DNA from: a virus
Virus record (IMG/VR): IMGVR_UViG_3300032032_000001
Coordinates: 1-64,000 of that record
Strand: one strand, 5' to 3'
DNA: 64,000 bases
The translations under genes and the position numbers were made by a program. Of this stretch, positions 1-64,000 are shown piece by piece. The notes under the pieces are model-generated. The model searched no databases. It was not told the origin of the DNA and was given only the letters and a program-made list of their open reading frames with translations. Within the stretch, counting starts at the first letter, position 1. Each line of letters opens with the position of its first letter.

Positions 1-195
1 TCAGAAGAGGTGCTCCGTCTGTTCAAGTATGAGCTTACGGGTAACGAGCGTGCCGTCTATGAACATTTAACTGGTTACGGGAGACCTAAGCTCTCCTCAA
101 CCAGCGAGATAGCTAAGAAATTGAAGATGCCCGACTACCAAGTCAGCCGCCTCAAGAACGCTATCCAGAAAAAACTGAAGAGGTATTTAGGATGA
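1..195 (+). CDS. C-terminal fragment of a sigma-factor-like protein (region 4 HTH)
   Basis: The reading frame is open from the first base of the window, so this is the 3' end of a gene that starts upstream. An internal GTG lies at 10 but nothing supports it as the start. The 64 visible residues resemble sigma region 4: an LTGNERAVYEHLTGYG stretch, then STSEIAKKLKMP and the recognition-like helix VSRLKNAIQKKLKR. In the sigma family this helix-turn-helix reads the -35 element and contacts the polymerase flap. Its stop overlaps the next start (ATGA). A phage polymerase beta subunit at 61420 makes a phage sigma-like factor plausible. Another HTH protein is possible because regions 2 and 3 lie outside the window. 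Confidence 0.5.
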   Translation, partial: SEEVLRLFKYELTGNERAVYEHLTGYGRPKLSSTSEIAKKLKMPDYQVSRLKNAIQKKLKRYLG

Positions 196-851
196 ATAAC
201 CTAGAGAAATACGCTAAAAAGCAAAAAGAGAAGAAGACTTTATCGAGAAAGCTGTTGAACGCGCTTGGTATAACTGCGGCCACCGGTGCCGGGGCAATGT
301 CAGGATCGTTAGGATCGCAGCTTGCGGTAATGGGGCTCGAAAATGTTGGCGACGCCAGTTCCCCAAAGACATCCAAGCCACACTCCATCCGCAAGAACTG
401 GCGTGGTGCTTACAGTGATCATAAAGGCACCGCTACTGCCCGCCAACTCCGGAGAATGCTCCCTAAGTCAGGCAAGAAAGCCCTCGCTCGCTTTTCGGGG
501 TCTCCCAGGGCGCAGGTAGCTGCTATCTTAGCGGGTACGGTTGCCGGTGGCGTTGGCGGTTACAAAGCAGGCAAGAAGTTAACCGAACCCTCTAAGGGCA
601 AAAAGAGCAGTGGAGGCAAGTGGGGCCGCAGAGCAGCTATGACTGGTGGGGCCACACTTGGTGCCGCTAGCGGACTGGCTGCTGGGGCGGCTGGGCCAGC
701 ATTGGCGCTACTCATAGCAGGGCACCCCAGAGCAGCTTTGGCAGCGGCGGGTTTGACGACTGTCGGAGGAGGCATTGCTGGGGCGGGCCTCGGCAAGAAG
801 CTCACAGAGAAGAAAGCTAGTGCGTGGAATGCTCTCGCAGGGGGCGTATAA
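192..851 (+). CDS. Gly/Ala/Lys-rich virion-cluster protein with membrane-like segments
   Basis: This 219-aa protein is not assignable to a family. It has a basic N-terminus (residues 1-20). Gly/Ala-rich hydrophobic stretches follow at about 22-48, 107-124, 150-177 and 180-200. An internal duplication of about 23 residues is visible (110-132 and 183-205), each copy ending in GKKLTE. A KKA tripeptide at 207-209 precedes a short hydrophobic tail. The start ATG overlaps the previous stop and has GAGG upstream. It is the first of four similar low-complexity basic proteins before the baseplate genes. An internal or ejected virion protein is one possibility, inferred only from composition and position. 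Confidence 0.7.
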   Translation: MNNLEKYAKKQKEKKTLSRKLLNALGITAATGAGAMSGSLGSQLAVMGLENVGDASSPKTSKPHSIRKNWRGAYSDHKGTATARQLRRMLPKSGKKALARFSGSPRAQVAAILAGTVAGGVGGYKAGKKLTEPSKGKKSSGGKWGRRAAMTGGATLGAASGLAAGAAGPALALLIAGHPRAALAAAGLTTVGGGIAGAGLGKKLTEKKASAWNALAGGV

Positions 852-1427
852 ATGGCTAACGAGCACAAAACAAAGACCGCAAATATCGCAAAGGTCCATT
901 TCCTTATGAAGGAAAAGGGCATGAGTGCTGTAGAGGCTATCAAGTCTGCCTACCCTAGTTGGCCTGAGGAGAAGGTTAAGGCCTTAGCGGTTAAGCTTGA
1001 ATCCATGAAGGGCGCGGGCAAGGCAATGGCCTCCGGTGGACCTATGGCAGCTAAAAAAGAAGAGCCGCAGGAAGAGGGGGCCGAAAAAGAGGCTTCCGTA
1101 CTCATGTCCGGGCTGGAGCATGGATCGTTAGCGCTCTATGAAAGCTACATTAAGAAGCAAGCCATGCTTAACCCATTAGGCGCAGCCAAGGCTCTTGGCT
1201 TTCTAAAGACTGTTGGCAAGGAAGGCGGCAAACTTGTTTCAAAGGGTGCCACTGGGGCTGGGAAGTTCTTCACCAAGAATATGCCGAAGACCACCGCAGT
1301 AACTAAGGCCAAGTTCAAGGAGATGATTAAGAGCAACCCAAAGGCATGGGCAGCAATCAAGAAGTACTATAAACCAGCCTTAGGCGGAGTTGCAGGTGGT
1401 GTAGCTCTAGGTAAGTTGGTGGACTAG
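852..1427 (+). CDS. Lys/Ala-rich virion-cluster protein with KEA and KQA motifs
   Basis: This 191-aa protein starts at the ATG immediately after the preceding stop. Residues 1-55 look like a small helical domain (HFLMKEKGMSAVEAIKSAYP). Residues 56-80 are an Ala/Lys/Glu linker. KEA occurs at 79-81 and KQA at 102-104. After KQA the protein becomes Gly/Ala/Lys-rich and amphipathic, with a hydrophobic C-terminus (ALGGVAGGVALGKLV). The change of composition right at the KxA motifs is what makes it worth comparing with its neighbours. I recognise no family, and a scaffold-like or ejected protein is only a guess. Confidence 0.7.
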   Translation: MANEHKTKTANIAKVHFLMKEKGMSAVEAIKSAYPSWPEEKVKALAVKLESMKGAGKAMASGGPMAAKKEEPQEEGAEKEASVLMSGLEHGSLALYESYIKKQAMLNPLGAAKALGFLKTVGKEGGKLVSKGATGAGKFFTKNMPKTTAVTKAKFKEMIKSNPKAWAAIKKYYKPALGGVAGGVALGKLVD

Positions 1428-1429
1428 GA

Positions 1430-1693
1430 ATGCCTGACGCTGTTACTTATGGGACAAAACTGTCTGGTTCGAATAAGGAAGACTTCCTAAAGGACCTTAA
1501 AACACAGGTTATTCGTTTCTTAAGAGCGGAGCGGGTGCGCTTGAAAACAGAACGGGCGTTCCTTGAGTCTGTTCAGGCAGGTCTCACGGAGGCAGACATG
1601 AAGTATAAAAAATTGACGGAGGTTGCGACCTACGTAGATGTGGCCAAGCTCCTCGGATTAAGCCCATCAAAAGACGCAGGTAGCTCAGAATGA
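1430..1693 (+). CDS. small helical hypothetical protein
   Basis: This 87-aa protein starts two bases after the previous stop and overlaps the next start by four bases, so it belongs to the virion operon. Residues 17-60 are strongly helical and charged (LKTQVIRFLRAERVRLKTER), and residues 63-80 form a second helix (LTEVATYVDVAKLLGL). There are no cysteines, membrane segments or known motifs. A small structural or chaperone-like role fits its position, but nothing in the sequence shows a function. Confidence 0.65.
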   Translation: MPDAVTYGTKLSGSNKEDFLKDLKTQVIRFLRAERVRLKTERAFLESVQAGLTEADMKYKKLTEVATYVDVAKLLGLSPSKDAGSSE

Positions 1694-2937
1694 AGATTAA
1701 GCTGGGAACAAACGCGGTACTGCCGTTCTTCGACTCTACAGCAGTTATTGCTCTGGCGAGCTTTACTGTTCAAGTCGATGATCCCAGCGGTGCGACTGTA
1801 GCCACAGCGGGAATGACCGCTGTGACAGATATACCCGACTTGTACCTGAGTGAGCCCGTTTTGTTCTCAAAGGTCGGTCAATACACGCTCACTTACACGT
1901 ATGATGTTGATGTCGTTAAGCAGAGCTATGTTGATGTCGGGGCGGCCCCTATAAGCGACTACCCAAGAGCCGTACCCACCACCCTGCGACTAGATCAGCG
2001 TGAGGTCGGTGGACCCGCTGAAACCGTCACCGTACAAGTGATAGATCAGGCAGGAGATACAGCGTTTGGGCCCACTAATGCGCCATACGTTGCTGGGGCT
2101 TCTGGGTACGAAGTAGCACACACGTTCCTAAATCAGGAGCAATACTTCATTGTATGGTTCACAGGGGCACCTGCGACACCCTTTAGTATGGAGCCCGCGC
2201 TGGTACTTACGCCCGCAGGCGCTGAGACCTGTAGATTCACAGTCGCGACCCTCGAAGGCAACAACGGACAGCCGCACATTGGAACTACGGTTCTCGCAAG
2301 CCTTTCTGATGGGACAGCGGTAGCGCAGGCATTGACCGATATTGAGGGCGAAGCAGTTCTCAACCTAGACCCCACAAACTACGTAATAAGTCTCGAAAAG
2401 AGCGGGGTCGTGTTCTCGAAGAACAACTTCACGCTAGAGGTTATAAACTCTAGAGAGATATCATCAGACCCACTACTGTACTCTCCTGAAGCAACAGAAA
2501 TTCAAGCTTTTCAGATCATAACAGGGTCTTTCACACCAACGTTCACGGCCCCCATATCGCCAGCACCCATGTGCCAGATGTTTGCCGACATCTACAGAAT
2601 GAGTGGTAAGCCATTATCACACGCTAATGTGCAAGTAAGGCTCTTGCATACACCACAACTTTTTTCAGGGGTTGCTGTGTTTGATACACAGGCAACCTAT
2701 AGAACTGATGGCAGCGGACATGTCGAGTTTATGCTTGTACAAGGTGTCAAGATAGAGGTGATAATTGCGCCGCTCTCCCTCCGAAGAATCATTACAGTAC
2801 CGAAAGGCGATGACGCGGTAGACCCGAACACGGGCCAATACATCCCAATCAACCTTATTGACCTCATGTCTAACGCAGATGATGTATTCGATATTATTAA
2901 GGCGGAGATTCCTGCGGCCCCAAGGAGGACTCTGTAA
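1690..2937 (+). CDS. beta-sandwich virion protein with carboxypeptidase-regulatory-like repeats
   Basis: This 415-aa beta-rich protein is probably part of the virion. At least two segments have the look of carboxypeptidase-regulatory/Cna-B-like beta-sandwiches, in which a variable strand is followed by a T-D-x-x-G turn and a Y/V-x-I-x-L strand. One is around residues 195-240 (ALTDIEGEAVLNLDPTNYVI), the other around 300-365 (TDGSGHVEFMLVQGVKIEVI). The N-terminal 90 residues look like another Ig-like sandwich. It starts at ATG 1690 and overlaps the previous gene by four bases and the next by one. The protein at 5510 has the same repeat type. Such domains commonly mediate surface or protein contacts in tails. 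Confidence 0.65.
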   Translation: MKIKLGTNAVLPFFDSTAVIALASFTVQVDDPSGATVATAGMTAVTDIPDLYLSEPVLFSKVGQYTLTYTYDVDVVKQSYVDVGAAPISDYPRAVPTTLRLDQREVGGPAETVTVQVIDQAGDTAFGPTNAPYVAGASGYEVAHTFLNQEQYFIVWFTGAPATPFSMEPALVLTPAGAETCRFTVATLEGNNGQPHIGTTVLASLSDGTAVAQALTDIEGEAVLNLDPTNYVISLEKSGVVFSKNNFTLEVINSREISSDPLLYSPEATEIQAFQIITGSFTPTFTAPISPAPMCQMFADIYRMSGKPLSHANVQVRLLHTPQLFSGVAVFDTQATYRTDGSGHVEFMLVQGVKIEVIIAPLSLRRIITVPKGDDAVDPNTGQYIPINLIDLMSNADDVFDIIKAEIPAAPRRTL

Positions 2938-4667
2938 TGGATTTTGACCGACGAGAGGCCCTTGAATTTATGCGAGGACTGACAAAAGAAGCAGTCCCAA
3001 CAACCGCGACCGGACGACCGGGCCAGCCGATGGACCAGATGGGTCAAGGCATGGCACCTTGGGCCATTAAACAGGCCCCAGCTACCGCAGCAAATACGCA
3101 GAACCTTCTAGGGAAGCAGCTGGTTAACTATGCCGCCAAAGCTAATCAGAATAAGTTTCGGGGCAATGTAAACGCCTCTGCGAATAGACAAATGGCGAAG
3201 AAGACCGGCAAGGGCGAGCTTCTGGGTAAAACAGAGGACACCTTAAAGGAAACAAATCCACCCATGGTAAAGGGCGCGAGCACTAAGCCGACCGTTAGGC
3301 GCAAGAGAGCACGTAAGCCGAAGCAGGTAAAGAATCTGCTGTCTAGACTTACGGGAGCCGACGTTACTATTGCGGGCGGTATTGCGGGTGCCGGAACAGG
3401 GCTGGCTACCCACGACCAGCTTACCAAGCTGGACGAACTCCTAGGCGCTCACGAGAAGACCCTCAAAACCAAAGCTATGGATATCGGCAAGAAGGCCAGA
3501 GGGAAAGCCCACCACGCGTCCAACATCTATAATGAGAAGCACTCCAAGCTACCGCGCTTACTGAAGTGGTACGCCAAGAGAAAAGGGGTGCCGTCAAGCA
3601 TTGATCTAGCAAAACATGTTCCCAAGGACATTGTTGAGAAAGAGATCCCCAAGCTACGAATGGGTGGGAAAGCTATACGCAGCACCGCGCTCAAGTCTGG
3701 TGCGAAGGTAGGGGTCGGTTCAATGCTGGCACTTTTATTAGCTAGGTCTCTGTCTAGAAAAGCGGAGCAGAGCAAGAAGGTCAAAGCCATTACAGGCGTC
3801 CTTGACGCTAAGCCTGTTAAGCTTGCCAGCGCTGACCTTGAGAAGGAAGCGTGGATTGGCACTGGCGCTCGGATTTTTGGCTGGGGAAAGAATCTCCTGA
3901 CCAGATTCGGCGGCAGAGCCGTAGCCGGGTCTGACGCTGCCCTCCCCCACGCGGGACGAGTTTTTCAGAGCGCAGGCTCGGGCGCACCGGCACAAGCGGT
4001 AACCATGAGTAACCGACTTAAAGACGCACTCGGGAACACAAGGAATGCCCTGTGGTCTCGTGGTACCGGCATGAAGAACGTTTACCGAAAGATCGGCCCA
4101 GACGGGAAACCTATTCTCGATAAGGCCGGTAAGGAAGTTCAGTTCTTATCCGGAAAAGGTAGATTTAGAGCGCCCAATGACTGGGAGAAGGTCAAGCGCT
4201 GGGATCAAACAGGCGGATGGATTAATCAAGGCGTCAAAGGCCTCGCTAGACACGGCACCCACGGTGCCCTCGGTGGCTACGGGCTTTCCTGGGCCCTGAA
4301 TTCGGACGCCAAATGGAACGATCAGCGTAGGATTGATATGGCGTTGGGCGGGGCACTTTTGTACCCAGGGCTAAAGTGGTCCAATAAGCCTGCCGCAATC
4401 ACCGCCACCGCAGCAGCAATGGCTCCGGGATCACCAGTATCTCATCTTGGTCCCAAGGGCTGGGCCGCCGGTAAGAACCTGTGGGACACCAAGGGCTACG
4501 GTAAAGGGGACATCTCACATATGAAGACGCTAACTAATTCACTAAATACCAGACAGGTAAAAAGAGACCAAGTTTGGAAAGACAAAGCAAGATCACAAAA
4601 CGAGTCAGCGAGAAAAGCTAAGGCAACTAGGCTCAAGCTTGAGGCCGCCTCGAAAAAGGCGAAATAG
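2937..4667 (+). CDS. large basic Gly/Lys-rich virion-cluster protein with KEA motifs
   Basis: This 576-aa protein is strongly basic. KEA lies at 17-19, KQA at 45-47 and KEA at 303-305. A Lys/Arg-rich stretch (about 119-133) precedes a Gly/Ala hydrophobic segment (142-158). A second hydrophobic segment is at about 258-271. After the second KEA, the composition switches to an aromatic, Gly-rich amphipathic region (WIGTGARIFGWGKNLL). The start overlaps the stop of the upstream gene (TAATG). No enzyme motif is visible. Composition and neighbours suggest a virion protein, perhaps one delivered with the DNA, but this is inference. Confidence 0.65.
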   Translation: MDFDRREALEFMRGLTKEAVPTTATGRPGQPMDQMGQGMAPWAIKQAPATAANTQNLLGKQLVNYAAKANQNKFRGNVNASANRQMAKKTGKGELLGKTEDTLKETNPPMVKGASTKPTVRRKRARKPKQVKNLLSRLTGADVTIAGGIAGAGTGLATHDQLTKLDELLGAHEKTLKTKAMDIGKKARGKAHHASNIYNEKHSKLPRLLKWYAKRKGVPSSIDLAKHVPKDIVEKEIPKLRMGGKAIRSTALKSGAKVGVGSMLALLLARSLSRKAEQSKKVKAITGVLDAKPVKLASADLEKEAWIGTGARIFGWGKNLLTRFGGRAVAGSDAALPHAGRVFQSAGSGAPAQAVTMSNRLKDALGNTRNALWSRGTGMKNVYRKIGPDGKPILDKAGKEVQFLSGKGRFRAPNDWEKVKRWDQTGGWINQGVKGLARHGTHGALGGYGLSWALNSDAKWNDQRRIDMALGGALLYPGLKWSNKPAAITATAAAMAPGSPVSHLGPKGWAAGKNLWDTKGYGKGDISHMKTLTNSLNTRQVKRDQVWKDKARSQNESARKAKATRLKLEAASKKAK

Positions 4668-4679
4668 GCAGGAGACACC

Positions 4680-5495
4680 ATGGATTATTACGTATCAACC
4701 GAGCGCAGACAGCGCCTCATAACAGCTTTCCATAAGACCGCCATGGCCAAGTCTCCTGAGATTGAGGCAAAGGTTATTACAGCGACAACCAAACTGGCAT
4801 TCGCCCGAGAGCTTGCTGAAATTGACCCAAGCCTGGATCTCACAAAGACCGCCGGGTTTGGCGACTTCCTGAAGAAGTGGGGTCCTGATATCGCGCTTAC
4901 CGCATTGATGTTTGTCCCAGGGGTAAACGTCGTAGCAGGTGCCGCACGGGTAGGCCTCGGTGCTTACCGAGCAGCTAGAATTGCAAAGGGCGCTTACACC
5001 GCTGCCAAAGCCGCGAGGACTGCTTATAAAGGCAGCCAGACCCTCAGAAAAGGGGTCCAAGCATATAAAGGTCTTCGCACAGCTGGCCAGGGGGCATCTA
5101 CGGCTCTTAAGGGTTCAGGCATGAGCGCTAAGGCTATGAACCTAGCCAACAAGGCCAGTAAAGGGTTTAATACCGCTAAAAACACGATGACGACCGGCTT
5201 GAAAAACGCATGGAACGCCAAGGGCGGAATAGGCCAAACGGGTGCCAAGGGCTGGGGGAAGAGACGGGGCTTCGCTGACCTCGTCACCAAGGTCGCGCCG
5301 GAAACCGGAAAGAGGTCGTTCTCAGGAGTGAAGAGCATTATGAGCGGTTGGGGCCTCTACGAAGGCGTTCCAGCAGCCAAGCGGCTTGCTACTGGTAATC
5401 CAAAGAGTTGGGGCCAGCACACCGGCGGCAGCGGTCATGGCGGCGGAACAGGGTCCCTTACCCAACTAAGAACCCTAACCAACTCAACCAGATAG
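4680..5495 (+). CDS. Ala/Gly/Lys-rich virion-cluster protein with two KTA motifs
   Basis: This 271-aa protein starts at ATG 4680 with AGGAGA upstream. KTA occurs at 19-21 (FHKTA) and 56-58 (LTKTA). Directly after the second KTA comes a predicted membrane-like segment (WGPDIALTALMFVPGVNVV, about 67-85). It is followed by about 100 residues of Ala/Lys/Thr/Gly repeats rich in aromatic residues (AYRAARIAKGAYTAAKAA). The C-terminus is Gly/His/Ser-rich. The pattern of a short helical leader, KTA and an amphipathic body matches the proteins at 852 and 2937. No family is recognised. Confidence 0.65.
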   Translation: MDYYVSTERRQRLITAFHKTAMAKSPEIEAKVITATTKLAFARELAEIDPSLDLTKTAGFGDFLKKWGPDIALTALMFVPGVNVVAGAARVGLGAYRAARIAKGAYTAAKAARTAYKGSQTLRKGVQAYKGLRTAGQGASTALKGSGMSAKAMNLANKASKGFNTAKNTMTTGLKNAWNAKGGIGQTGAKGWGKRRGFADLVTKVAPETGKRSFSGVKSIMSGWGLYEGVPAAKRLATGNPKSWGQHTGGSGHGGGTGSLTQLRTLTNSTR

Positions 5496-5509
5496 ACGGA
5501 GAGTAAGAA

Positions 5510-6475
5510 GTGGCAGACGTATACGTACATTGTAGAACAGCTCTAATGCCTGCCGGGGACCCGGTTCAGGGCGTGTACGTCTCCATCCACTCGCCCGGTG
5601 TTTACAACTCGTTAGCGGATGGAATCACGGATGCTAACGGGCAGGTATTTTTAGGAGCCAGGGCTCCCGGAATATATGAGATACATTTGACGCCCAACGG
5701 TGCCGCTAAGGTGCAAGAGGGTAATTTGCAGACGATAACTGTCGTTGATGAGGATACGAGTCCCGCAGACGGGAACACGGACCCTAATATCTTCGACGTT
5801 CTTATTGACACGACAACGCTCCCAGCAGCATCCGATGATCATTTTTGTCGGTGCTCAGGAAGCTTCATTAACCCATATGGTAAACCGATTGACGAACTAA
5901 CAATAAGGTTCTCAGAGAATTCAGTATTTTTCCCGAACTTAATTTATTACCCGCAGGGCAGCGCAAACGCGCTAATACCAACCTCACAGGTTGTTCGAAC
6001 AGATAGTAGTGGTTTCGCTTCCGTAGACTTGCTCAGAAATTATGAGTATTTAGTTTTTATGGAAGGATACGAGAACTTGGCCAGGAATATTCTTGTCCCA
6101 GATGCATCTGCTGCCCCGCTTCCAGACATCATCTTCCCAGCCGTCGATGGTGTTGAGTACACATTAAATAACGTTTTATTAGATGGTAATAGCCCATCAG
6201 TAACGTTGAATGTTGGGCAACAGACCACTCTTCTTCTTGAAACAGTTTTTCGGAGTGGTCTTAGAATCTCAGGGGTGGTAGACACAGTATTAGTAACTCC
6301 AGAGCAAAGCATTATTAGTACTACGTTGACAGGTAATACTCTTTTGATAGAGGCTCTATCTCCAGGAAACGTAGAATTAGAGGTCACTCGTGTTAAACCA
6401 GAAGCAGGACATGGAATCACCATCGCGCCTGACCCTGGAGTACGAGGTGCCCTCAATGTCTTGGTCAATCCCTGA
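5510..6475 (+). CDS. beta-sandwich virion protein with an Ig-like C-terminus
   Basis: This 321-aa protein starts at GTG 5510 after a GGAGAG site. Residues 1-95 form a carboxypeptidase-regulatory-like sandwich (GVYVSIHSPG, then TDANGQVFLGARAPGIYEI). Residues 110-205 appear to repeat the fold (RTDSSGFASVDLLRNYEYLV). The last 100 residues resemble a bacterial Ig-like domain (SVTLNVGQQTTLLLE, then GNVELEV). The layout parallels the protein at 1690, so the two are probably paralogous tail or baseplate decorations. There is no signal peptide or catalytic motif. Its 3' end overlaps the next gene by about 20 bases. Confidence 0.65.
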   Translation: MADVYVHCRTALMPAGDPVQGVYVSIHSPGVYNSLADGITDANGQVFLGARAPGIYEIHLTPNGAAKVQEGNLQTITVVDEDTSPADGNTDPNIFDVLIDTTTLPAASDDHFCRCSGSFINPYGKPIDELTIRFSENSVFFPNLIYYPQGSANALIPTSQVVRTDSSGFASVDLLRNYEYLVFMEGYENLARNILVPDASAAPLPDIIFPAVDGVEYTLNNVLLDGNSPSVTLNVGQQTTLLLETVFRSGLRISGVVDTVLVTPEQSIISTTLTGNTLLIEALSPGNVELEVTRVKPEAGHGITIAPDPGVRGALNVLVNP

Positions 6476-6782
6476 TACAAGTAGCGACATACGCCCTTCA
6501 AGGCAGATTATGTGGTTCACGCGGCTATGGGCCGCAGTTGTTAGACGCGCCGCAGTGGACTGGGTCCTGTACAAAGACCATCCCACATCTAAGCTTAGAA
6601 AAATTGGGGCGGACGCCGAGTATTGGATTTTCTTAGATAAGGAGGAAAATAGGTTAAGTTCTTTTGTATCTGTATGCGATATTCTTGGTCTAGAACCCAG
6701 CTTAATGAGGGAAAAGGTGCGAAGCTTAAGCGAGGATGATGCTAGAAGGCTAAGAGGTATGGAGTTTGGCGATGACTGGTAA
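6456..6782 (+). CDS. small conserved-looking phage protein, function unknown
   Basis: I chose ATG 6456 (108 aa) because GAGG lies nine bases upstream. An in-frame ATG at 6411 and a longer version starting further upstream lie deeper inside the previous gene. The sequence has an amphipathic Trp-rich helix (MWFTRLWAAVVRRAAVDW). A segment resembling small phage proteins with a WIF-x-x-D/S...VCDILGLEP pattern follows, then a helical charged end. No catalytic motif is visible. Its stop overlaps the next start by 11 bases, which suggests translational coupling with the large structural protein that follows. Confidence 0.6.
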   Translation: MSWSIPDTSSDIRPSRQIMWFTRLWAAVVRRAAVDWVLYKDHPTSKLRKIGADAEYWIFLDKEENRLSSFVSVCDILGLEPSLMREKVRSLSEDDARRLRGMEFGDDW

Positions 6783-9717
6783 GTACACATCCGATGAGTT
6801 TCAGAGTAGCGTTGATAAGGTATCACCGAAGCTTGAGGGTGTCGTAAGAGGTGCCGAGCAGTCCGCCGACGATATTGTAGACAGCATCAAGGACTACATC
6901 TATAGGTCCATCAACTCAGACATAGATTCTGTCTATGCGATCATCTACCTACTTAGAAACAAAGAAATAATAGCGTGCACCGAGGCGCTGGGCAGCCTCT
7001 CCGACATGCTTGAGCTACTACCCTCCGCCCTGTCCGAGCCCACAAGCGCAAACACAGCCGCCGCCGAAGAAATGGCCGACCTCATAGAGGAGCTTGAGTT
7101 TGCCCCCGGAGGGTTGCGATCCGAACTCGTTAGTAGAATACAAGCGCTCGCCCAAGTGATGGCGCAAAACAATAAGACGCCATCAGGGAAGATAGCGACC
7201 GGGACAAGCAAAGAGAGCGCCCGCTCAGGCATCAGGGCATTGGCGAGCAACCTTTCCGTACTCATTGAGTCAATAAAGATAAACGGCGATGGTTTTCTAG
7301 AGGCTATCCGCTCGTACATGCTGGCCGACTTCGAATCTGTGTCCGCAAGTCACCAAGCTCGTAAGGCATATAATGCCGTAGAGGGCCACATACACGAAGG
7401 CGCTGACGCACAACAGCTTATGCTAGATGCAGCTGTCTCCGCTTCTATGGTTAAACAAGCATCTGAACCGAAGCGTGACATAACAAGACCCAAATACGAG
7501 GGCCCTGTGATCACGCTCCCGGGAGTTGCTGCGGAGCTTTATGGCGGGACCGACCCGCTAATACTACAGGACAGCGATCCGAACACAGCAGAGTTCTTGG
7601 TAGACGGATCTGAGTACGCAAGTCTGGTAGCCCCGCCATCAGAGGGGCCGGTCTATTTAAAAAAGTGGCCCGCATCACTCAACATGTCGAGTGATTTTGG
7701 TGTTTGGTACGAGTTTGGTGGTGACACAAACAATGTATTTATCAGCGGCAACTCCGTAAAAACCGGAAAGTTCCTTAAATATATCGTTAGGGGGACAACC
7801 CTTAGCGGAACCTTTTACCAGAAGAATCCCACACTCGGTCAGCCCCCAATCCTACATCAGATAATAGATAAGCCGAACGGGGGGTACCCTTACGGTGGTG
7901 GGGTGGTAAGGGCTAAAGAGGTAGGAAACCCCAATGCTCAATGGTTTGACTTTGGGCACATAGACTACGCCGCCGGGGTGATGGAGCTAAATTCTAACTT
8001 TTCTGGGACCGGTAACGGCCTGCTCTATTTTGAGGGCGGCACTTCGGTAACAATTGGGTACGACTACTACCCCCTTGGCGACCTAGTTTTCAGGTCTGGC
8101 ATGTGGATTGTTTCTGCTAATCCAACCATAACACCTACGTATAACAGGGATATTGAGAACTACTTCGGCACCCTTGGGTTCATTACACATAACAGGGCCG
8201 GTTGGCTGGAGCTTGAGGCAGGCTGGTTGATAACCAGCTTCGGAGATTTCGTAGGCGCATATCAAGGTGGCAGTGCCATAGAATCCCTTACAGATGAGTA
8301 TGCGCTGACGAATTTGGACAGTAGTATAGTTGGCCCGGAGACGATGAGGTTCGCGCTTAACCGTAACGGCACCGCCCATAGGCTAACATTCCCAGACAAA
8401 CCCTCTTTGGACGACGGGGAGCTTCGAACAGACCCGCTTGGGGACACATTCACTGACACCCCATCACTCAATCGACTACTGAAACTAACATATGAAGATG
8501 TGGGCAACGTTTACGGCACAGACACACCAGGGTCGTCCGTTTCGCTCACCGGACCCATAGACCTGGATATCCCCCAGCTAACACTGTCCCCTGGAGGGGT
8601 AAGTGTTTTTGAGACAACCACGAGCGGGGTCCCAACGCATACGGACACCTTAGATATCGATGGGAACGTGACCACGAATGGGTACTTTGAGGTTGATACC
8701 GAGGGCCTTGAGGTGGGGGACGATGTATATGACTCCGTTACGCAGGCGCACGCGAAGATCGTCGCAATAGCCCCGGACACGGAAACGATGCACACAACCC
8801 AACAAAACGGGGTGTCCATTTTCCCAGCATTTGCTAGAGCCCCTGGTTCGGGCAACTGGGGACTCGAAGAGTTTAGCACGCACAGCGTTTCATTCAGCAG
8901 GCACAGGCTTCGTGTAACCTCACAAACCGACGAAGCAAGCAGCTCGGTGGCTACGGAGACTGAGGCACTCGGGTTTTCCGACGCAACCCTGGGGAGTTCA
9001 CTGGCGATAGCCCTTGGGCTGTCTACAGACTTGGATAACGTAATAACTGACCCGGGGTACAACATAAAACCCGGGGACATCATTCTAGAGAAGACCCTTG
9101 GCGCTTCCAGACCTATCGGCAGGGTGGAGAGCGTCAACGGTAATAAAATTACGCTTGTAATAGTGCCTGAGGGTGTTTCGCACGACTACCCGTTCACCTC
9201 CCTGGTTATTGTGGCCCTCGGGTGGCAGCGCCACGTTAAGATTAGTTCAGAACTACGCAAGTACCTGAATTTGTTAGAAAAAATTTCGTCTAACGAGTTG
9301 GTAAACTTAGCGAACGCTGTGACAAATTCAGGCACTGGCCAGGGCCAATTCACTAGCCTCATAGCAAACGCGGTTTCAGCTATCTCCAGCATACGGGACA
9401 TGTACCTCCTGTATGACGCCCACACCGTCAACACGACAAGTTCACTAATGGACTTTATTAGGCAGGAGAAATTAACGGTGGTGCACGATCTTTTAGCCAC
9501 CGCGCAGTTCTCCGAAATACCCGACCTAACCCCGGAGAAGATTTCTACCAAGGGGGATGTTGAGAGTATGCTTGGTGTTGCTGCGGATTTGATCGGTGGA
9601 ACAGCGCAATTTGTGGAAATCACACGCGGGTACGATCCGCTAAACGACTTTACACAGAGAAGCAAGGAGTCAAATATAGAGTTAAAGGACCTTCCAGATG
9701 TTGATTTTATCCCGTAA
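6772..9717 (+). CDS. large structural protein with helical ends and beta-rich middle
   Basis: The start chosen is ATG 6772 (981 aa), with GGAG upstream. TTG 6766 in the same frame is less likely. Residues 1-228 are helical and charged. A KQA tripeptide sits at 228-230, exactly where the helical part ends and a beta-rich, Gly/Asp/Thr-rich body begins (about 240-790). Residues 800-981 return to helix. The body has no recognisable enzyme motif. Position between the beta-sandwich proteins and the baseplate genes argues for a tail or baseplate component. The helix/beta boundary coinciding with KQA is noted as a possible processing site. Confidence 0.6.
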   Translation: MTGKYTSDEFQSSVDKVSPKLEGVVRGAEQSADDIVDSIKDYIYRSINSDIDSVYAIIYLLRNKEIIACTEALGSLSDMLELLPSALSEPTSANTAAAEEMADLIEELEFAPGGLRSELVSRIQALAQVMAQNNKTPSGKIATGTSKESARSGIRALASNLSVLIESIKINGDGFLEAIRSYMLADFESVSASHQARKAYNAVEGHIHEGADAQQLMLDAAVSASMVKQASEPKRDITRPKYEGPVITLPGVAAELYGGTDPLILQDSDPNTAEFLVDGSEYASLVAPPSEGPVYLKKWPASLNMSSDFGVWYEFGGDTNNVFISGNSVKTGKFLKYIVRGTTLSGTFYQKNPTLGQPPILHQIIDKPNGGYPYGGGVVRAKEVGNPNAQWFDFGHIDYAAGVMELNSNFSGTGNGLLYFEGGTSVTIGYDYYPLGDLVFRSGMWIVSANPTITPTYNRDIENYFGTLGFITHNRAGWLELEAGWLITSFGDFVGAYQGGSAIESLTDEYALTNLDSSIVGPETMRFALNRNGTAHRLTFPDKPSLDDGELRTDPLGDTFTDTPSLNRLLKLTYEDVGNVYGTDTPGSSVSLTGPIDLDIPQLTLSPGGVSVFETTTSGVPTHTDTLDIDGNVTTNGYFEVDTEGLEVGDDVYDSVTQAHAKIVAIAPDTETMHTTQQNGVSIFPAFARAPGSGNWGLEEFSTHSVSFSRHRLRVTSQTDEASSSVATETEALGFSDATLGSSLAIALGLSTDLDNVITDPGYNIKPGDIILEKTLGASRPIGRVESVNGNKITLVIVPEGVSHDYPFTSLVIVALGWQRHVKISSELRKYLNLLEKISSNELVNLANAVTNSGTGQGQFTSLIANAVSAISSIRDMYLLYDAHTVNTTSSLMDFIRQEKLTVVHDLLATAQFSEIPDLTPEKISTKGDVESMLGVAADLIGGTAQFVEITRGYDPLNDFTQRSKESNIELKDLPDVDFIP

Positions 9718-9736
9718 ATTTGGGTTGAGGTGATTC

Positions 9737-10141
9737 ATGGCAGATATACTAGATCCCCCAGACCAAAAAGTAGCTCTCGCAGGATCGTCGAAAGACTATA
9801 AAGCCCAGGCGAAAATAGCTGCATTACTAGAGGAAGGCCTTTCTGAGATTAGAGCAACGGCACGTACTAATGACTATTTTGTGGGATACTCATTGACGGA
9901 AGCTATTACCGAAAGATTAAACGCTATCGGCAAGAAAGAGGATGACGAGAGTGAGGGCGCATTTGTTCCAGGAACCCTACAAGAAAGAACAGAACTATCT
10001 AAGATTAACTTTTTGTGGGGATTGCTTTTAGGAACAGACGAGGGGGAATCTGCTGATAACGGTGGAGCCATCGGTAAAGCGGCGAGCTTAAAAGATATTA
10101 ACGACCCTAAAGCAAAAGACGATGAGGGAGAGCAGCCTTAG
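9737..10141 (+). CDS. small acidic hypothetical protein in the baseplate cluster
   Basis: This 134-aa protein has a clear GAGG site before ATG 9737. It is acidic and mostly helical up to residue 70. An FLWGLLLG hydrophobic turn follows, and the last 40 residues are a disordered-looking acidic tail (DDEGEQP at the end). Its TAG stop shares a base with the GTG start of the gp25-like gene. A small baseplate or assembly protein is plausible from position, but I recognise no family. Confidence 0.6.
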   Translation: MADILDPPDQKVALAGSSKDYKAQAKIAALLEEGLSEIRATARTNDYFVGYSLTEAITERLNAIGKKEDDESEGAFVPGTLQERTELSKINFLWGLLLGTDEGESADNGGAIGKAASLKDINDPKAKDDEGEQP

Positions 10142-11151
10142 TGAAGGACTTACAAGCCATATACGTTCGGGATGTTGCCGAACTGGACGACATAAACATT
10201 GCCTCTATGGTCAGACTTGAGGATGTTGACGTATCTGCGATAGCGGATGTGCGCCTAAATGGCGTTTCGGCCAAGTTCTTCCCCCTGGACCTCACCACCC
10301 TGATGATCGCCATCCCGGCCTCCTTCTCCGATTACCAGAACCTGGAATCAGACCACCCTGGATACGTAGCCCAGTCTATTAACAATATCCGTATTATACG
10401 GAAATATACGGGCACTGATGGGATTGAGCGGGAGCATGGGGAACTAATAACCTGGGCAGAGGGCAGTACAATTGATACTTCCGCCCCATCAGGATCCAAA
10501 AGAGTCACCTTGGATGGTGGTGTCTTACGCTTATCTGGCAAGGGTTTCGATAAGGCTGTTCGTGTCCAAGTTAACAACAAGGACCAGCCTTTTTTAATTG
10601 AGGGCGGGGGTGCCACTATTCTGACCGCCATACCCGAAAATGATAAGACTTTAGAGAGTGTGGATGTTATTACAACATCGAAGACTGTTAACCGGATGAC
10701 CTTTTTCGAGTACCTTCTTGGGCAGGAGATGCACACGGTCTCGGGAACGTTCAAGCTGGTACAGCAGTTTATCAAACTAATGATGACGACCCCCGGCACC
10801 GACTACTTCGGAGATCGGGGGATGGGCGGTAATATGCAGAACTGGGTCGGTCAGAAAGTTAACTTGAGGAACCCTCAAGGTTTGGTCGCCAAAACGGTTT
10901 TGAATATTATAACACTGGGTTCAAAGATGCAGGTTCAGCAGATACTATCTAATGTCCCGGCAGAGGAGCGACTCAGCGATATATCGGTATTGAATGCGTC
11001 TCTGTCACCGAACGACCCTAGTATTATGGAATTATCAATCAAGCTTAACACGTACTCAGGGCGTCAAGCGTTCTTTAGCCTCCTTATTGGGCAGGCCCAG
11101 GACGCCGTTGAGAGTGCAGCAGACTCCGCTAGTTCGGGTTCGCTTTTTTAA
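10141..11151 (+). CDS. gp25-like baseplate wedge protein with IPT-like insert
   Basis: This 336-aa protein starts at GTG 10141. Residues 112-165 resemble an IPT/TIG beta-sandwich (LRLSGKGFDKAVRVQVN). Residues 195-320 look like a gp25/W-type baseplate wedge domain: VSGTFKLVQQFIKLMMTTPG, then YFGDRGMGGN, and later a long strand region ending RQAFFSLLIG. In contractile-tail phages this small wedge protein usually precedes a J-like wedge protein, and here the next gene has a J-like N-terminus. The family call rests on motif shape and gene order, so it is moderate. The fused N-terminal sandwich is unusual. Confidence 0.55.
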   Translation: MKDLQAIYVRDVAELDDINIASMVRLEDVDVSAIADVRLNGVSAKFFPLDLTTLMIAIPASFSDYQNLESDHPGYVAQSINNIRIIRKYTGTDGIEREHGELITWAEGSTIDTSAPSGSKRVTLDGGVLRLSGKGFDKAVRVQVNNKDQPFLIEGGGATILTAIPENDKTLESVDVITTSKTVNRMTFFEYLLGQEMHTVSGTFKLVQQFIKLMMTTPGTDYFGDRGMGGNMQNWVGQKVNLRNPQGLVAKTVLNIITLGSKMQVQQILSNVPAEERLSDISVLNASLSPNDPSIMELSIKLNTYSGRQAFFSLLIGQAQDAVESAADSASSGSLF

Positions 11152-11164
11152 TAGGTAAGAAATT

Positions 11165-14100
11165 ATGGCCACTGATAATCTAAAAAGATTTATGACCGAG
11201 CGTTTGCTCGATTTAGACCCGACTCTTAGCGATCAGGCTGGCTCCCTGATGTTCACGAAGGTGATCGACCCTTTGGTCAAACGGCTTGGGGTTGACCCAC
11301 TTGGCGTAGACATCTCCACGTTCATCTTGGCCAGACTACAGGAGGAGTTCCCCGAGCTTGATGTAAATTCACCGGGCTCGATACTTAAGGACGTTCTCGT
11401 GTCACCGCTGGTGATGATTCTTGAACCTCTCCGCCGGGAGATCTTTTTCCTTAGGACCCAGAATTCACTGGCTGACGCAGACGCACTAGCAGAGCCGGAG
11501 ATGGACGCTCTTTTAAGCAACGTCCTCTCGGAGAGAAACTACGGAGTAAACGCCCTCGGATCTGTGCGGGTTTACTTCAACACAGCCAAAACCTTCGGCG
11601 CAGACAGTTCGATTATCTTCTCCACGGTTGATGGGATCAACTTCACCCCTACCAACCCAGCCACCTACTATCCAGAACAGTTCACCCGATCCGGCAACTA
11701 CTGGTATGTGGATATTGACGTTCGCTCAATGGAAGCGAACATTGACGCTAACGTCCCTAAGCACGCCATCAAGTATGTTAATGGGCTCGACGGTGTAGCG
11801 CGTGTGACAAACCCAATCGCCTTCAGCGGGGGTGTCACATCAGAAACGAACGAAGATTTCCTACAGAGGGCTGAGCGAAGCCTGTCAGAGCGCTCCCTGA
11901 ATACAGAGCGAGGCATCGAGACAGACCTGATCAGTAAGTTTTCGGACATTGTGTCCCTTAAAGTAATTGGTCACGGCGAGCCTGAGATGCAGCGTGACAT
12001 CCTTGAGGGCCAATGTAATCGCGACATGACTGAGGTTCTCGGGCCGCTTATCTACATGTCAGCGGACTGGGCGACACAAGAGGTCATCAGCGGCAACATC
12101 ACAGCGATGGGCGGCGTTGATCAAAACGGATTCCCGTTCACTAATACTGTTGTCTTCAACGCACCTCCTGGCGGGTTCGACTCCGAGCTAAAAGCGAAGA
12201 TGTTGGCCGCGAAGTATCTCCGCGTATCTGACGGCAACCAGTACTATAACAACACTCTCCTTAATCGCGTTAGAGCAATCGCTGAGATCAAAGAGCATAT
12301 TAGCGGTGATATCTATATCCGGACTAAGGATTTTGAGGTGTTCCCGCGACCGCTTAACATCTTTGACGAGGGCACCTCTGTACCGGTTGCTGGAAAAACA
12401 GACGGGCCACACCACGGACTCAACAAGAGGTCTTGGCAGGGATCCGACTTTAAGATGATCGGCGGCTCTGAGGGGATAGACTATGTGACCGGAGGACACC
12501 TACCGTTCACCGACCACATCGACACGGAGTTCGACTTCACGGACGTTCCCGGGTCCGTTATCCCAGGAAGAGACTTTTTGGTTGTCATTAGTCGAGGCGC
12601 TTTTGATGACGACATGGACCCCGTCCACGCGCAGACGGAGTGGTCCAAGAAGATTATGACCTACCCGCTACTGAAGCAGTTTGGGCATGAGGATCTGGGC
12701 ATTGGGCGCTCTGACGGCTTCTTAGTGAGCAAGGATAGAATTCTATATAAAGGCGAAGCTAATTTCGACTATGAGGCTAACCTCGAATACTCAGGCCTCC
12801 GCGAGCACATCAAAGTCAAGGACTTTGGTGGACCCAAGCTTTCTGCGTGGGAAGAGGATGAGGCACAGGACATAGTCTGGGGAGGTGCCGAGAAAGAAGA
12901 CTACGGCAGAAGACCCGGCGTAGCCATCGAAGGCAAGCGAGTAAATCAGGTTGGGATGGCCTCTGCGCCTCTTGACATTGAGATCTCTGATGGAGGTAAT
13001 GCTGAGCCTCAAGAATGCGACATTATCCTAAACCAGTCTCAGACACCTTGGTCTGCAAGAGGGATCGAGGAGGGCGACTATGTTGCTTGCACCGTCTATT
13101 CGGAAGACTTTGGCGGTATGCCGTATAAAGGTGAACTCACAAACGCTGACGAAGCGATGCTGTGGCACGCCTGGGGTAGAGTTAAAAAGGTCGGGCTTGG
13201 TAGCCCCTGGCGTCTTCGTGTTGAAGGTCTTGACTGGAGACCGCTACACAAAAGCCAGCTTCTTGAGTTCTCTCCGAGAGCCCGCGCTGAGATCACGGTC
13301 AAGGAGCCCATTAAACACTTGGGCTCCAACACTCTCGGGTTCGTCGATGATAGCGGAATTACCCCTGGGGGCGGGCCTGAGCAGCGACACATTTATGGGT
13401 CTATCCGATTAAACACCGGTGCTCCCCTTGGGGCCAACGACTACACATATTACTTCTCTCCGAAAGAAGAGCTTCTCACAGGAGACGACAACCACAACAG
13501 ACGCGTTGCGGGATGTAGGGTCAACACGGGCAGTGGTGACGGCCAGCCAGCAACCTATGTGGTAACAATTGACCTAGATGTGCTTGGAGATGACTGTGAG
13601 ACCGCAGCGAGTTTCCCAGTCCCAGACAACGCTGGAAGCGTGAAGCTCCGAATCAAGGGGCATGAAAGAATCGATATTGCCGGATGGCCCGCGACACTGA
13701 ACGACGTTATCGTGGACAACTACGACGTAGTCGTCCCATTGCCTGGAACAGCGAATCCAGCGCCACATCTTCCCGGAGTAAAAGTCGCCAACGCCCAGAC
13801 CTGGAAGTCCAACTTTGAGACCATGGTTGGCCAACTCTTCACGTCCAGAGAGTTTCCGGCCCAGATAACAGATATATCTACATCGGGCGTTTCCGTCCAC
13901 GACGGGGTCTCTCCTAAGTTTGTCACATACACATTTACTTCAGCGATCTACCACGATCTCGCAAACTCCTGGGGAGTCTATTGGGGCGTCCTCCCTGTTG
14001 ATCCCGGATCAGGTTCCTTCACAGGAGGGTTCTTCGGTAGCGGTGATGAGGTAATGCTTGAGCCTGACGGCTCCGAGCCCGCGAGTCCTCCGCCACAGTC

Positions 14101-17100
14101 GTTCGGCGATGATGCCTCATCCCCCACACCAAAGGCGACAGCAATTATGATTGTTGAAGCCATTAACGCCGCCGCCGAGATTGATGCCGGAGGCGCTGGG
14201 GAAATTAACGCAGATGGCAAGCCGAGGGCTTACCTCAAGTATCCCGGCCAATCAGGGGACGCAGACGTTCCGTGCACCTTTGTTGTTGAGTGCCTTGACC
14301 CAGTTACCGCGCAACCGAGCATGGGCAACGGGTGGACAGCCCGAGTGCATACAGACGGTGAGCCGGACACCCCCATCCCTGAATACATAGAGCACCCTTT
14401 TTGGAACGGGACCCAGGAGTATTCGTACCCCCCGGGACCGCTCGCGATTCCGTGGCAAAACCTGGGAGGCGGTTACCGCGCTGGGTTTGGTGCCAGAAAA
14501 CAAATTGTCGGAAAAGAGCCTGTCTACTGGGTAGCCGACGGAACCCCTACGGTCCCCCTTTTCGACTACAATCACGGACAGCCCCCAGTGCCGCCAGTGG
14601 CAGGAACCCTGGCGTCCAGCAATGATTGGTGGACATACGAACCAGCACAAACGCACCCCGAGCACGCCGAGCCTTACGAGGCGGTAGGGAGCGTGGTTCC
14701 TGTTGGGGACGGGAGCACCACTGAGTCGCCACCGAGATATGAGATTGGTACATCCACCTTCGTATTTAGGCTTAATAATGTACCGCTTGCGGAGCCTACT
14801 AATGACGCTGACCAGCCTATGGTTCGTATCATCATGGAGCTAGAGCTTCCGGGGCCAGTGGAATCCAACACAAGCACTATTCCACCGGGGACAGCTTACC
14901 CGGAAACAAAGACATACAAGCTCCTATTTAGCGATGATGGCGAAGGGAACATGATTTATGATCCCGATTGGGCGCTGCCGTCTGTTGACTATGACCCAGC
15001 TAACCCGAGCGCGACTCCGCACGGCAACGTCGCAGCCGCCCTAGGGGACTGGCTTAACCTCAGCGAAAGCCGCGTGAATTATACAACGGGCGAAGTGCGC
15101 CTAGTCTTCAAGGAAGATTTCGAGCTTAGCTGGCCTAACTGGGGCAACCCTGCTGCTAACTGGGGAGGGGTTGTGGGAGGCACGTTTGAGTGGCCAGCCA
15201 GCTACGCGCCGCTAGGGCCTCCTCGCGGCTACTCATTCCATCCGAACTGGGAAAGCATGACCCCCACGGCTGCGCCATACACGTACCAAGGCACTCCGGT
15301 CACGGAAGAAAGCCACGTAGGTGGGGAGCTTCTCAACCCGTCTTTTTGGGCGGGGTACACATACATCAAGAACCCGTACAGAGCCTTTTTCTCCGTGTAC
15401 CGGGGCATGTCCGAAATGCTCACCCCGCTTGGCACAAACACGCCATCGTATGATGAGTTCAATTTCCTACCGGCATTCAGACGACCGAACCCGGTTCCTC
15501 AGGGCTACCCTATTCACGAGCCGATCCACTCGGTCAACACCAGTGGTTACCTTGGTGACAGCTGGGCAAGCGAAAGCACCCCTACCAACAGGATCTTCAC
15601 CAACTTCAGCTTTGATGGGTCAACTAATGAGGTCCGCATGGTGTGGATCAGGCTAGGAAAGCCATTTAATGTGGTCCACCCGAGTATCGGCGGCGCACCG
15701 TCGGAGAAGTGTTTCTCTGGCGAGCTTGTAGACTTGGACGGGGTTCAGGACGATATCCCAGCCGCAACCATGGCTCCGGAGTACTCTGGGTACACCAAGA
15801 GACGTTACAGAAATTACGTTCCAAAGATGAACGGGTTGGTCGCTAATCCGGACGCCTTAGATCCGAATCAGGACGGCAGCACAACCGACGTAATGGTTCA
15901 GCCTACGAGCCTCCCGCTTGTTGGGGGAAGCACAAACATCGACGATGTAGAGAAAGAGGTTCCAGAGCTTGACTACACTGACAAGATTGAGCCGAACGAG
16001 AAAGGCCTTTCAGGGTTCTTGATCCCGCACCCAATGGGTAACAACTACGCCGCACATAACATGACCGCTGGCGTACACTCGATGAACAAGCCGTTCTTGG
16101 ACGTGGACCTTCTTGAGCACCAAGTCGCGCACCTGTACGAGGGTTACGAGATGGTCGAGGAGGACTCCTTGTTAACTATCTCCGGCATCCCCGGAGGAAC
16201 ACCATTTCCGACACGCTCAGGCGTACCGCTAGAGATCGTTAACAACCAAGTCCATATCGGCGGCATGACAGATGTCTACGTGAAGCCCGGGGCGGCTGTA
16301 GAGGCCACTAGCGAGGAAATTCGAATCCAACCAGAGGCCCCCGTGGTCCCGTTTGCCGAAGGCGGTGAAGTCGTATTTTCCAGTAATGATGGCAAGATCG
16401 ACTGCTTAGACAACCCAACACACTTCCAAAGCCCCACGCTATTGGCAGAACTACAGTCCTTTACAGGGGTACAGCCTCGACCGTTAGATAATATGGTCCT
16501 GGAAATACTCGACCCACCATCTCCGGAGATACAGCCCACATTCTTCAGAATCATTCATACAACGGATGATGGCGTGAAGATTGATGGTGAATTCCCAGAC
16601 ACACTGGGTCTAGGGTTCGACAACCTACGCTTCAGAGTAATGAAGCTGTGCTCAACTAACATTGTTAACCCGCTTGTTATTCTTAAGCAGGGCGACGACT
16701 TGGTTGTGCATGAGAACGAGATGGCAGCCTTCAGCCCATCAGGGTACGCGTTTACAGCGAACCCCGACACTGCTGCACTATACCTCCACATTGACTCTGA
16801 AACCGCTTATGGGGAGTATCGAGTAACAGGGATCAACCTGAATACTTTGATGCTCGACAAGGCAATCGATGAAGAGGGCGTGAACCTCAAGTACCGCATC
16901 TACACGAAGCAGGGCACAGGCCTTGATATGCCGATGGTCCGAGTGAAGGAAGTATCCTTGGCTGGAGACAACGAGGGCCTTCTTGTTCCATACAAGCATC
17001 CTGTAGATGTGGTATCAAGTGACTTCTCTGGACTCAACGACGACCCTATTAACGAGGACACAATCGGTGTTGACGGGGGATCCTTGTCCATTGAGTACGC

Positions 17101-19225
17101 CGACCTTAATGGTGACGGAATTATTGACGTTGAGCCCGAGCTTGAGATCGATCAGATCGAAAGGGTTTGTTTCACGCTCCCGGCTGAGGTCAATCTTGTT
17201 GAGTACGGAACCGCAAAATATGACGTTCTCCGCCTTGAGGACATGTACGGAGATGAGAAGTTCTGGTGGGTGGAGTCTCTAACGTCCGCACACTGGCCCA
17301 TGAATTCTTGGGGTAGTTTTCTAGATGACGCGCCGGAGCTAGGGCTGGTGACAGAACTGGAAGTCGCAGAAACAGGACTGAATACCAATATTTTTACTAC
17401 AAACGTTGACGTTGACCTGACTCAATACCTTAAGAACGGGGATATGATTGCCGCCATAAACGGTGTGTTTGATTACACTGGGGCGATCTTCTCTGTCACG
17501 TATACAGGCGGCGTAGGATCCACGATTACGCTGGACCCGAATAATTCCGATGACTGGGGACCTGGAGTGGTTTTCGTTGGAGACATCGGGTTCAGAAAAC
17601 TGGGAACAAACAACCGTCTGGTGTTGGACAGAAACCAGTCGCTCCCAACCACCATTGAGGGCCTTAGGTTTACCTTGGGTCATCCATCAATTGGTACCGG
17701 TCGGGTGTACTTTAAAGATCCGACGTTCTTTGAGGCGGACCCTGAAACAGTGTTCACCTACACGGACACAGCCACGGAGAAGGATTGGTATCTACGACCA
17801 TCCCCCGCCGAGAAGGCTCTTATTTACAAGTCTTCGTACAGCACAACGGACATTCGTATAGATATGACCACCCCCGTAGCGAAGCCTTGGAAGTATTTGG
17901 TTTCCGAGGATACAGACTTCTTTAAGCACAATGTATTACCCGGTGATAAATTAAGCATTGTTTCTAAGGTTTTGTGGTCAGACTCATTCCTAGAGGGACT
18001 AGAGGAACACGAAAACCTCCTTGTTGGGGGCAAGACTCTAGCCGTATCTGTTGATGACGCGATCCGAACGTGTACTTTTAGTGGCCCGAACCCGATGACA
18101 CTTAATGATGTTGTCTCCGATATCAACAGGCAGCTAGGTGACGTACTGTTCGCCGATGTTTTCGCCTACGATGACAACACCGTTCCTGTTGGTGAGGTTG
18201 ATGGTCCGGGATACCGGATTAGAATTTTCTCTAGCCATGACATTATGTTGGTCACACAGGGCACTATTGGAATCTTGTCCGACCTGCGATTCAACGATAG
18301 GGATAACACGCCCACGCCACAGCTTATCGGCGAGTACACGGTATCTGGTCTTGAGTACGTTGAGGCTGCTGGACCGATTCCCGCGAAAATGCGGATCCGC
18401 TTAACGGACGAGTCGTCAGGATTGGATACACTAGAAACCTACACCCAAGCCTTGGCCGCCAATCAGGACGACAATGCCGACAACGTTTGGGATCAGTACT
18501 ACGACCTAGTGTTCATCGAGATCCACAGGGATAAGAATCAAAGGTTCTACCCCGCAGACTTGCAGCAAGATCCAACAGGGTTGCATTTTGCAGACATTAG
18601 GCTGACTTCGTACGACCCGAATACCTCAACAGGAATCGTCCCGGACGAAAGCCAGCTTGAACCGTACAATTACGAGTCTCTCGGGTATGAGATCGTCGTA
18701 AGCAACGACAACTACTCATACAGCCTTGGTGAAGATTCTAGCCTGAAAACTACCTCGGTTGTCTTGGATGTAACGGCCTCAGACTTCGAAAAGGTATTTG
18801 AGGTTACGGGGGCGAGCGTAACAATTATCTACGACCGTTCCGACACAGTTGCATCTGTGCAAAGTTATCTTTTGCAGAGAAACGCTCGGGTTGTATGCAA
18901 CAACCCTCTGGCGAGACACTTTTTCCCCGCGTACCCGATGTTTGCGATACAGCACTCAGGGACACTGTTGAACAATGAGCTAAAGGATAAACTGGCGGAC
19001 TTCCTGGCCTCCCTCTATCCAAATAAGCCGCTTGAGCTGTTTGACCTAACCTCTGTGCTCACAAGAACAGGGAGCAACTACATGCTCATGCCTCAAGAGG
19101 CTGCGTTCTTGATCCACAAGGCGGACCGTAGGATCAAAGTAATTAGGAGCAAGAACATTGTATTCCTCGGCAATCAATTCCATGTGATGGAAGATTTAAG
19201 TCGAGTAACGGTAAACGGGGAATAA
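11165..19225 (+). CDS. giant baseplate J-like protein (2686 aa)
   Basis: The first roughly 300 residues fit the baseplate J/gp6-like wedge family: a conserved DVNSPGSILKDVLVSPL segment, LADADALAEPEMDALL, a beta region around YWYVDIDVRS, then NGLDGVARVTNPIAFSGG and SETNEDFLQRAERSL. Known J-like proteins are usually a few hundred residues, so about 2300 residues are extra. That remainder is beta-rich and Asp/Pro/Gly-rich. It contains one calcium-loop-like DLNGDGIIDVEPE at about residue 1980. RBS-like GGTAAG lies before ATG 11165. It probably forms the core or periphery of a complex baseplate. The roles of the extensions are unknown. Confidence 0.65.
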   Translation: MATDNLKRFMTERLLDLDPTLSDQAGSLMFTKVIDPLVKRLGVDPLGVDISTFILARLQEEFPELDVNSPGSILKDVLVSPLVMILEPLRREIFFLRTQNSLADADALAEPEMDALLSNVLSERNYGVNALGSVRVYFNTAKTFGADSSIIFSTVDGINFTPTNPATYYPEQFTRSGNYWYVDIDVRSMEANIDANVPKHAIKYVNGLDGVARVTNPIAFSGGVTSETNEDFLQRAERSLSERSLNTERGIETDLISKFSDIVSLKVIGHGEPEMQRDILEGQCNRDMTEVLGPLIYMSADWATQEVISGNITAMGGVDQNGFPFTNTVVFNAPPGGFDSELKAKMLAAKYLRVSDGNQYYNNTLLNRVRAIAEIKEHISGDIYIRTKDFEVFPRPLNIFDEGTSVPVAGKTDGPHHGLNKRSWQGSDFKMIGGSEGIDYVTGGHLPFTDHIDTEFDFTDVPGSVIPGRDFLVVISRGAFDDDMDPVHAQTEWSKKIMTYPLLKQFGHEDLGIGRSDGFLVSKDRILYKGEANFDYEANLEYSGLREHIKVKDFGGPKLSAWEEDEAQDIVWGGAEKEDYGRRPGVAIEGKRVNQVGMASAPLDIEISDGGNAEPQECDIILNQSQTPWSARGIEEGDYVACTVYSEDFGGMPYKGELTNADEAMLWHAWGRVKKVGLGSPWRLRVEGLDWRPLHKSQLLEFSPRARAEITVKEPIKHLGSNTLGFVDDSGITPGGGPEQRHIYGSIRLNTGAPLGANDYTYYFSPKEELLTGDDNHNRRVAGCRVNTGSGDGQPATYVVTIDLDVLGDDCETAASFPVPDNAGSVKLRIKGHERIDIAGWPATLNDVIVDNYDVVVPLPGTANPAPHLPGVKVANAQTWKSNFETMVGQLFTSREFPAQITDISTSGVSVHDGVSPKFVTYTFTSAIYHDLANSWGVYWGVLPVDPGSGSFTGGFFGSGDEVMLEPDGSEPASPPPQSFGDDASSPTPKATAIMIVEAINAAAEIDAGGAGEINADGKPRAYLKYPGQSGDADVPCTFVVECLDPVTAQPSMGNGWTARVHTDGEPDTPIPEYIEHPFWNGTQEYSYPPGPLAIPWQNLGGGYRAGFGARKQIVGKEPVYWVADGTPTVPLFDYNHGQPPVPPVAGTLASSNDWWTYEPAQTHPEHAEPYEAVGSVVPVGDGSTTESPPRYEIGTSTFVFRLNNVPLAEPTNDADQPMVRIIMELELPGPVESNTSTIPPGTAYPETKTYKLLFSDDGEGNMIYDPDWALPSVDYDPANPSATPHGNVAAALGDWLNLSESRVNYTTGEVRLVFKEDFELSWPNWGNPAANWGGVVGGTFEWPASYAPLGPPRGYSFHPNWESMTPTAAPYTYQGTPVTEESHVGGELLNPSFWAGYTYIKNPYRAFFSVYRGMSEMLTPLGTNTPSYDEFNFLPAFRRPNPVPQGYPIHEPIHSVNTSGYLGDSWASESTPTNRIFTNFSFDGSTNEVRMVWIRLGKPFNVVHPSIGGAPSEKCFSGELVDLDGVQDDIPAATMAPEYSGYTKRRYRNYVPKMNGLVANPDALDPNQDGSTTDVMVQPTSLPLVGGSTNIDDVEKEVPELDYTDKIEPNEKGLSGFLIPHPMGNNYAAHNMTAGVHSMNKPFLDVDLLEHQVAHLYEGYEMVEEDSLLTISGIPGGTPFPTRSGVPLEIVNNQVHIGGMTDVYVKPGAAVEATSEEIRIQPEAPVVPFAEGGEVVFSSNDGKIDCLDNPTHFQSPTLLAELQSFTGVQPRPLDNMVLEILDPPSPEIQPTFFRIIHTTDDGVKIDGEFPDTLGLGFDNLRFRVMKLCSTNIVNPLVILKQGDDLVVHENEMAAFSPSGYAFTANPDTAALYLHIDSETAYGEYRVTGINLNTLMLDKAIDEEGVNLKYRIYTKQGTGLDMPMVRVKEVSLAGDNEGLLVPYKHPVDVVSSDFSGLNDDPINEDTIGVDGGSLSIEYADLNGDGIIDVEPELEIDQIERVCFTLPAEVNLVEYGTAKYDVLRLEDMYGDEKFWWVESLTSAHWPMNSWGSFLDDAPELGLVTELEVAETGLNTNIFTTNVDVDLTQYLKNGDMIAAINGVFDYTGAIFSVTYTGGVGSTITLDPNNSDDWGPGVVFVGDIGFRKLGTNNRLVLDRNQSLPTTIEGLRFTLGHPSIGTGRVYFKDPTFFEADPETVFTYTDTATEKDWYLRPSPAEKALIYKSSYSTTDIRIDMTTPVAKPWKYLVSEDTDFFKHNVLPGDKLSIVSKVLWSDSFLEGLEEHENLLVGGKTLAVSVDDAIRTCTFSGPNPMTLNDVVSDINRQLGDVLFADVFAYDDNTVPVGEVDGPGYRIRIFSSHDIMLVTQGTIGILSDLRFNDRDNTPTPQLIGEYTVSGLEYVEAAGPIPAKMRIRLTDESSGLDTLETYTQALAANQDDNADNVWDQYYDLVFIEIHRDKNQRFYPADLQQDPTGLHFADIRLTSYDPNTSTGIVPDESQLEPYNYESLGYEIVVSNDNYSYSLGEDSSLKTTSVVLDVTASDFEKVFEVTGASVTIIYDRSDTVASVQSYLLQRNARVVCNNPLARHFFPAYPMFAIQHSGTLLNNELKDKLADFLASLYPNKPLELFDLTSVLTRTGSNYMLMPQEAAFLIHKADRRIKVIRSKNIVFLGNQFHVMEDLSRVTVNGE

Positions 19226-19231
19226 CAAACT

Positions 19232-22200
19232 ATGGCGCAGTTACCAGTATCTCCCGTATGGGACCTAATTGATTACACCTTCAGGGCTTCCGATAGCGAA
19301 GTATATGATACTGGTGCGAGGTTCATCGGCGATCCCGTACAGAGCATTGAAGGTCTTTCGGTAATACCGTACCCAGGCAACGTTTTTATTGAGGATGGTT
19401 ATGCGTCCTTTATCGCTAAAACGTCCGACTCCAACGCTGCCATAAAAGAGGTAAGCTCTTTAGTTGTCGCTGCTGAAATAAATGGCGGGATACCTGAAAA
19501 CTTCACAATAGAGTTCGATATCTTTCTAAGCGAAGACCTGCCAAAGCAGGCCTCGAATGTAGAAAATCGGATATTTGTGGGGGCCCTCAATATTCAAGGG
19601 TACTCTGCCGGGTTTGTCTTCAGCCGGGAAGGTATCCATGTAGCCAACTCGCCCAACGACCCACACCCAGTCGCGCTGGGCGGGTCGTCATCAATCATGT
19701 TCAACGACGATGGCTCACCAGTTGACGGACTGTTTATTCGGGCCGTTGTCAGTGGTGAGGAGGGTAGACTGTATGTCTACGCCGAATCGTCTGAAAAAGC
19801 ATATTTTACAGAAAAGAACATTACCGACGCGGAGCTAATAGCCTCGCGGGCGGCGTCACTATCCGTCTCGTCCCTAGGTGATGCTGTCATTGTCCACGGG
19901 TCGGCCTTATCTGCCGCGATGCAGCTTGAGCTAGAACTCAACGCACCTGGAGAGGATACGGCCATTGGCCAAGATGTAGCCTTCTCTATTGGGTCCTTAA
20001 GACTGTCTGGGAATAAAAGATTTCCACAGGACAGGCCGGAAGCCGTAGTTGTAGCAAATAGCCAGATAGTCGTTGGTCAGGCAATGGTCCTGAATGGCTC
20101 ACAAAGTTCGGACAAGATGGCGAGACCCCTAGACTTTTTCTGGGAAATCGATCTTGCTCCCGAGGCCAGCAACGCAAAGATGCAAGGGGCTAAGCACTCC
20201 GAGTGTGTTGTGACAATCCCGGCACCAGACCCACTGGACCCACCCATCGAGGTGGCAAAGCTTGTGTTCACAAAGGCGTCGCTAAAGGACAATGATTACA
20301 GTCTAATAATTGAGGTTGGTCCGCCCAGTGGGTCGCTCACCACAGACATAGACTTCATAAATAAAGAGATCCGCGTCAACCTTGAATCAGACTTTGCTGG
20401 TAATTCAAACACCACTGTGGCCGATTTCTTAGCCGCCTTCGCCGACACCCTCGCCGCTGGGTACAACATGAAGGTTTCGGGCGGAGAAGACCTGACTACC
20501 GGGACAGTCTACCCGAAGATACTAAAAGCACTCTTCACCGAAGGCACATCGGCGTCCGGGTATGAGATGCTGCAACCCAACGTATTCCAGTTTTCTGGCG
20601 GGGTTGGGTCAGACCTTAGGTCTCCAATCTTTATTCCGGACACCCCAGGGACGTACATCATAAGCCTCATGGTCCATAACGGCATTCGACAGAGCCGTAA
20701 GGACATACAGGTTGTTACCGCTACGATATCTGAGCAGCTTCTGGGGCACCGCCCCAATTCGAACTATATATTTAAGTACCTCCCAGACTTCTGGAATCTC
20801 GTTTCAGACAAGAAACAGCTTCCATCGATCTGGTCTGCGATGACACAGGCGGTCTCATCAGAGCTATTGGTAGCTTGGCAAAACGACTACGGCAAAGCTC
20901 TCAAGGATATCTCCAGAAGATATCAACGACGATGGCTTCACCATGATTGCGTGGTGGAGATCCCGCCAGATATCCCGGTGGACCTCATCTATCACAAGGT
21001 GTCTGAGTACGGGACTCAGCCAGATATTCTTAGCGTAAATCCGGTTGCATTTGGGACACACACCAAGACGGCCTATATCCATAGCCCAGAACTCGTCCAA
21101 CCGCTTGAGGCGGGCCGAGCGCTTATATTCAGCGATGTTAGCGGGCCAGAGGCTTTGGACATCACAGAGCTTCTCTATATCGACGATCCTACCGGATGGA
21201 GGGTGTCCAGCAAGCTCACGTCTTTCCCGGTATACGCTCTCGTCGCGGAGCGCACCGGAGGGTACTTTGTAGCTGACCCGGAAGCGGTAGCGATTACCAC
21301 GCCTGTTGTAAGCAGCGTAATGTACGAGCCGACATACCCCTTCACAAACATAAACCAAGAGACTGATCGGATAAGGCTTTTACTCAAGGACGAAACCACG
21401 GTTACGGGCGGAATCACGGCATTTAATCCCGGCGGCAAGAAGAATACGGTACGGATAGACATTAGCGCAGAAGACGTTGATGGTATCCCGAGACAGTGGG
21501 AGCACCTGCGGGAGGTTCAGTACCAGTCTGTGTGGCAGGGCCCATACCTATCCATTTTCCAAACATTCTACTTTAGTGACACCATGAAGTTTGGGATGGG
21601 TGACTTCGCCAGAATAGCGCTTGTTGACCCGTACACCAGCGGTGAAATCAACGTCCACCTCCCAATTTATGCATTCGACAACAACGACCTGTTTGTCCAG
21701 TGGGCACCCCTAATCGGGTCACTTAACGCAGCAGCCAGCCTGAATGGTGATGAGAAGGTGTGGTCAGAGGAAGACCTGCCCGACCTAAGCTGGAAGCTTA
21801 GTGCGCTCGTTAAACATAACGAAACATTTAAAAAGGATGACTTGGTCTCCGTTCCCATTCTCGGAGAGACAACGATGTCTCCCCAAGGGCTTAAGGAGCG
21901 CTTCGATTTCGACATTGAGGATAACCGAGTAAAGTTCAAGAGCCTCTTGTCCGGATCTTTAGACATAGCGCCGACAACGATCATAATCGGTGACCAACCA
22001 AAACTTTGCTGGTCCGCCACGCTAAAGCCTGATTTTTCGTACCACCCCGCCTATACGGACTTGGTTAATGCCGAGGCAATAACTAACACTGAGCTTGCTC
22101 AGGAGATGGGGCTAACAACTATTGTTCTAGACGATGGCCCCGCAGGAACTTACAGCCTTTTAGGTATCTCCGAGGATGGAACAAAGCTCCTCCTTGATGG

Positions 22201-25200
22201 CGAGGAGTCTGACCACAAAGTAACCGGCATTAAGAATGTAAGCTTCCACGCACCCGTCAACAGCGCGATGGTTCCAGGAGTTGATACCTACTGGGCGGAG
22301 ATTTCTTACTTTGATAACTCCGCTACCGTCGAAGGAAACTTCGGCCTCTTCGTAGGCTTCCCAGAAGAACTTGTTAAGAGCTACGATGAAGACCTTGATT
22401 ATCTAAGCGTCATTAAGGCCATGTGGTTCGCATTTTTAAGCGGGCCACACTTCGATAACCTGAAGCTAGGCGTTCAGGCACTATTCTCCTTACCGTACTC
22501 AGAGGTCCGTGGGCAGATTACCTTTATAGACCCGCCGACAGACAGTGAGCCCGGTAGGATTGTTATGGTTGATGGGGAAAATAGGACCTACAACTACACC
22601 TACCCAGAGAACGCCGAGTTAGCCATAAACCCCGATACAGGGCGGACGATTAAGGCCTTCAATCTTGTTGATGATGAGGATGCCCTTAATGATGAAGAAG
22701 CAGCTGTGCTGGCAGACGCTAAGGTTGCACCGCATACCAAGCTAGTGGATGTGGTCATGATTGAGGACTACATCTCAAACCCAGACCTTATCGAGCGTCA
22801 ATTCGGCGGCAATGTCCGAAAGTACGTGGACGACAACGGGGTCGTTCATGAGATAGACGAGCCGCCTACAATTGTAGAGAAGTATCATAAATTTATTGTT
22901 GATGTGCCGCTTGAGGTCGCCCGGACAACGGAAGTATTCCCGCTGGTCAAGACCTTCCTAAAGGAGGCCAAACCAGCATACACAGACTTCATATTACTAG
23001 GGTCTCTGAGGCTCTCAGACGAAGTTAGCGTGCTTGAGGAGACTATCCTTAAACCAACCCTTCTCCTGAAGGATACGCCCCACACAGAGCCGTACTGGGC
23101 TTTGTATGACGGCCTTGGAACCACGTACTCGGAGATGGTACCAACCATAGACCCGAATACAGGGGTTCAGGCCATCCACCCAGATACCGGAGAGCCTATG
23201 TGGCACTCCGAGGATAAGCAGCAAGAGATTATTCCCGCAGAGAGGGAGTTGCTCACTTGGCCCGTTGAGCGCACAAAGGAGAAGGTTGCGGGTATCGACA
23301 ACTCCGCCGCTGAGGACATGAACGCTCTCGTGTTCACTCCTCCCGAGGGGTATCAGTTTGCGTACACGGACGACGGGATGGGCAATCAGATCTTGCCCGT
23401 GACGCTGCGCTTCGAACCTTCTCATCAGATAGGCACAATAGTAAGCGTCGGCCCAAATACGTGGAGCTACGGCCCGATAGGGGAATTAGTTGTTGAGCAG
23501 TCACCCTCGTCAGCTTCTCCCGCCTGGAAGAGTTTGGGTTTTTATATTCCCGGAGACCCCACCTTCCACAAGTTAGACATCTCCGTAGCCGGGACTGCAT
23601 ATGTCCCCGTGGTAGGCAACCCGATTGGTGCCACCCTGGAGTTTGATTTGGGAACACCATTCCCAGTAAACGCCAACACACTGAACGCATTAGACCTTAC
23701 TTTCTACCTACTGACGGACGAGGCGGCCAACCTGCCAGTACCAACAGTGACGTATTGGGATGATGAGGATGTAAAAGAGAAGTTCGAGTCTGGTTACTGC
23801 GAAGGGGTTCTGGATGATTACTCCGGGGACGGCTCTTGGAACTACAAGAGAAAAACACTCGACATGGTTAACGGTCTCAACTCGGACCTTGATGTTGTAA
23901 ACAGTCGTGTGTGGGTACCAATCATCAAAGACACCACAGATAACGAGCTTGAGTTTGTTCCCGACGAGGAGATCGACATCCGCTATCAGGGTGCCCCGGT
24001 GACCGACATTATCTGGAACGACGCCCCGCCAACCTTGTTGCACTATGGGGCATCGCATCACCCGAAGATTCCATTCGGCGTAAGCTCCCCACAAAACAAC
24101 CACCCATACACATACATGCTCCTAGGGTTCGAGTCTGTCTACGGGCTTGAAAAACCACAACTGACCGGAGAAGAGCTAAATAGCTCCCCAGACAGTTTGA
24201 TGAATTACGGCCACGAATCCCGACTAGATGTTCTAAAGGCCGTGTATGATTATGTGACCACGATTGCTGGGGACGTAAATGATATCACTCTTGTGGGGGC
24301 TGTTAGCGGCGCTGTGGCTAGGATGGACGCTCTGGAAAACGGCGACCCAGTAGTTGACAGAGGCAACCCCGAACACGCGCCATATTTCTTACTAGAAACC
24401 ATGTGGCAGACTGATAAACTTATTAGTTACGGCCCGAAGGCTTTCGCGGATATTATTACAACGAAATATATCCCCCTTGGAGGAATATCCGTAACAGACT
24501 TTCAAAATGCAGCTTTGAATCTTCATCCAGAGGGTGGGTTTGTTCTAGAGACAAGCATGTTTTATGATGATTTCTCTAAGGGCATGGACAGTTGGATTAC
24601 AAATGTGAACGCCCCAGGAGAGATTAGGTACCAGTTTGGGCACCCGAACCAAACCCCATACGTGTTTTCCTTGGGCGATACGATGACAACCCCAACGAGA
24701 CTCTTGGAGCTGGATAGGGATTTCGAGGTAACGAAGGGGCTAATAGTTCAGTACAAGTGGGCGCATGGAGACTTTGAGGACAATGTTGCCGGTGGCTTGG
24801 ACATGGATAAGCCTGATAACGCAAACGAATCACTCAAGCTGTATTACAGCCATAATGGTGGCGCGTGGGTCCTGGCGGATGACCACGTTGCGAGCATCGC
24901 TACGCAAGGCGACGCCATGGGCTGGCAGTTAAAAAATGTTGTGATTGAGCCCGGTGGGGTTGTTTCCGGAGATACCTTGCGAATCAAGTGGGAGCAGGAC
25001 GATTACGATCAGACGGTCGATAACTGGGCTTTCGCCGACGTTCGTGTATCCGACTTGGTTGACCCCGTGAACCCGGACTCCGTTCACTATCCAAACTGGG
25101 GTGAGACGCCTGTTGACCACACCTCCACCATTATCGAGGAGCCATTAAGCAGGAGCAACGTCTCCGAGGTGCAGCAGCACCCATACAACCAACTAAGGTC

Positions 25201-26050
25201 TCCCAAGGAACAGTTCATCCCCAGCTTTAGCCCGGGGTACTACAGTTGGCAGAAACCCTTATCCGACTGGAACGATGGGGCCAACATTGATTTAGATGGG
25301 GGAGGGATCATCGTCCCAGCCACGCCAGCCCCACTTCTTACGTGGGATTACACGGATGTTGGGCGCGTATCTGACGCCCCAACAGAGCTAGATAGCTTTA
25401 CCCAGAACCCCAGTACAAGAGCTTTGCAGAATGTCCACATCGGATACAAGGTCCGTTGCTGGAAGGAACACCACTACACGCACGGGTTTACAGAGTTCTT
25501 TATTCCGACTCCAAGCCTTAAACTGGTAGAGCCTTCGTCATCAGCTTATGACATAAGGCTGGGAGGATTCTATTTCTGCAATGATGACCCAACAAGAACA
25601 ACAGTGCCCACAGCTGACCCGAACTCCTTTGATGGGACCATCGGCGGAAGCTGGTTATTTTTACGGCACAGTGAGACCGGAGACGAGACCGCTGTGACTG
25701 ATTGGGTATTTGAAGTAGGGACCCACCCGGGTAAGCATATTGTGCCGAAAGGCCCGCTTAATGACGGAACTTCAACTTGGGTAGAGGGCAGAGACCCTGA
25801 CCCGCTGGAGCCGTTTGATCCGGGTCAACGGAGCGATGGACACATTTACGAACTAAACATTCCAGTCCTTCCCAGGGACGGTTATTACGATATTATAATC
25901 AGGAATTATAGACCTTGGTCTATGCAGCCTGGAGCCCCGATACAGATTCATATGGATGAGGTAGTCGCCTACCGAGCCTATTACCATGAATCTGATGGAT
26001 GGGGTGGAGTTGCCTGGGGTACCGGACCTTGGGGCGGTGCTGAAAGCTAG
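19232..26050 (+). CDS. giant tail/baseplate protein with PKD-like domain (2272 aa)
   Basis: The gene begins six bases after the giant J-like gene. Residues 1-250 look like a lectin/laminin-G-type sandwich. Residues 268-345 resemble a PKD domain (VVGQAMVLNGSQSSD) whose closing strand, DTPGTYIISLMVHNG, appears near 475. At about 503-570 a conserved-looking block (YIFKYLPDFWN, then YQRRWLHHD) may be the baseplate anchoring module. Several further beta domains follow. The extreme C-terminus is aromatic and Gly-rich (GWGGVAWGTGPWGG). No hydrolase motif was recognised. Position and domain style support a baseplate or host-contact component. Confidence 0.6.
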   Translation: MAQLPVSPVWDLIDYTFRASDSEVYDTGARFIGDPVQSIEGLSVIPYPGNVFIEDGYASFIAKTSDSNAAIKEVSSLVVAAEINGGIPENFTIEFDIFLSEDLPKQASNVENRIFVGALNIQGYSAGFVFSREGIHVANSPNDPHPVALGGSSSIMFNDDGSPVDGLFIRAVVSGEEGRLYVYAESSEKAYFTEKNITDAELIASRAASLSVSSLGDAVIVHGSALSAAMQLELELNAPGEDTAIGQDVAFSIGSLRLSGNKRFPQDRPEAVVVANSQIVVGQAMVLNGSQSSDKMARPLDFFWEIDLAPEASNAKMQGAKHSECVVTIPAPDPLDPPIEVAKLVFTKASLKDNDYSLIIEVGPPSGSLTTDIDFINKEIRVNLESDFAGNSNTTVADFLAAFADTLAAGYNMKVSGGEDLTTGTVYPKILKALFTEGTSASGYEMLQPNVFQFSGGVGSDLRSPIFIPDTPGTYIISLMVHNGIRQSRKDIQVVTATISEQLLGHRPNSNYIFKYLPDFWNLVSDKKQLPSIWSAMTQAVSSELLVAWQNDYGKALKDISRRYQRRWLHHDCVVEIPPDIPVDLIYHKVSEYGTQPDILSVNPVAFGTHTKTAYIHSPELVQPLEAGRALIFSDVSGPEALDITELLYIDDPTGWRVSSKLTSFPVYALVAERTGGYFVADPEAVAITTPVVSSVMYEPTYPFTNINQETDRIRLLLKDETTVTGGITAFNPGGKKNTVRIDISAEDVDGIPRQWEHLREVQYQSVWQGPYLSIFQTFYFSDTMKFGMGDFARIALVDPYTSGEINVHLPIYAFDNNDLFVQWAPLIGSLNAAASLNGDEKVWSEEDLPDLSWKLSALVKHNETFKKDDLVSVPILGETTMSPQGLKERFDFDIEDNRVKFKSLLSGSLDIAPTTIIIGDQPKLCWSATLKPDFSYHPAYTDLVNAEAITNTELAQEMGLTTIVLDDGPAGTYSLLGISEDGTKLLLDGEESDHKVTGIKNVSFHAPVNSAMVPGVDTYWAEISYFDNSATVEGNFGLFVGFPEELVKSYDEDLDYLSVIKAMWFAFLSGPHFDNLKLGVQALFSLPYSEVRGQITFIDPPTDSEPGRIVMVDGENRTYNYTYPENAELAINPDTGRTIKAFNLVDDEDALNDEEAAVLADAKVAPHTKLVDVVMIEDYISNPDLIERQFGGNVRKYVDDNGVVHEIDEPPTIVEKYHKFIVDVPLEVARTTEVFPLVKTFLKEAKPAYTDFILLGSLRLSDEVSVLEETILKPTLLLKDTPHTEPYWALYDGLGTTYSEMVPTIDPNTGVQAIHPDTGEPMWHSEDKQQEIIPAERELLTWPVERTKEKVAGIDNSAAEDMNALVFTPPEGYQFAYTDDGMGNQILPVTLRFEPSHQIGTIVSVGPNTWSYGPIGELVVEQSPSSASPAWKSLGFYIPGDPTFHKLDISVAGTAYVPVVGNPIGATLEFDLGTPFPVNANTLNALDLTFYLLTDEAANLPVPTVTYWDDEDVKEKFESGYCEGVLDDYSGDGSWNYKRKTLDMVNGLNSDLDVVNSRVWVPIIKDTTDNELEFVPDEEIDIRYQGAPVTDIIWNDAPPTLLHYGASHHPKIPFGVSSPQNNHPYTYMLLGFESVYGLEKPQLTGEELNSSPDSLMNYGHESRLDVLKAVYDYVTTIAGDVNDITLVGAVSGAVARMDALENGDPVVDRGNPEHAPYFLLETMWQTDKLISYGPKAFADIITTKYIPLGGISVTDFQNAALNLHPEGGFVLETSMFYDDFSKGMDSWITNVNAPGEIRYQFGHPNQTPYVFSLGDTMTTPTRLLELDRDFEVTKGLIVQYKWAHGDFEDNVAGGLDMDKPDNANESLKLYYSHNGGAWVLADDHVASIATQGDAMGWQLKNVVIEPGGVVSGDTLRIKWEQDDYDQTVDNWAFADVRVSDLVDPVNPDSVHYPNWGETPVDHTSTIIEEPLSRSNVSEVQQHPYNQLRSPKEQFIPSFSPGYYSWQKPLSDWNDGANIDLDGGGIIVPATPAPLLTWDYTDVGRVSDAPTELDSFTQNPSTRALQNVHIGYKVRCWKEHHYTHGFTEFFIPTPSLKLVEPSSSAYDIRLGGFYFCNDDPTRTTVPTADPNSFDGTIGGSWLFLRHSETGDETAVTDWVFEVGTHPGKHIVPKGPLNDGTSTWVEGRDPDPLEPFDPGQRSDGHIYELNIPVLPRDGYYDIIIRNYRPWSMQPGAPIQIHMDEVVAYRAYYHESDGWGGVAWGTGPWGGAES

Positions 26051-26061
26051 GAGATTTTACT

Positions 26062-29000
26062 ATGGCATATATCAAATTAACACACCCTTTTGGCAGTACA
26101 GGCGATAAGCTGTACGACCAGCACGCTGTTCATGGCGGCCCTACTTTAGACGTATGGTTCACCCTCGATGGTGTAATCGACGCTGAGTATCTTGCAGGCG
26201 TAGCGCCGGGACTTGCTGATGTAGGCAAGTATGTAAACCTTGCTTGGCGATTTTTTGGGCCAGACGGCCCTGAGCGGGAACTGTCTGACTCTGGGGGCGT
26301 TCCTCCAGACGGAACACTCGCCAATCCGAAGACCTTTGAAGCGCCGACTCCTGGGCGCTATCTGGTTCGACTTACCGCCAGGGTTCTTGAGATACAAAAC
26401 GGAACCGTAGGACCAAGCGCCACGGACTCCCACTTCTCAGCATTTGTTGAGATTGAGGACCCCAACATCATCGGAAACGCTGACGGAGGACACCTGGAGT
26501 ATGCCCCGGGGTCTCGCGGAAGCTCTTACATCGCCCCCACAGAGGCTGACGAGTTTGATCCGGATGAGGGCTGGGCGAGAAGTGCTGAGCGTTATTTCGC
26601 GTCCATCAGCAAACAGCTGGGTAACCGGAGGATGGTTACTCTCAAGACGCAGCAGGAGGTTTTCCAGGGAGACATTCTGACGCTCCAAGTCGGCGCTTAT
26701 GAGAAGTGGAAGAGTTCCATTGTGGGCACAGACCCCGGCGGAGTGGAGAGCTACTATTACAACTATGTCCTTGATGCCCGAAAGCTCACTATCGGGGAAG
26801 TCCAATCAGACCTTGTTCTAGAGGCCCCTCTTTTTGTTGTTATGCAACACGCTGGTGCGGGGGACAGGGTGAACGCCCTTGCGGAAGGAACGCTTCCTTT
26901 TGACACTACTGGCTGGGCTGCGGATGACCGCGTATACGTGTCAGCTGCGAGCGCTCTTACCAATACACAACCAAGCACTGTTGATGTAAACAACCGAGAT
27001 CGCCTCATTGGTCACACAGTAGCCGCTGGCACTGACTCAGCTAATCCCCCCGGATCCATTTACTTCCACGGTACGATTCCGTGGCTACCCACTGTTGTCA
27101 CGGGGCCGCTGGCAAGCACTGATGATGCGATTGTTCGCTGGGACGGAACTACTGGCGACAAGATCAAAGACAGCCGAGTTGTCCTAAAGCAGGACGAGGG
27201 CTCTAGTTCGGCGTACGTAAGGACCTCCACAGATGGGTGGAGTTTAGAGATAACCACCGGAGAGGCGGCTCCTGGCGCAACCAGTAACCCTGGCTCGATG
27301 GACATAAGCCCCGGGATGCGTCTAGACGGCGACGGCGCGAGCTTAAACATTGCCTCCGGAAGCACAGCCGCAAATGGTAATGGCGGAACTGTGCAAATTA
27401 CTGGCGGCGGAACCACTAACGGTGACGGGGGTGCCGCTGGTATCGCTGGCGGAAGCGGCCAAGATGGTGGCGGTGAGGCTTTAATTACTGGTGGTACAGG
27501 AACTGTCGCGGGTGCGGGTAGTGGTGGAGCTGTTCGCATTGCGGGCGGAGGCGCGGATAATGCCGCAGGTCTTGGTGGCAATGTAAGTATTGATGGTGGT
27601 GTAGCTTCCAACGGGAACGGGGGTGTTCTATTAGGCACAAACGTGGACGCGACGACTGAGGTAGGCGCTCCGGCGCACACCCTGGCCCACACGCTTCTGG
27701 TCCATAAGGGCATCAAGGTGCTCAACCAGACACAGTCCAAGATCCTCATTGAGAGCACCGCGAGCTTCACACAGTTCAGCATGGTTTCTACCACGTCAGG
27801 GAACGTCGATAGTGATTGCGATGTCCTCTTTGGCGACGATGTAAACCCCGGTGCCGGTGGCATTAAGTATGACATGTCCACGGCTGCTGCGCACGGCGCG
27901 GACAAAATGTCGTTTTCTGTCTGGAATGTTCCTACGCTTACGTCGTTTCCGATCCTTACCTTGGTGACAACCCCTGATAAAAAGGCGTTTGTTGATGGGA
28001 TTCTTGAGGTGTCTGGGGATGGTATTTTCTGCGGTGGCGCTGTAAAGCTGTATGGAGTCCCATATACTGGATGGTCTCCAGTGGATGCCGCCAGCTTCGT
28101 CAACAACATGGTCGCCCATTTCGATGGGGACATCGATGTAACAGGCAATATAGACCCAACAGGTATAGTCTTTTCGGAACAGGACCCAGCAACTCCCCCC
28201 TATGACCCGACTGGAGGCAACGCCACTAAGGGCCTTCTGTATACGGCAACAGGGCAGGGAGGGAACGCAAACACGCTTCGGTATATCGACAACCAAGGCG
28301 TAGAGATCATTATGGGGCAGTCGGAAATTGGCAGCCCCTCACCAGACGCAAACGGCGTAATCAGTACAGATAGAGCTATTGCTGCATGGGATGGGAACCA
28401 AGGGGACCTACTTAGAAACACAAACATATTAGTCAGTGATATTAATGGTGGCCCCTCACTGAGCACCAACAGCTTAGACACCGTACTAAACGTAAACAAT
28501 ATCGACATAACCGAAGACCTTCTTGTGTCTACTGGCGAGGGCATTAACCTTGGTCAGGGATTGCCGATGGCCACCGGCAACTTGATGTTGCACGCTGGGC
28601 ACGCTTTTGCCCAAGGAGTTGCTTACGCCGAAGGCGGGGGCGTTATTATTCGAGCGGGTAGCGGGATTGGGCCACAATACGGCAACCCCAACGCCAACGA
28701 TGATGGTAGTGGTGGTGACGTAGAGTTGACGGCTGGTGGGGCGACTAACCAGTATATGACCGCCGGTAGCATTCGCTCGGCTGCGGGCAATCACTTAGGC
28801 GGCATTCCCAGCACGGCTGGCAATATAGATGAGCCCCATTTAGACACGCTCGGTGACTCAAGAGGTGGTCAGAACCTCATTGCAGGCGGGCTAGGAAACA
28901 GCGGCGGGCTTGTCTTCGTCCAAGGCGGCCATTCTTCCGACATCACTAATCCAGGAGCACCCGGCGTCGGGGACGGTGGCGACATCACCCTGATCGGCGG

Positions 29001-31323
29001 GCTTAGTGGCTTATGGCAGCTTGACAACGGAGAGGTTACGGCGACCCCCAGGGGCGGAGCCCTTGGCGGCACTGTCAATATCCATGGTGGTAACTCGCCG
29101 ATATCCAGGAACGTTAACGGAGCCGCTGGCACGGAAGGGCAGTACTGGGTAAGAGACGGCGGTAGCGGCGGTGCTGTGAAAATCACTGGCGGTAACGCCG
29201 GTTACGGCACTGGGTTAAGTGGGATGAACGCAATCGACACCACCGGAGACGGTGTGATCGATATGACCACCTCACACGGGCACGGTGGTGATGTAACAAT
29301 CTCGGGTGGGGCCGGGGATCACTTCGGTGACGCTGGTGACGTAGTAATCCAAACACAGCATACGAACCCAGGTGACTTCGTAACCCCATACGCTGGGCCT
29401 CAGGGATTCACTGTTGGGCAGCAGGGGTTCGGGAAACCGGGCGACATCAAGATCTCTGCCGCAAGCACTATCCCGGACGTTGCGCATCGCAAGCAGCCGG
29501 GGAACGTGTTCATCACGGCTGGTCTTGCTGGCACAGCTACAAACTCCGGGAACATGGAGGGGGATGCGTCTTACAATGCCACGCTTCAGGCGGGTACAAA
29601 CCAGCCACAGCAAGTAATTGGGACACCAGGGTCAGCCGTCGTAGCCGCCCCCGGCCAACCAGATTGGGAGCAGAGCGGGGTTCTGACGGGGCCTGACGCA
29701 TCAATCCCATGGCCTACGCAGGGACCAAACGACAATTTTCCAGGAGAGCTTCTTACTCCATGGCCTTCGATTGTGTCCTTTGATCCGCACCAGCGAGGAA
29801 GTGTTGTAATAGGTAGCGGGGGATTCAACGGACTCACCGACAATCCAACCGTTCCTGGCGTAGTCAACCCAACCACGGGCCAGAATATCAATGGTTCGAT
29901 GATGTGCAACGGTCGCGTTCCGCGACTTGTTGTTGAGGGCAGCGCCAAGATCAGGGGCGGAGTAGACCCAACGTACGTAAGTTTCGAGAGTTTTGCTCAG
30001 CATCCCATGGAAGTTGAGATGGCGGAGATTTATGACGGTGAAGACCTTGCCGCTATGTTAAGCGCCTATCGGACTCTTAGAGATAAGACGTTGTGGGTCC
30101 ATAGTGACTGGCAGGGTTTTGGGCCAACTTTGATGCTGGGCGACGGCCCAATCCAAGGCGGCGGAGGGAACGGAGGCCATACGACAAACAACTATCTCGT
30201 TGGAGGTGGCAACCTAAAACATCTCGGGGAAATTCAACCGAGCGGCCCTTCAGGGGGCCCTGGATACGTGGTTGCTTCTGACGCTGTCCCCAGGAGACTT
30301 CATTCTGAAGGCGGAGGGCCCATTGAGATCAAGGTCAACCCAACAGTCCAGGACAGTAAAATTCTCCTGAGATTCAACAGCTTGATCACGTTTAGAAACG
30401 CGGATGCATCTGGGGGACAGAACACAACTAGGGTAATGTTCGCCAGACAGAATGTTGATAAAACATGGGCAAGGCTGACCCCAAGTGGTGAGGAATTGGG
30501 ACCGACCGATTCTCCGGAATGGGCTTCCACTGGCGGCTGGAATCTCCAGGACGATCTCTTCAACGTTACCGAGAACTCTAAGGAGGGCAGTCGCGGATCA
30601 ATGCAGTCATGCTCCTGGGTGGACGAAAAACGCCCTTCAGGACTAGAAGAGATTGTGTACTCCGTGTGGGCCGCGTCTGAAACCGGTGATGGTACAGTTG
30701 CTTACGGGGAAAACGGGATACCTATAACCTTCGAAGTAATCGAGATACTAGAAGGGGAGGAGTCGGAGACTGTGGATATCCCAACGTACGACCCTGAAGA
30801 ACCGCCTACAGTTGGGGAGATTCCCGCAGCAGCGATGGCTGATGCTTCTGGCGGGGTAACTTTGAGCGCAAGCACGATTGAGGCTGTAGCCTCTAGAACG
30901 AAATCGGGACAACTGTCGGCTACAGGCATTAGGACCACAGGTGCTGTCTATACACATGTTTCAACGCTTAGCGCGGAAAACATGACTGAAGACTGGGCCG
31001 AGGACTCGAAACACATCGGGCTGTACTCTGTTGCGCCTACGGACCACGTTATTGGCATGAATTCAGCATCTTACGGTGGTGAGGGCGTTGGTAAAACTCT
31101 TGTTATCGATCTTCCCACACCAACGCAGGAGGAGTCTGGGCGTACATACGTACTCAAGGACAGCCAGGGTCGAGCAAGAATTTGGGCACGAGCGGCCAAC
31201 GCTACAGACCCCAATGAGAAGAACATCTGGTCCATTGATGGAAATAGGGAATCTCTAGTGAACGAGGTTCCTCGCGGAAGTATTACAATTTACTGTGATG
31301 GTGAGAATTATTATGTTGTGTAG
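26062..31323 (+). CDS. tail fibre with Gly-rich repeat blocks (1753 aa)
   Basis: Residues 1-130 look like a beta-sandwich (PTPGRYLVRLTARVLE). At about 352 and 769 are two copies of the tail-fibre signature STD-x-AI-x-x-WDG. Each introduces a Gly-rich block of GG-x-V-x-I-x-GG repeats, at about 406-526 and 826-1103. The C-terminal 70 residues match the common end of phage fibres (YVLKDSQGRARIWARAAN, then WSIDGNRESLV and ITIYCDGENYYVV). Such fibres bind receptors, and the Gly repeats probably fold as a stacked helix or polyglycine bundle. The start at ATG 26062 follows GGAG. Confidence 0.7.
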   Translation: MAYIKLTHPFGSTGDKLYDQHAVHGGPTLDVWFTLDGVIDAEYLAGVAPGLADVGKYVNLAWRFFGPDGPERELSDSGGVPPDGTLANPKTFEAPTPGRYLVRLTARVLEIQNGTVGPSATDSHFSAFVEIEDPNIIGNADGGHLEYAPGSRGSSYIAPTEADEFDPDEGWARSAERYFASISKQLGNRRMVTLKTQQEVFQGDILTLQVGAYEKWKSSIVGTDPGGVESYYYNYVLDARKLTIGEVQSDLVLEAPLFVVMQHAGAGDRVNALAEGTLPFDTTGWAADDRVYVSAASALTNTQPSTVDVNNRDRLIGHTVAAGTDSANPPGSIYFHGTIPWLPTVVTGPLASTDDAIVRWDGTTGDKIKDSRVVLKQDEGSSSAYVRTSTDGWSLEITTGEAAPGATSNPGSMDISPGMRLDGDGASLNIASGSTAANGNGGTVQITGGGTTNGDGGAAGIAGGSGQDGGGEALITGGTGTVAGAGSGGAVRIAGGGADNAAGLGGNVSIDGGVASNGNGGVLLGTNVDATTEVGAPAHTLAHTLLVHKGIKVLNQTQSKILIESTASFTQFSMVSTTSGNVDSDCDVLFGDDVNPGAGGIKYDMSTAAAHGADKMSFSVWNVPTLTSFPILTLVTTPDKKAFVDGILEVSGDGIFCGGAVKLYGVPYTGWSPVDAASFVNNMVAHFDGDIDVTGNIDPTGIVFSEQDPATPPYDPTGGNATKGLLYTATGQGGNANTLRYIDNQGVEIIMGQSEIGSPSPDANGVISTDRAIAAWDGNQGDLLRNTNILVSDINGGPSLSTNSLDTVLNVNNIDITEDLLVSTGEGINLGQGLPMATGNLMLHAGHAFAQGVAYAEGGGVIIRAGSGIGPQYGNPNANDDGSGGDVELTAGGATNQYMTAGSIRSAAGNHLGGIPSTAGNIDEPHLDTLGDSRGGQNLIAGGLGNSGGLVFVQGGHSSDITNPGAPGVGDGGDITLIGGLSGLWQLDNGEVTATPRGGALGGTVNIHGGNSPISRNVNGAAGTEGQYWVRDGGSGGAVKITGGNAGYGTGLSGMNAIDTTGDGVIDMTTSHGHGGDVTISGGAGDHFGDAGDVVIQTQHTNPGDFVTPYAGPQGFTVGQQGFGKPGDIKISAASTIPDVAHRKQPGNVFITAGLAGTATNSGNMEGDASYNATLQAGTNQPQQVIGTPGSAVVAAPGQPDWEQSGVLTGPDASIPWPTQGPNDNFPGELLTPWPSIVSFDPHQRGSVVIGSGGFNGLTDNPTVPGVVNPTTGQNINGSMMCNGRVPRLVVEGSAKIRGGVDPTYVSFESFAQHPMEVEMAEIYDGEDLAAMLSAYRTLRDKTLWVHSDWQGFGPTLMLGDGPIQGGGGNGGHTTNNYLVGGGNLKHLGEIQPSGPSGGPGYVVASDAVPRRLHSEGGGPIEIKVNPTVQDSKILLRFNSLITFRNADASGGQNTTRVMFARQNVDKTWARLTPSGEELGPTDSPEWASTGGWNLQDDLFNVTENSKEGSRGSMQSCSWVDEKRPSGLEEIVYSVWAASETGDGTVAYGENGIPITFEVIEILEGEESETVDIPTYDPEEPPTVGEIPAAAMADASGGVTLSASTIEAVASRTKSGQLSATGIRTTGAVYTHVSTLSAENMTEDWAEDSKHIGLYSVAPTDHVIGMNSASYGGEGVGKTLVIDLPTPTQEESGRTYVLKDSQGRARIWARAANATDPNEKNIWSIDGNRESLVNEVPRGSITIYCDGENYYVV
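27350..27630 (+). repeat. first Gly-rich protein repeat block of the tail fibre
   Basis: Within the fibre gene, short units of the form GG-x-V-x-I-x-GG recur about every 15-20 residues (for example NGGTVQITGGG and SGGAVRIAGGG). At DNA level this gives runs of ggtggc/ggcgga codons. Such blocks can vary in unit number between related phages. Confidence 0.65.
28560..29360 (+). repeat. second, longer Gly-rich protein repeat block of the tail fibre
   Basis: The same GG-x-V-x-I-x-GG unit recurs more loosely, separated by longer loops (GSGGDVELTAGG, GDGGDITLIGG, LGGTVNIHGG, SGGAVKITGG, HGGDVTISGG). A calcium-loop-like DTTGDGVIDM lies inside one loop. The block follows the second STD-x-AI-x-x-WDG signature, which suggests that a whole fibre module was duplicated and then diverged. 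Confidence 0.6.
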
Positions 31324-31481
31324 TGATTCATACATATTATCTTGTAATGAAAAGCCCTTTTTCTTTTCAGCAAAGGCCTTCCGAAACAACCACATCAGCC
31401 TATATCATAGGCTGTGTATACAAGGCTCGACTATGCTGTTAGATGTAGGTATTGTTCCACCGAGCCGGGGAGTTAGTAATA
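31324..31481. other. 158-base intergenic region with two short inverted repeats
   Basis: This is the only sizeable gap in the plus-strand virion cluster. It holds a perfect inverted repeat, CAGCCTAT-ATC-ATAGGCTG (31396-31414), and a weaker one, TGAAAAG/CTTTTCA (31348-31354 and 31363-31369), around CCCTTTTT. Neither is followed by a convincing T-run on the plus strand. No tRNA cloverleaf and no copy of the GGYATAAG motif were found. It may hold a regulatory element for the last tail genes, but the sequence does not prove it. Confidence 0.4.
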
Positions 31482-32144
31482 ATGCTTCTATCTGATAAAT
31501 TAGAACCTACGATAAACATTGCCATTGCTGCGTTTGATAAAAAAACGGGCAAGCTGATTGACCAGCGACTCGGCCACAACGTGTTCACTAATACTGGGCG
31601 GAACTGGTTATCCAGAGTTGTTGGGTCTGATGACTACTCAATGGATCCACCAAACCCCCATAATACAGACAAAATTATGTTTATGGGATTCGGCTGTGGG
31701 GGCGCTTTGCAGGGGGATAACAACTTTGCGACAGGGCAAACAGAGCTAGTAACGGTCACTTCGATTCAAGACCCTATTCCAATCAGCAACGATTTCAATC
31801 AAAGGCTTTATCTAAAGCAGGTTGATGATCAGAGTAATAACAGTATCTATTTCCCCGGTGACTTCCGGACTAGGTTTATTATAGATATAGCAGAGGATGA
31901 GTTGTCTTTTCCGGGCAACATAACTCGTGTATCGAACGTGACCGTAGGAACTAGCGTACCTATCTCGGAAGCGGGGCTTTACTTAAGTTCAGCAAACCCA
32001 AGATTCACACACGAAGCCAACCCACCGTTGCTAGGTGAATCCGATCCAGCGGCCCCCAACTATTTGGTGGCTTACAATATTTTCGATCCGATCCATATAA
32101 CACCTAATGTTGTATTACGGGTTGAGTGGGAACTGCGGTTCTAG
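31482..32144 (+). CDS. tail-associated structural protein (220 aa)
   Basis: The start chosen is ATG 31482, with GGGGAG nine bases upstream. A TTG 30 bases earlier is in frame but has no ribosome site. The N-terminus (IAAFDKKTGKLIDQRLGHNVFTNTGRNWLSRVVG region, residues 13-46) has the HN-x-x-TNTGRNWL pattern common in small phage tail and fibre-associated proteins. The rest is beta-rich (TRVSNVTVGTSVPISEAGLY). It sits between the Gly-rich fibre and the beta-helix spike and is probably an adaptor or part of the fibre assembly. Confidence 0.6.
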   Translation: MLLSDKLEPTINIAIAAFDKKTGKLIDQRLGHNVFTNTGRNWLSRVVGSDDYSMDPPNPHNTDKIMFMGFGCGGALQGDNNFATGQTELVTVTSIQDPIPISNDFNQRLYLKQVDDQSNNSIYFPGDFRTRFIIDIAEDELSFPGNITRVSNVTVGTSVPISEAGLYLSSANPRFTHEANPPLLGESDPAAPNYLVAYNIFDPIHITPNVVLRVEWELRF

Positions 32145-32156
32145 GGAGATTTAACT

Positions 32157-35100
32157 ATGGCGTATAAGTATTTCGGGCGGCTCGCAGGTAAGACGCACAC
32201 GGCCCAAAAATCATTAACTGAGTCAGCGCCACCAAACACGCTGACCCCGTTTAATCCGCAGGCACCAGCCACCAAGCTCCTTGCATACGGCGAAGACGCC
32301 ACGAGCTTGACGTTCAACAGAGCGTTAAGTGCGTTGGCCTCAAACGTGGACCATATCGCCGCCGTGCTGGACGCGCCGACCACTAAATACGAAATCATTC
32401 AGCCGTACAGACAGACCATCGACGGCGACTGGACTGAAGGCCAGTGGAATCATGGCTGTGTATCTCTCGGCCAACAGAGCATGAGCGGGATCGAAACTGG
32501 CCAAGAAGAACTTCATATGCCAGAGGTCGCGTCACTTGACCCGACACCGTCGTACTGGGTCCATCTAGGGATTCATAAGTCCAACCTTCCTGAGCGTGTG
32601 CGGTTTTTTCGCGTACAGAACTCGATAGTCGGCTCTCCGCAGAGCACGGGCTACAACCTGCACAGTGAAGTCACCTCGGGCGCTCCCAACCCTGAAATTG
32701 ACGGGCACGCAGTTCCCTCAGTTCATCACATCGCTAGGCCTGAAGACGCCTACCTCAACACGGCGCTTCATTCTGCTACGCAGTCATATTTTGATTACAC
32801 ATACAAAACCCAAGGGACTCAGCAGTATTTGGGTACTGAGGATCACGGGGTAGTTATCCATATTCCGCCAATTGAGCGGATGAAGCCGAACATCGCACCG
32901 TACGCGATGGACTGGCACTCGGAGCCTATTTATAAATGGGATGCCGACGGGGTGTACCTCAAGTCGTCTACCTTCGCGTCTCTCAACCTTAGGCCGGGGT
33001 GTTTTGTTGAGATCTCCGGCGACGGGGACGAGTCGGTAAACAAAGGAAACAATGGGCTTTTCCAGGTCGCCGCCATTGGGAAGAGCGATCACCTGCCATC
33101 CATGGGCGGGCCCGGGGATAAGGCAATCTTGACAAGAGGCGGCCTCTGTAAGGTCACTGTTAGAGATTGGCGCATTTACGGTCGAGGCGAGCTAGTGTCT
33201 TGGGCAAGCGCACCGAACCACATGGACCAAGAGGACAACACCGCACAAAAGCCGGGTCTTCGTAAAAATTATGCACACGTTGCATATATAATCCCACGGC
33301 CAGACATCACAGGGAACCCTACGGACGAGCCGGGAGATGTCTACTTAGCCAGTTACGCAGCCGCTGATGATGCTCCGGATGCGATTGGTTTTGGCCCAGC
33401 AACAAAAGCGGGCACACCCGCTGTGGCCGGGTCTGAGAGATATTCTGGAAGGTACCGTTACGGTGACATTGGCTCACCTGATCAAGAGGGGGTTGTGCGG
33501 GACCACACTGGGTCCATTATCATGGACGCCTTGCAGAACCACGGAATCCTTCCCGGCACGCGTCTGTACCACGGCCACGCACACTTCTACCCAGGGAACT
33601 CCCCGTGGGGGACGGCATATCCAGCCGCGTACTCCGAAGTAATGGGGGAGCTAGACGGCGTTCCTGATGGAATCGTTGGTCCCGGCGAGCCCGTAGTCTT
33701 CGACACGGAAACAATGCCGGGGAAAGTTTGGCCATGTGCTCCGTCAGGGTTCGTTCTCAACCCGTCTTTCTCTTTTCACCCGGAAAACTCTCTGTATGCG
33801 GGTGAATACTGTGCTGAGGTCAAGACGCTCACTACGGTCAAGGAATCCCTCTCACCGAACAATGCGGTGAAGGGTGACAGGAAGAAGCCAGAGATATCCA
33901 TCTTGCGAGCTTGGCATAAGTTCATCAGGACAGGGCACATCTCCCCATCAAACGCCCCATGGAACGGGGCTGGTCATTCTTCAGACCCCTCTGCCGCAAT
34001 CATCCCCCCGAAGGGCGATGACTTAAACGTCATGGGTGCGCCGACAAGGACAATCCTTGGCGGGGACCTTTGGCACGTTGTCTTTGAACACCACTTCGGC
34101 ACAGACCACGGGTCTCTCCAATCCGCCTATAATAAGTATCTCCAGATTGGTGGCATGAATGAGTGGGTAGGTGACCACGCCAGCGTTAGCGTTGGGCCAG
34201 ATAAAATTTACTACCCTGTCTTCTTGAACAGCCCCGTAGTAGGTCGGCCATCAACCAGGGCCCGATTCTCCAGCATTAGCGCGGACCACGCGGTCATTTA
34301 CGATGTAAACGTGAAACCGGACGGCGAGTGGTCAACCCAAGGCTGGGACGGGTGGGATTACGGGATGGAAAGAGGCTGGCCCATCGAGGTCGGCACCATT
34401 TTAGCGTTTCCGACCGTTGACGGCAATGTGTCCTGGAAGGTGGCCTACATAGCTAAGGCACCATACGTTGATGACGCACAGGGCCGGGGAATGATCCCCG
34501 GGTACGGACTGAACGCCGCTTACAACACAGACTATTCGGCGAGCCCACTCATGCGTGGGCCAAACGACATTGGCGCTTCGTCTCACAAGGCTGGCTTTGG
34601 TAATGTGATCTGGGTTAACCCCCTAAGACCATTCACCACGGTTCTTCCTGGCGGGGACACGCTTAGCGACGGGGGAACCCACGAGGATGGGTGGAACGGT
34701 TCTTTCGCCAAGGGAGAGATTGCGCATCTGACTAGGTCAAACAATGACCTATACATTTCGCTACACCGCCTTTGCTCTAGAGACAACGACCACGTTCGAG
34801 CAGAAGTAGCGGTTAAGTACGCATCTTCTTCTGCGCAAGTATTAGACGATAATGGCGCAGCCTATGGGCAGCGTAGTTACGATGAGAGCATGGTTGGCGG
34901 CGATGCCCGATCAACCAGAATGCTTCTCACGGACCCGACAACGCAGACGTTCGGAAGCTCTCCTGAGATTGGCGCTTGGGATGTTCCGAATATCGGCCTC
35001 GACGAGATGCACTCTACCTATAGAGATGGCAACTACCCGAAGCATGGCGTGTATCTCTCAAGCAACTACTCAAAGGTAAACGAGAAGTACACATACCCAA

Positions 35101-38100
35101 ACCCCGGTGGCCTAGAAAACAAGCCAGCGTTTGATGCTAGGTCTACCCCGATTGAGATGCAGGATAGGAGTATTCTGGGATCTATTGAGGGTGTCTTATT
35201 GGGGAACTACTCCCCCTTCCACGAGTCCATCGGGACAGGAACCGAGGGCGGCAGGGGCTTATACGACGCCGATAGTTTCGGAGCATTATCTAACGGGGTC
35301 ATTAAGGGTGGCAGAGCGTGGATCAAGCGACAGGAGATCCATAACGGCGCGAGCGATGCTGTTGGTAATCTTTGGGATAACCAAGTCCTGATGACCAACG
35401 CATATCTTCATGTTGGTGGGGCGAAGTGGTTCCAACTTGCCCAAACGCTTACGTTTGCTGTGAACGGAAACTACCTGATCAGTTGGTGTGCGGATCGTAA
35501 AAAGTATATTACTGAGTCAATCACAGAACATTCAAGCGGGCTCATTGAAAACTCTGGTCCACCCACCACGCACTGGGAGGTAGGCCAGGACGCTCGTAAA
35601 ATCTGCTGCTACATCGCGTCAGTAAGCGGCGGTGTTGTTCAGTCTGTAACCGACGTTCGCCTTAGGGTGGGGCGGCAGGACCAAAAGACAAACATCTATG
35701 TTGGCTCCATAAACCCGCTACACGGGCAATCATCACATTTTAATATGATGCACAATGGTGGTTACATCGATGACTCGATGAATTTTAGTACCCTTGGGGA
35801 GGCTTTTGCGGCCTTAACTTTTTGGACCAAGAACTCATCCATTAACAGGCGATGGACTGTCGAAGTCGTTGGCCCGACATTCGAGAGCTATTGGAGATGG
35901 GATAAGACTGCGTACGACAGTAACCTAGCACCGGACGACTCGGCAGAAACTCGCGGCATCGAGTTCCCGATTAAAATCCCATGCAACGGTGTTACCGTGC
36001 GGGGTATTCGCGGGAAGAACGCTGGCGACGGCAAGAACGATGACCTAGCAGGATCCAACTTTTTGTACGCCCACGCTGGATGGGAAAAGGGCGACAACGT
36101 CAAAGAGTCACAGGAAGATGATCGTAATAAGTCTCCTGTTATTTACTGGAAGCACCCACTAGATCGGCCTGTTCCAGGACTGTTTGACCTTGACGGGCGA
36201 TATGGGATTACCTTTGAAAATCTTAGCTTTCATTACCAAGGGACTATAGACTCCTCATTTAGTTCACACACTGATTGGGGCCCTGATTATCGTCGCGACG
36301 TTCCTCAGGATGTTGTCTTCTGTGCGGGGAATGAGGCCTACTTGGATGAACAGCTTCAGGACATTGACCCCGGGGATCAAAACCTCGGTGCTCACGGCAG
36401 AGACAGGGAAGCGTTTGATCATTTGTACGGTAGCCACACAACGCCGTCCAATATGGCATACAGCGGTGGCTGGAAGTTTAGCAACCTGTATGTCCGAGGC
36501 GGCGGTGGCCTCTTAACCACTCTCGATGCGAGATACTCACTAGACAACGTTATCGTCAAAGACTGCCACGCACATGATGTCATGAGCTTTGTCACGATGG
36601 GGATCGACCTGTTCAATATGCCCCACTCTTCTTGGGATCATAAGCAGCAGAGAGGCAAGCATCATACACGGGTTGTTATCGAGAACAACAAGGCGTCCTT
36701 CCCAGGAATACGCCATATTATAAATGGCCAAACCGGTGAAACGGAAATTCACGGAACCTTGACGCACTATGCCCCGGGCACCTTTAATGCTGGCGGTCCT
36801 TTTGAGGAGCAGTGGGAAGACCCGTTTGAGATCACGTATGGCGACGGTGCTGGGTACGACGGGGAGATAACGCCCAATGGCGCGAAATACTTCTGCGGCG
36901 TCTACGCATCACAGTGTAAGGAGATCTACGTAAAAAATAATACGTTCAAGAGCTTCTATGCGGGGGTGGTTTTCGGAAGACCACTTAAGATGAACGTGAG
37001 CCCTGCTTCAGGCTTTAACCAGGAGCCTTTCTGTGAGGGTTACATCGAAAGCAATGTAATCCAGAACACGCAAAGCCATGGGGTGTACGTTTTATCGCAG
37101 ACATCTCCGTCAAACATTCATGTCAAGAATAACACCATCAAAGACCCAGGAATCCCCTACGGGGCGGGAGAACCATGGTCAGGTTCGAACGCGCACCCGA
37201 ACATTTTTGATCACGAGGCATGGGGCATCAAGCTCCTAGCCGGTGGGACTGTTTGTTCTGGGAACGTTATTAATAATACGTGGCGGACCTCGCCCGAACT
37301 AAACTGGGGGTCCGGGAATGAGGGTCACCTGTTCTGCGACAGGACGGGGACAGCATTCCCTGCGTTCTCTAGGTTATACCCAACGGCTGGTGGTATTTAC
37401 GCATACTCCACGAAGACCGGGACGGTGGACCCAAGCAACCCTCTTGAGGGGGAGTGTGTCGGCGTAGAGAATATCATAACCAATAACCACATCTTGTTAT
37501 CTGGGCGAGCTACCTTTGGGGTGCTCATATCAACCGGGTCTTACGGGACACAGGTTATGGACAATAAAATTATCCACGAAGGGTCCCCTGTTCAGGCGGA
37601 CGTGCCAGACTATTCGTCCCAAGACTTCATGGACAACCTCTTCAGATACCCGTGGGGCGTTTGGACTGGGAAGCAGTGCAACAGAACCCAGATCGTTGGG
37701 AACCAGTTGGGCGCGAATGTCTTCATCGCGGAGGAGTCACCCAATTCGATTATCTCGGGGAACTTGGTGTCTATGCCATACTCCATGAGCAAGCCTAAGG
37801 CACAGAATGGGGATGGTGGATGCTTAGTCTATACCTCTTCTTGGGGGACGAGTATTATTAATAATAAACTCTCCTGCGGAAACATTACCATGGGAGGGGT
37901 CGGTACCGGTGTTTCGGACTCAAGAATTACAGGCAACAACCTAGCGCCGTTTGGTGAGGTCCGTATCGACACGTCATCATGGAACGTACTAGATAACGGG
38001 GCCACTGCTTGGACGGCTATCACTATAAATGGATCAGGCTCCAATATTGTAGTCGATGATAACAACACCAACTTCGGCGACATCACTGCCGCGTCTGGCG

Positions 38101-39893
38101 GGCGTTGGCATAACATGAAGGTGACCAACAACAATACCGGACACCTAAGTACGTCAACCGACCACCCGGAATTAGATCCTACTACCCCTGATTATGTCGG
38201 GGGCCACATTTGGGTCAGGCAGGGTGATGGTTGCTCTATCACCAATAACAATACGTCAGGTGGGTTTATCGCCCTAGGTGACACCAGTTCATGGAACGAT
38301 AACTGGTCTCAAGTTGTAGATTTTTCGGCTCCCGGAGCTTCCGGATCGTGGGATTGCTATAACTCCTCTGTCTCGAACAACCGTACACACGGAGGGCCTA
38401 TCCTTGTTCACGGGTACGGCGCTACGATTACGGCGAACAATACTAGGAATGACAAGAACAGCACCAACAACTACTTCCAGTACGACGGACAGATTCGCGT
38501 ATATAATTCTTCCAAGTTAATCGTCAGCAACAACAATGTTCAATCAGGGATCGTAATCCAAGACTGTAGGGTGGGTAACGTTTCCGATAACATTTTTAGG
38601 GGCACAATCGAGCTAGTTGATGCACCTGACTTTGTAGTTGCAGACAACAACGGCGCACTCGAAAACTCATATGATGGCACCCTTTTACTAAAAAGTGACA
38701 TTACCGTAGCTAATTCCTCCGGCACCACTGTGCAGGGGAACAAGCTCATTCGTCAGGGAGGCATCACCTACAGAAACTATGGCGATACGAGCCGGAGCAG
38801 TAATGCTTACAACGCCGGGGTCGTACGTGTGTTTCCAGGAAGTAACACCAACAGCCCGAACAGTTGGTACGGCGGGAGCGTTCCTGCGCAAACAGCTGGA
38901 GATACCATTGAACGACTCGGCGGGGAGGTGCGCATCAGCGCTTCCAAGGGGGCGAGGATAGTTAATAATCAAGTGGCTAGGATCTTCTGTGAGGGCTCAG
39001 ACTTATTACGAATTCAGGGCAACCTGTGTGCCTATGGTGGCGCACGTCCTAAAAACAAGTATAACTGGGGGATCAAGATTGAGGGGCAGTCTGATAACTA
39101 CCTCATCGACGGTAATGAGGTTAAGGGGAACATCCAGATAACTGCGGCGGATGGAAACATAGGGTTGAGCAAATCAGCCGCTTCGTCTGGCGGAATGATC
39201 ACCGGTAACCGCGTTGGTACTGAGTCGATGACCGGAGCCATACACATTTCCAATGGCAATACAATTGGAACTGGTGGAACTGGTGATTGGCGCGGCGGTG
39301 GCGGCATGATTGTTGTTGATGAGATTGGTGGTTGTCACATAACTAACAATCATCTGAATGTGGGCGGCTATGCCGGTGCGCATTCTGGGTATAACTCTAA
39401 CAACGTCTATGACGGTTGTGAGTTTGGCTCCATCTATCTGAACAGGAGAAAGAGGGCCTCTTTCAGGTTGAATACAGCCTCCTCTCCCAATTTCACTATT
39501 TCTTGGCCCCGTTACCAGAAGTCTGTATATGTTGCTAACAACACTATGGGCTCCCTCTGGATTGCGGAACCCTCGTGGATAGAAGAGAACCCAGTGGGGA
39601 CGAATACTTTCCGTGCGCACATGGGGCTCCTACCTAACATGACCGCCAGCACCTCTTATAATGATTCGGGGAGCAACATCGGCGGGAACCACGAGATTAA
39701 CGGAACTGGCCAAATCGATCACTTCAATTATGTACTTGGACTGGATTTTAACTGGGCCTTCTCTGGGAACGCAGATAACTCTGGGTTTGTCCAGCACAAC
39801 AGCTTCATGACGGCACTGATGAGCCTTCCAATCGCCGCACACTGCGCTGGCAATATGTTAGCTAGCAACAATGACCCGGATGATCAGAACTAA
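32157..39893 (+). CDS. giant right-handed beta-helix tail spike/fibre (2578 aa)
   Basis: ATG 32157 follows GGGAG. The first roughly 60 residues probably form the attachment end (FGRLAGKTHTAQKSL). Residues from about 1340 to 2430 have the hallmarks of a right-handed parallel beta-helix: many short I/V strands separated by asparagine-ladder turns (YVKNNTFKSF, IHVKNNTIKD, LIVSNNNVQSGIVIQ, GNVSDNIFRG). This fold is typical of pectate-lyase-like and spike proteins that bind or cut surface polysaccharides. I could not identify catalytic acids, so enzymatic activity is open. It is the last gene before a strong hairpin. Confidence 0.7.
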   Translation: MAYKYFGRLAGKTHTAQKSLTESAPPNTLTPFNPQAPATKLLAYGEDATSLTFNRALSALASNVDHIAAVLDAPTTKYEIIQPYRQTIDGDWTEGQWNHGCVSLGQQSMSGIETGQEELHMPEVASLDPTPSYWVHLGIHKSNLPERVRFFRVQNSIVGSPQSTGYNLHSEVTSGAPNPEIDGHAVPSVHHIARPEDAYLNTALHSATQSYFDYTYKTQGTQQYLGTEDHGVVIHIPPIERMKPNIAPYAMDWHSEPIYKWDADGVYLKSSTFASLNLRPGCFVEISGDGDESVNKGNNGLFQVAAIGKSDHLPSMGGPGDKAILTRGGLCKVTVRDWRIYGRGELVSWASAPNHMDQEDNTAQKPGLRKNYAHVAYIIPRPDITGNPTDEPGDVYLASYAAADDAPDAIGFGPATKAGTPAVAGSERYSGRYRYGDIGSPDQEGVVRDHTGSIIMDALQNHGILPGTRLYHGHAHFYPGNSPWGTAYPAAYSEVMGELDGVPDGIVGPGEPVVFDTETMPGKVWPCAPSGFVLNPSFSFHPENSLYAGEYCAEVKTLTTVKESLSPNNAVKGDRKKPEISILRAWHKFIRTGHISPSNAPWNGAGHSSDPSAAIIPPKGDDLNVMGAPTRTILGGDLWHVVFEHHFGTDHGSLQSAYNKYLQIGGMNEWVGDHASVSVGPDKIYYPVFLNSPVVGRPSTRARFSSISADHAVIYDVNVKPDGEWSTQGWDGWDYGMERGWPIEVGTILAFPTVDGNVSWKVAYIAKAPYVDDAQGRGMIPGYGLNAAYNTDYSASPLMRGPNDIGASSHKAGFGNVIWVNPLRPFTTVLPGGDTLSDGGTHEDGWNGSFAKGEIAHLTRSNNDLYISLHRLCSRDNDHVRAEVAVKYASSSAQVLDDNGAAYGQRSYDESMVGGDARSTRMLLTDPTTQTFGSSPEIGAWDVPNIGLDEMHSTYRDGNYPKHGVYLSSNYSKVNEKYTYPNPGGLENKPAFDARSTPIEMQDRSILGSIEGVLLGNYSPFHESIGTGTEGGRGLYDADSFGALSNGVIKGGRAWIKRQEIHNGASDAVGNLWDNQVLMTNAYLHVGGAKWFQLAQTLTFAVNGNYLISWCADRKKYITESITEHSSGLIENSGPPTTHWEVGQDARKICCYIASVSGGVVQSVTDVRLRVGRQDQKTNIYVGSINPLHGQSSHFNMMHNGGYIDDSMNFSTLGEAFAALTFWTKNSSINRRWTVEVVGPTFESYWRWDKTAYDSNLAPDDSAETRGIEFPIKIPCNGVTVRGIRGKNAGDGKNDDLAGSNFLYAHAGWEKGDNVKESQEDDRNKSPVIYWKHPLDRPVPGLFDLDGRYGITFENLSFHYQGTIDSSFSSHTDWGPDYRRDVPQDVVFCAGNEAYLDEQLQDIDPGDQNLGAHGRDREAFDHLYGSHTTPSNMAYSGGWKFSNLYVRGGGGLLTTLDARYSLDNVIVKDCHAHDVMSFVTMGIDLFNMPHSSWDHKQQRGKHHTRVVIENNKASFPGIRHIINGQTGETEIHGTLTHYAPGTFNAGGPFEEQWEDPFEITYGDGAGYDGEITPNGAKYFCGVYASQCKEIYVKNNTFKSFYAGVVFGRPLKMNVSPASGFNQEPFCEGYIESNVIQNTQSHGVYVLSQTSPSNIHVKNNTIKDPGIPYGAGEPWSGSNAHPNIFDHEAWGIKLLAGGTVCSGNVINNTWRTSPELNWGSGNEGHLFCDRTGTAFPAFSRLYPTAGGIYAYSTKTGTVDPSNPLEGECVGVENIITNNHILLSGRATFGVLISTGSYGTQVMDNKIIHEGSPVQADVPDYSSQDFMDNLFRYPWGVWTGKQCNRTQIVGNQLGANVFIAEESPNSIISGNLVSMPYSMSKPKAQNGDGGCLVYTSSWGTSIINNKLSCGNITMGGVGTGVSDSRITGNNLAPFGEVRIDTSSWNVLDNGATAWTAITINGSGSNIVVDDNNTNFGDITAASGGRWHNMKVTNNNTGHLSTSTDHPELDPTTPDYVGGHIWVRQGDGCSITNNNTSGGFIALGDTSSWNDNWSQVVDFSAPGASGSWDCYNSSVSNNRTHGGPILVHGYGATITANNTRNDKNSTNNYFQYDGQIRVYNSSKLIVSNNNVQSGIVIQDCRVGNVSDNIFRGTIELVDAPDFVVADNNGALENSYDGTLLLKSDITVANSSGTTVQGNKLIRQGGITYRNYGDTSRSSNAYNAGVVRVFPGSNTNSPNSWYGGSVPAQTAGDTIERLGGEVRISASKGARIVNNQVARIFCEGSDLLRIQGNLCAYGGARPKNKYNWGIKIEGQSDNYLIDGNEVKGNIQITAADGNIGLSKSAASSGGMITGNRVGTESMTGAIHISNGNTIGTGGTGDWRGGGGMIVVDEIGGCHITNNHLNVGGYAGAHSGYNSNNVYDGCEFGSIYLNRRKRASFRLNTASSPNFTISWPRYQKSVYVANNTMGSLWIAEPSWIEENPVGTNTFRAHMGLLPNMTASTSYNDSGSNIGGNHEINGTGQIDHFNYVLGLDFNWAFSGNADNSGFVQHNSFMTALMSLPIAAHCAGNMLASNNDPDDQN

Positions 39894-39908
39894 AAAGTAG
39901 GCGTAGCC

Positions 39909-39942
39909 GGAACTCCCCTCCCCATGACGGGGAGGGGGTTCC
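39909..39942. terminator. strong hairpin in the convergent gap, probable terminator
   Basis: The left arm GGAACTCCCCTCCCC (39909-39923) pairs with GGGGAGGGGGTTCC (39929-39942), with one bulged T and a five-base ATGAC loop. It lies between the tail spike gene (plus) and the Rho-N-like gene (minus), whose stop codons face each other. A T-run appears on the minus strand only about ten bases beyond the stem and none is seen on the plus strand. It is therefore probably a shared terminator, although not a textbook one. Confidence 0.7.
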
Positions 39943-39958
39943 AAGCCCAATGAAAGAC

Positions 39959-40348
39959 CTAGCCAATCTTGCCTTCAGCGGCTGCTGCCTTGGCACCGCC
40001 CACAAGGGCTTCGGCCAACTGCCGCTTGTTCATCTTAGAGTATCCGGAGACACCCTGCTCACGAGCAGCGAGGCGCAAGTCCTTAACAGGCCTACTGCTC
40101 ATCACAGCTTGGACAGCCTCGGACGCGGCGGGTACTTTCTTTTTAGTATCCTTCTTTGCGGTGCGCTTCGCCGTAGTCTCGCTTGCGAGCTTCTTGGCAT
40201 TGGTGCGAGCGCGTCGCTTCTTGGCGCTACGTTTAATAGCGCCGGTGGTCCCTTCAATACCTTTCACGGTGTAGAAGGTGGCAACACCAACCATGACAGC
40301 TTGGATTGAACGAACAATAACAGGGTTACGAAGAATTCCACTTAGCAT
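39959..40348 (-). CDS. basic DNA-binding-like protein with Rho-N/SAP-like C-terminus
   Basis: The chosen start is ATG 40348 (129 aa), because GGAGG lies upstream. A longer frame to 40432 would run through the promoter-like motif. Residues 8-27 are hydrophobic (VIVRSIQAVMVGVATFYTV), perhaps a membrane anchor. Residues 37-70 are very Lys/Arg/Ala-rich. Residues 82-114 match the Rho N-terminal/SAP-like fold (VKDLRLAAREQGVSGYSKMNK, then QLAEALV). These domains bind nucleic acid. It is a single-gene unit with its own promoter-like motif and a hairpin behind it. A nucleoid-like or DNA-tethering protein is possible. Confidence 0.65.
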   Translation of the reverse strand: MLSGILRNPVIVRSIQAVMVGVATFYTVKGIEGTTGAIKRSAKKRRARTNAKKLASETTAKRTAKKDTKKKVPAASEAVQAVMSSRPVKDLRLAAREQGVSGYSKMNKRQLAEALVGGAKAAAAEGKIG

Positions 40349-40409
40349 AATATCCTCCTTCAGGATTTGGTTGTGGATAGCGATAGAAGAGTATTCTTCC
40401 ATCACTATT

Positions 40410-40417
40410 CTTATGCC
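40410..40417 (-). promoter_or_regulatory. phage promoter-like motif GGCATAAG (copy 1)
   Basis: On the minus strand the sequence reads GGCATAAGAATAGTG, 62 bases upstream of the start at 40348. It abuts the T-run of the terminator of the preceding gene. It matches three other copies across 15 positions. No shared -35 box is seen. Confidence 0.6.
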
Positions 40418-40418
40418 T

Positions 40419-40444
40419 AAAAAAGGGGGCACTTTTGCACCCCC
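40419..40444 (-). terminator. intrinsic terminator of the metallophosphoesterase gene
   Basis: On the minus strand GGGGGTGC-AAAA-GTGCCCCC is followed by TTTTTT. The eight-pair stem contains two G-T wobbles. It begins nine bases after the stop of the phosphoesterase gene. Confidence 0.75.
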
Positions 40445-40452
40445 TTAGTCCC

Positions 40453-41205
40453 CTAGCAGATGTGGATAGGGTCACAGTAAACGGAATCCGCCTTCACCGC
40501 GTGAAACCCAACGTTGTCGCCGTCCTTCAGGATTGCTGCGCAAAGGTGCCCACCATGAACACAGCCCAAGTCCAATCCCGTTGCGTGCTTAAACTCGACG
40601 GGGGAGTTGTGGGATGTGAACGGTTGGTGTCCGAAGTAGACATGTCCAAAACGACCATCGTAGATATCTGCCCAAAAGTCATCCTGAGGAGTCTCTTCCC
40701 CAAAGACGACCATTGACCCAGAGTCATCCACAAACCGAATGAACATTGTCCGCTCGGCCCTCTTTCGCTGCTTATTTGACATCTCACCCAAGACGGCAGG
40801 GAGCGCCTCCATCCTCGGGGTGATACCCCCGTGGACAACCACGAAATCATCACGTTTCACATATGTGACTACCTTGCTCCGTAGCCAATCGCGTAAATCC
40901 TGGTCTGTTGACTCCATAACGCCGGACAGCTCAGTAGCGTATTTCATCTCCATCGCTTTTTCGACGCCACCGTTCTCTACCTTCTTCCAGAATCGAATGT
41001 TTCTCGACTCGTGATTTCCCTGGACTACCGTCGCCTTGTCGCCAAGGTTTCGGACGTACTTGAGAACTCCGGAGCTATCTGGGCCCTTATCAACCAAGTC
41101 CCCAACGAATATATACTCCGTCACCCCACGGTCGCTCAGGTCTCCAATAAGCACCTTTAGTTCTTTGAGACATCCGTGAACATCTCCAATAATTGCTGTA
41201 GCCAT
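40453..41205 (-). CDS. calcineurin-like metallophosphoesterase (PP1/ApaH-type)
   Basis: This 250-aa protein carries the full metallophosphoesterase motif set: GDVHG (7-11), GDLVDKG (35-41), GNHES (63-67), then VVHGG and FGHQ, with a final HGG. These residues bind the two metal ions that activate water. Family members act as protein phosphatases or diadenosine-tetraphosphate hydrolases, and the closest style is the lambda/PP1-like group. The exact substrate cannot be told. ATG 41205 has GGAGG at good spacing. It forms its own unit, with a promoter-like motif 54 bases upstream and a terminator downstream. Confidence 0.85.
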   Translation of the reverse strand: MATAIIGDVHGCLKELKVLIGDLSDRGVTEYIFVGDLVDKGPDSSGVLKYVRNLGDKATVVQGNHESRNIRFWKKVENGGVEKAMEMKYATELSGVMESTDQDLRDWLRSKVVTYVKRDDFVVVHGGITPRMEALPAVLGEMSNKQRKRAERTMFIRFVDDSGSMVVFGEETPQDDFWADIYDGRFGHVYFGHQPFTSHNSPVEFKHATGLDLGCVHGGHLCAAILKDGDNVGFHAVKADSVYCDPIHIC

Positions 41206-41234
41206 AAGGCTATCCTCCTTGTGGTTGTGTTTTG

Positions 41235-41252
41235 GTAAGGAACTTTCCTTAC
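41235..41252. repeat. perfect inverted repeat downstream of promoter-like motif 2
   Basis: GTAAGGAA-CT-TTCCTTAC is an 18-base palindrome between the promoter-like motif (41259-41266) and the phosphoesterase start. It could be an operator or a 5' mRNA hairpin. No second copy was noticed near the other three motif copies. Confidence 0.5.
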
Positions 41253-41258
41253 ATAGCT

Positions 41259-41266
41259 CTTATGCC
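41259..41266 (-). promoter_or_regulatory. phage promoter-like motif GGCATAAG (copy 2)
   Basis: On the minus strand it reads GGCATAAGAGCTATG, 54 bases upstream of the phosphoesterase start, in the gap after the terminator of the long replication unit. It shares the 15-base consensus GGYATAAGMRYHRTG with three other sites. Confidence 0.6.
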
Positions 41267-41293
41267 ATTATTAGTGTGTGATATTGCGTAGAT

Positions 41294-41332
41294 AAAAAAA
41301 GGGAGAGAGCCTTCGTAAGAAGACCCTCTCCC
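41294..41332 (-). terminator. intrinsic terminator closing the long replication unit
   Basis: On the minus strand GGGAGAGGGTCTTC-TTAC-GAAGGCTCTCTCCC forms a 14-pair stem, with two G-T wobbles and a four-base loop. It is followed directly by seven T residues. It lies 28 bases after the stop of the AT-hook gene. Confidence 0.85.
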
Positions 41333-41360
41333 TTAACCACAACCCCGAAGGAGGACGGGA

Positions 41361-42101
41361 TTACTTTACGTACTTACTTGGATCAGGGACCTTGGTAAGG
41401 TCTTTGATCATGGGCTCGTCCTCCTCAACAATAATACTGTTGATGATGTACACGAGTGTATTCGTAAGTAGGTTATTTGCCTGAGTCTGTTCTTGGCGGA
41501 TCGCCTGTAGTTGACTTTCAAGCTCAGAGAGCTTGCTCATCAAGGCGGTCGCGGCAGGATTTTTCTCAGTTGTTTTGATTTCCAGATCCGCAGGGGCGGC
41601 CTCTGCAACCTCATCAACCTCCTCAACCTTCTTAAATCCCGTAGTTGCTTTTCGCTTAGGGCTTTTGGTTGACTTCTTGATCGGTGCCACAGCTGGCTTA
41701 GCTACTGCCTCTGGCTTTTTACGGGGTCGCCCCCTCTTCTTCTTAGGCTCTTCCACCACAGCCTCGACAGGGGTCTTTACCTCTTCCGAGACCTCGTCGC
41801 TGGTGTCCTCATCGGTCCCCTCAGGGGGCCAGGACGGGGCGGTGCATTCGCCAAGAATAAATTTTTGTAGACGCTTGATGTAACTTCCAACACCCGTTCT
41901 AAAGGTGTCTTCAATTCCTACGCCGCTGATACTAAGCCCAGCAAACTCTTCTGCTCGCTCATGAATCCATGAGACTACTTCAGCCTCTTTCATGGTGTAA
42001 GCATCGAGAGGCTCTAAGCCCATTCCTACGATTGCAATTTTTCTCAATTCGGCACGGTCTAAAGGACCGAGCATTTTCTTTGTAAAGCGTTTAGTCGCCA
42101 T
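41361..42101 (-). CDS. AT-hook, Lys-rich DNA-binding protein with C-terminal coiled coil
   Basis: I chose ATG 42101 (246 aa), which has GGAGG at good spacing and overlaps the upstream gene by 11 bases. Upstream ATGs in frame lack a site. Residues 1-85 form a helical domain (LDRAELRKIAIVGMGLEPLDA). Residues 95-120 are acidic. Residues 121-129 carry a classic AT-hook core (KKRGRPRKK), which inserts into the minor groove of AT-rich DNA. A Lys/Ala/Pro-rich linker and a predicted coiled coil (about 185-225) follow. It is the last gene before the terminator. A nucleoid-like or replication-associated role is inferred. Confidence 0.7.
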   Translation of the reverse strand: MATKRFTKKMLGPLDRAELRKIAIVGMGLEPLDAYTMKEAEVVSWIHERAEEFAGLSISGVGIEDTFRTGVGSYIKRLQKFILGECTAPSWPPEGTDEDTSDEVSEEVKTPVEAVVEEPKKKRGRPRKKPEAVAKPAVAPIKKSTKSPKRKATTGFKKVEEVDEVAEAAPADLEIKTTEKNPAATALMSKLSELESQLQAIRQEQTQANNLLTNTLVYIINSIIVEEDEPMIKDLTKVPDPSKYVK

Positions 42102-42381
42102 AGGTAGTTTCCTCCATAAGTTTGTTGTGACAGTACACAACGACACCGTCATGATGATTGTAACAGTTACCATCGCACGGCAGTGATAGCCTGTTCCGGT
42201 TCTCCTTAATGTACTTTGTTAGTTTATCTCTTATTGGGTTAATTGGGCTATTTGTGACTTCATCTGTCTTATACTGAAGAAAGTCGTGTAATTGCTGGGT
42301 AGGCGTTGATGGGCAAGCCCGGACTCCCATCTGCTCCCAAACAATATGCAGCAACTCACTCTTACTCGCACCCGGGTTCAT
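42091..42381 (-). CDS. small Cys/His protein, unknown
   Basis: This 96-aa protein starts at ATG 42381 with CAGGAG upstream. It overlaps the RusA stop (ATGA) and the AT-hook start. The C-terminal third has CDGNC (69-73), then YNHHDG and VVYCHN, so C69, C73, H76, H77, C84 and H85 could bind one zinc. Similar short LxCDGxC...CH patterns occur in phage hypothetical proteins. No function is known to me. Confidence 0.6.
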   Translation of the reverse strand: MNPGASKSELLHIVWEQMGVRACPSTPTQQLHDFLQYKTDEVTNSPINPIRDKLTKYIKENRNRLSLPCDGNCYNHHDGVVVYCHNKLMEETTYGD

Positions 42382-42803
42382 GATAACTCCTGTATACTAA
42401 ACCTGATACCAACAAAGTCGCTATCAGGGCCGTGGTGCTTTTTTACGAACTCCTCTATAAAGCAGGAGTCATCAATAGCTAAGCACTCAGCAATAACGTC
42501 CTCTAGTACCTTGACCAAGTTAGATACGTCGCGTCGCTTATATCTAGTCTTGGCCTTCTTTGGCCACCCCTTGTTATATAACGAGGGTAGGAAATAGTGG
42601 ATATTTAATCGGTACGGGTGATCCGGATTCAGTGGGCGCTTTTTGAAGCCCACCTGCTTCGCAATTTGAACAGAGGCCTTAGCTTTGAACTGCTTCATTT
42701 TAGATGACGGCCTTGGGCCACGAGTCGTGTAAACGTACATGTCATTCACCGAGGGAGGGAGTATGTCAATCTCCGCCTCAAAAACAATTGGTTCAGTCTT
42801 CAC
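42378..42803 (-). CDS. RusA-like Holliday junction resolvase
   Basis: The C-terminal half carries the RusA pattern: DVSNLVKVLEDVIAECLAIDDSCF, in which aspartates of D-x-x-N and DD coordinate metal in the family, then VKKHHGPDSDFVGIRFSI. N-terminal IDILPPSVNDMYV also fits. RusA enzymes cut four-way junctions made during recombination and replication. I prefer GTG 42803 (141 aa), close to family length. An ATG at 42884 abuts an AGGAGG with no spacing and would overlap the upstream gene by 92 bases. Neither start has an ideal site, so the start is uncertain. Confidence 0.75.
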   Translation of the reverse strand: MKTEPIVFEAEIDILPPSVNDMYVYTTRGPRPSSKMKQFKAKASVQIAKQVGFKKRPLNPDHPYRLNIHYFLPSLYNKGWPKKAKTRYKRRDVSNLVKVLEDVIAECLAIDDSCFIEEFVKKHHGPDSDFVGIRFSIQELS

Positions 42804-43356
42804 GCCGCACCCGCTTAAAATTACCCGGAAAGGATTTAGATTTTGATGGCTGCGGCCTTGAGAAAACCTCTTGCCTGTCGCCATCCTCCTGGGTTCGGAA
42901 CCACAACTCCCGACCCAGCCGATCCATACTCTTACTTATTTTACGGAGCCTAGCCTCATGCACGTCTACCTGGGCTTTAAAATAAACGTAGTCTCTTTTG
43001 GCACCTAGGCATGATTTTGTGATGAACGCCTTCCGCAGCTCTGAGTTTGTAAGCTTGCTGTCCCTCGCCGTGGCCAAGGTGGCCTCCGCCGCGACAATTT
43101 CTAACCTAGCTTTGCTTATGGTCGCATAACTACTAGCCTTAGCCAGTTGGTCTGATATGTATTCGAAAAACGACAAATAGGAATCATACAGACCCTTGAT
43201 GTCCTCGTTTGGGAGGTACTTCAGGCCTTGTGGGATCCTAGGCTCCTCACCGGGTGGTTCCCGGTCAGGGGAAAATCCGGTAGCCCGTAAGTCGTTCTCT
43301 AACGTAGTTCTTAGCGCCAGGAAGACATCCTCCTCCTGGTCTGGTTTTTTATCCAT
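42793..43356 (-). CDS. helical hypothetical protein in the recombination cluster
   Basis: This 187-aa protein starts at ATG 43356 with AGGGGG just upstream. It is almost entirely helical and charged: KGLYDSYLSFFEYISDQLAK, then a long heptad-like stretch (ISKARLEIVAAEATLATA) and KAQVDVHEARLRKISKSMD. The C-terminus is basic and disordered-looking (SKSKSFPGNFKRVRRED). It lies between a Cas4-like nuclease and RusA, so a recombination accessory or DNA-binding role is possible. I do not recognise the family. Confidence 0.65.
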   Translation of the reverse strand: MDKKPDQEEDVFLALRTTLENDLRATGFSPDREPPGEEPRIPQGLKYLPNEDIKGLYDSYLSFFEYISDQLAKASSYATISKARLEIVAAEATLATARDSKLTNSELRKAFITKSCLGAKRDYVYFKAQVDVHEARLRKISKSMDRLGRELWFRTQEDGDRQEVFSRPQPSKSKSFPGNFKRVRRED

Positions 43357-43365
43357 CAATCCCCC

Positions 43366-44073
43366 TTAGAATTCGGGCTGACACGTGTGTGCGAACTTGC
43401 ATGTACGGCACACCCATTTATTAGGTTCTCTGGGTGGTTCTGTCCCGGCGGTTACATGCGCCTCGACACCCTTTATGACTTCAAGAACCTCCTCCCAGAT
43501 TCGGTTCTCAAACTTAACCTTGAACAGCCGCATAGAGCCAGTTGCACGATTCACATATAAGAGCTGACACCTGGGGATGTTCAGTGCAAACATGTATGCG
43601 TGTATCTGGTAAATATGCTCAGCTTTAGGTTTTGTAAGATTTCTGTAGACGCTTTCGCCGACCGTCTTGATCTCCAAGACCCACTCTTTGTCATAGAAAA
43701 CACCGTCACAGTGCCCAGCTATATGAAGGTCTTCGGAACTGATCGGGACTTCTGACTTGAAGTCTTCGAACTCTTTTTCTAGCTTAGCCTGGATCATGTC
43801 GTGAAGAGCATGTCCCATATCAAAAAGCATCCGAAGATCAGCAGGGATACGGCTCTCAGGCTCCTCCCCAATCCTGTCGTACCAAACAGCACGCTTACAC
43901 GCGCCAGGGTTTAGTGACGACGGGTGGTACACATGGGTTTTTCGGCTCCATGAGTCCTTGTTCATGTCCTCATGGATACGGTCAACCTCATTCATTATAT
44001 TGAAGTCTCTGTCCCACTCCGGCGCTTCCTCTCGAAGACACTTTTCTGGGACCCTAAACTTTTTCTTTGTCAT
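43366..44073 (-). CDS. Cas4/RecB-like PD-(D/E)XK nuclease with four-Cys Fe-S signature
   Basis: This 235-aa protein shows a RecB-type nuclease core: H88 and H91 (MGHALHD), GHCDG with D123, E134-x-K136 (VLEIKTV) and the QxxxY motif (Q156-Y160). One cysteine upstream (C59, PGACKRA) and three at the end (C222, C225, C231) match the Cas4/AddB iron-sulphur arrangement. Such enzymes usually degrade or resect DNA ends. No cas1 or repeats are nearby, so this is a phage recombination nuclease rather than part of a CRISPR locus. Its ATG overlaps the upstream stop (ATGA), with AAGGAA before it. Confidence 0.85.
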   Translation of the reverse strand: MTKKKFRVPEKCLREEAPEWDRDFNIMNEVDRIHEDMNKDSWSRKTHVYHPSSLNPGACKRAVWYDRIGEEPESRIPADLRMLFDMGHALHDMIQAKLEKEFEDFKSEVPISSEDLHIAGHCDGVFYDKEWVLEIKTVGESVYRNLTKPKAEHIYQIHAYMFALNIPRCQLLYVNRATGSMRLFKVKFENRIWEEVLEVIKGVEAHVTAGTEPPREPNKWVCRTCKFAHTCQPEF

Positions 44074-44837
44074 TCTGGTATTCCTTTTGCGAACTCAAGG
44101 AATTTACCGTAACTCATGATGGTGTACTCATTGGTTCCTATTGTAAGCGTGATACGCTGCCCAGTGAGAAGCGCACTTACGTGGTTAAGTGTTATGGTGA
44201 AACTCTTCTTCGGCGGCCTGCCACCAAGACAGGACAGCCCCTCAAATGAGTCCAAAAAGTTATCATCAAGCTCCTGGTGTGGGACGACGGCAACTTCGCC
44301 CCCTTTGTTAAGCTCGATTATGTAGGCTGGTATCTTTCCTTGTGAGTACGCTTGCTTCCTCAGAAACTCTAAGTCTTTCACGCTCACACTCATCTTATTG
44401 CTCTTAGTTGTCTTGGCCTCGACGAGGATACTTGGGGTTATTACATCCCTTCGGTAGCCCCATCTGGATCCGGAGGCGGGCTGTCGCTTACCATCCAGGT
44501 CTTCAGCTATTCTTACTTCTTGTTTTTTGCTGGCCTCATGGTTCGTCAACACGGCTATAGCCTCCTCTATTACTACGTAATATTTATCATTCTCGTAAAT
44601 GTCCTCAGCGCTTTTAGTCCAGTCGATTCTTCCTAGGATCATCCTAGCAAGCTCTAAGAACTTCTCGGGCACATACACCAGCACCGCTAAGCCACTCTCA
44701 ACATGCGTTATGTTGTAGTCCGTATCGAGCCGTGCCGACCCAGGACGCTTATGCATAAAGAGTCCAGGAAGGAACGGTAACGCGTCGATAACGACTAACT
44801 TGCCTTGCGGGCCGGTGCATATACTCAATCTAGCCAT
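44070..44837 (-). CDS. PD-(D/E)XK nuclease, possibly resolvase-like
   Basis: In this 255-aa protein, residues 125-176 contain a D131...E140-x-K142 nuclease signature (RDVITPSILVEAKTT). A helix and strand follow (FLRKQAYSQGKIPAYIIEL), an arrangement seen in Hjc-type and related phage nucleases. The first 120 residues are a separate alpha/beta domain of unknown type. The gene overlaps the RecA-like gene by eight bases and the Cas4-like gene by four, so all three are likely coupled. The exact substrate (junction, flap or overhang) cannot be told from the sequence. Confidence 0.65.
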   Translation of the reverse strand: MARLSICTGPQGKLVVIDALPFLPGLFMHKRPGSARLDTDYNITHVESGLAVLVYVPEKFLELARMILGRIDWTKSAEDIYENDKYYVVIEEAIAVLTNHEASKKQEVRIAEDLDGKRQPASGSRWGYRRDVITPSILVEAKTTKSNKMSVSVKDLEFLRKQAYSQGKIPAYIIELNKGGEVAVVPHQELDDNFLDSFEGLSCLGGRPPKKSFTITLNHVSALLTGQRITLTIGTNEYTIMSYGKFLEFAKGIPE

Positions 44838-45882
44838 CGGAAACCCTCTTCAAAACTTCTGCCCTAACTTCAGCAACCAGCTTCGGGGACTTCTTCAGTA
44901 CATCAACGACGCCCTCTAGTCCGCCTTCTATCTTGTCCTCGTAATCCAGGATGTAATAGAAGCGACCCTTGTTAAAGACTACGTTATACGCCTTGGCGCT
45001 ATTAGCAAGATCTGCGACCATATCGACCCCCTCATTAAACATGAAGGTGTACTCGCCCTCAGACCCCTCGCTTATCCCATGCTTGCCTTTGGAGATTTTC
45101 CATTTAATGTCTTTACCTACCTTCTCCTTGCCCTTCTTTATAAAGGCCCCGGGGCGTAGGTGGATATCGACAGCTTTGGCGTGCTTGAGGGCGTAGCCCC
45201 CAGGCTGGGTATACGGATTATACTTCGCTGAGTGTGCGTTCATGTTGGCCCGTACAGGGTTAATCATTACAACGCAGGTACCGTTTGGTGTACCGTCCTC
45301 GCCAGGAACACGCATGGCGCTATAGAATTTGCGACAGAAGTTACTAAGCAGTGACGCCCAAGTCGCTATTTTAGCGTCCTCACCTAGCCCTTTGACCACG
45401 TTGTCCCGAGTCTCCCCGGACCCTAACTCGTTGATAACCAGAAGCTGAAATTTCTGAGACTTTACAATCTCAAGCATAACGTCCAGCATAACCTCTGCGG
45501 GCTTATCTGAATCTTCAGAAGCTAGGTCTACGAATAGGAAATTTCCGGTGCCTGATAGATCAACACCCGCAAGCTCCATGAAAGAAGGGTCAGGTTTGTA
45601 GCCAAATGACATCCAGGCGACATTGGACTCAGCGCCATACTTCTTTTGTACCTCTGCGATAAGTCTGTTGGAAAGGTAGTCTTTACCAACGCCGTCAGGA
45701 CCAAATAACTGGATCATTGACCCAGCAGGAAGCCCACCCTTCAGAGCGATATCAAGTGACAATATCCCCGTTGGGAGTCTCGTATCGAACGGGGTAGCTA
45801 CCTCAGACATTGGCTGTATTACAGCGGCTCCGCCCATTCTTTTTTGTACACTCTTAATAAGTTGGCTTATGTCGTTAGCCAT
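44830..45882 (-). CDS. RecA/UvsX-like recombinase or RecA-fold ATPase
   Basis: This 350-aa protein has a RecA-type core. LPTGILSLDIALKGGLPAGS precedes a Walker A, GPDGVGKD (61-68). The strand LLVINELGSGE (147-157) sits where Walker B ends. The RecA-like aspartate there appears to be asparagine (N151). A later NPVRAN stretch resembles the L2/sensor region. It is about RecA length. Neighbours (two nucleases, RusA) fit strand exchange. Because of the altered Walker B, an ATP-binding recombination mediator is an alternative. The start overlaps the previous stop (TAATG). Confidence 0.75.
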   Translation of the reverse strand: MANDISQLIKSVQKRMGGAAVIQPMSEVATPFDTRLPTGILSLDIALKGGLPAGSMIQLFGPDGVGKDYLSNRLIAEVQKKYGAESNVAWMSFGYKPDPSFMELAGVDLSGTGNFLFVDLASEDSDKPAEVMLDVMLEIVKSQKFQLLVINELGSGETRDNVVKGLGEDAKIATWASLLSNFCRKFYSAMRVPGEDGTPNGTCVVMINPVRANMNAHSAKYNPYTQPGGYALKHAKAVDIHLRPGAFIKKGKEKVGKDIKWKISKGKHGISEGSEGEYTFMFNEGVDMVADLANSAKAYNVVFNKGRFYYILDYEDKIEGGLEGVVDVLKKSPKLVAEVRAEVLKRVSDG

Positions 45883-46127
45883 TATTCCTCCTCAAGCTCC
45901 TTCTTGATCTTCTTGAATTCATCAGCAAGCTCAGGGCTTACCTCCTCAAGATTCTCGTCGTAGAGCTTAGTCATGTCGTTAAATAGTTTCATTTTGAAAT
46001 CTTTGATCATGCTCGGAGCCTCGCCAGACGCGACCTTTTCCATCGCCTCATCCTCGGACTCACAGAGCTTCATTTTGATTAGGGTAGCAACCACTTGAGT
46101 TGAGTCCCCGTACTTTTCCATAGCCAT
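45882..46127 (-). CDS. small acidic helical protein, unknown
   Basis: This 81-aa protein is placed between a GIY-YIG nuclease and the RecA-like gene, with one-base overlaps on both sides. It is helical and charged (KMKLCESEDEAMEKVASGEAP) and ends in a Lys/Glu-rich coiled tail (EFKKIKKELEEE). No motif is recognised. A partner or modulator of the recombinase is suggested only by its coupling. Confidence 0.6.
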   Translation of the reverse strand: MAMEKYGDSTQVVATLIKMKLCESEDEAMEKVASGEAPSMIKDFKMKLFNDMTKLYDENLEEVSPELADEFKKIKKELEEE

Positions 46128-46621
46128 TACTTATCTCCTTCTGGGTCTAGTCTGATCAGTGAATCGCGCTCTTTACCCATGATTGTTTTAGCATGGTCCG
46201 CTCCGATCACCCCGAGGTTCACGGTGAGGTACGCACCATTAGTTAGTTCGATTATTGCGTTGTCGTCACCTGTGCACAGGAATAGGTTTCCGATAGTGTC
46301 CCCCTCCTCCAAGCAGGTATTTACCGCCCCCGCGATTTCTCGCAAGGCTTCCCTTCGGGCGTCGAAAATATTACTGAGTTCTGTTGCCACGATTCTCTCC
46401 TTCTGGTCTCTTGTTTTTGCTTTTATCAACCACTCCTCCTTGGAAGCCGTTGATCTTGTTGAAAAGCCTCTTGAGTAAATTAACCTAACAGGTCGCCTAC
46501 TCTTTGTATATCTTGCTCCACGTTCGGAGTGGTTATGCTCCCAGACGCGCCTACCCACATCGGTTGTTATGCCGGTGTAGATAGACCCGCCTGAGCACAT
46601 TACGGTGTAGACTGCCCACAC
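46127..46621 (-). CDS. GIY-YIG nuclease with extra C-terminal domain
   Basis: The first 75 residues form a GIY-YIG endonuclease domain: VYTV (4-7), SIYTGIT (13-19), arginines R24/R25, H29, and a long helix with the metal-binding glutamate around KEEWLIKA. It resembles the small YhbQ-like type. Residues 80-164 are an added alpha/beta domain (ANNT-type loop absent; GAYLTVNLGVIGADHAK visible) that I cannot assign. The start is GTG 46621, sitting at the end of a small hairpin. It may be a repair or homing-type nuclease. No intron or disrupted gene is seen next to it. Confidence 0.75.
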   Translation of the reverse strand: MWAVYTVMCSGGSIYTGITTDVGRRVWEHNHSERGARYTKSRRPVRLIYSRGFSTRSTASKEEWLIKAKTRDQKERIVATELSNIFDARREALREIAGAVNTCLEEGDTIGNLFLCTGDDNAIIELTNGAYLTVNLGVIGADHAKTIMGKERDSLIRLDPEGDK

Positions 46622-46648
46622 TTATCTATAATCCCTAAGGTAGATAAG
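46621..46648 (-). repeat. hairpin spanning the ribosome site of the GIY-YIG gene
   Basis: On the minus strand CTTATCTA (46648-46641) pairs with TAGATAAG (46628-46621), an eight-pair perfect stem with a 12-base loop. The loop holds AGGGA, the only plausible ribosome site, and the stem ends at the G of the GTG start. It could modulate translation. Confidence 0.5.
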
Positions 46649-46693
46649 TATGGACATTCCGGCCACCATTCCAAAAATGAATGACATCATCAA

Positions 46694-47029
46694 TTACTCC
46701 GGTAGAAGTGATAGCTGTTTAGGTTCTGGTGGGATAAGCTCCCATACCGTAGCCCCTCTACCACTTCTTGTAGGCCTTCTGCTACCACTATCCCTAATAT
46801 GGCCAGACAGGACCAGCTCTCTTCGACGAGCACTGGCTGTCTGATGTCTTAGGTCTAGGGCAACTTCAACCTCATCGTCAGTAGCTCCCTGAAGCCCCGC
46901 CTCCTTGATGAAGGTGAGGACCTTAAAGCGCAGTGTGGACGAAGATGGCTTAATTGACTCTGCCGCAGCTTCACTTGTATCTGAACCACTAACGAATGGT
47001 GGATTCCCTCCATAGCTTTCATGGCTCAT
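46694..47029 (-). CDS. winged-helix protein, small phage type
   Basis: This 111-aa protein has a disordered N-terminus (1-30). A winged-helix domain follows (FKVLTFIKEAGLQGATDDEV, then LRHQTASARRRELVLSGHI) with a basic wing (DSGSRRPTRSGRGATVWEL). This is a widespread small phage protein shape. It probably binds DNA, but no target or regulatory role is known to me. The start overlaps the upstream stop by four bases. Confidence 0.7.
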   Translation of the reverse strand: MSHESYGGNPPFVSGSDTSEAAAESIKPSSSTLRFKVLTFIKEAGLQGATDDEVEVALDLRHQTASARRRELVLSGHIRDSGSRRPTRSGRGATVWELIPPEPKQLSLLPE

Positions 47030-47220
47030 AAGCCCTCCTCATCCAGTCTGGCCCCTGTAGTGATTTCGTAATGGAGGATCTCCCCAGTAGACAGGCACTC
47101 TACAGAAGCAACTGTTTCTTCAGTCTTGATTCGCTCAACGGTCTCCCGAAGGGCGTGCCAAGGGGATTCAGCAGTAAGCTCATCTTCAATTATTACTCTG
47201 TAATGTCGCTCATCACTCAT
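47026..47220 (-). CDS. small alpha/beta hypothetical protein
   Basis: This 64-aa protein, coupled to both neighbours by short overlaps, reads as strand-helix-strand-strand (RHYRVIIEDEL, WHALRETVERIK, ASVECLSTGEI, LHYEITTG). The frame is conserved in the operon by start/stop overlap. No known motif is visible. Confidence 0.55.
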   Translation of the reverse strand: MSDERHYRVIIEDELTAESPWHALRETVERIKTEETVASVECLSTGEILHYEITTGARLDEEGL

Positions 47221-47458
47221 CTACCCACTCCGTAGCTTCTTTGAGGGTCATAGGCTGTATAAACAGCGGAGTGCTATCACCAACCCAAGCGCCAAGCGTA
47301 TTGTATTCAAAGAAATCCTCGGCCTCTTCTCTTGTGCCGCCGTCACGCATAAGTATCTCTATGCATTTTTCACGGTCGTATGCAGCGACAGGTACAGAAA
47401 AACCATACCTATGCGCCACACCCACGAAGGCCTCCTCTAATCCGTTAGCCAGCATCAT
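47213..47458 (-). CDS. conserved-looking small phage protein
   Basis: The start is ATG 47458 (81 aa), because AAGGAGG lies six bases upstream. A longer frame to 47485 would overlap the previous gene by 41 bases. The sequence ANGLEEAFVGVAHRYGF, then KCIEILMRDGGTREEAEDFF and NTLGAWVGDSTPLFI, follows a pattern I know from small hypothetical proteins of many phages. Function is unknown. Confidence 0.65.
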   Translation of the reverse strand: MMLANGLEEAFVGVAHRYGFSVPVAAYDREKCIEILMRDGGTREEAEDFFEYNTLGAWVGDSTPLFIQPMTLKEATEWVDE

Positions 47459-47672
47459 GAGCAGCCTCCTTCGTAACACTCCCACACAGAAAGCATCTGA
47501 TTTCGACGCTTAGTGCTGAGTCGTTAACGTACGAAACGCCTTCACAGAATGCTTGCGCCTCGGCCTTTGATACGGGCCCGAAAATTGAGCCACCACTATT
47601 TACTTCCTCGTAGTCGGAATCGTCTAGATCCCCTACAACAACAACATGGTATAGGTGCGGTATATCCGTCAT
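47445..47672 (-). CDS. small hypothetical protein downstream of the polymerase
   Basis: This 75-aa protein starts just at the polymerase stop and overlaps the next gene by 14 bases. It reads as alternating strand and helix (HLYHVVVVGDL, SKAEAQAFCEGVSY, SVEIRCFLCG). Three cysteines (C43, C60, C63 region) include a CFLC pair, but a full metal site is not visible. No family is recognised. Confidence 0.55.
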   Translation of the reverse strand: MTDIPHLYHVVVVGDLDDSDYEEVNSGGSIFGPVSKAEAQAFCEGVSYVNDSALSVEIRCFLCGSVTKEAAHDAG

Positions 47673-49558
47673 TTACACTCCAGCCAGTTCGAGCCGTATT
47701 TGCTCGTGGTTTCGAGCGGTACATCTAAATCAAAGTAAAAAGGGTGCCCCATAAGATATGCGATACGCTCGTTTAGCTCTTTGTCTTCAGACCACTCATT
47801 TGGTATTTCAAATACAATTTCATCATGAACCTGGATGATCATTCGACACCCAGACTTTGTAACTAGCGGGTCTTCCCACAGCTTTACCATCGCCATTTTA
47901 GTGATGTCTGCCGCAGAACCCTGAATAGGTGAGTTCTTCACCTTGCGCTCCGCTTGTGCAACATCACCACCCACCCGGGACCTTAGTCCTGGGACAAGTC
48001 GGCGACGCCCTAAGATCGTGGAGCAAAACCCAACATCTCTTGCGTCACCGATGGCTCTCTTGAAATACTTAGTCACCTTCGGAAAGGCGGAGAAGTACTG
48101 CTTGATAAGCAACCGAGCCTCATCAATATGGCAACCTAAGGTTCCCGCCAAAGCACCGGCACCCTGTCCATACATGAGTCCGAAGTTGATAGCCTTTGCG
48201 CCTTTTCTGTGGCCAAGAAGCTTTTTCTCATATTCGGAGATCTCTTCATCGTTATCGTCTTTCCTGCGAGCCTTGATGATGTCCTCATATGGAACCTTAA
48301 ACATCTTGGCCGCTGTAGACGAGTGAACGTCGAGACCGCTGCGTATGGACTCTGATAGGGTATTGTCTCCGGACAGGTGCGCCAAGATCCTCATCTCTAG
48401 TTGGGCATAATCTGCTGCGAGCAGGGTGTACCCAGAGCTGGGGAGATAGGCTGACCTAATGTACGGTGGCTGGTTTTGTAGGTTAGGATCGCTCGAACTA
48501 AGTCGCCCCGTTCTTGCGCCCGTCTGATTGAACGATGCGTGGATTTTCCCATCGACATGGATCTTTTCAAGGAGGTTAGAGATGTAAGTCCCAAGCTTCT
48601 TATCCAGATCCCTGTACTCCAGGAGCTTCTCTGCGTAGTCACAACCGTCCTTAGCCCACTTACCCAAGACATCTTTATTGAGTTGGGGTTTTCCTTTTTC
48701 CGTGTGAGACAGGGGCCTGCGCCCAAGATCCCCGAAAAAGAACTCACCCATTTGATCATTACTCTTTAGGTTTACATATAAGCGACCAGTAGCCCTCCCA
48801 AACCATTTCTGGATTGACAGGAGTTTGTCCTCGATAATCGGAGCCTGTTCGAGGAGGTCGTCTCTGTTGATGACTACCCCGTGGCGCTCCATCTCCCAGA
48901 GGACTCTGGTGAAAGGAAGCTCCGTTTTCACGTAGTAATCCCACAAGGTGGGGTATTCGTCGTCTGGTATTTCGAGAGTCAGCAACTCTTCCCTGACCTC
49001 AAAGAAAAGCTTATATGTGGCGTATGCATCAAGAGCAGCGTAGTTGCAGACTATGTCCTCGTTCTCAGCGTCAAGGAGAACTTCATGAAGCTTCCTCTTC
49101 CTCAATTGTTTACCGAACACAGCCTTAAACGGAACCATGTCGATGCCGAGGTAGTGTTTAGATAGAAACTTTAAGTCATGAGCGAGGGTGTCATCCACCA
49201 GAGCGTGCATAACCATTGTGTCGTAGACACGGTAATGATTATGTTGTGCGTGGCGGTAGACATCGATCCCTATATTAAGAAGCATCCAACAGTCAAAGTT
49301 GGCGTTATGCATAATAAGTTTTATTTCGGGATCTTCTAATAGGTCTTTGAAGTAAGGAATTACTTCAGGCCAGATGGCCCAACGTTCTTCGCCATCACTG
49401 ATAGCCAGGATGATGGCGCGGTCTTTTTGCCGAGACAGGCCGGTTGTTTCAGTATCAACCGCTAATATTGGTTTAGCGCGTAAGCGCTCCACAACTTCCA
49501 GAGCCTCGTCCGGGTCAGCGACACGCACGGGTTCCGGGAGAACAGAAAACATTCCCAT
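47669..49558 (-). CDS. polA: family A DNA polymerase with 3'-5' exonuclease
   Basis: This 629-aa replicative polymerase has a proofreading domain with D35/E37 (DTETTGL), D89 (NANFD) and Y173...D177 (YAALD). The polymerase domain has motif A with D382 (DYAQLEMRI), motif B with R450, K454, F458 and Y462 (HRKGAKAINFGLMYG), and motif C H577-D578-E579 (QVHDEI). F458 aligns with E. coli Pol I F762. There is no 5' nuclease domain, as expected for phage enzymes. ATG 49558 has AAGGAGG. It is the core enzyme of the replication module. A hairpin lies between it and the SSB-like gene. Confidence 0.95.
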   Translation of the reverse strand: MGMFSVLPEPVRVADPDEALEVVERLRAKPILAVDTETTGLSRQKDRAIILAISDGEERWAIWPEVIPYFKDLLEDPEIKLIMHNANFDCWMLLNIGIDVYRHAQHNHYRVYDTMVMHALVDDTLAHDLKFLSKHYLGIDMVPFKAVFGKQLRKRKLHEVLLDAENEDIVCNYAALDAYATYKLFFEVREELLTLEIPDDEYPTLWDYYVKTELPFTRVLWEMERHGVVINRDDLLEQAPIIEDKLLSIQKWFGRATGRLYVNLKSNDQMGEFFFGDLGRRPLSHTEKGKPQLNKDVLGKWAKDGCDYAEKLLEYRDLDKKLGTYISNLLEKIHVDGKIHASFNQTGARTGRLSSSDPNLQNQPPYIRSAYLPSSGYTLLAADYAQLEMRILAHLSGDNTLSESIRSGLDVHSSTAAKMFKVPYEDIIKARRKDDNDEEISEYEKKLLGHRKGAKAINFGLMYGQGAGALAGTLGCHIDEARLLIKQYFSAFPKVTKYFKRAIGDARDVGFCSTILGRRRLVPGLRSRVGGDVAQAERKVKNSPIQGSAADITKMAMVKLWEDPLVTKSGCRMIIQVHDEIVFEIPNEWSEDKELNERIAYLMGHPFYFDLDVPLETTSKYGSNWLECK

Positions 49559-49572
49559 CGTTACCTCCTTGG

Positions 49573-49626
49573 GGAAAAAACAGAACGCAGGAGGGAGGAG
49601 TGCGGTTAAGAAAACCTCCCCCCTGC
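49573..49626 (-). terminator. hairpin between SSB-like and polymerase genes, possible attenuator
   Basis: On the minus strand GCAGGGGGGAGG (49626-49615) pairs with CCTCCCTCCTGC (49598-49587), a 12-pair stem with one G-T wobble and a 16-base loop. It is followed by GTTCTGTTTTTT. Lying inside the operon, it could partly stop transcription after the SSB gene and so raise SSB over polymerase. Confidence 0.6.
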
Positions 49627-49645
49627 TTCTGCTAGTCTTTAGGGA

Positions 49646-50797
49646 TTAGAACGGGATGGAATCGTCGTCTTCCTCGTCGTGCCCCGCCTCATAGTGCTTG
49701 TCCAGAATGGTTTGAGCAGATCCGTCAAACGGATTGTCTCGCCCCATGGACTTTGCTTGATCATCTAGCTCCTGCATACCCAGGAAGTAATTGAAGTCGA
49801 ATGGGTCAAGATCGCCATCTCTAGCGTCCTCGATAGGTTCAGACTTCATTGCGCTAACGATGTGAAAGGACGTACGTCCCCCGCTGACTTGGTCAGCAGC
49901 AATCACAACATCGCACTCTTCCCACCCAAGCTGGGTTGGGCTATCACAACCTTGTGTGTAGGTTTTTCGACTACCAAAACCTTTCGGCTTAACACACTCA
50001 ATGATGTGGTCAGCCATGCCATGGTACTCGCACTCCTCACACGTAACAGGCGCAGTTCGCAGAGCGTCCTCATCCTCCTCGGAGATTCCTTCCTCGGAAG
50101 TATGTGACGCAAGCTCAGTCCCACAATCACCACACTTATATCCAATCGTGCTGATCTCCCCATCGGAGCAACTGGCACATTTGTTGGACACTTCGCTAAG
50201 CTTTTCGAGAAGCAGGCGCTTCTGTGAGGGCCACAGCTCCCACCAAAGCTTCCTTCCGTAGACGATGTCGTAGTCAGCGTGGGCCGAACTTGGGTGAGAA
50301 ATACGCCCATTTCGGTCCGGTGCCGGTACGCGTTCAAACGTAAAGTATTCGTAACCGTTACTACTCGTGTGTGGGATCTTGTAAAAATCCTCCATCACGA
50401 ACACGGATACAGCACACTTCTCATCTGCCCAGAAGCTCTCGTTTTCATCTTCGGCGCAATAGTAATAGAGGACGCAAGGAACCTCACGTTCACCATTCCA
50501 GCTGTTGCTGATGATTTGGCGCTTTTGCCCCGTAGGCGTTGTCACCCATTTGGCGTAGTACTTGTAGAAAGCACCCTTACTACTTGTTGGGATGATACGG
50601 ATGCGGGTCTCCATCTCATCGGGTTTGAATTTATTGTCCCGCATACGAAGCTTCCATGCCGGTACGCGCTTCTTCTCAAAGTTAGCGCCCCCAGCACCGT
50701 TGCCCTTGAAGGATTTTCCACCCTTCTTGGACAGCATCTTGCTTCGGACTTTGGACTCTTTCTGTTGTGCATGAAATTCATCAAAACTAATTGGCAT
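49646..50797 (-). CDS. phage single-stranded-DNA-binding-like protein with zinc ribbons and SSB tip
   Basis: This 383-aa protein sits between primase and polymerase. The C-terminus ends in EEDDDSIPF, nearly the DDDIPF tip by which bacterial SSB recruits partners. The body is unlike bacterial SSB. Residues 60-200 form an alpha/beta region (RIRIIPTSSKGAFYKYYAKW). Two Cys clusters follow: C207-x2-C210/C222-x2-C225, and C253-x2-C256 with C268. The overall plan (basic N-terminal arm, core, zinc site, acidic tail) resembles T4-type gp32. Function is inferred from tip and position. ATG 50797 has a poor T-rich leader but an AAGGAG site. Confidence 0.75.
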   Translation of the reverse strand: MPISFDEFHAQQKESKVRSKMLSKKGGKSFKGNGAGGANFEKKRVPAWKLRMRDNKFKPDEMETRIRIIPTSSKGAFYKYYAKWVTTPTGQKRQIISNSWNGEREVPCVLYYYCAEDENESFWADEKCAVSVFVMEDFYKIPHTSSNGYEYFTFERVPAPDRNGRISHPSSAHADYDIVYGRKLWWELWPSQKRLLLEKLSEVSNKCASCSDGEISTIGYKCGDCGTELASHTSEEGISEEDEDALRTAPVTCEECEYHGMADHIIECVKPKGFGSRKTYTQGCDSPTQLGWEECDVVIAADQVSGGRTSFHIVSAMKSEPIEDARDGDLDPFDFNYFLGMQELDDQAKSMGRDNPFDGSAQTILDKHYEAGHDEEDDDSIPF

Positions 50798-50816
50798 TTT
50801 TTTCTCCTTTTTTTGG

Positions 50817-51782
50817 TCACGGCCTTAGCGCCGCCTCAACTGCCAGTCTTACTTCTGTCTTTGTTAAATCGTCTGGGGATATGGGTTCATCAGACCTGTA
50901 GTCAGCGACCCTCACCTCAATACCGTATAATTGATTAATAATCTTCTCAGTTGCCTCCCTTCCAGCTGAGTCGTTGTCAAGAAATAGTACAACCCTGTTT
51001 GTCACCCTTTGGAGCAGGAGAACTTGTTCCCTACTCATATGGGATCCTAGCAAGGCAACGGTGTCCGGATAACCGGACTGAACGCACCACAGGCACGCCT
51101 TAAAACCCTCGCATACCACAACTGGCATGTCAATACATGTATACATTCTTCTTGGATAGAACTTGTCTAGTCCGTAAAGAATTTTCTTCTTATCCAACTC
51201 ATAGCTTCGGTTTACTTCATAGAATTCGGAGCGGTATATTTTATACCGTGGGTGGTCTCCCCTAACCGTTCTCCCTGAGATACCAACAAGGTTTCCATTG
51301 TGGTCTCGCAGGGCGAAAGTTATCCGCTTTCGACCTCTATCAAACCCAACGTCGTAGTCCCGTAGGAGGTCAACGTTATACCCGTCCTCCACAAGACTTT
51401 TGGGGAGGTACTCGAACATACCCAACACAGCCTCCGGCAAGGAGGGCTGGTCGAGCTTAACCGTATGTAGGGTTGGTTTTTTCTTTTGCGGGCTCGCCGC
51501 AAGCTCCTGCTTTATCGTGTCTATGAGCTTGTGCCCAACTTTGAGCCTCCGAAGAAGCCCCGTTAGGGTGTAGCCCTCATTACACGTATGACAGAAAGAC
51601 ATACCGGTATGTCTAGAGTGTGTAGACTTACCGACGTAAACATAGAAGGATGGCCGACTCTCTTGCCCAGACTTGTGGAAAGGGCAGTAAGCCGGGATAT
51701 TCTCCCCCGGAGTTTCGGCTTCTATAAACCGAATATGTCCAGATAATACAGCAATGGTTTCTTCCTTGGATAGTCCGATCAT
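50817..51782 (-). CDS. DnaG-type primase (zinc finger plus TOPRIM)
   Basis: This 321-aa protein has an N-terminal CHC2-like zinc finger (C33-x2-H36 and C64-x2-C67: YCPFH, FCHTC) and a TOPRIM core with E225 (VCEGFKA) and D269/D271 (FLDNDSAG). An RNA-polymerase-like segment lies between them (GFDRGRKRITFALRD, then GISGRTVRG). It lacks the C-terminal helicase-binding domain of bacterial DnaG. The four-base overlap with the DnaB-like gene suggests they work as a pair, making RNA primers at the fork. Confidence 0.9.
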   Translation of the reverse strand: MIGLSKEETIAVLSGHIRFIEAETPGENIPAYCPFHKSGQESRPSFYVYVGKSTHSRHTGMSFCHTCNEGYTLTGLLRRLKVGHKLIDTIKQELAASPQKKKPTLHTVKLDQPSLPEAVLGMFEYLPKSLVEDGYNVDLLRDYDVGFDRGRKRITFALRDHNGNLVGISGRTVRGDHPRYKIYRSEFYEVNRSYELDKKKILYGLDKFYPRRMYTCIDMPVVVCEGFKACLWCVQSGYPDTVALLGSHMSREQVLLLQRVTNRVVLFLDNDSAGREATEKIINQLYGIEVRVADYRSDEPISPDDLTKTEVRLAVEAALRP

Positions 51783-53206
51783 CCAGTTGCCGCATCCTCA
51801 TCGATTTCATCGGGAGTTCGCGTAGATGATCTAGACTGGTCCATGAGCGGACTAGCGACAACGGCGGTTACCTCGGGTAAAGAACTGCTCTCGCTGAACC
51901 CGTCCCCTTCATCCGCATCCTCCGACACGTCGCCGATTGAGTACAGATTATCGTGGGCATACCCGAAGTTCTCGGCAGCCAACGCATGTATTGTGAATCC
52001 TTCATCAGTAGTCTCTCTCGCAGCCGCGAGATGGAGACTTATCTCCTGCTTACGCTTGTGGTAAACAAGTCGAATACCAACGTCACAGTCCATTACCGCG
52101 CCAGTGTTCATGGCTAACGATGCTGTTCCGCGAGACTTTGAGTATTTGTATGCAGACCGCTCGTTCTCTTGAAGGATCGCAAGAACGGGTATTCCGGTTG
52201 ACTTCGCAATCTGCTTGATCTGTCTGTTGATGGCAGAGAGAACCTTCCAGTCCAAAGCATTGGCGCTGGTATTAACTCCTGGGAGTTCAAGCATGTACGA
52301 AGAGTCAAGTAGGACGAAATGCGGCCTGTAGATATCAATCTTTCGACGGATCTCTGACGGACCACCCGGTGACCCATCGGCACGATCACAGTCTGTGAAG
52401 ATAAGTTCTCCTGGAAAATCAGGGGAACAGGTTTCCTCAACGGATTGTAACAAGTGGGTCTGCTCGGCTACCGAGAGCGTTGCTTCCTTTAGCCGTGTAT
52501 AGTTTATGCCCGCGTTGATGGCGGTAATACGCCTTCGCATTTGAGTCCACGTCATCTCCTTGCTGTAAACAAGGACACGACGACCAGACTTGAACAACTT
52601 TGCGGCCACAAGGAGCCCGAACCAAGTCTTCATAGACTTGGGCAGAGCCCAGACCATAATAAAGTCCCCCGGCTGGATACCTTGTGTTGCGGCATTTAGC
52701 CTGGACCATGGCCAAGGCATACCGGTGAGACCGTTTGTCTCACCCGTTCTCCGTAGCTCGTCAATGGTCTCCTCTAGGGCCACTTGTGAGAAGGTAACGT
52801 CGTTTGAACGCGTGGTTCTCTCTTGTAGCCCTCCCAACAAATCATGCAGGTTCGTTAGCGCAGAAAACGGGTCTGTCCCGATCTCCTCCTGCCATGTCGA
52901 AACCGCTTTCTCGCACTCCCTCTTTAAGTAACTCCCTTTGATTTTTTCACACAAGTCGTGGACGTTTTCCACGGCGCGGGGCAAATCTAGACTTGGGAAC
53001 TGCTCTGCGAGAGATTGCTCACTTGGGATATACCCGAAGTTATTCGGCCTTCTATAGTGAGCATCAATGGTGGAGAAAAGAGACTTAGCCTCCATTGACC
53101 CCAATGTCTTAAAATGGACGCCCTCCTTTAGAACAGACTCCCACACACGTGGTGGATCATCTGCGCGAATAACGCTTGAAATTAGTTGCAACTCCCAATT
53201 AGCCAT
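51779..53206 (-). CDS. DnaB-like replicative helicase
   Basis: This 475-aa protein has an N-terminal helical domain (about 1-130) and a RecA-fold motor. The Walker A is atypical, ALPKSMKTW (187-195), in place of the usual G-x4-GK-S/T. The strand VLLDSSYML with D301 serves as Walker B. The motif VYSKEMTW (213-220) and a later ATPase-core segment fit the family. Gene order with primase, SSB and polymerase supports it. It would unwind DNA at the fork, and the altered Walker A may still work, as in related phage helicases. The C-terminus is acidic and disordered. Confidence 0.85.
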   Translation of the reverse strand: MANWELQLISSVIRADDPPRVWESVLKEGVHFKTLGSMEAKSLFSTIDAHYRRPNNFGYIPSEQSLAEQFPSLDLPRAVENVHDLCEKIKGSYLKRECEKAVSTWQEEIGTDPFSALTNLHDLLGGLQERTTRSNDVTFSQVALEETIDELRRTGETNGLTGMPWPWSRLNAATQGIQPGDFIMVWALPKSMKTWFGLLVAAKLFKSGRRVLVYSKEMTWTQMRRRITAINAGINYTRLKEATLSVAEQTHLLQSVEETCSPDFPGELIFTDCDRADGSPGGPSEIRRKIDIYRPHFVLLDSSYMLELPGVNTSANALDWKVLSAINRQIKQIAKSTGIPVLAILQENERSAYKYSKSRGTASLAMNTGAVMDCDVGIRLVYHKRKQEISLHLAAARETTDEGFTIHALAAENFGYAHDNLYSIGDVSEDADEGDGFSESSSLPEVTAVVASPLMDQSRSSTRTPDEIDEDAATG

Positions 53207-53215
53207 GTTCCCTCC

Positions 53216-53521
53216 TTAGATCTCCTGATTTATTAGGCCTTTGATTTTTTCATTTACTTTCTCTTCACTGAGTTCTTCCGTCTCTGCCACGCGGGTAAGA
53301 AAGGTGGACTCAATTGCCTCTATGAGGCGATTAGCCGCCTCTTGAACTTCATCGGACTCGTCTACATCGTTTACGTCAGCACTCCCACAAGGCCAATCAC
53401 CGACCCGAAAACCAATCTTGGCTGATACTCGTGGTCGGTGTGAGGGCCCGTGGAAATGCTTGGAAACTTGAACTTCGTAACATAGAAGCGAGTCGATTTT
53501 CACGTTGTCTATTTTTTTCAT
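53216..53521 (-). CDS. hypothetical protein in the replication unit
   Basis: This 101-aa protein starts at ATG 53521, overlapping the previous stop by four bases. It has a beta-rich first half (YEVQVSKHF, SAKIGFRVGD) and a helical acidic second half (EVQEAANRLIEAIEST). The layout resembles the neighbour at 53518-53934, suggesting a duplicated small fold, but identity is low by eye. Function is unknown. Confidence 0.6.
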   Translation of the reverse strand: MKKIDNVKIDSLLCYEVQVSKHFHGPSHRPRVSAKIGFRVGDWPCGSADVNDVDESDEVQEAANRLIEAIESTFLTRVAETEELSEEKVNEKIKGLINQEI

Positions 53522-53934
53522 TCGAACTTACCCTTGTAAAGCCTTTCCTGGATATCAGTCACATGTCCAAGAAGGGCTCTTCCCATATGTTCTCGGGAAG
53601 ACTCCCAGGCTAAGTCATAGGCCATTTCGTGACCAGATCTAATTGCATCTTCGTCTTGATCGCAGCGAACTGTGACCGATGAGAAGATCTCTACACCATA
53701 GGGGACTTTGTCCCATTGCCCGTCACCGTAACGAACGGCGTCAGATACTTTTGTTGATACCGAAGCTGTAACGGTTGCCACCTCTTTGTCCCCACTAACA
53801 AGTGAGTCCACGGGGACTTGCTCTTCAATGCGTTCCGCCATGTCTTTCTCCTCAAAGTTTGCGTCTTTATATGATTTACGGATGTGTATAGTGCGGGACG
53901 CATGAGCGCCCCGCACACTAAATTTCTTGGACAT
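53518..53934 (-). CDS. hypothetical protein, start uncertain
   Basis: This is 138 aa from ATG 53934, which overlaps the upstream stop (TAATG). An internal ATG at 53841 has a better ribosome site (GAGGAG) and would give 107 aa, so the start is open. Strands ATVTASVSTKV and VEIFSSVTVRCDQDED precede a helix (GHEMAYDLAWESSREHM). The strand-strand-helix plan parallels its downstream neighbour. No family is recognised. Confidence 0.6.
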   Translation of the reverse strand: MSKKFSVRGAHASRTIHIRKSYKDANFEEKDMAERIEEQVPVDSLVSGDKEVATVTASVSTKVSDAVRYGDGQWDKVPYGVEIFSSVTVRCDQDEDAIRSGHEMAYDLAWESSREHMGRALLGHVTDIQERLYKGKFE

Positions 53935-54365
53935 TACCCGACCTTGATCTTGATCTCCGCTGGGCCAACGACTCGCGGAGTCCCGAAGACCTTTTTCCGA
54001 AAATCATTAATTTGCTCAGCGGTAAACTGACCAGAGATAAGGCCCTGCTCTATAGCCTTGGAGTTGATTTTACCAATCACGCCAGGGGTCGTAAGAACCT
54101 CCATAGGGAGCGCGTGGGCAGTATAGTCGTAAGACTCTGGAGCCTTGTGGCGAGTGAATGATCCTACGGCCATTCCCTCATTACCCTCTACACCCTTGAG
54201 CGCTGTCTTAGCCTCTCCGTGCAGATGGTTGTACCGCTCGGCCAACTCGAAGAAAATGTCGAATACCTGCTGGTGGTCACCGATATACTCGGTGATCGCT
54301 TCGCGGGCTTCTTCAAAACGATTACAAGCCTCTGTGGCTTTCTTTCTTGATCCTTTGTAACTCAT
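53934..54365 (-). CDS. hypothetical helical protein
   Basis: This 143-aa protein is coupled by single-base overlaps on both sides. Residues 5-60 are helical (ACNRFEEAREAITEYIGD, FDIFFELAERYNHLHG). Residues 100-143 form a loop-rich end (TAEQINDFRKKVFGTPR). No metal site or enzyme motif is visible. Its position between the UDG-like and helicase genes suggests a DNA-metabolism accessory, but this is not shown by the sequence. Confidence 0.6.
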   Translation of the reverse strand: MSYKGSRKKATEACNRFEEAREAITEYIGDHQQVFDIFFELAERYNHLHGEAKTALKGVEGNEGMAVGSFTRHKAPESYDYTAHALPMEVLTTPGVIGKINSKAIEQGLISGQFTAEQINDFRKKVFGTPRVVGPAEIKIKVG

Positions 54366-55033
54366 TATCTGTCCTCCTTTAGAACATTGAATTTTGATGC
54401 AACATCGAGGGCGTCCTTGATGTTTCCAATTGTCTTATTCCACATACCCCCGACATTTTGTGAGGGGTCGCGGTACAGTTGATTGACCGAGGGGAGCACC
54501 ATCATCGGTACCGCATACTCAACCAGATTTCCCTGTATATATGCCTCAGTAACTCTCCCACGGGCCTCGACCACAGATGTAGGACGAAGCGTTACCCCCT
54601 TCATAGCGGCGCTGCCGAATGCGAGGATAATGTGTGGTTCTATAATGTTGATCTCTGCGTGGAGCCTGCTGCGGCAAGCTGCCAACTCCCCAGGCTTCGG
54701 CGCGGAGAGCATGTCTATCCGCCCACGGGGTCGTGGGGCCAAGCTTGAGCTTGGGCAGGACACTACCGGCGTTACCCATACATATGATGGGTCAATCCCG
54801 GCCTTCTTAAGAACGGACGCGAGGAATTTCCCTTCGCCCCCATCCAGCGGATTGCCGGTAACGGCTGCTCGCGGACTTACTCGGTCAACGACAGCAACTA
54901 TCTTGGTGTGTAGTTTCCCCTGCCCCCGTATCAATACCTTACGGTGTTTGTGTAGCGGGCAGAGGGTACAATCTCTATGGTCGAACAGAAGCTCGTCAAT
55001 CTTCTCTTCCAATACTCTTGTGTCTGAATCCAT
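54365..55033 (-). CDS. uracil-DNA glycosylase-superfamily Fe-S protein with altered motifs
   Basis: The fold resembles family 4/5 uracil-DNA glycosylases. Four cysteines match the Fe-S ligands (C22-x2-C25, C93, C120), and the scaffold segments VTPVVSCPS, PKPGELAACRSRL and PHIILAFGSAAM fit. The usual GEAPG active-site motif reads VDRVSPR (49-55), and the HPS-type motif reads VLPSVNQLYRDP (179-190), with leucine for histidine. It may therefore be catalytically inactive, bind altered DNA, or have another activity. The start ATG 55033 overlaps the helicase end by 38 bases, with GGAAG upstream. Confidence 0.7.
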   Translation of the reverse strand: MDSDTRVLEEKIDELLFDHRDCTLCPLHKHRKVLIRGQGKLHTKIVAVVDRVSPRAAVTGNPLDGGEGKFLASVLKKAGIDPSYVWVTPVVSCPSSSLAPRPRGRIDMLSAPKPGELAACRSRLHAEINIIEPHIILAFGSAAMKGVTLRPTSVVEARGRVTEAYIQGNLVEYAVPMMVLPSVNQLYRDPSQNVGGMWNKTIGNIKDALDVASKFNVLKEDR

Positions 55034-56420
55034 TCGCTACAATCTTCCGTCGTAAGTTTCTACACATGGCCCCTGCTGGGCCAAACTTGTAGTCATCAAT
55101 GACAACCACAATTGGTTCTTTTTTTCCTGGTGATTTTCTCTCAATCCTACCCTTACCTTGTTGAAATGCGCCCCACGCCTTGAAGGGTGTAGCGAAAACA
55201 AGAGTATCTAGGGCAGCAACATCAAGACCCTCCCGAGCCACCCCGAAGGTGGCGAAGGTCACATCGCTATCACGGATTACCTGTGTCCGCATGTCACCGG
55301 AGGTGTCCCCGGTTACGGCACCGGCTGTATACCTATTCATACACTCCGTGTCGAGCAACTTCTGTAAAAGTACTTTGGGATGGTCTTTACTGTGAGTCAG
55401 GACAAGGATCTTCCTCCCCTTCCCTAGCGCATCTTGCACAACGGCTAAGATTTCCCTGTTACGGGAGCCAAGCTCTGAGAAGTACGTGTACATTTTCCCG
55501 GCGGAAAACTCGCCCGTAATGTCTTTGATCCTTGAGTCATCCTTAGGCACCGTGGTCTTAACTTTCTTGAAGTAGATCTGCGCCTCAAGATCACCAACCA
55601 AGTCACTGTAGAATATCGGCCCAATATGCGCGTAATATACGTCCTCTAACCCATCCTCACGGTTAGGCGTGGCGGTCAGCCCGTATCTATTACCGTAAAA
55701 TAATGGAGCGGTCTGGCTGAATGTAGCGGCAGACAGGTGGTGGACTTCATCGAAGATGACCGTCCCAAACCTCGACCGTACGTCATGTGGGATCGTGTGT
55801 GCCCGCTTTGCGAGCGTATGGATCATTGCTAGAACAAGCGGCTTATCCCACTCCTCCTTAGACCCCTGCACGATACCAATATCATCCTCCCCTATCCCCA
55901 GAAACTCCAATGCCCGGTCTTTCCACTGATCCATTAGCCCTGAGTTATTAACAATTACTACGGCGGGGTAGCCTCTTTTAGCGATTTTCTTTAGGGCCAT
56001 TACGGTTTTCCCCTTGCCGCAGGCTAGGTTCAAAACGCCGAATTGCTGGTCCTTAAAGGCATCCCAGGCCTTTTGCTGGTCCGCGTCTCTTGGTTTAATT
56101 TTGTCCCCAAAATCAAACTTCTCTAGAGAATCTTCGAGGCGCAGTTCGCCCCACTTTCCAATTTTTTCTTTCCACTCCTCTTCCGTAAAAAAGTGCCTAG
56201 CTATTACAACGTAATCTCCCAGGTCACGTGCAAGCGAGAAAGTGTTAGTTTCCCCAGTCCTTTCGTTGACGGAGATGACTTTCGACGCGTTTATTAGCGC
56301 TTTTTTATTAGGGATCTCTTCCGAAGGGACCCACATCCAAGCAGACCGGTGCGCCCCGGAAAGAGCTTCACCAGAGTCTGTTTCGGGAAGATATAGTGGC
56401 TTTTTCTTTTTAGTAGCCAA
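54996..56420 (-). CDS. SF2 DNA helicase (UvsW/XPB-like)
   Basis: This 474-aa protein carries superfamily 2 motifs in order: Walker A CGKGKT (134-139), VIVNNSGLMDQW (Ib-like), DEVHH (224-228), GLTATPNR (247-254), LVLTHSKD and QGKGRIER (motif VI). Residues 1-110 form an N-terminal domain that I cannot assign. UvsW-like phage helicases remodel branched DNA and R-loops, and help switch from origin to recombination-dependent replication. The neighbours fit. The start ATG 56420 lies just after the XRE gene's stop. Confidence 0.85.
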   Translation of the reverse strand: MATKKKKPLYLPETDSGEALSGAHRSAWMWVPSEEIPNKKALINASKVISVNERTGETNTFSLARDLGDYVVIARHFFTEEEWKEKIGKWGELRLEDSLEKFDFGDKIKPRDADQQKAWDAFKDQQFGVLNLACGKGKTVMALKKIAKRGYPAVVIVNNSGLMDQWKDRALEFLGIGEDDIGIVQGSKEEWDKPLVLAMIHTLAKRAHTIPHDVRSRFGTVIFDEVHHLSAATFSQTAPLFYGNRYGLTATPNREDGLEDVYYAHIGPIFYSDLVGDLEAQIYFKKVKTTVPKDDSRIKDITGEFSAGKMYTYFSELGSRNREILAVVQDALGKGRKILVLTHSKDHPKVLLQKLLDTECMNRYTAGAVTGDTSGDMRTQVIRDSDVTFATFGVAREGLDVAALDTLVFATPFKAWGAFQQGKGRIERKSPGKKEPIVVVIDDYKFGPAGAMCRNLRRKIVANGFRHKSIGRED

Positions 56421-56421
56421 G

Positions 56422-56868
56422 TTAGTCCTCCAAAATTTTTGTTATTCTCTGTTTAATAAAATACTCCAGACTTTCAGTCCTGGAGCCCTCTAGATGCTCG
56501 AAAAACAAGTTAATTAGCTGGTCTACCTTGTTCTCGTCTATCTGTTCAGTTGTGATGAATTTTTTAAGCTCTGAGTTGGCGGCGGGGCCACAAGCTCTTT
56601 TTTTGGCTAGCACTTTTTCTGTCCTAGCCTTGCATACAGCAGCTATGAGTTTCTTTGCGTCCTCATCCACTTCAGGGTTTACGCCGAGAGCGGCGAACAT
56701 TTTCATTAGACTTTGGTTGGAGGGGGCCGACACGCCCGCCTCATATTGGCGGACGGTCTCCCTGCTGAGTCCGCATTCGATTGCAAACTTTCTACAGGAA
56801 TAGCCCCTTTCCAGCCTCAGTCCTTGGAGTAGCCCTCCAAAGTGACTCGTCAACTCTCCCACGATCAC
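56422..56868 (-). CDS. XRE-type HTH regulator
   Basis: This 148-aa protein has an N-terminal Cro/C1-type HTH (about 10-65): LQGLRLERGYSCRKFAIECG, then SRETVRQYEAGVSAPS and LMKMFAALGV. The C-terminal 80 residues are helical and charged and may mediate dimerisation. It lies second in the long minus-strand unit and may regulate that unit or host genes. There is no integrase near it, so it is not evidence for a lysogeny switch. The start overlaps the previous stop (ATGA). Confidence 0.8.
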   Translation of the reverse strand: MIVGELTSHFGGLLQGLRLERGYSCRKFAIECGLSRETVRQYEAGVSAPSNQSLMKMFAALGVNPEVDEDAKKLIAAVCKARTEKVLAKKRACGPAANSELKKFITTEQIDENKVDQLINLFFEHLEGSRTESLEYFIKQRITKILED

Positions 56869-57170
56869 TCCTCATCAGATTCGAAATCCTTGCCACAAAC
56901 AGTACTGTCTTGACAGCTATCTTTGTATACGACAGGATCTTCTTTGTCACAAGCTTGATCTTGGTCAAGAAGGTATTGTTCTGAATCTTCTGGATTTGCG
57001 ATCTGGTTAGACGTGTTATTATTTCCTTGTGATCGGAGTTGGTGAGAAATGGTTGACAGCATATCGGCAAAGCCGTCTATAGCTATCTCAAGGAAGTCTT
57101 TTCCTTGCGGGTCTCGTAACTCCTTTGGTACTTCTACTTTAATGGTATATCTATTATCATCAATTGACAT
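56865..57170 (-). CDS. first gene of the replication unit; acidic protein
   Basis: The start chosen is ATG 57170 (101 aa), because CGGAGG is nine bases away. GTG 57176 is too close to it. The N-terminus (RYTIKVEVPKELRD, then FLEIAIDGFADMLSTIS) looks like a small alpha/beta fold. The C-terminal half is acidic and Asn/Gln/Asp-rich with cysteines (QACDK, DSCQDSTVCG). The promoter-like motif lies 49 bases upstream, so it leads the unit. No family is recognised. Confidence 0.65.
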   Translation of the reverse strand: MSIDDNRYTIKVEVPKELRDPQGKDFLEIAIDGFADMLSTISHQLRSQGNNNTSNQIANPEDSEQYLLDQDQACDKEDPVVYKDSCQDSTVCGKDFESDEE

Positions 57171-57218
57171 GTTCACTGGCCTCCGGGTTTAGTGTAATTG
57201 TGTGTGGTTAGCATGGTG

Positions 57219-57226
57219 CTTATACC
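57219..57226 (-). promoter_or_regulatory. phage promoter-like motif GGTATAAG (copy 3)
   Basis: On the minus strand it reads GGTATAAGCACCATG, 49 bases upstream of the first gene of the long replication unit. It lies in the short divergent gap (57171-57257). No bacterial -35/-10 pair was convincing in the same gap. How the plus-strand gene at 57258 is transcribed is not clear. Confidence 0.65.
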
Positions 57227-57257
57227 AAAAAGCAACTAGCCCTTGTGGAGATACGGC

Positions 57258-58289
57258 ATGACAGAATTTTCAGGTACTTACGACCATTACGACGATAACG
57301 GGCTCCTGCTCCGAAAGGAGATGGGCAGCAAAGGGATCCCTCCGGTGATTAAAACCGCAACGGATCTCTCTAACCCGGCAACACGGCATGACGGAGATTA
57401 TGCTGTTGTGGCCGATACAAACCATGGGGTCGTGTACAAGTACCCGGTCTCGGACGCGGGCAACGCGGTAGCTTCGGCGGTTTATTTCTCAGAGTACGGG
57501 CACAAGCTCCCTCAGGGAATCAAGAAGACCGCAGCAAAAGCTATCAACGATGCCCTGGTTGACTTCGGCTTCACACCGCCGGAGGACTTAACCAAGACAG
57601 CCTCAATGGAGCTTGGCTACAGCGGGGAAGGTGACAACATCTCCCTTGAGAAGCTTTTCGGCATTGGTGGTGAAGATGATCCCATGGAGCTTGTTGAGGA
57701 CGCCTTCTCTAAGTTAAGCCCCCGAGGCAAGAGCCGGTTGGCTATGCAGGTTAAGGAGGCAGGCCTCATGGAGGCTGCCCCAGAAGAGCTGTTGGACTAC
57801 TTGTCCAGCGATGAGCCCGGGGTCGGAGCCAACTTTGATGTAGCGGTGGACACACGAAAGCTGGTCCTTCTTGATCCGGCAGCAGCCGGTGAGCTTGATG
57901 AGCTACAGAAGACCTCCCAGTCAAAATTCCTCGATCCAGAGGCTGTCGCGGAGGAGTTATCCCTTTTTGATCAGAAGCACCAGATCACCCACCTGTATGA
58001 TCGTGTAATAATTGATCCATGGAAGGCTGTTCATGGGGATCTATCGAAAACCGCATCGCACGGCATGACAATTGACGCTGACCAGCTTACTGATGTTGCC
58101 GAAGTTGCCGGTAAAGAGTATACATCTGACGCAATTAGCACCTGGGTGAACGATTCAGGGCTTGAGAAACTCACTGATGCATTCGGTGAGGACTTTGCCG
58201 GGGAGTTCAAAGAGGACCCCGCAAACGTGTTCAAAAGCCTACCGGTCACCCATAGGAATGCTATAGCGCGGATGATTGATGAAAGCTGA
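57258..58289 (+). CDS. virion or head-cluster protein with repeated KTA motifs
   Basis: The start is ATG 57258 (343 aa), with GTGGAGA upstream. A TTG 15 bases earlier is less likely. Residues 1-80 look alpha/beta (DYAVVADTNHGVVYKYPV). KTA occurs at 32-34, 90-92, 113-115 and 264-266, with KEA at 166-168 and KTS at 218-220, often as L-(T/S)-KTA-S. Between them are acidic helical segments (LEKLFGIGGEDDPMELVEDAF). It precedes the portal gene, so a head, scaffold or internal protein is plausible. The spacing of motifs suggests it could be cut into several pieces. No family is recognised. Confidence 0.6.
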   Translation: MTEFSGTYDHYDDNGLLLRKEMGSKGIPPVIKTATDLSNPATRHDGDYAVVADTNHGVVYKYPVSDAGNAVASAVYFSEYGHKLPQGIKKTAAKAINDALVDFGFTPPEDLTKTASMELGYSGEGDNISLEKLFGIGGEDDPMELVEDAFSKLSPRGKSRLAMQVKEAGLMEAAPEELLDYLSSDEPGVGANFDVAVDTRKLVLLDPAAAGELDELQKTSQSKFLDPEAVAEELSLFDQKHQITHLYDRVIIDPWKAVHGDLSKTASHGMTIDADQLTDVAEVAGKEYTSDAISTWVNDSGLEKLTDAFGEDFAGEFKEDPANVFKSLPVTHRNAIARMIDES

Positions 58290-58956
58290 GAAGACTAAAC
58301 AAGTTGGGAAGCCTGCTGATGAGGTAATACGCACAGCCTTTACAAATAAGGATGTGCACCCGCTTGTTTTGAATCTGATCATGGTGAAAGAGTTTGGTCC
58401 CGACTACCTCGCCTGGGAGCCTGAGACCTGCTGGATTGAGATTGCACGAACGTGGAACTCCACCATATCAGAGGTGAACAGGAACAAGATCCAAGCCGTT
58501 CGAATGTGTCACACAACCGATCAGCCATACGAGCGCTGGGAGGCCTTTGACATTGTTGCGTCCGGATTGGTCGGGGTCCCACCGAAGTTTGATCTTATAC
58601 AGAAGCCCACTCCCCATAGAGCAGCATTCGCCCTTGAGGTGCTTGCGCAGATTAAAGAAGAGGCCAAGGTTTCTAGCGAAGTCTATAAGTATGTCTCCGC
58701 CTGTATGCTTGACTACGGCATGGTGTATGGATCCGGCCCGCTGGAGCCGTGTAACAGTATAATGGCCAGCGTTCTGGATGGGCATGGCATATCTCAACAA
58801 GAGTCCGTCAAAAAAGCGTTGCGTAAGAACCGCAAACCAACCTTTGATGGTAATAATGATAGTGATGTGCAGCTAATGAAAACACTTTCCGTAAAGGACT
58901 TCCTTGAAGGAACATCCAGGATGCTGCTAATCCAATTAAAGAAGCATCTTCCGTAG
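58279..58956 (+). CDS. hypothetical protein before the portal gene
   Basis: This is 225 aa from ATG 58279, which overlaps the upstream stop by 11 bases. It is mostly helical: HPLVLNLIMVKEFGPDYLAW, ETCWIEIARTW, PYERWEAFDIVASGLVG, RAAFALEVLAQIKEEAKV and YVSACMLDYGM. The C-terminus is basic. Conserved-looking aromatic residues suggest a folded domain. Position directly before the portal points to head assembly or packaging, but no terminase or protease motif is visible. Confidence 0.6.
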   Translation: MKAEKTKQVGKPADEVIRTAFTNKDVHPLVLNLIMVKEFGPDYLAWEPETCWIEIARTWNSTISEVNRNKIQAVRMCHTTDQPYERWEAFDIVASGLVGVPPKFDLIQKPTPHRAAFALEVLAQIKEEAKVSSEVYKYVSACMLDYGMVYGSGPLEPCNSIMASVLDGHGISQQESVKKALRKNRKPTFDGNNDSDVQLMKTLSVKDFLEGTSRMLLIQLKKHLP

Positions 58957-58967
58957 GGAGTTAAAGT

Positions 58968-60998
58968 ATGGCGTATTCAAACAATAGAACGGGTCGATAT
59001 TCTTTAGGCGCGAGATCCAGAGCAAAGACTATTGGGAAGCCAGAGTCGTTTTATCCTAGCCCCTTTTTCGATGTCGCCCAGAACTACCTGCCCAAGACAA
59101 TTAAAGAAACTTTCGATTGGTGCCTCTACTACCAGCTAACCAACCCGTTGATCAGCGCGGTGACAAGCAAGCTCGCTACATACCCGATCACAGACCTCAT
59201 CTACGAAGATGATAACGAAGGTCTTGTTGAGATGTATCGGAGCATGTTCGAGGGACAGTTCCTTTTAAGGCAGTTTCTGATTGAAACAAACCTGGATAGG
59301 TACACGTATGGAAACGCTTTTGTGTCCGTATCTTTCCCGTTCAAGAAGGTTCTAAAATGCCGCAACTGTGGTGACGCTAACCCTGCCCGTGAAGTTAAGT
59401 ACAAATGGAAGAGCTTCGCGTTCCATATGACCTGTGAAAAATGTATGCACGTAGGCCTCGCCGATGTGAAGGATGAGCCAATAAAGTCGGCCCAGCAGAT
59501 ACGGCTGATTAGATGGAATCCAAAAAGCATCACGGTTAAGTACAATGAGGTAACAGGGCAGAGCCAGTATTACTACAACATGCCGAGGCACATGAGAAAC
59601 GACATCATGCTTGGCAAACCGGCAATGATCGAAACGATCCCACAGGTGTTTATTGAGTCGCTCAAAAAGAAGCGGTCTATTCTCCTGGAAAGCTCTAAGC
59701 TTTTTCACTGCCGACGCGCCTCTGTCTCTAGAGACCCTTCGGATAGCGGCTGGGGAGCCCCTCTGATTCTCCCGGTCCTGAAGGACATCTTTTTCTTACA
59801 GATCTTGCGGAAAGCGCAGGAAGCTGTCGCAATGGAACACGTTGTTCCTATGCGAGTAATGTTCCCACAAGTCACAACGGACGGGAACAATCCGTACGCC
59901 CACGTTAATCTACAGGATTGGCAGGACGAGGTCTCAGGCCAGATCAAAAAGTGGAGGATGGACAACAACCACATCCCCGTCATGCCTGTGCCGATTGGGT
60001 ACCAAATGATCGGCGGGCAGGGAAAATCCCTCCTCCTTCACCAAGAGCTGCGAGTCTATAACGACCAGATTATCGCAGGCATGGGCGTCCCCACAGGGTT
60101 TTTCTACGGAGAGCAGCAATACTCTGGGGCATCCGTTAACCTACGCGCCCTTGAGAACGAGTTCTTGGGAAACCGGCAGGACATGCTCAGGCTTGTAGAA
60201 TTTGTCAGGGATCGCGTTTGCGCATTCTTGGATCTGCCCAGGATGACTCTCAAGTTTAAGCCCTTCAAGATGGCTGATGACATTCAGAGAGCCTCTTTTG
60301 ATATGAACCTCGCTAATGCGGGCATGATCAGCCGAAGAAGCTTCTTGGAGTCGAGGGACTTCAACTTCGACACGGAGCAAGAGCTTATCCACGAAGAGGG
60401 TAAGAAGCTAAATAGATCACAACGTGAGGGCATGATCGCCAACGCTGAATCTCAGGGCGAAGCAATGCTTATCCAGACTAGATACCAGATCCAGTCTCAA
60501 GAATTACAGATGGAGGCCCAGCAGCAACAGCAAGCCTCTGGAATGGCCCCTCCTCCCGGCCAACCCCAACAGGGTCAGCCGCAAGAGGGTCAACCACAAC
60601 AAGGACCGCCTCAGGAGGGGGCTCCCCCGGAAGCAGCGCAGCAACCGGGACCAGAAGGTGCTGCGCCTCCGCCCGATCAACAGGGCGGCGGCCAGCCATC
60701 TCCAGAACAGGGCGCACCTCTCCCAGAAGAGGCTACCGCAGGGGCGGATCAGAGCCCTATGGGGGCAGCAAATACCGGCCAAATGGTAGACATGTTCGCC
60801 CAAGCTAAGCGTGTCTCCTCACAGATAAAAAAGATGAATGAAGTAGATAGATACCGAGCTATGGCGCAATTACGCGCCAGTAGCCCGGATCTATATATGC
60901 TTGTTAACAACGCTCTTTCCGGCGCTGGAATAAAGACTATGCAGCCTTTACCCGAGAAGCTTCCATCTAGAGCGAACCCTGATAGGGCGCAGATCTAA
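58968..60998 (+). CDS. portal protein with zinc ribbon and Gln/Pro-rich tail
   Basis: This 676-aa protein has portal hallmarks: an N-terminal FFDVAQNYLPKTIKETFDW, a clip/stem-like helical region, and near residues 365-395 the characteristic NDQIIAGMGVPTGFFYG followed by QQYSGASVNLRALEN. The portal forms the dodecameric DNA gateway at one head vertex. An inserted zinc ribbon (C131-x2-C134 and C156-x2-C159) is unusual. Residues 505-600 are extremely Gln/Pro/Gly-rich, then a short helical end (KRVSSQIKKMNEVDRYRAM). ATG 58968 has GGGAG. The gene ends next to a convergent small gene. Confidence 0.85.
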   Translation: MAYSNNRTGRYSLGARSRAKTIGKPESFYPSPFFDVAQNYLPKTIKETFDWCLYYQLTNPLISAVTSKLATYPITDLIYEDDNEGLVEMYRSMFEGQFLLRQFLIETNLDRYTYGNAFVSVSFPFKKVLKCRNCGDANPAREVKYKWKSFAFHMTCEKCMHVGLADVKDEPIKSAQQIRLIRWNPKSITVKYNEVTGQSQYYYNMPRHMRNDIMLGKPAMIETIPQVFIESLKKKRSILLESSKLFHCRRASVSRDPSDSGWGAPLILPVLKDIFFLQILRKAQEAVAMEHVVPMRVMFPQVTTDGNNPYAHVNLQDWQDEVSGQIKKWRMDNNHIPVMPVPIGYQMIGGQGKSLLLHQELRVYNDQIIAGMGVPTGFFYGEQQYSGASVNLRALENEFLGNRQDMLRLVEFVRDRVCAFLDLPRMTLKFKPFKMADDIQRASFDMNLANAGMISRRSFLESRDFNFDTEQELIHEEGKKLNRSQREGMIANAESQGEAMLIQTRYQIQSQELQMEAQQQQQASGMAPPPGQPQQGQPQEGQPQQGPPQEGAPPEAAQQPGPEGAAPPPDQQGGGQPSPEQGAPLPEEATAGADQSPMGAANTGQMVDMFAQAKRVSSQIKKMNEVDRYRAMAQLRASSPDLYMLVNNALSGAGIKTMQPLPEKLPSRANPDRAQI

Positions 60999-61229
60999 TC
61001 ATGTGTTTTGAATTGCTATTAACATTGCGGACTTCTTGTTACACCGGTCGCATCTACCACGTTGGTAGAATGCGGAAGGATGGTCCACTTGTTTAATGCA
61101 AACAGAACATACCCACGCAACACAACCAGTGTTTTCAAGAAAGTGGATACACTCGCCGCAGTTCTTTGGCTCGTTGCACCACATGCTGGCAACGTCGCAA
61201 GCAATGGGTTTTGGTGCGCGGGTACTCAT
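60999..61229 (-). CDS. small Cys-rich zinc-binding protein
   Basis: This 76-aa protein has nine cysteines: C11, C18, C24, C27, C36, C41, C44, C60 and C63. Three CxxC pairs (CGEC, CSVC, CDRC) suggest two zinc sites, the last two pairs as a zinc ribbon. It ends flush with the portal stop on the other strand. It lies 12 bases after a 31-aa gene and downstream of promoter-like copy 4. The RBS is weak (AGAGAG). The position beside the polymerase gene invites, but does not prove, a transcription-related role. Confidence 0.65.
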   Translation of the reverse strand: MSTRAPKPIACDVASMWCNEPKNCGECIHFLENTGCVAWVCSVCIKQVDHPSAFYQRGRCDRCNKKSAMLIAIQNT

Positions 61230-61241
61230 TTGCTACTCTCT

Positions 61242-61337
61242 TTAGCCGGAAGGTACCAGCGCTGCGTTAACGGCGTTCGCCACTTCCGCACAAGTATTAA
61301 CATACGTTGTAGCACTATTTTTTGCGGAACAACTCAT
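61242..61337 (-). CDS. 31-aa small protein led by a promoter-like motif
   Basis: On the minus strand an ATG at 61337 with AGGAGA about seven bases upstream opens a 31-codon frame (beginning MSCSAKNSATTYVNTCAEVA) that ends with TAA at 61242. The promoter-like motif is 42 bases upstream, similar to other copies, and the 76-aa gene follows after 12 bases. Two cysteines (C3, C16) are present. The evidence is the ribosome site, the spacing and the pairing. Coding status is not certain at this length. Confidence 0.5.
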   Translation of the reverse strand: MSCSAKNSATTYVNTCAEVANAVNAALVPSG

Positions 61338-61378
61338 ATAAACTCTCCTGTTTGTTTAGGGCAGTATTACCCATAATT

Positions 61379-61386
61379 CTTATACC
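61379..61386 (-). promoter_or_regulatory. phage promoter-like motif GGTATAAG (copy 4)
   Basis: On the minus strand it reads GGTATAAGAATTATG, 42 bases upstream of the 31-aa gene at 61337, in the divergent gap before the polymerase gene. It matches the other three copies. Confidence 0.6.
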
Positions 61387-61419
61387 TAATATGGAGGCCG
61401 GGTTAGCACGGAGGATTAA

Positions 61420-64000
61420 ATGTCGAATATTCTAGATCCCCAGAGGGTGATGAAAGCCCTCGAAGACGGGACCATAGAGCAAATTAGTAGCTTCTTTCCT
61501 TTGGAAGGTAAGAAACATGCCTTGGTCGCAGACAAAATCTACTCTGGCGGGGAAGTAGACCTAGATGATATCAGTAGCCAAAAGAACGCGAGACTTAGAG
61601 GTAGGACGTGGGCGCAAGGCCTTTACGGGGACTTCTCTTTAATAAACAAAGAGACCGGTAAAACCATAGATACGGCTAAAAGACTCAAGGTCGCGAGCCT
61701 CCCAAAGATAACCCGCCGATACAGCTACATCGTAGACGGAACAGAATACCAAGTAGACAACCAGTGGCGTCTGAAGTCAGGCGTGTATACCCGAAGAAAA
61801 GCCAACGGGGAGCTTGAAAGCCAGTTTAACCTTGCCGAGGGCCGTGGATTCCGCATGGGATTTGACCCGTCTAAGCGCCGGTTTCTGGTCACTTATGGGT
61901 CCTCGAACGTGCAGCTTCTCCCGGTCCTTCAAGCGCTAGGCGTTCCTGATGATAAAATCAGGGAGGCGTGGGGTGACACCCTGTACGCACGGAGCATGGC
62001 CGACAAGAAACGCGGCGAGGTTGTAAAGCTGGCCAAAGTATTGTCACGCGGGGCAGCCCCGGCGAACGATACTGAAGCGGCAAGTATAATTAAGGAAGCT
62101 TACGCTGGTACCAAGCTGCTCCCTGACACAACCAAAATCACCCTGGGGTCAGCGTTTGACTCGGTAAATGGGGACGCTCTCCTGGCTACATCGTCTAAGT
62201 TATTAGGCGTTAATAGGGGAGAGAGGGATGTTGATAACCGAGACTCTCTACGGTTTAAGGAGCTTTGGTCAATAAATGACCATATTCCGGAACGAATTCA
62301 GAACTCTCAGCGCAGGATCAAATACAAGCTCGGAAACAATGTGGACCGGAGAGACAGCGTCAGATCTATTATCACGTCTGATATCTTCAACATCCCCATT
62401 AAGACGTTCTTTACGTCAACGAGCCTGTCGCAGCAGACATCCCAGGTTAATCCTGTGGACATGATGGGCGGGTTTCTCCGTACGACAATCATGGGGCAAG
62501 GCGGTATCGTGAGCGAAAACGCCGTGTCCGAAGACGCCAAGCTGATCGACTCTAGTTACCTAGGGTTTATTGATCCGGTACACACTCCTGAAGGAAAGAG
62601 GTCTGGCATCAGTGGCCACCTCTCTCTTGGGGTAGAGAAGCACGGCACCACGCCAAAGATACAGGTGTACGACGTTAAGGAGAAAAAGTTCGCGGCACGG
62701 AGCCCTGGAGAGCTTGTCGGGAAAGCGGTCGCGTTCCCTGATCAGTATTCTTTTAGTGGCAAAGCGCCCAAGGCTATCAGTGATCTGGTTACGGTAGTCA
62801 GGAAGGATGGAGGCGACCCTGAAAAGATCAGCCCCTCCGAAGTCGATTACATCATAAAGACCCCTAAGCAGCTGTTCTCGATAACAGCTAACCTAGTGCC
62901 GTTCCTTCCGTCGGATCAAGCCAACCGCGCCGGTATGGCCACCCGCCACTTAGAGCAGGCGATCTCATTAAAAGACCGTGAGGAGCCCTTGGTTCAGGTC
63001 ACATCCGGAAACCCTAGTGAGAAGTACAAGACCTGGGAGAAGATTGTGGGGTCTTTTACGAGCCACACAAGCCGCGTCTCCGGGACGGTTGAGACCGTCG
63101 GGAAGAACAAGATTGTGGTTCGCGGGAGCGACGGTGAGAAGCACGAGGTTCCCCTCTATGACAACTTCCCACTAAACGACAAGAAGGCCTTTATTTCAAG
63201 CACCCCAACGGTTGCAAAGGGGGACAAGGTTAAGGCCGGTCAAGCTGTGGCGGATACGAACTTCACTAAGAATGGGACGTTGGCGATGGGGACAAACCTA
63301 CGCGTCGCCTATCTACCATATAAGGGGTTAGTGTTTGAGGATGGTATCGTTATATCTGAGACCGCTTCAAATAAGCTTATCAGTGAGCACCTCCATAAAA
63401 ACAGGGCGTATGTCGAGAAATCCATGGGAGTTGGTCTGAAGAAGTTCAGGGCAAATTTCCCTGGGTACGTGACCGAGGATAACGCCGCAAAGCTCGATGA
63501 AGATGGCGTGATAAAGAAGGGTCAAAAAGTTGACCCAGGTGACGTATTAATGACAGTCCTGCAAAAGACGGAGCCCTCTAAGGAGCAGCTACTTCTTAAG
63601 GGGATCCATAAGTCACTAATAAGGCCCTACAAGAACAAGTCTGTGACTTGGGACAAACCGTATACTGGCGTCGTAACGGATGTTGTTAGGAATGGTCGCG
63701 AGATTGTTGCGTACGTCAAGACCGAGGAATCGGCAGATGTTGGCGATAAGCTTACTGGGAGACACGGTAACAAGGGTGTGATTACAGCCGTAGTTCCTGA
63801 TGAGGAAATGCCGAGGGACGCTGACGGCAACCCCGTCCAATTGATCTTAAATCCATCGGGGGTTCCTGGACGAATCAACCTGGGACAGGTTCTGGAGACC
63901 AGTCTGGGCAAGGTGGCTAAAAAGCGCGGGGAGCCTTATGCCGTTGAGAACTTTCAATCTAATGACAGCAAGAAAGTCGTTACCGTACGTGAGCATAAGC
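61420..64000 (+). CDS. rpoB: phage RNA polymerase beta subunit (RpoB-like), cut by the window end
   Basis: The frame starts at ATG 61420 (GGAGG six bases before) and stays open to the end: 860 residues. RpoB signatures appear in order. Residues 328-362 align without gaps with the E. coli rifampicin region (FFTSTSLSQQTSQVNP, then RTTIMGQGG). IDPVHTPEGK is at 384-393 and VPFLPSDQANRAGM at 493-506. ADTNFTKNGTLAMGTN leads to LPYKGLVFEDGIVISE (E640, D641). GDKLTGRHGNKGV (775-787) has the two catalytic-centre lysines, then NPSGVPGRINLGQVLET. The N-terminal lobe is about 175 residues shorter than in E. coli. The rest, and probably beta-prime, lie beyond the window. Confidence 0.95.
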   Translation, partial: MSNILDPQRVMKALEDGTIEQISSFFPLEGKKHALVADKIYSGGEVDLDDISSQKNARLRGRTWAQGLYGDFSLINKETGKTIDTAKRLKVASLPKITRRYSYIVDGTEYQVDNQWRLKSGVYTRRKANGELESQFNLAEGRGFRMGFDPSKRRFLVTYGSSNVQLLPVLQALGVPDDKIREAWGDTLYARSMADKKRGEVVKLAKVLSRGAAPANDTEAASIIKEAYAGTKLLPDTTKITLGSAFDSVNGDALLATSSKLLGVNRGERDVDNRDSLRFKELWSINDHIPERIQNSQRRIKYKLGNNVDRRDSVRSIITSDIFNIPIKTFFTSTSLSQQTSQVNPVDMMGGFLRTTIMGQGGIVSENAVSEDAKLIDSSYLGFIDPVHTPEGKRSGISGHLSLGVEKHGTTPKIQVYDVKEKKFAARSPGELVGKAVAFPDQYSFSGKAPKAISDLVTVVRKDGGDPEKISPSEVDYIIKTPKQLFSITANLVPFLPSDQANRAGMATRHLEQAISLKDREEPLVQVTSGNPSEKYKTWEKIVGSFTSHTSRVSGTVETVGKNKIVVRGSDGEKHEVPLYDNFPLNDKKAFISSTPTVAKGDKVKAGQAVADTNFTKNGTLAMGTNLRVAYLPYKGLVFEDGIVISETASNKLISEHLHKNRAYVEKSMGVGLKKFRANFPGYVTEDNAAKLDEDGVIKKGQKVDPGDVLMTVLQKTEPSKEQLLLKGIHKSLIRPYKNKSVTWDKPYTGVVTDVVRNGREIVAYVKTEESADVGDKLTGRHGNKGVITAVVPDEEMPRDADGNPVQLILNPSGVPGRINLGQVLETSLGKVAKKRGEPYAVENFQSNDSKKVVTVREHK

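Follow-up and report, generated by a model that had tools for sequence, protein, structure and literature searches.

According to our analysis, the gene at positions 49646 to 50797 (minus strand) of the window, i.e., the 64,000-nucleotide stretch analyzed here, which is part of a virus record 148,364 bases long, likely encodes the phage's own replication single-stranded DNA (ssDNA)-binding protein (SSB), in which an OB core of the gp32 type is combined with an acidic C-terminal tip that would dock partner proteins. The protein is deemed ordinary in function and unusual in form, being a divergent replication SSB, probably gp32-type, with a cysteine-rich insert and a docking tip of the bacterial kind. 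For one group of phages we thereby propose an SSB, encoded by a gene that searches of Pfam, PHROGs, and PDB sequences do not pick up.

The frame runs from ATG to TAA, is gene-like, encodes 383 amino acids, and has an AGGAG-like ribosome site ahead of its ATG, as judged by eye. The product starts with an arm (residues 1 to 45; positions 50663 to 50797) that is helical and then basic and glycine-rich, followed by the first part of the gp32-type OB core (residues 46 to 204; 50186 to 50662). An insert of about a quarter of the protein (residues 205 to 292; 49922 to 50185), carrying eight near-invariant cysteines, lies between the first strands of this core and its last two (residues 293 to 320; 49838 to 49921). 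A conserved helical segment (residues 333 to 370; 49688 to 49801) precedes the tail, and the C terminus reads GHDEEDDDSIPF, that is, EEDDDSIPF (residues 375 to 383; 49649 to 49675), an acidic tip resembling that of bacterial SSBs. All of these features are on the minus strand.

Sequence searches did not place the 383-residue protein in any named family. No Pfam family reached its cut-off, the only row up to an E value of 10 being DZR (E 7.7; 7.2 bits against a cut-off of 27.3), and within the same limit neither the bacterial SSB domain PF00436 nor DUF669 was matched. PHROGs returned only nonsignificant rows at E 0.051 and 5.6, and the PDB sequence search had no match. A direct search of cultured phages gave two stray partial matches (E 0.03 and 0.5), a search of the same phages with the distant member L047 gave none, and there was no match among plasmids or in a scan of bacterial genomes with two peptide patterns. 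A profile of four rows retrieved three ryanodine receptor rows from PDB (E 0.16 to 0.31), which were taken as chance. Since PF00436 was absent both from the protein and from the whole record, its identity as a bacterial-type SSB was rejected.

The fold is where the protein finds its kin. An AlphaFold model built on 18 homolog rows (pLDDT 80.3, pTM 0.71), which replaced a model with 4 close rows and a pLDDT of 40.6, predicts an OB fold, with low confidence at residues 24 to 42 and 371 to 383. In VIA-align, which re-ranks the candidates of Foldseek, the top four entries are all gp32, namely, 1gpc (Z 9.4, matched over 184 residues of the predicted model with an rmsd of 5.2), 2a1k (Z 9.2), 2atq (Z 7.2), and 8gme (Z 6.9). 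The next row scores 4.2, the yeast mitochondrial SSB 3.5, and bacterial SSBs 2.8 at most. VIA-align warns of chance below Z 8, where two of the four gp32 values lie; since a best Z of 7 to 8 is usual even for models that match nothing clearly, it is the two top gp32 rows that carry weight. Foldseek alone found nothing in PDB at E 0.001, and no gp32 was among the best 50 matches listed; against predicted viral structures it gave 20 matches at E 0.001, three of which are named ssDNA-binding proteins, with query TM-scores of at most 0.39. The core is therefore probably of the gp32-type fold. The original prediction, which had set an SSB-like tip on an unrelated body, is thus partly supported: an OB fold is indeed predicted and the body is unlike that of bacterial SSBs, but it is not without relatives, since it looks gp32-like.

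In sequence, kinship with gp32 is much fainter. A profile alignment by hhalign against nine gp32 rows gave an E value of 0.0082, a probability of 5%, and a score of 27.7, compared to 27.1 for PolA and 17.8 for primase as unrelated controls, and it paired the stretch IRIIP with IRFLP of T4 gp32. With four other phage SSBs added to the gp32 rows, the E value was 0.0013 and the probability 19%, whereas those four together with T4 gp32 alone scored only 23.2. For the nine-row gp32 profile, the real score was equaled or exceeded by one of the 200 profiles made by shuffling columns and by none of the 100 made by reversal. Comparisons of single sequences with T4 gp32, Yaboi gp81, and the Alone3 SSB were uninformative. 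We therefore call the fold gp32-type and regard common descent with gp32 as likely, not proven.

Two hypothetical proteins of PHROG 17226, a group with no assigned function, both with a CPxC motif, have by eye the look of gp32-type SSBs: L128:16031-17245 of phage SM1, a phage from which a protein of 404 amino acids is among the predicted-structure matches of the query, and L129:12945-13862 of Vibrio phage PJ32, which in addition matches an SSB PHROG at E 0.045. A PJ32 "rubredoxin-type fold protein" considered as a possible relative was set aside by eye.

The genomic setting is that of a replication block, with the order helicase, uracil-DNA glycosylase (UDG), DnaB, primase, SSB gene, and PolA, all on the minus strand. 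Immediately upstream are the Toprim primase (50817 to 51782) and the DnaB-like replicative helicase (51779 to 53206), preceded by a UDG superfamily protein (54365 to 55033) and by a helicase with ResIII/DEAD and Helicase_C domains (54996 to 56420), labeled UvsW-like in this analysis; downstream come a family A DNA polymerase with a 3'-5' exonuclease domain (PolA; 47669 to 49558) and a RecA-like recombinase (44830 to 45882). A Cas4/PD-(D/E)XK nuclease is also found further out. Between RecA and PolA the window encodes a GIY-YIG domain protein (46127 to 46621), and a similar frame occupies the same place, by eye, in L001 (9892 to 10404). A protein of 101 amino acids upstream of DnaB (53216 to 53521) has counterparts by phmmer (E 1e-5) in the L004 group as well as in the clade of the query, and is absent from loci L028, L023, L022, L013, L029, L047, L030, and L031, a distribution confounded with kinship.

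Relatives were gathered from IMG/VR by the protein itself and, since independence from it was wanted, also via primase and polymerase; the frames of 108 loci, when searched with a profile, yielded 18 distinct relatives. Loci on one contig, or on different contigs with equal scores, were counted once, the criterion being the scores and not a letter-by-letter comparison (L010 and L011 with L009, L020 with L019, L015 with L013, L051 with L047). The remote and weak L031, a frame of 504 codons, is in none of the alignments, and L030, which runs off its contig and has no end, was left out of the tip counts. The block order, from the UvsW-like helicase and UDG to DnaB and primase, is kept in 23 contig groups, some of them alike in score, and the SSB frame comes next after primase in 22 of the 23 by the query alone and in L031 by the family profile only. 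RecA follows in 18 of the 23; among the groups lacking it, L027, L023, and L015 stop within PolA or shortly past it, L030 breaks off in the SSB gene, and no RecA occurs in L013 over the 6 kb read after PolA. The family profile has exactly one match in each of 17 records, this one and 16 related, and PF00436 has none in the same 17, which may be fragments. A search with terminase yielded three rows, all below the threshold, and these were not used.

These observations bear on whether the protein is an SSB at all. It might instead be a cysteine-rich member of the replication module with some other role, such as a helicase loader or an annealing factor, in keeping with the lack of any matching named family and with an insert that makes up so much of the chain. 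We consider this very unlikely in view of the gp32 fold match, the place between primase and polymerase, and the want of a PF00436 SSB in all 17 records searched. That the protein binds ssDNA is what we infer.

The 87-base gap between the SSB gene and PolA carries a strong hairpin (49579 to 49633, minus strand), and the fold of 86 of its bases has -34.7 kcal/mol and a z of -3.2. A strong fold occurs at this place in most relatives: 14 of 17 post-gene stretches, from the window and 16 relatives, surpass their shuffles in folding by 2.7 standard deviations or more, with stem sequences that differ among relatives. For the longer gaps (L014, L012, L027, and L028) only the first 130 bases were folded, PolA starts having been set by a simple pattern. 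The stretches of L014, L028, and L047 show no such fold, that of L047 being mostly PolA coding sequence because its PolA match begins 20 bases on. A terminator scan listed none at the gap, probably because the loop is longer than the scan allows. The hairpin may reasonably be guessed to be a terminator, an attenuator, or an RNA-end stabilizer that would set SSB output above that of polymerase.

Where two Cys-x2-Cys clusters had been claimed originally, the insert holds three C-x2-C pairs (residues 207/210, 222/225, and 253/256) plus Cys268 and Cys284, so that the count of pairs had to be revised while the arrangement does come to two sets, of four cysteines each. Seven of the eight columns are Cys in all 18 aligned rows, and C210 in 17. 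From this pattern the insert looks like two zinc ribbons, the second built from one CxxC and two single cysteines. The zinc site of T4 gp32 consists of His64, Cys77, Cys87, and Cys90 (PMC3012046). At this place our query keeps only Cys108, and the two most distant of the 18 rows, L047 and L030, keep C-x-C-H...C-x2-C. The CxxC of the site is missing in seven of nine gp32 rows as well, and we did not treat the site as defining for the gp32 type.

The claim that EEDDDSIPF closely copies the bacterial SSB tip proved real. Relatives with as little as about 37% identity still conserve the tip, while it is absent in the most distant ones. Counting the query, there are 17 distinct homologs with complete sequences, of which 15 have F or W as the last residue and 12 close with [IV]P[FW]; the two others, L029 and L047, end GEEE and INYE, with no tip, and the remote L031 also has none. 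Identity to the query across nine tip-terminal relatives is 88% for residues 375 to 383, 59% for residues 46 to 204, 46% for residues 205 to 292, and 20% for the linker at 321 to 332, these nine of the 17 aligned relatives being the ones with no residues beyond the tip, a choice that favors it. Synonymous variation is seen within the tip in the codons of Asp, Ser, Pro, and Phe, and we take the tip to be kept by selection.

In the relatives with longer tails (L009, L028, the nearly identical L023 and L022, which are both among the 17 homologs and count as one kind of tail, L013, and L029), STPV, SSP, SIPV, SVPY, or SAPW stands where the tip would be. Four of these five kinds end again in Phe, as DVF, IPF, IGF, or VPF, so that a tip of this kind is terminal in short and in long tails; the chance of four of five longer tails ending in F or W is 4e-5, as computed after the tails had been seen. 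By parsimony, two changes suffice if the longer tail came first, L047 being coded long, a result that fixes neither growth or shortening nor the number of tip origins.

The tails are acidic throughout, the final 30 residues having a net charge of -3 to -12 across the 17 complete rows, and they might act as self-regulating DNA mimics that lie over the DNA site until ssDNA displaces them, the exact IPF being incidental. The Enc34 SSB, which gains dsDNA binding when its tail is removed, offers a parallel. Charge alone would not hold I-P-F, nor the Phe that closes four of the five longer kinds, and we consider the mimic unlikely as the main explanation of the tail.

Ends of this type are rare among the other frames compared. 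Of 857 open frames of at least 120 codons, taken mechanically and without overlap from the window and the loci gathered up to then, F or W closes 47, and [ILVM][PG][FW] closes three; these counts and the conservation in homologs led us to reject a chance origin of the tip. The three are an Enc34-type SSB of L102, the Yaboi gp81 SSB, and a DUF2800 nuclease of L089. None of the nine gp32 rows fetched ends in an IPF-like manner, and in the fetched loci [IL]PF closes 1 of 20 distinct frames that match a two-sequence Enc34-type profile. Mostly IPF-like ends on a gp32-type body are thus unusual among the sequences examined, which are not a census. A search of open-access papers turned up no description of a gp32-type SSB that ends in a bacterial tip.

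Other frames with aromatic ends came up in the same loci. The Enc34-type (PF10991) SSB at L102:4216-4809 ends MDDLPF, and a scan with it recovered only its own contig. At L089:2711-3931, a DUF2800/PD-(D/E)XK nuclease ends MEGIPF, an SSB-like tip on a nuclease, and adjoins an Enc34-like SSB gene that has no such end. In five loci (L084, L085, L086, L088, and L091), the Enc34-like SSB frames have the ending NP[IV]TGMPY in common, which is again a conserved C terminus with an aromatic residue.

On the reading that we prefer, a replication SSB of the phage's own, the gp32-type core would coat ssDNA at the fork, and the two cysteine sets of the insert, probably holding zinc, would stiffen or extend it. 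gp32 has a basic N-terminal arm, and the arm of our query, comparable in place, may likewise give cooperative binding. The flexible acidic tail with its I-P-F tip would dock partners and hand over the coated DNA. Likely partners would be the RecA, the UvsW-like helicase, the primase, and the UDG of the same module, and host SSB-interacting proteins (such as PriA, RecO, RecQ, and Exo I) could be partners too because the tip is so close to the bacterial consensus.

Which of these the tip serves is a question within the preferred reading. Recruitment of host SSB-binding proteins, which had been put forward in the original prediction next to competition with host SSB, is possible: the tip is nearly identical to bacterial DDDIPF, all nine gp32 rows end differently, and the record has no PF00436 SSB. 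A tip used chiefly to bring in host SSB-interacting proteins, or to contend with host SSB over them, is something we hold only tentatively, and we are equally reserved toward the more specific proposal that a gp32-type SSB converged on the bacterial tip so that these host proteins treat phage ssDNA, although its coat is a structurally unrelated protein, as if coated by host SSB. Against a host role speaks the best precedent found, the SSB of phage HK620, a non-bacterial body ending NDYPPF, whose last six residues are needed for the phage's own Sak4 recombinase to bind SSB-coated DNA (PMC5928155). Similarly, in T4 the proteins gp61, gp59, and RNase H are contacted by the acidic domain of gp32 (PMC3012046). 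With these precedents, partners from the phage's own module are at least as likely as host ones. That the tip serves the phage RecA, UvsW-like helicase, primase, PolA, and UDG only, its bacterial likeness being convergence, is plausible, if still short of even. This would agree with a module that travels together and with similar ends on other phage SSB bodies (MDDLPF in L102, IEVGW in Yaboi gp81), but among the phage proteins we recognized none that has a known pocket for an SSB tip, and two members that retain most of the module, L029 and L047, have no tip. What the bacterial SSB tip requires could be tested naturally in this family, since a like tip sits on a gp32-type body and relatives carry IPW, VPF, IGF, DVF, or none.

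Among the known systems nearest to the query, T4/RB69 gp32 has in common with it a predicted OB core, for which it is the best solved match by a wide margin, an acidic C-terminal tail, a basic N-terminal arm, and a place in a replication module; sequence likeness is near noise, however, and in contrast to gp32 the query tail ends IPF, the gp32 zinc site is lost, and a large eight-cysteine insert is present elsewhere. The HK620 SSB, of the DUF669 type, likewise joins a non-bacterial body to a DDDIPF-like end, but HK620/N4-type SSBs have a body of a different family. With bacterial SSBs (PF00436) the query shares the acidic C-terminal tip ending I-P-F and not the domain, their structural Z of at most 2.8 comparing with 9.4 for gp32. 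Enc34-type phage SSBs (PF10991) also have an acidic tail, on a different body and with an [IL]PF end as an exception. Finally, the SSB gp81 of Streptomyces phage Yaboi (PHROG 9721) adjoins a distantly related primase and ends in an aromatic residue like our query, whereas it has 267 amino acids, three cysteines, and no insert of the query's kind.
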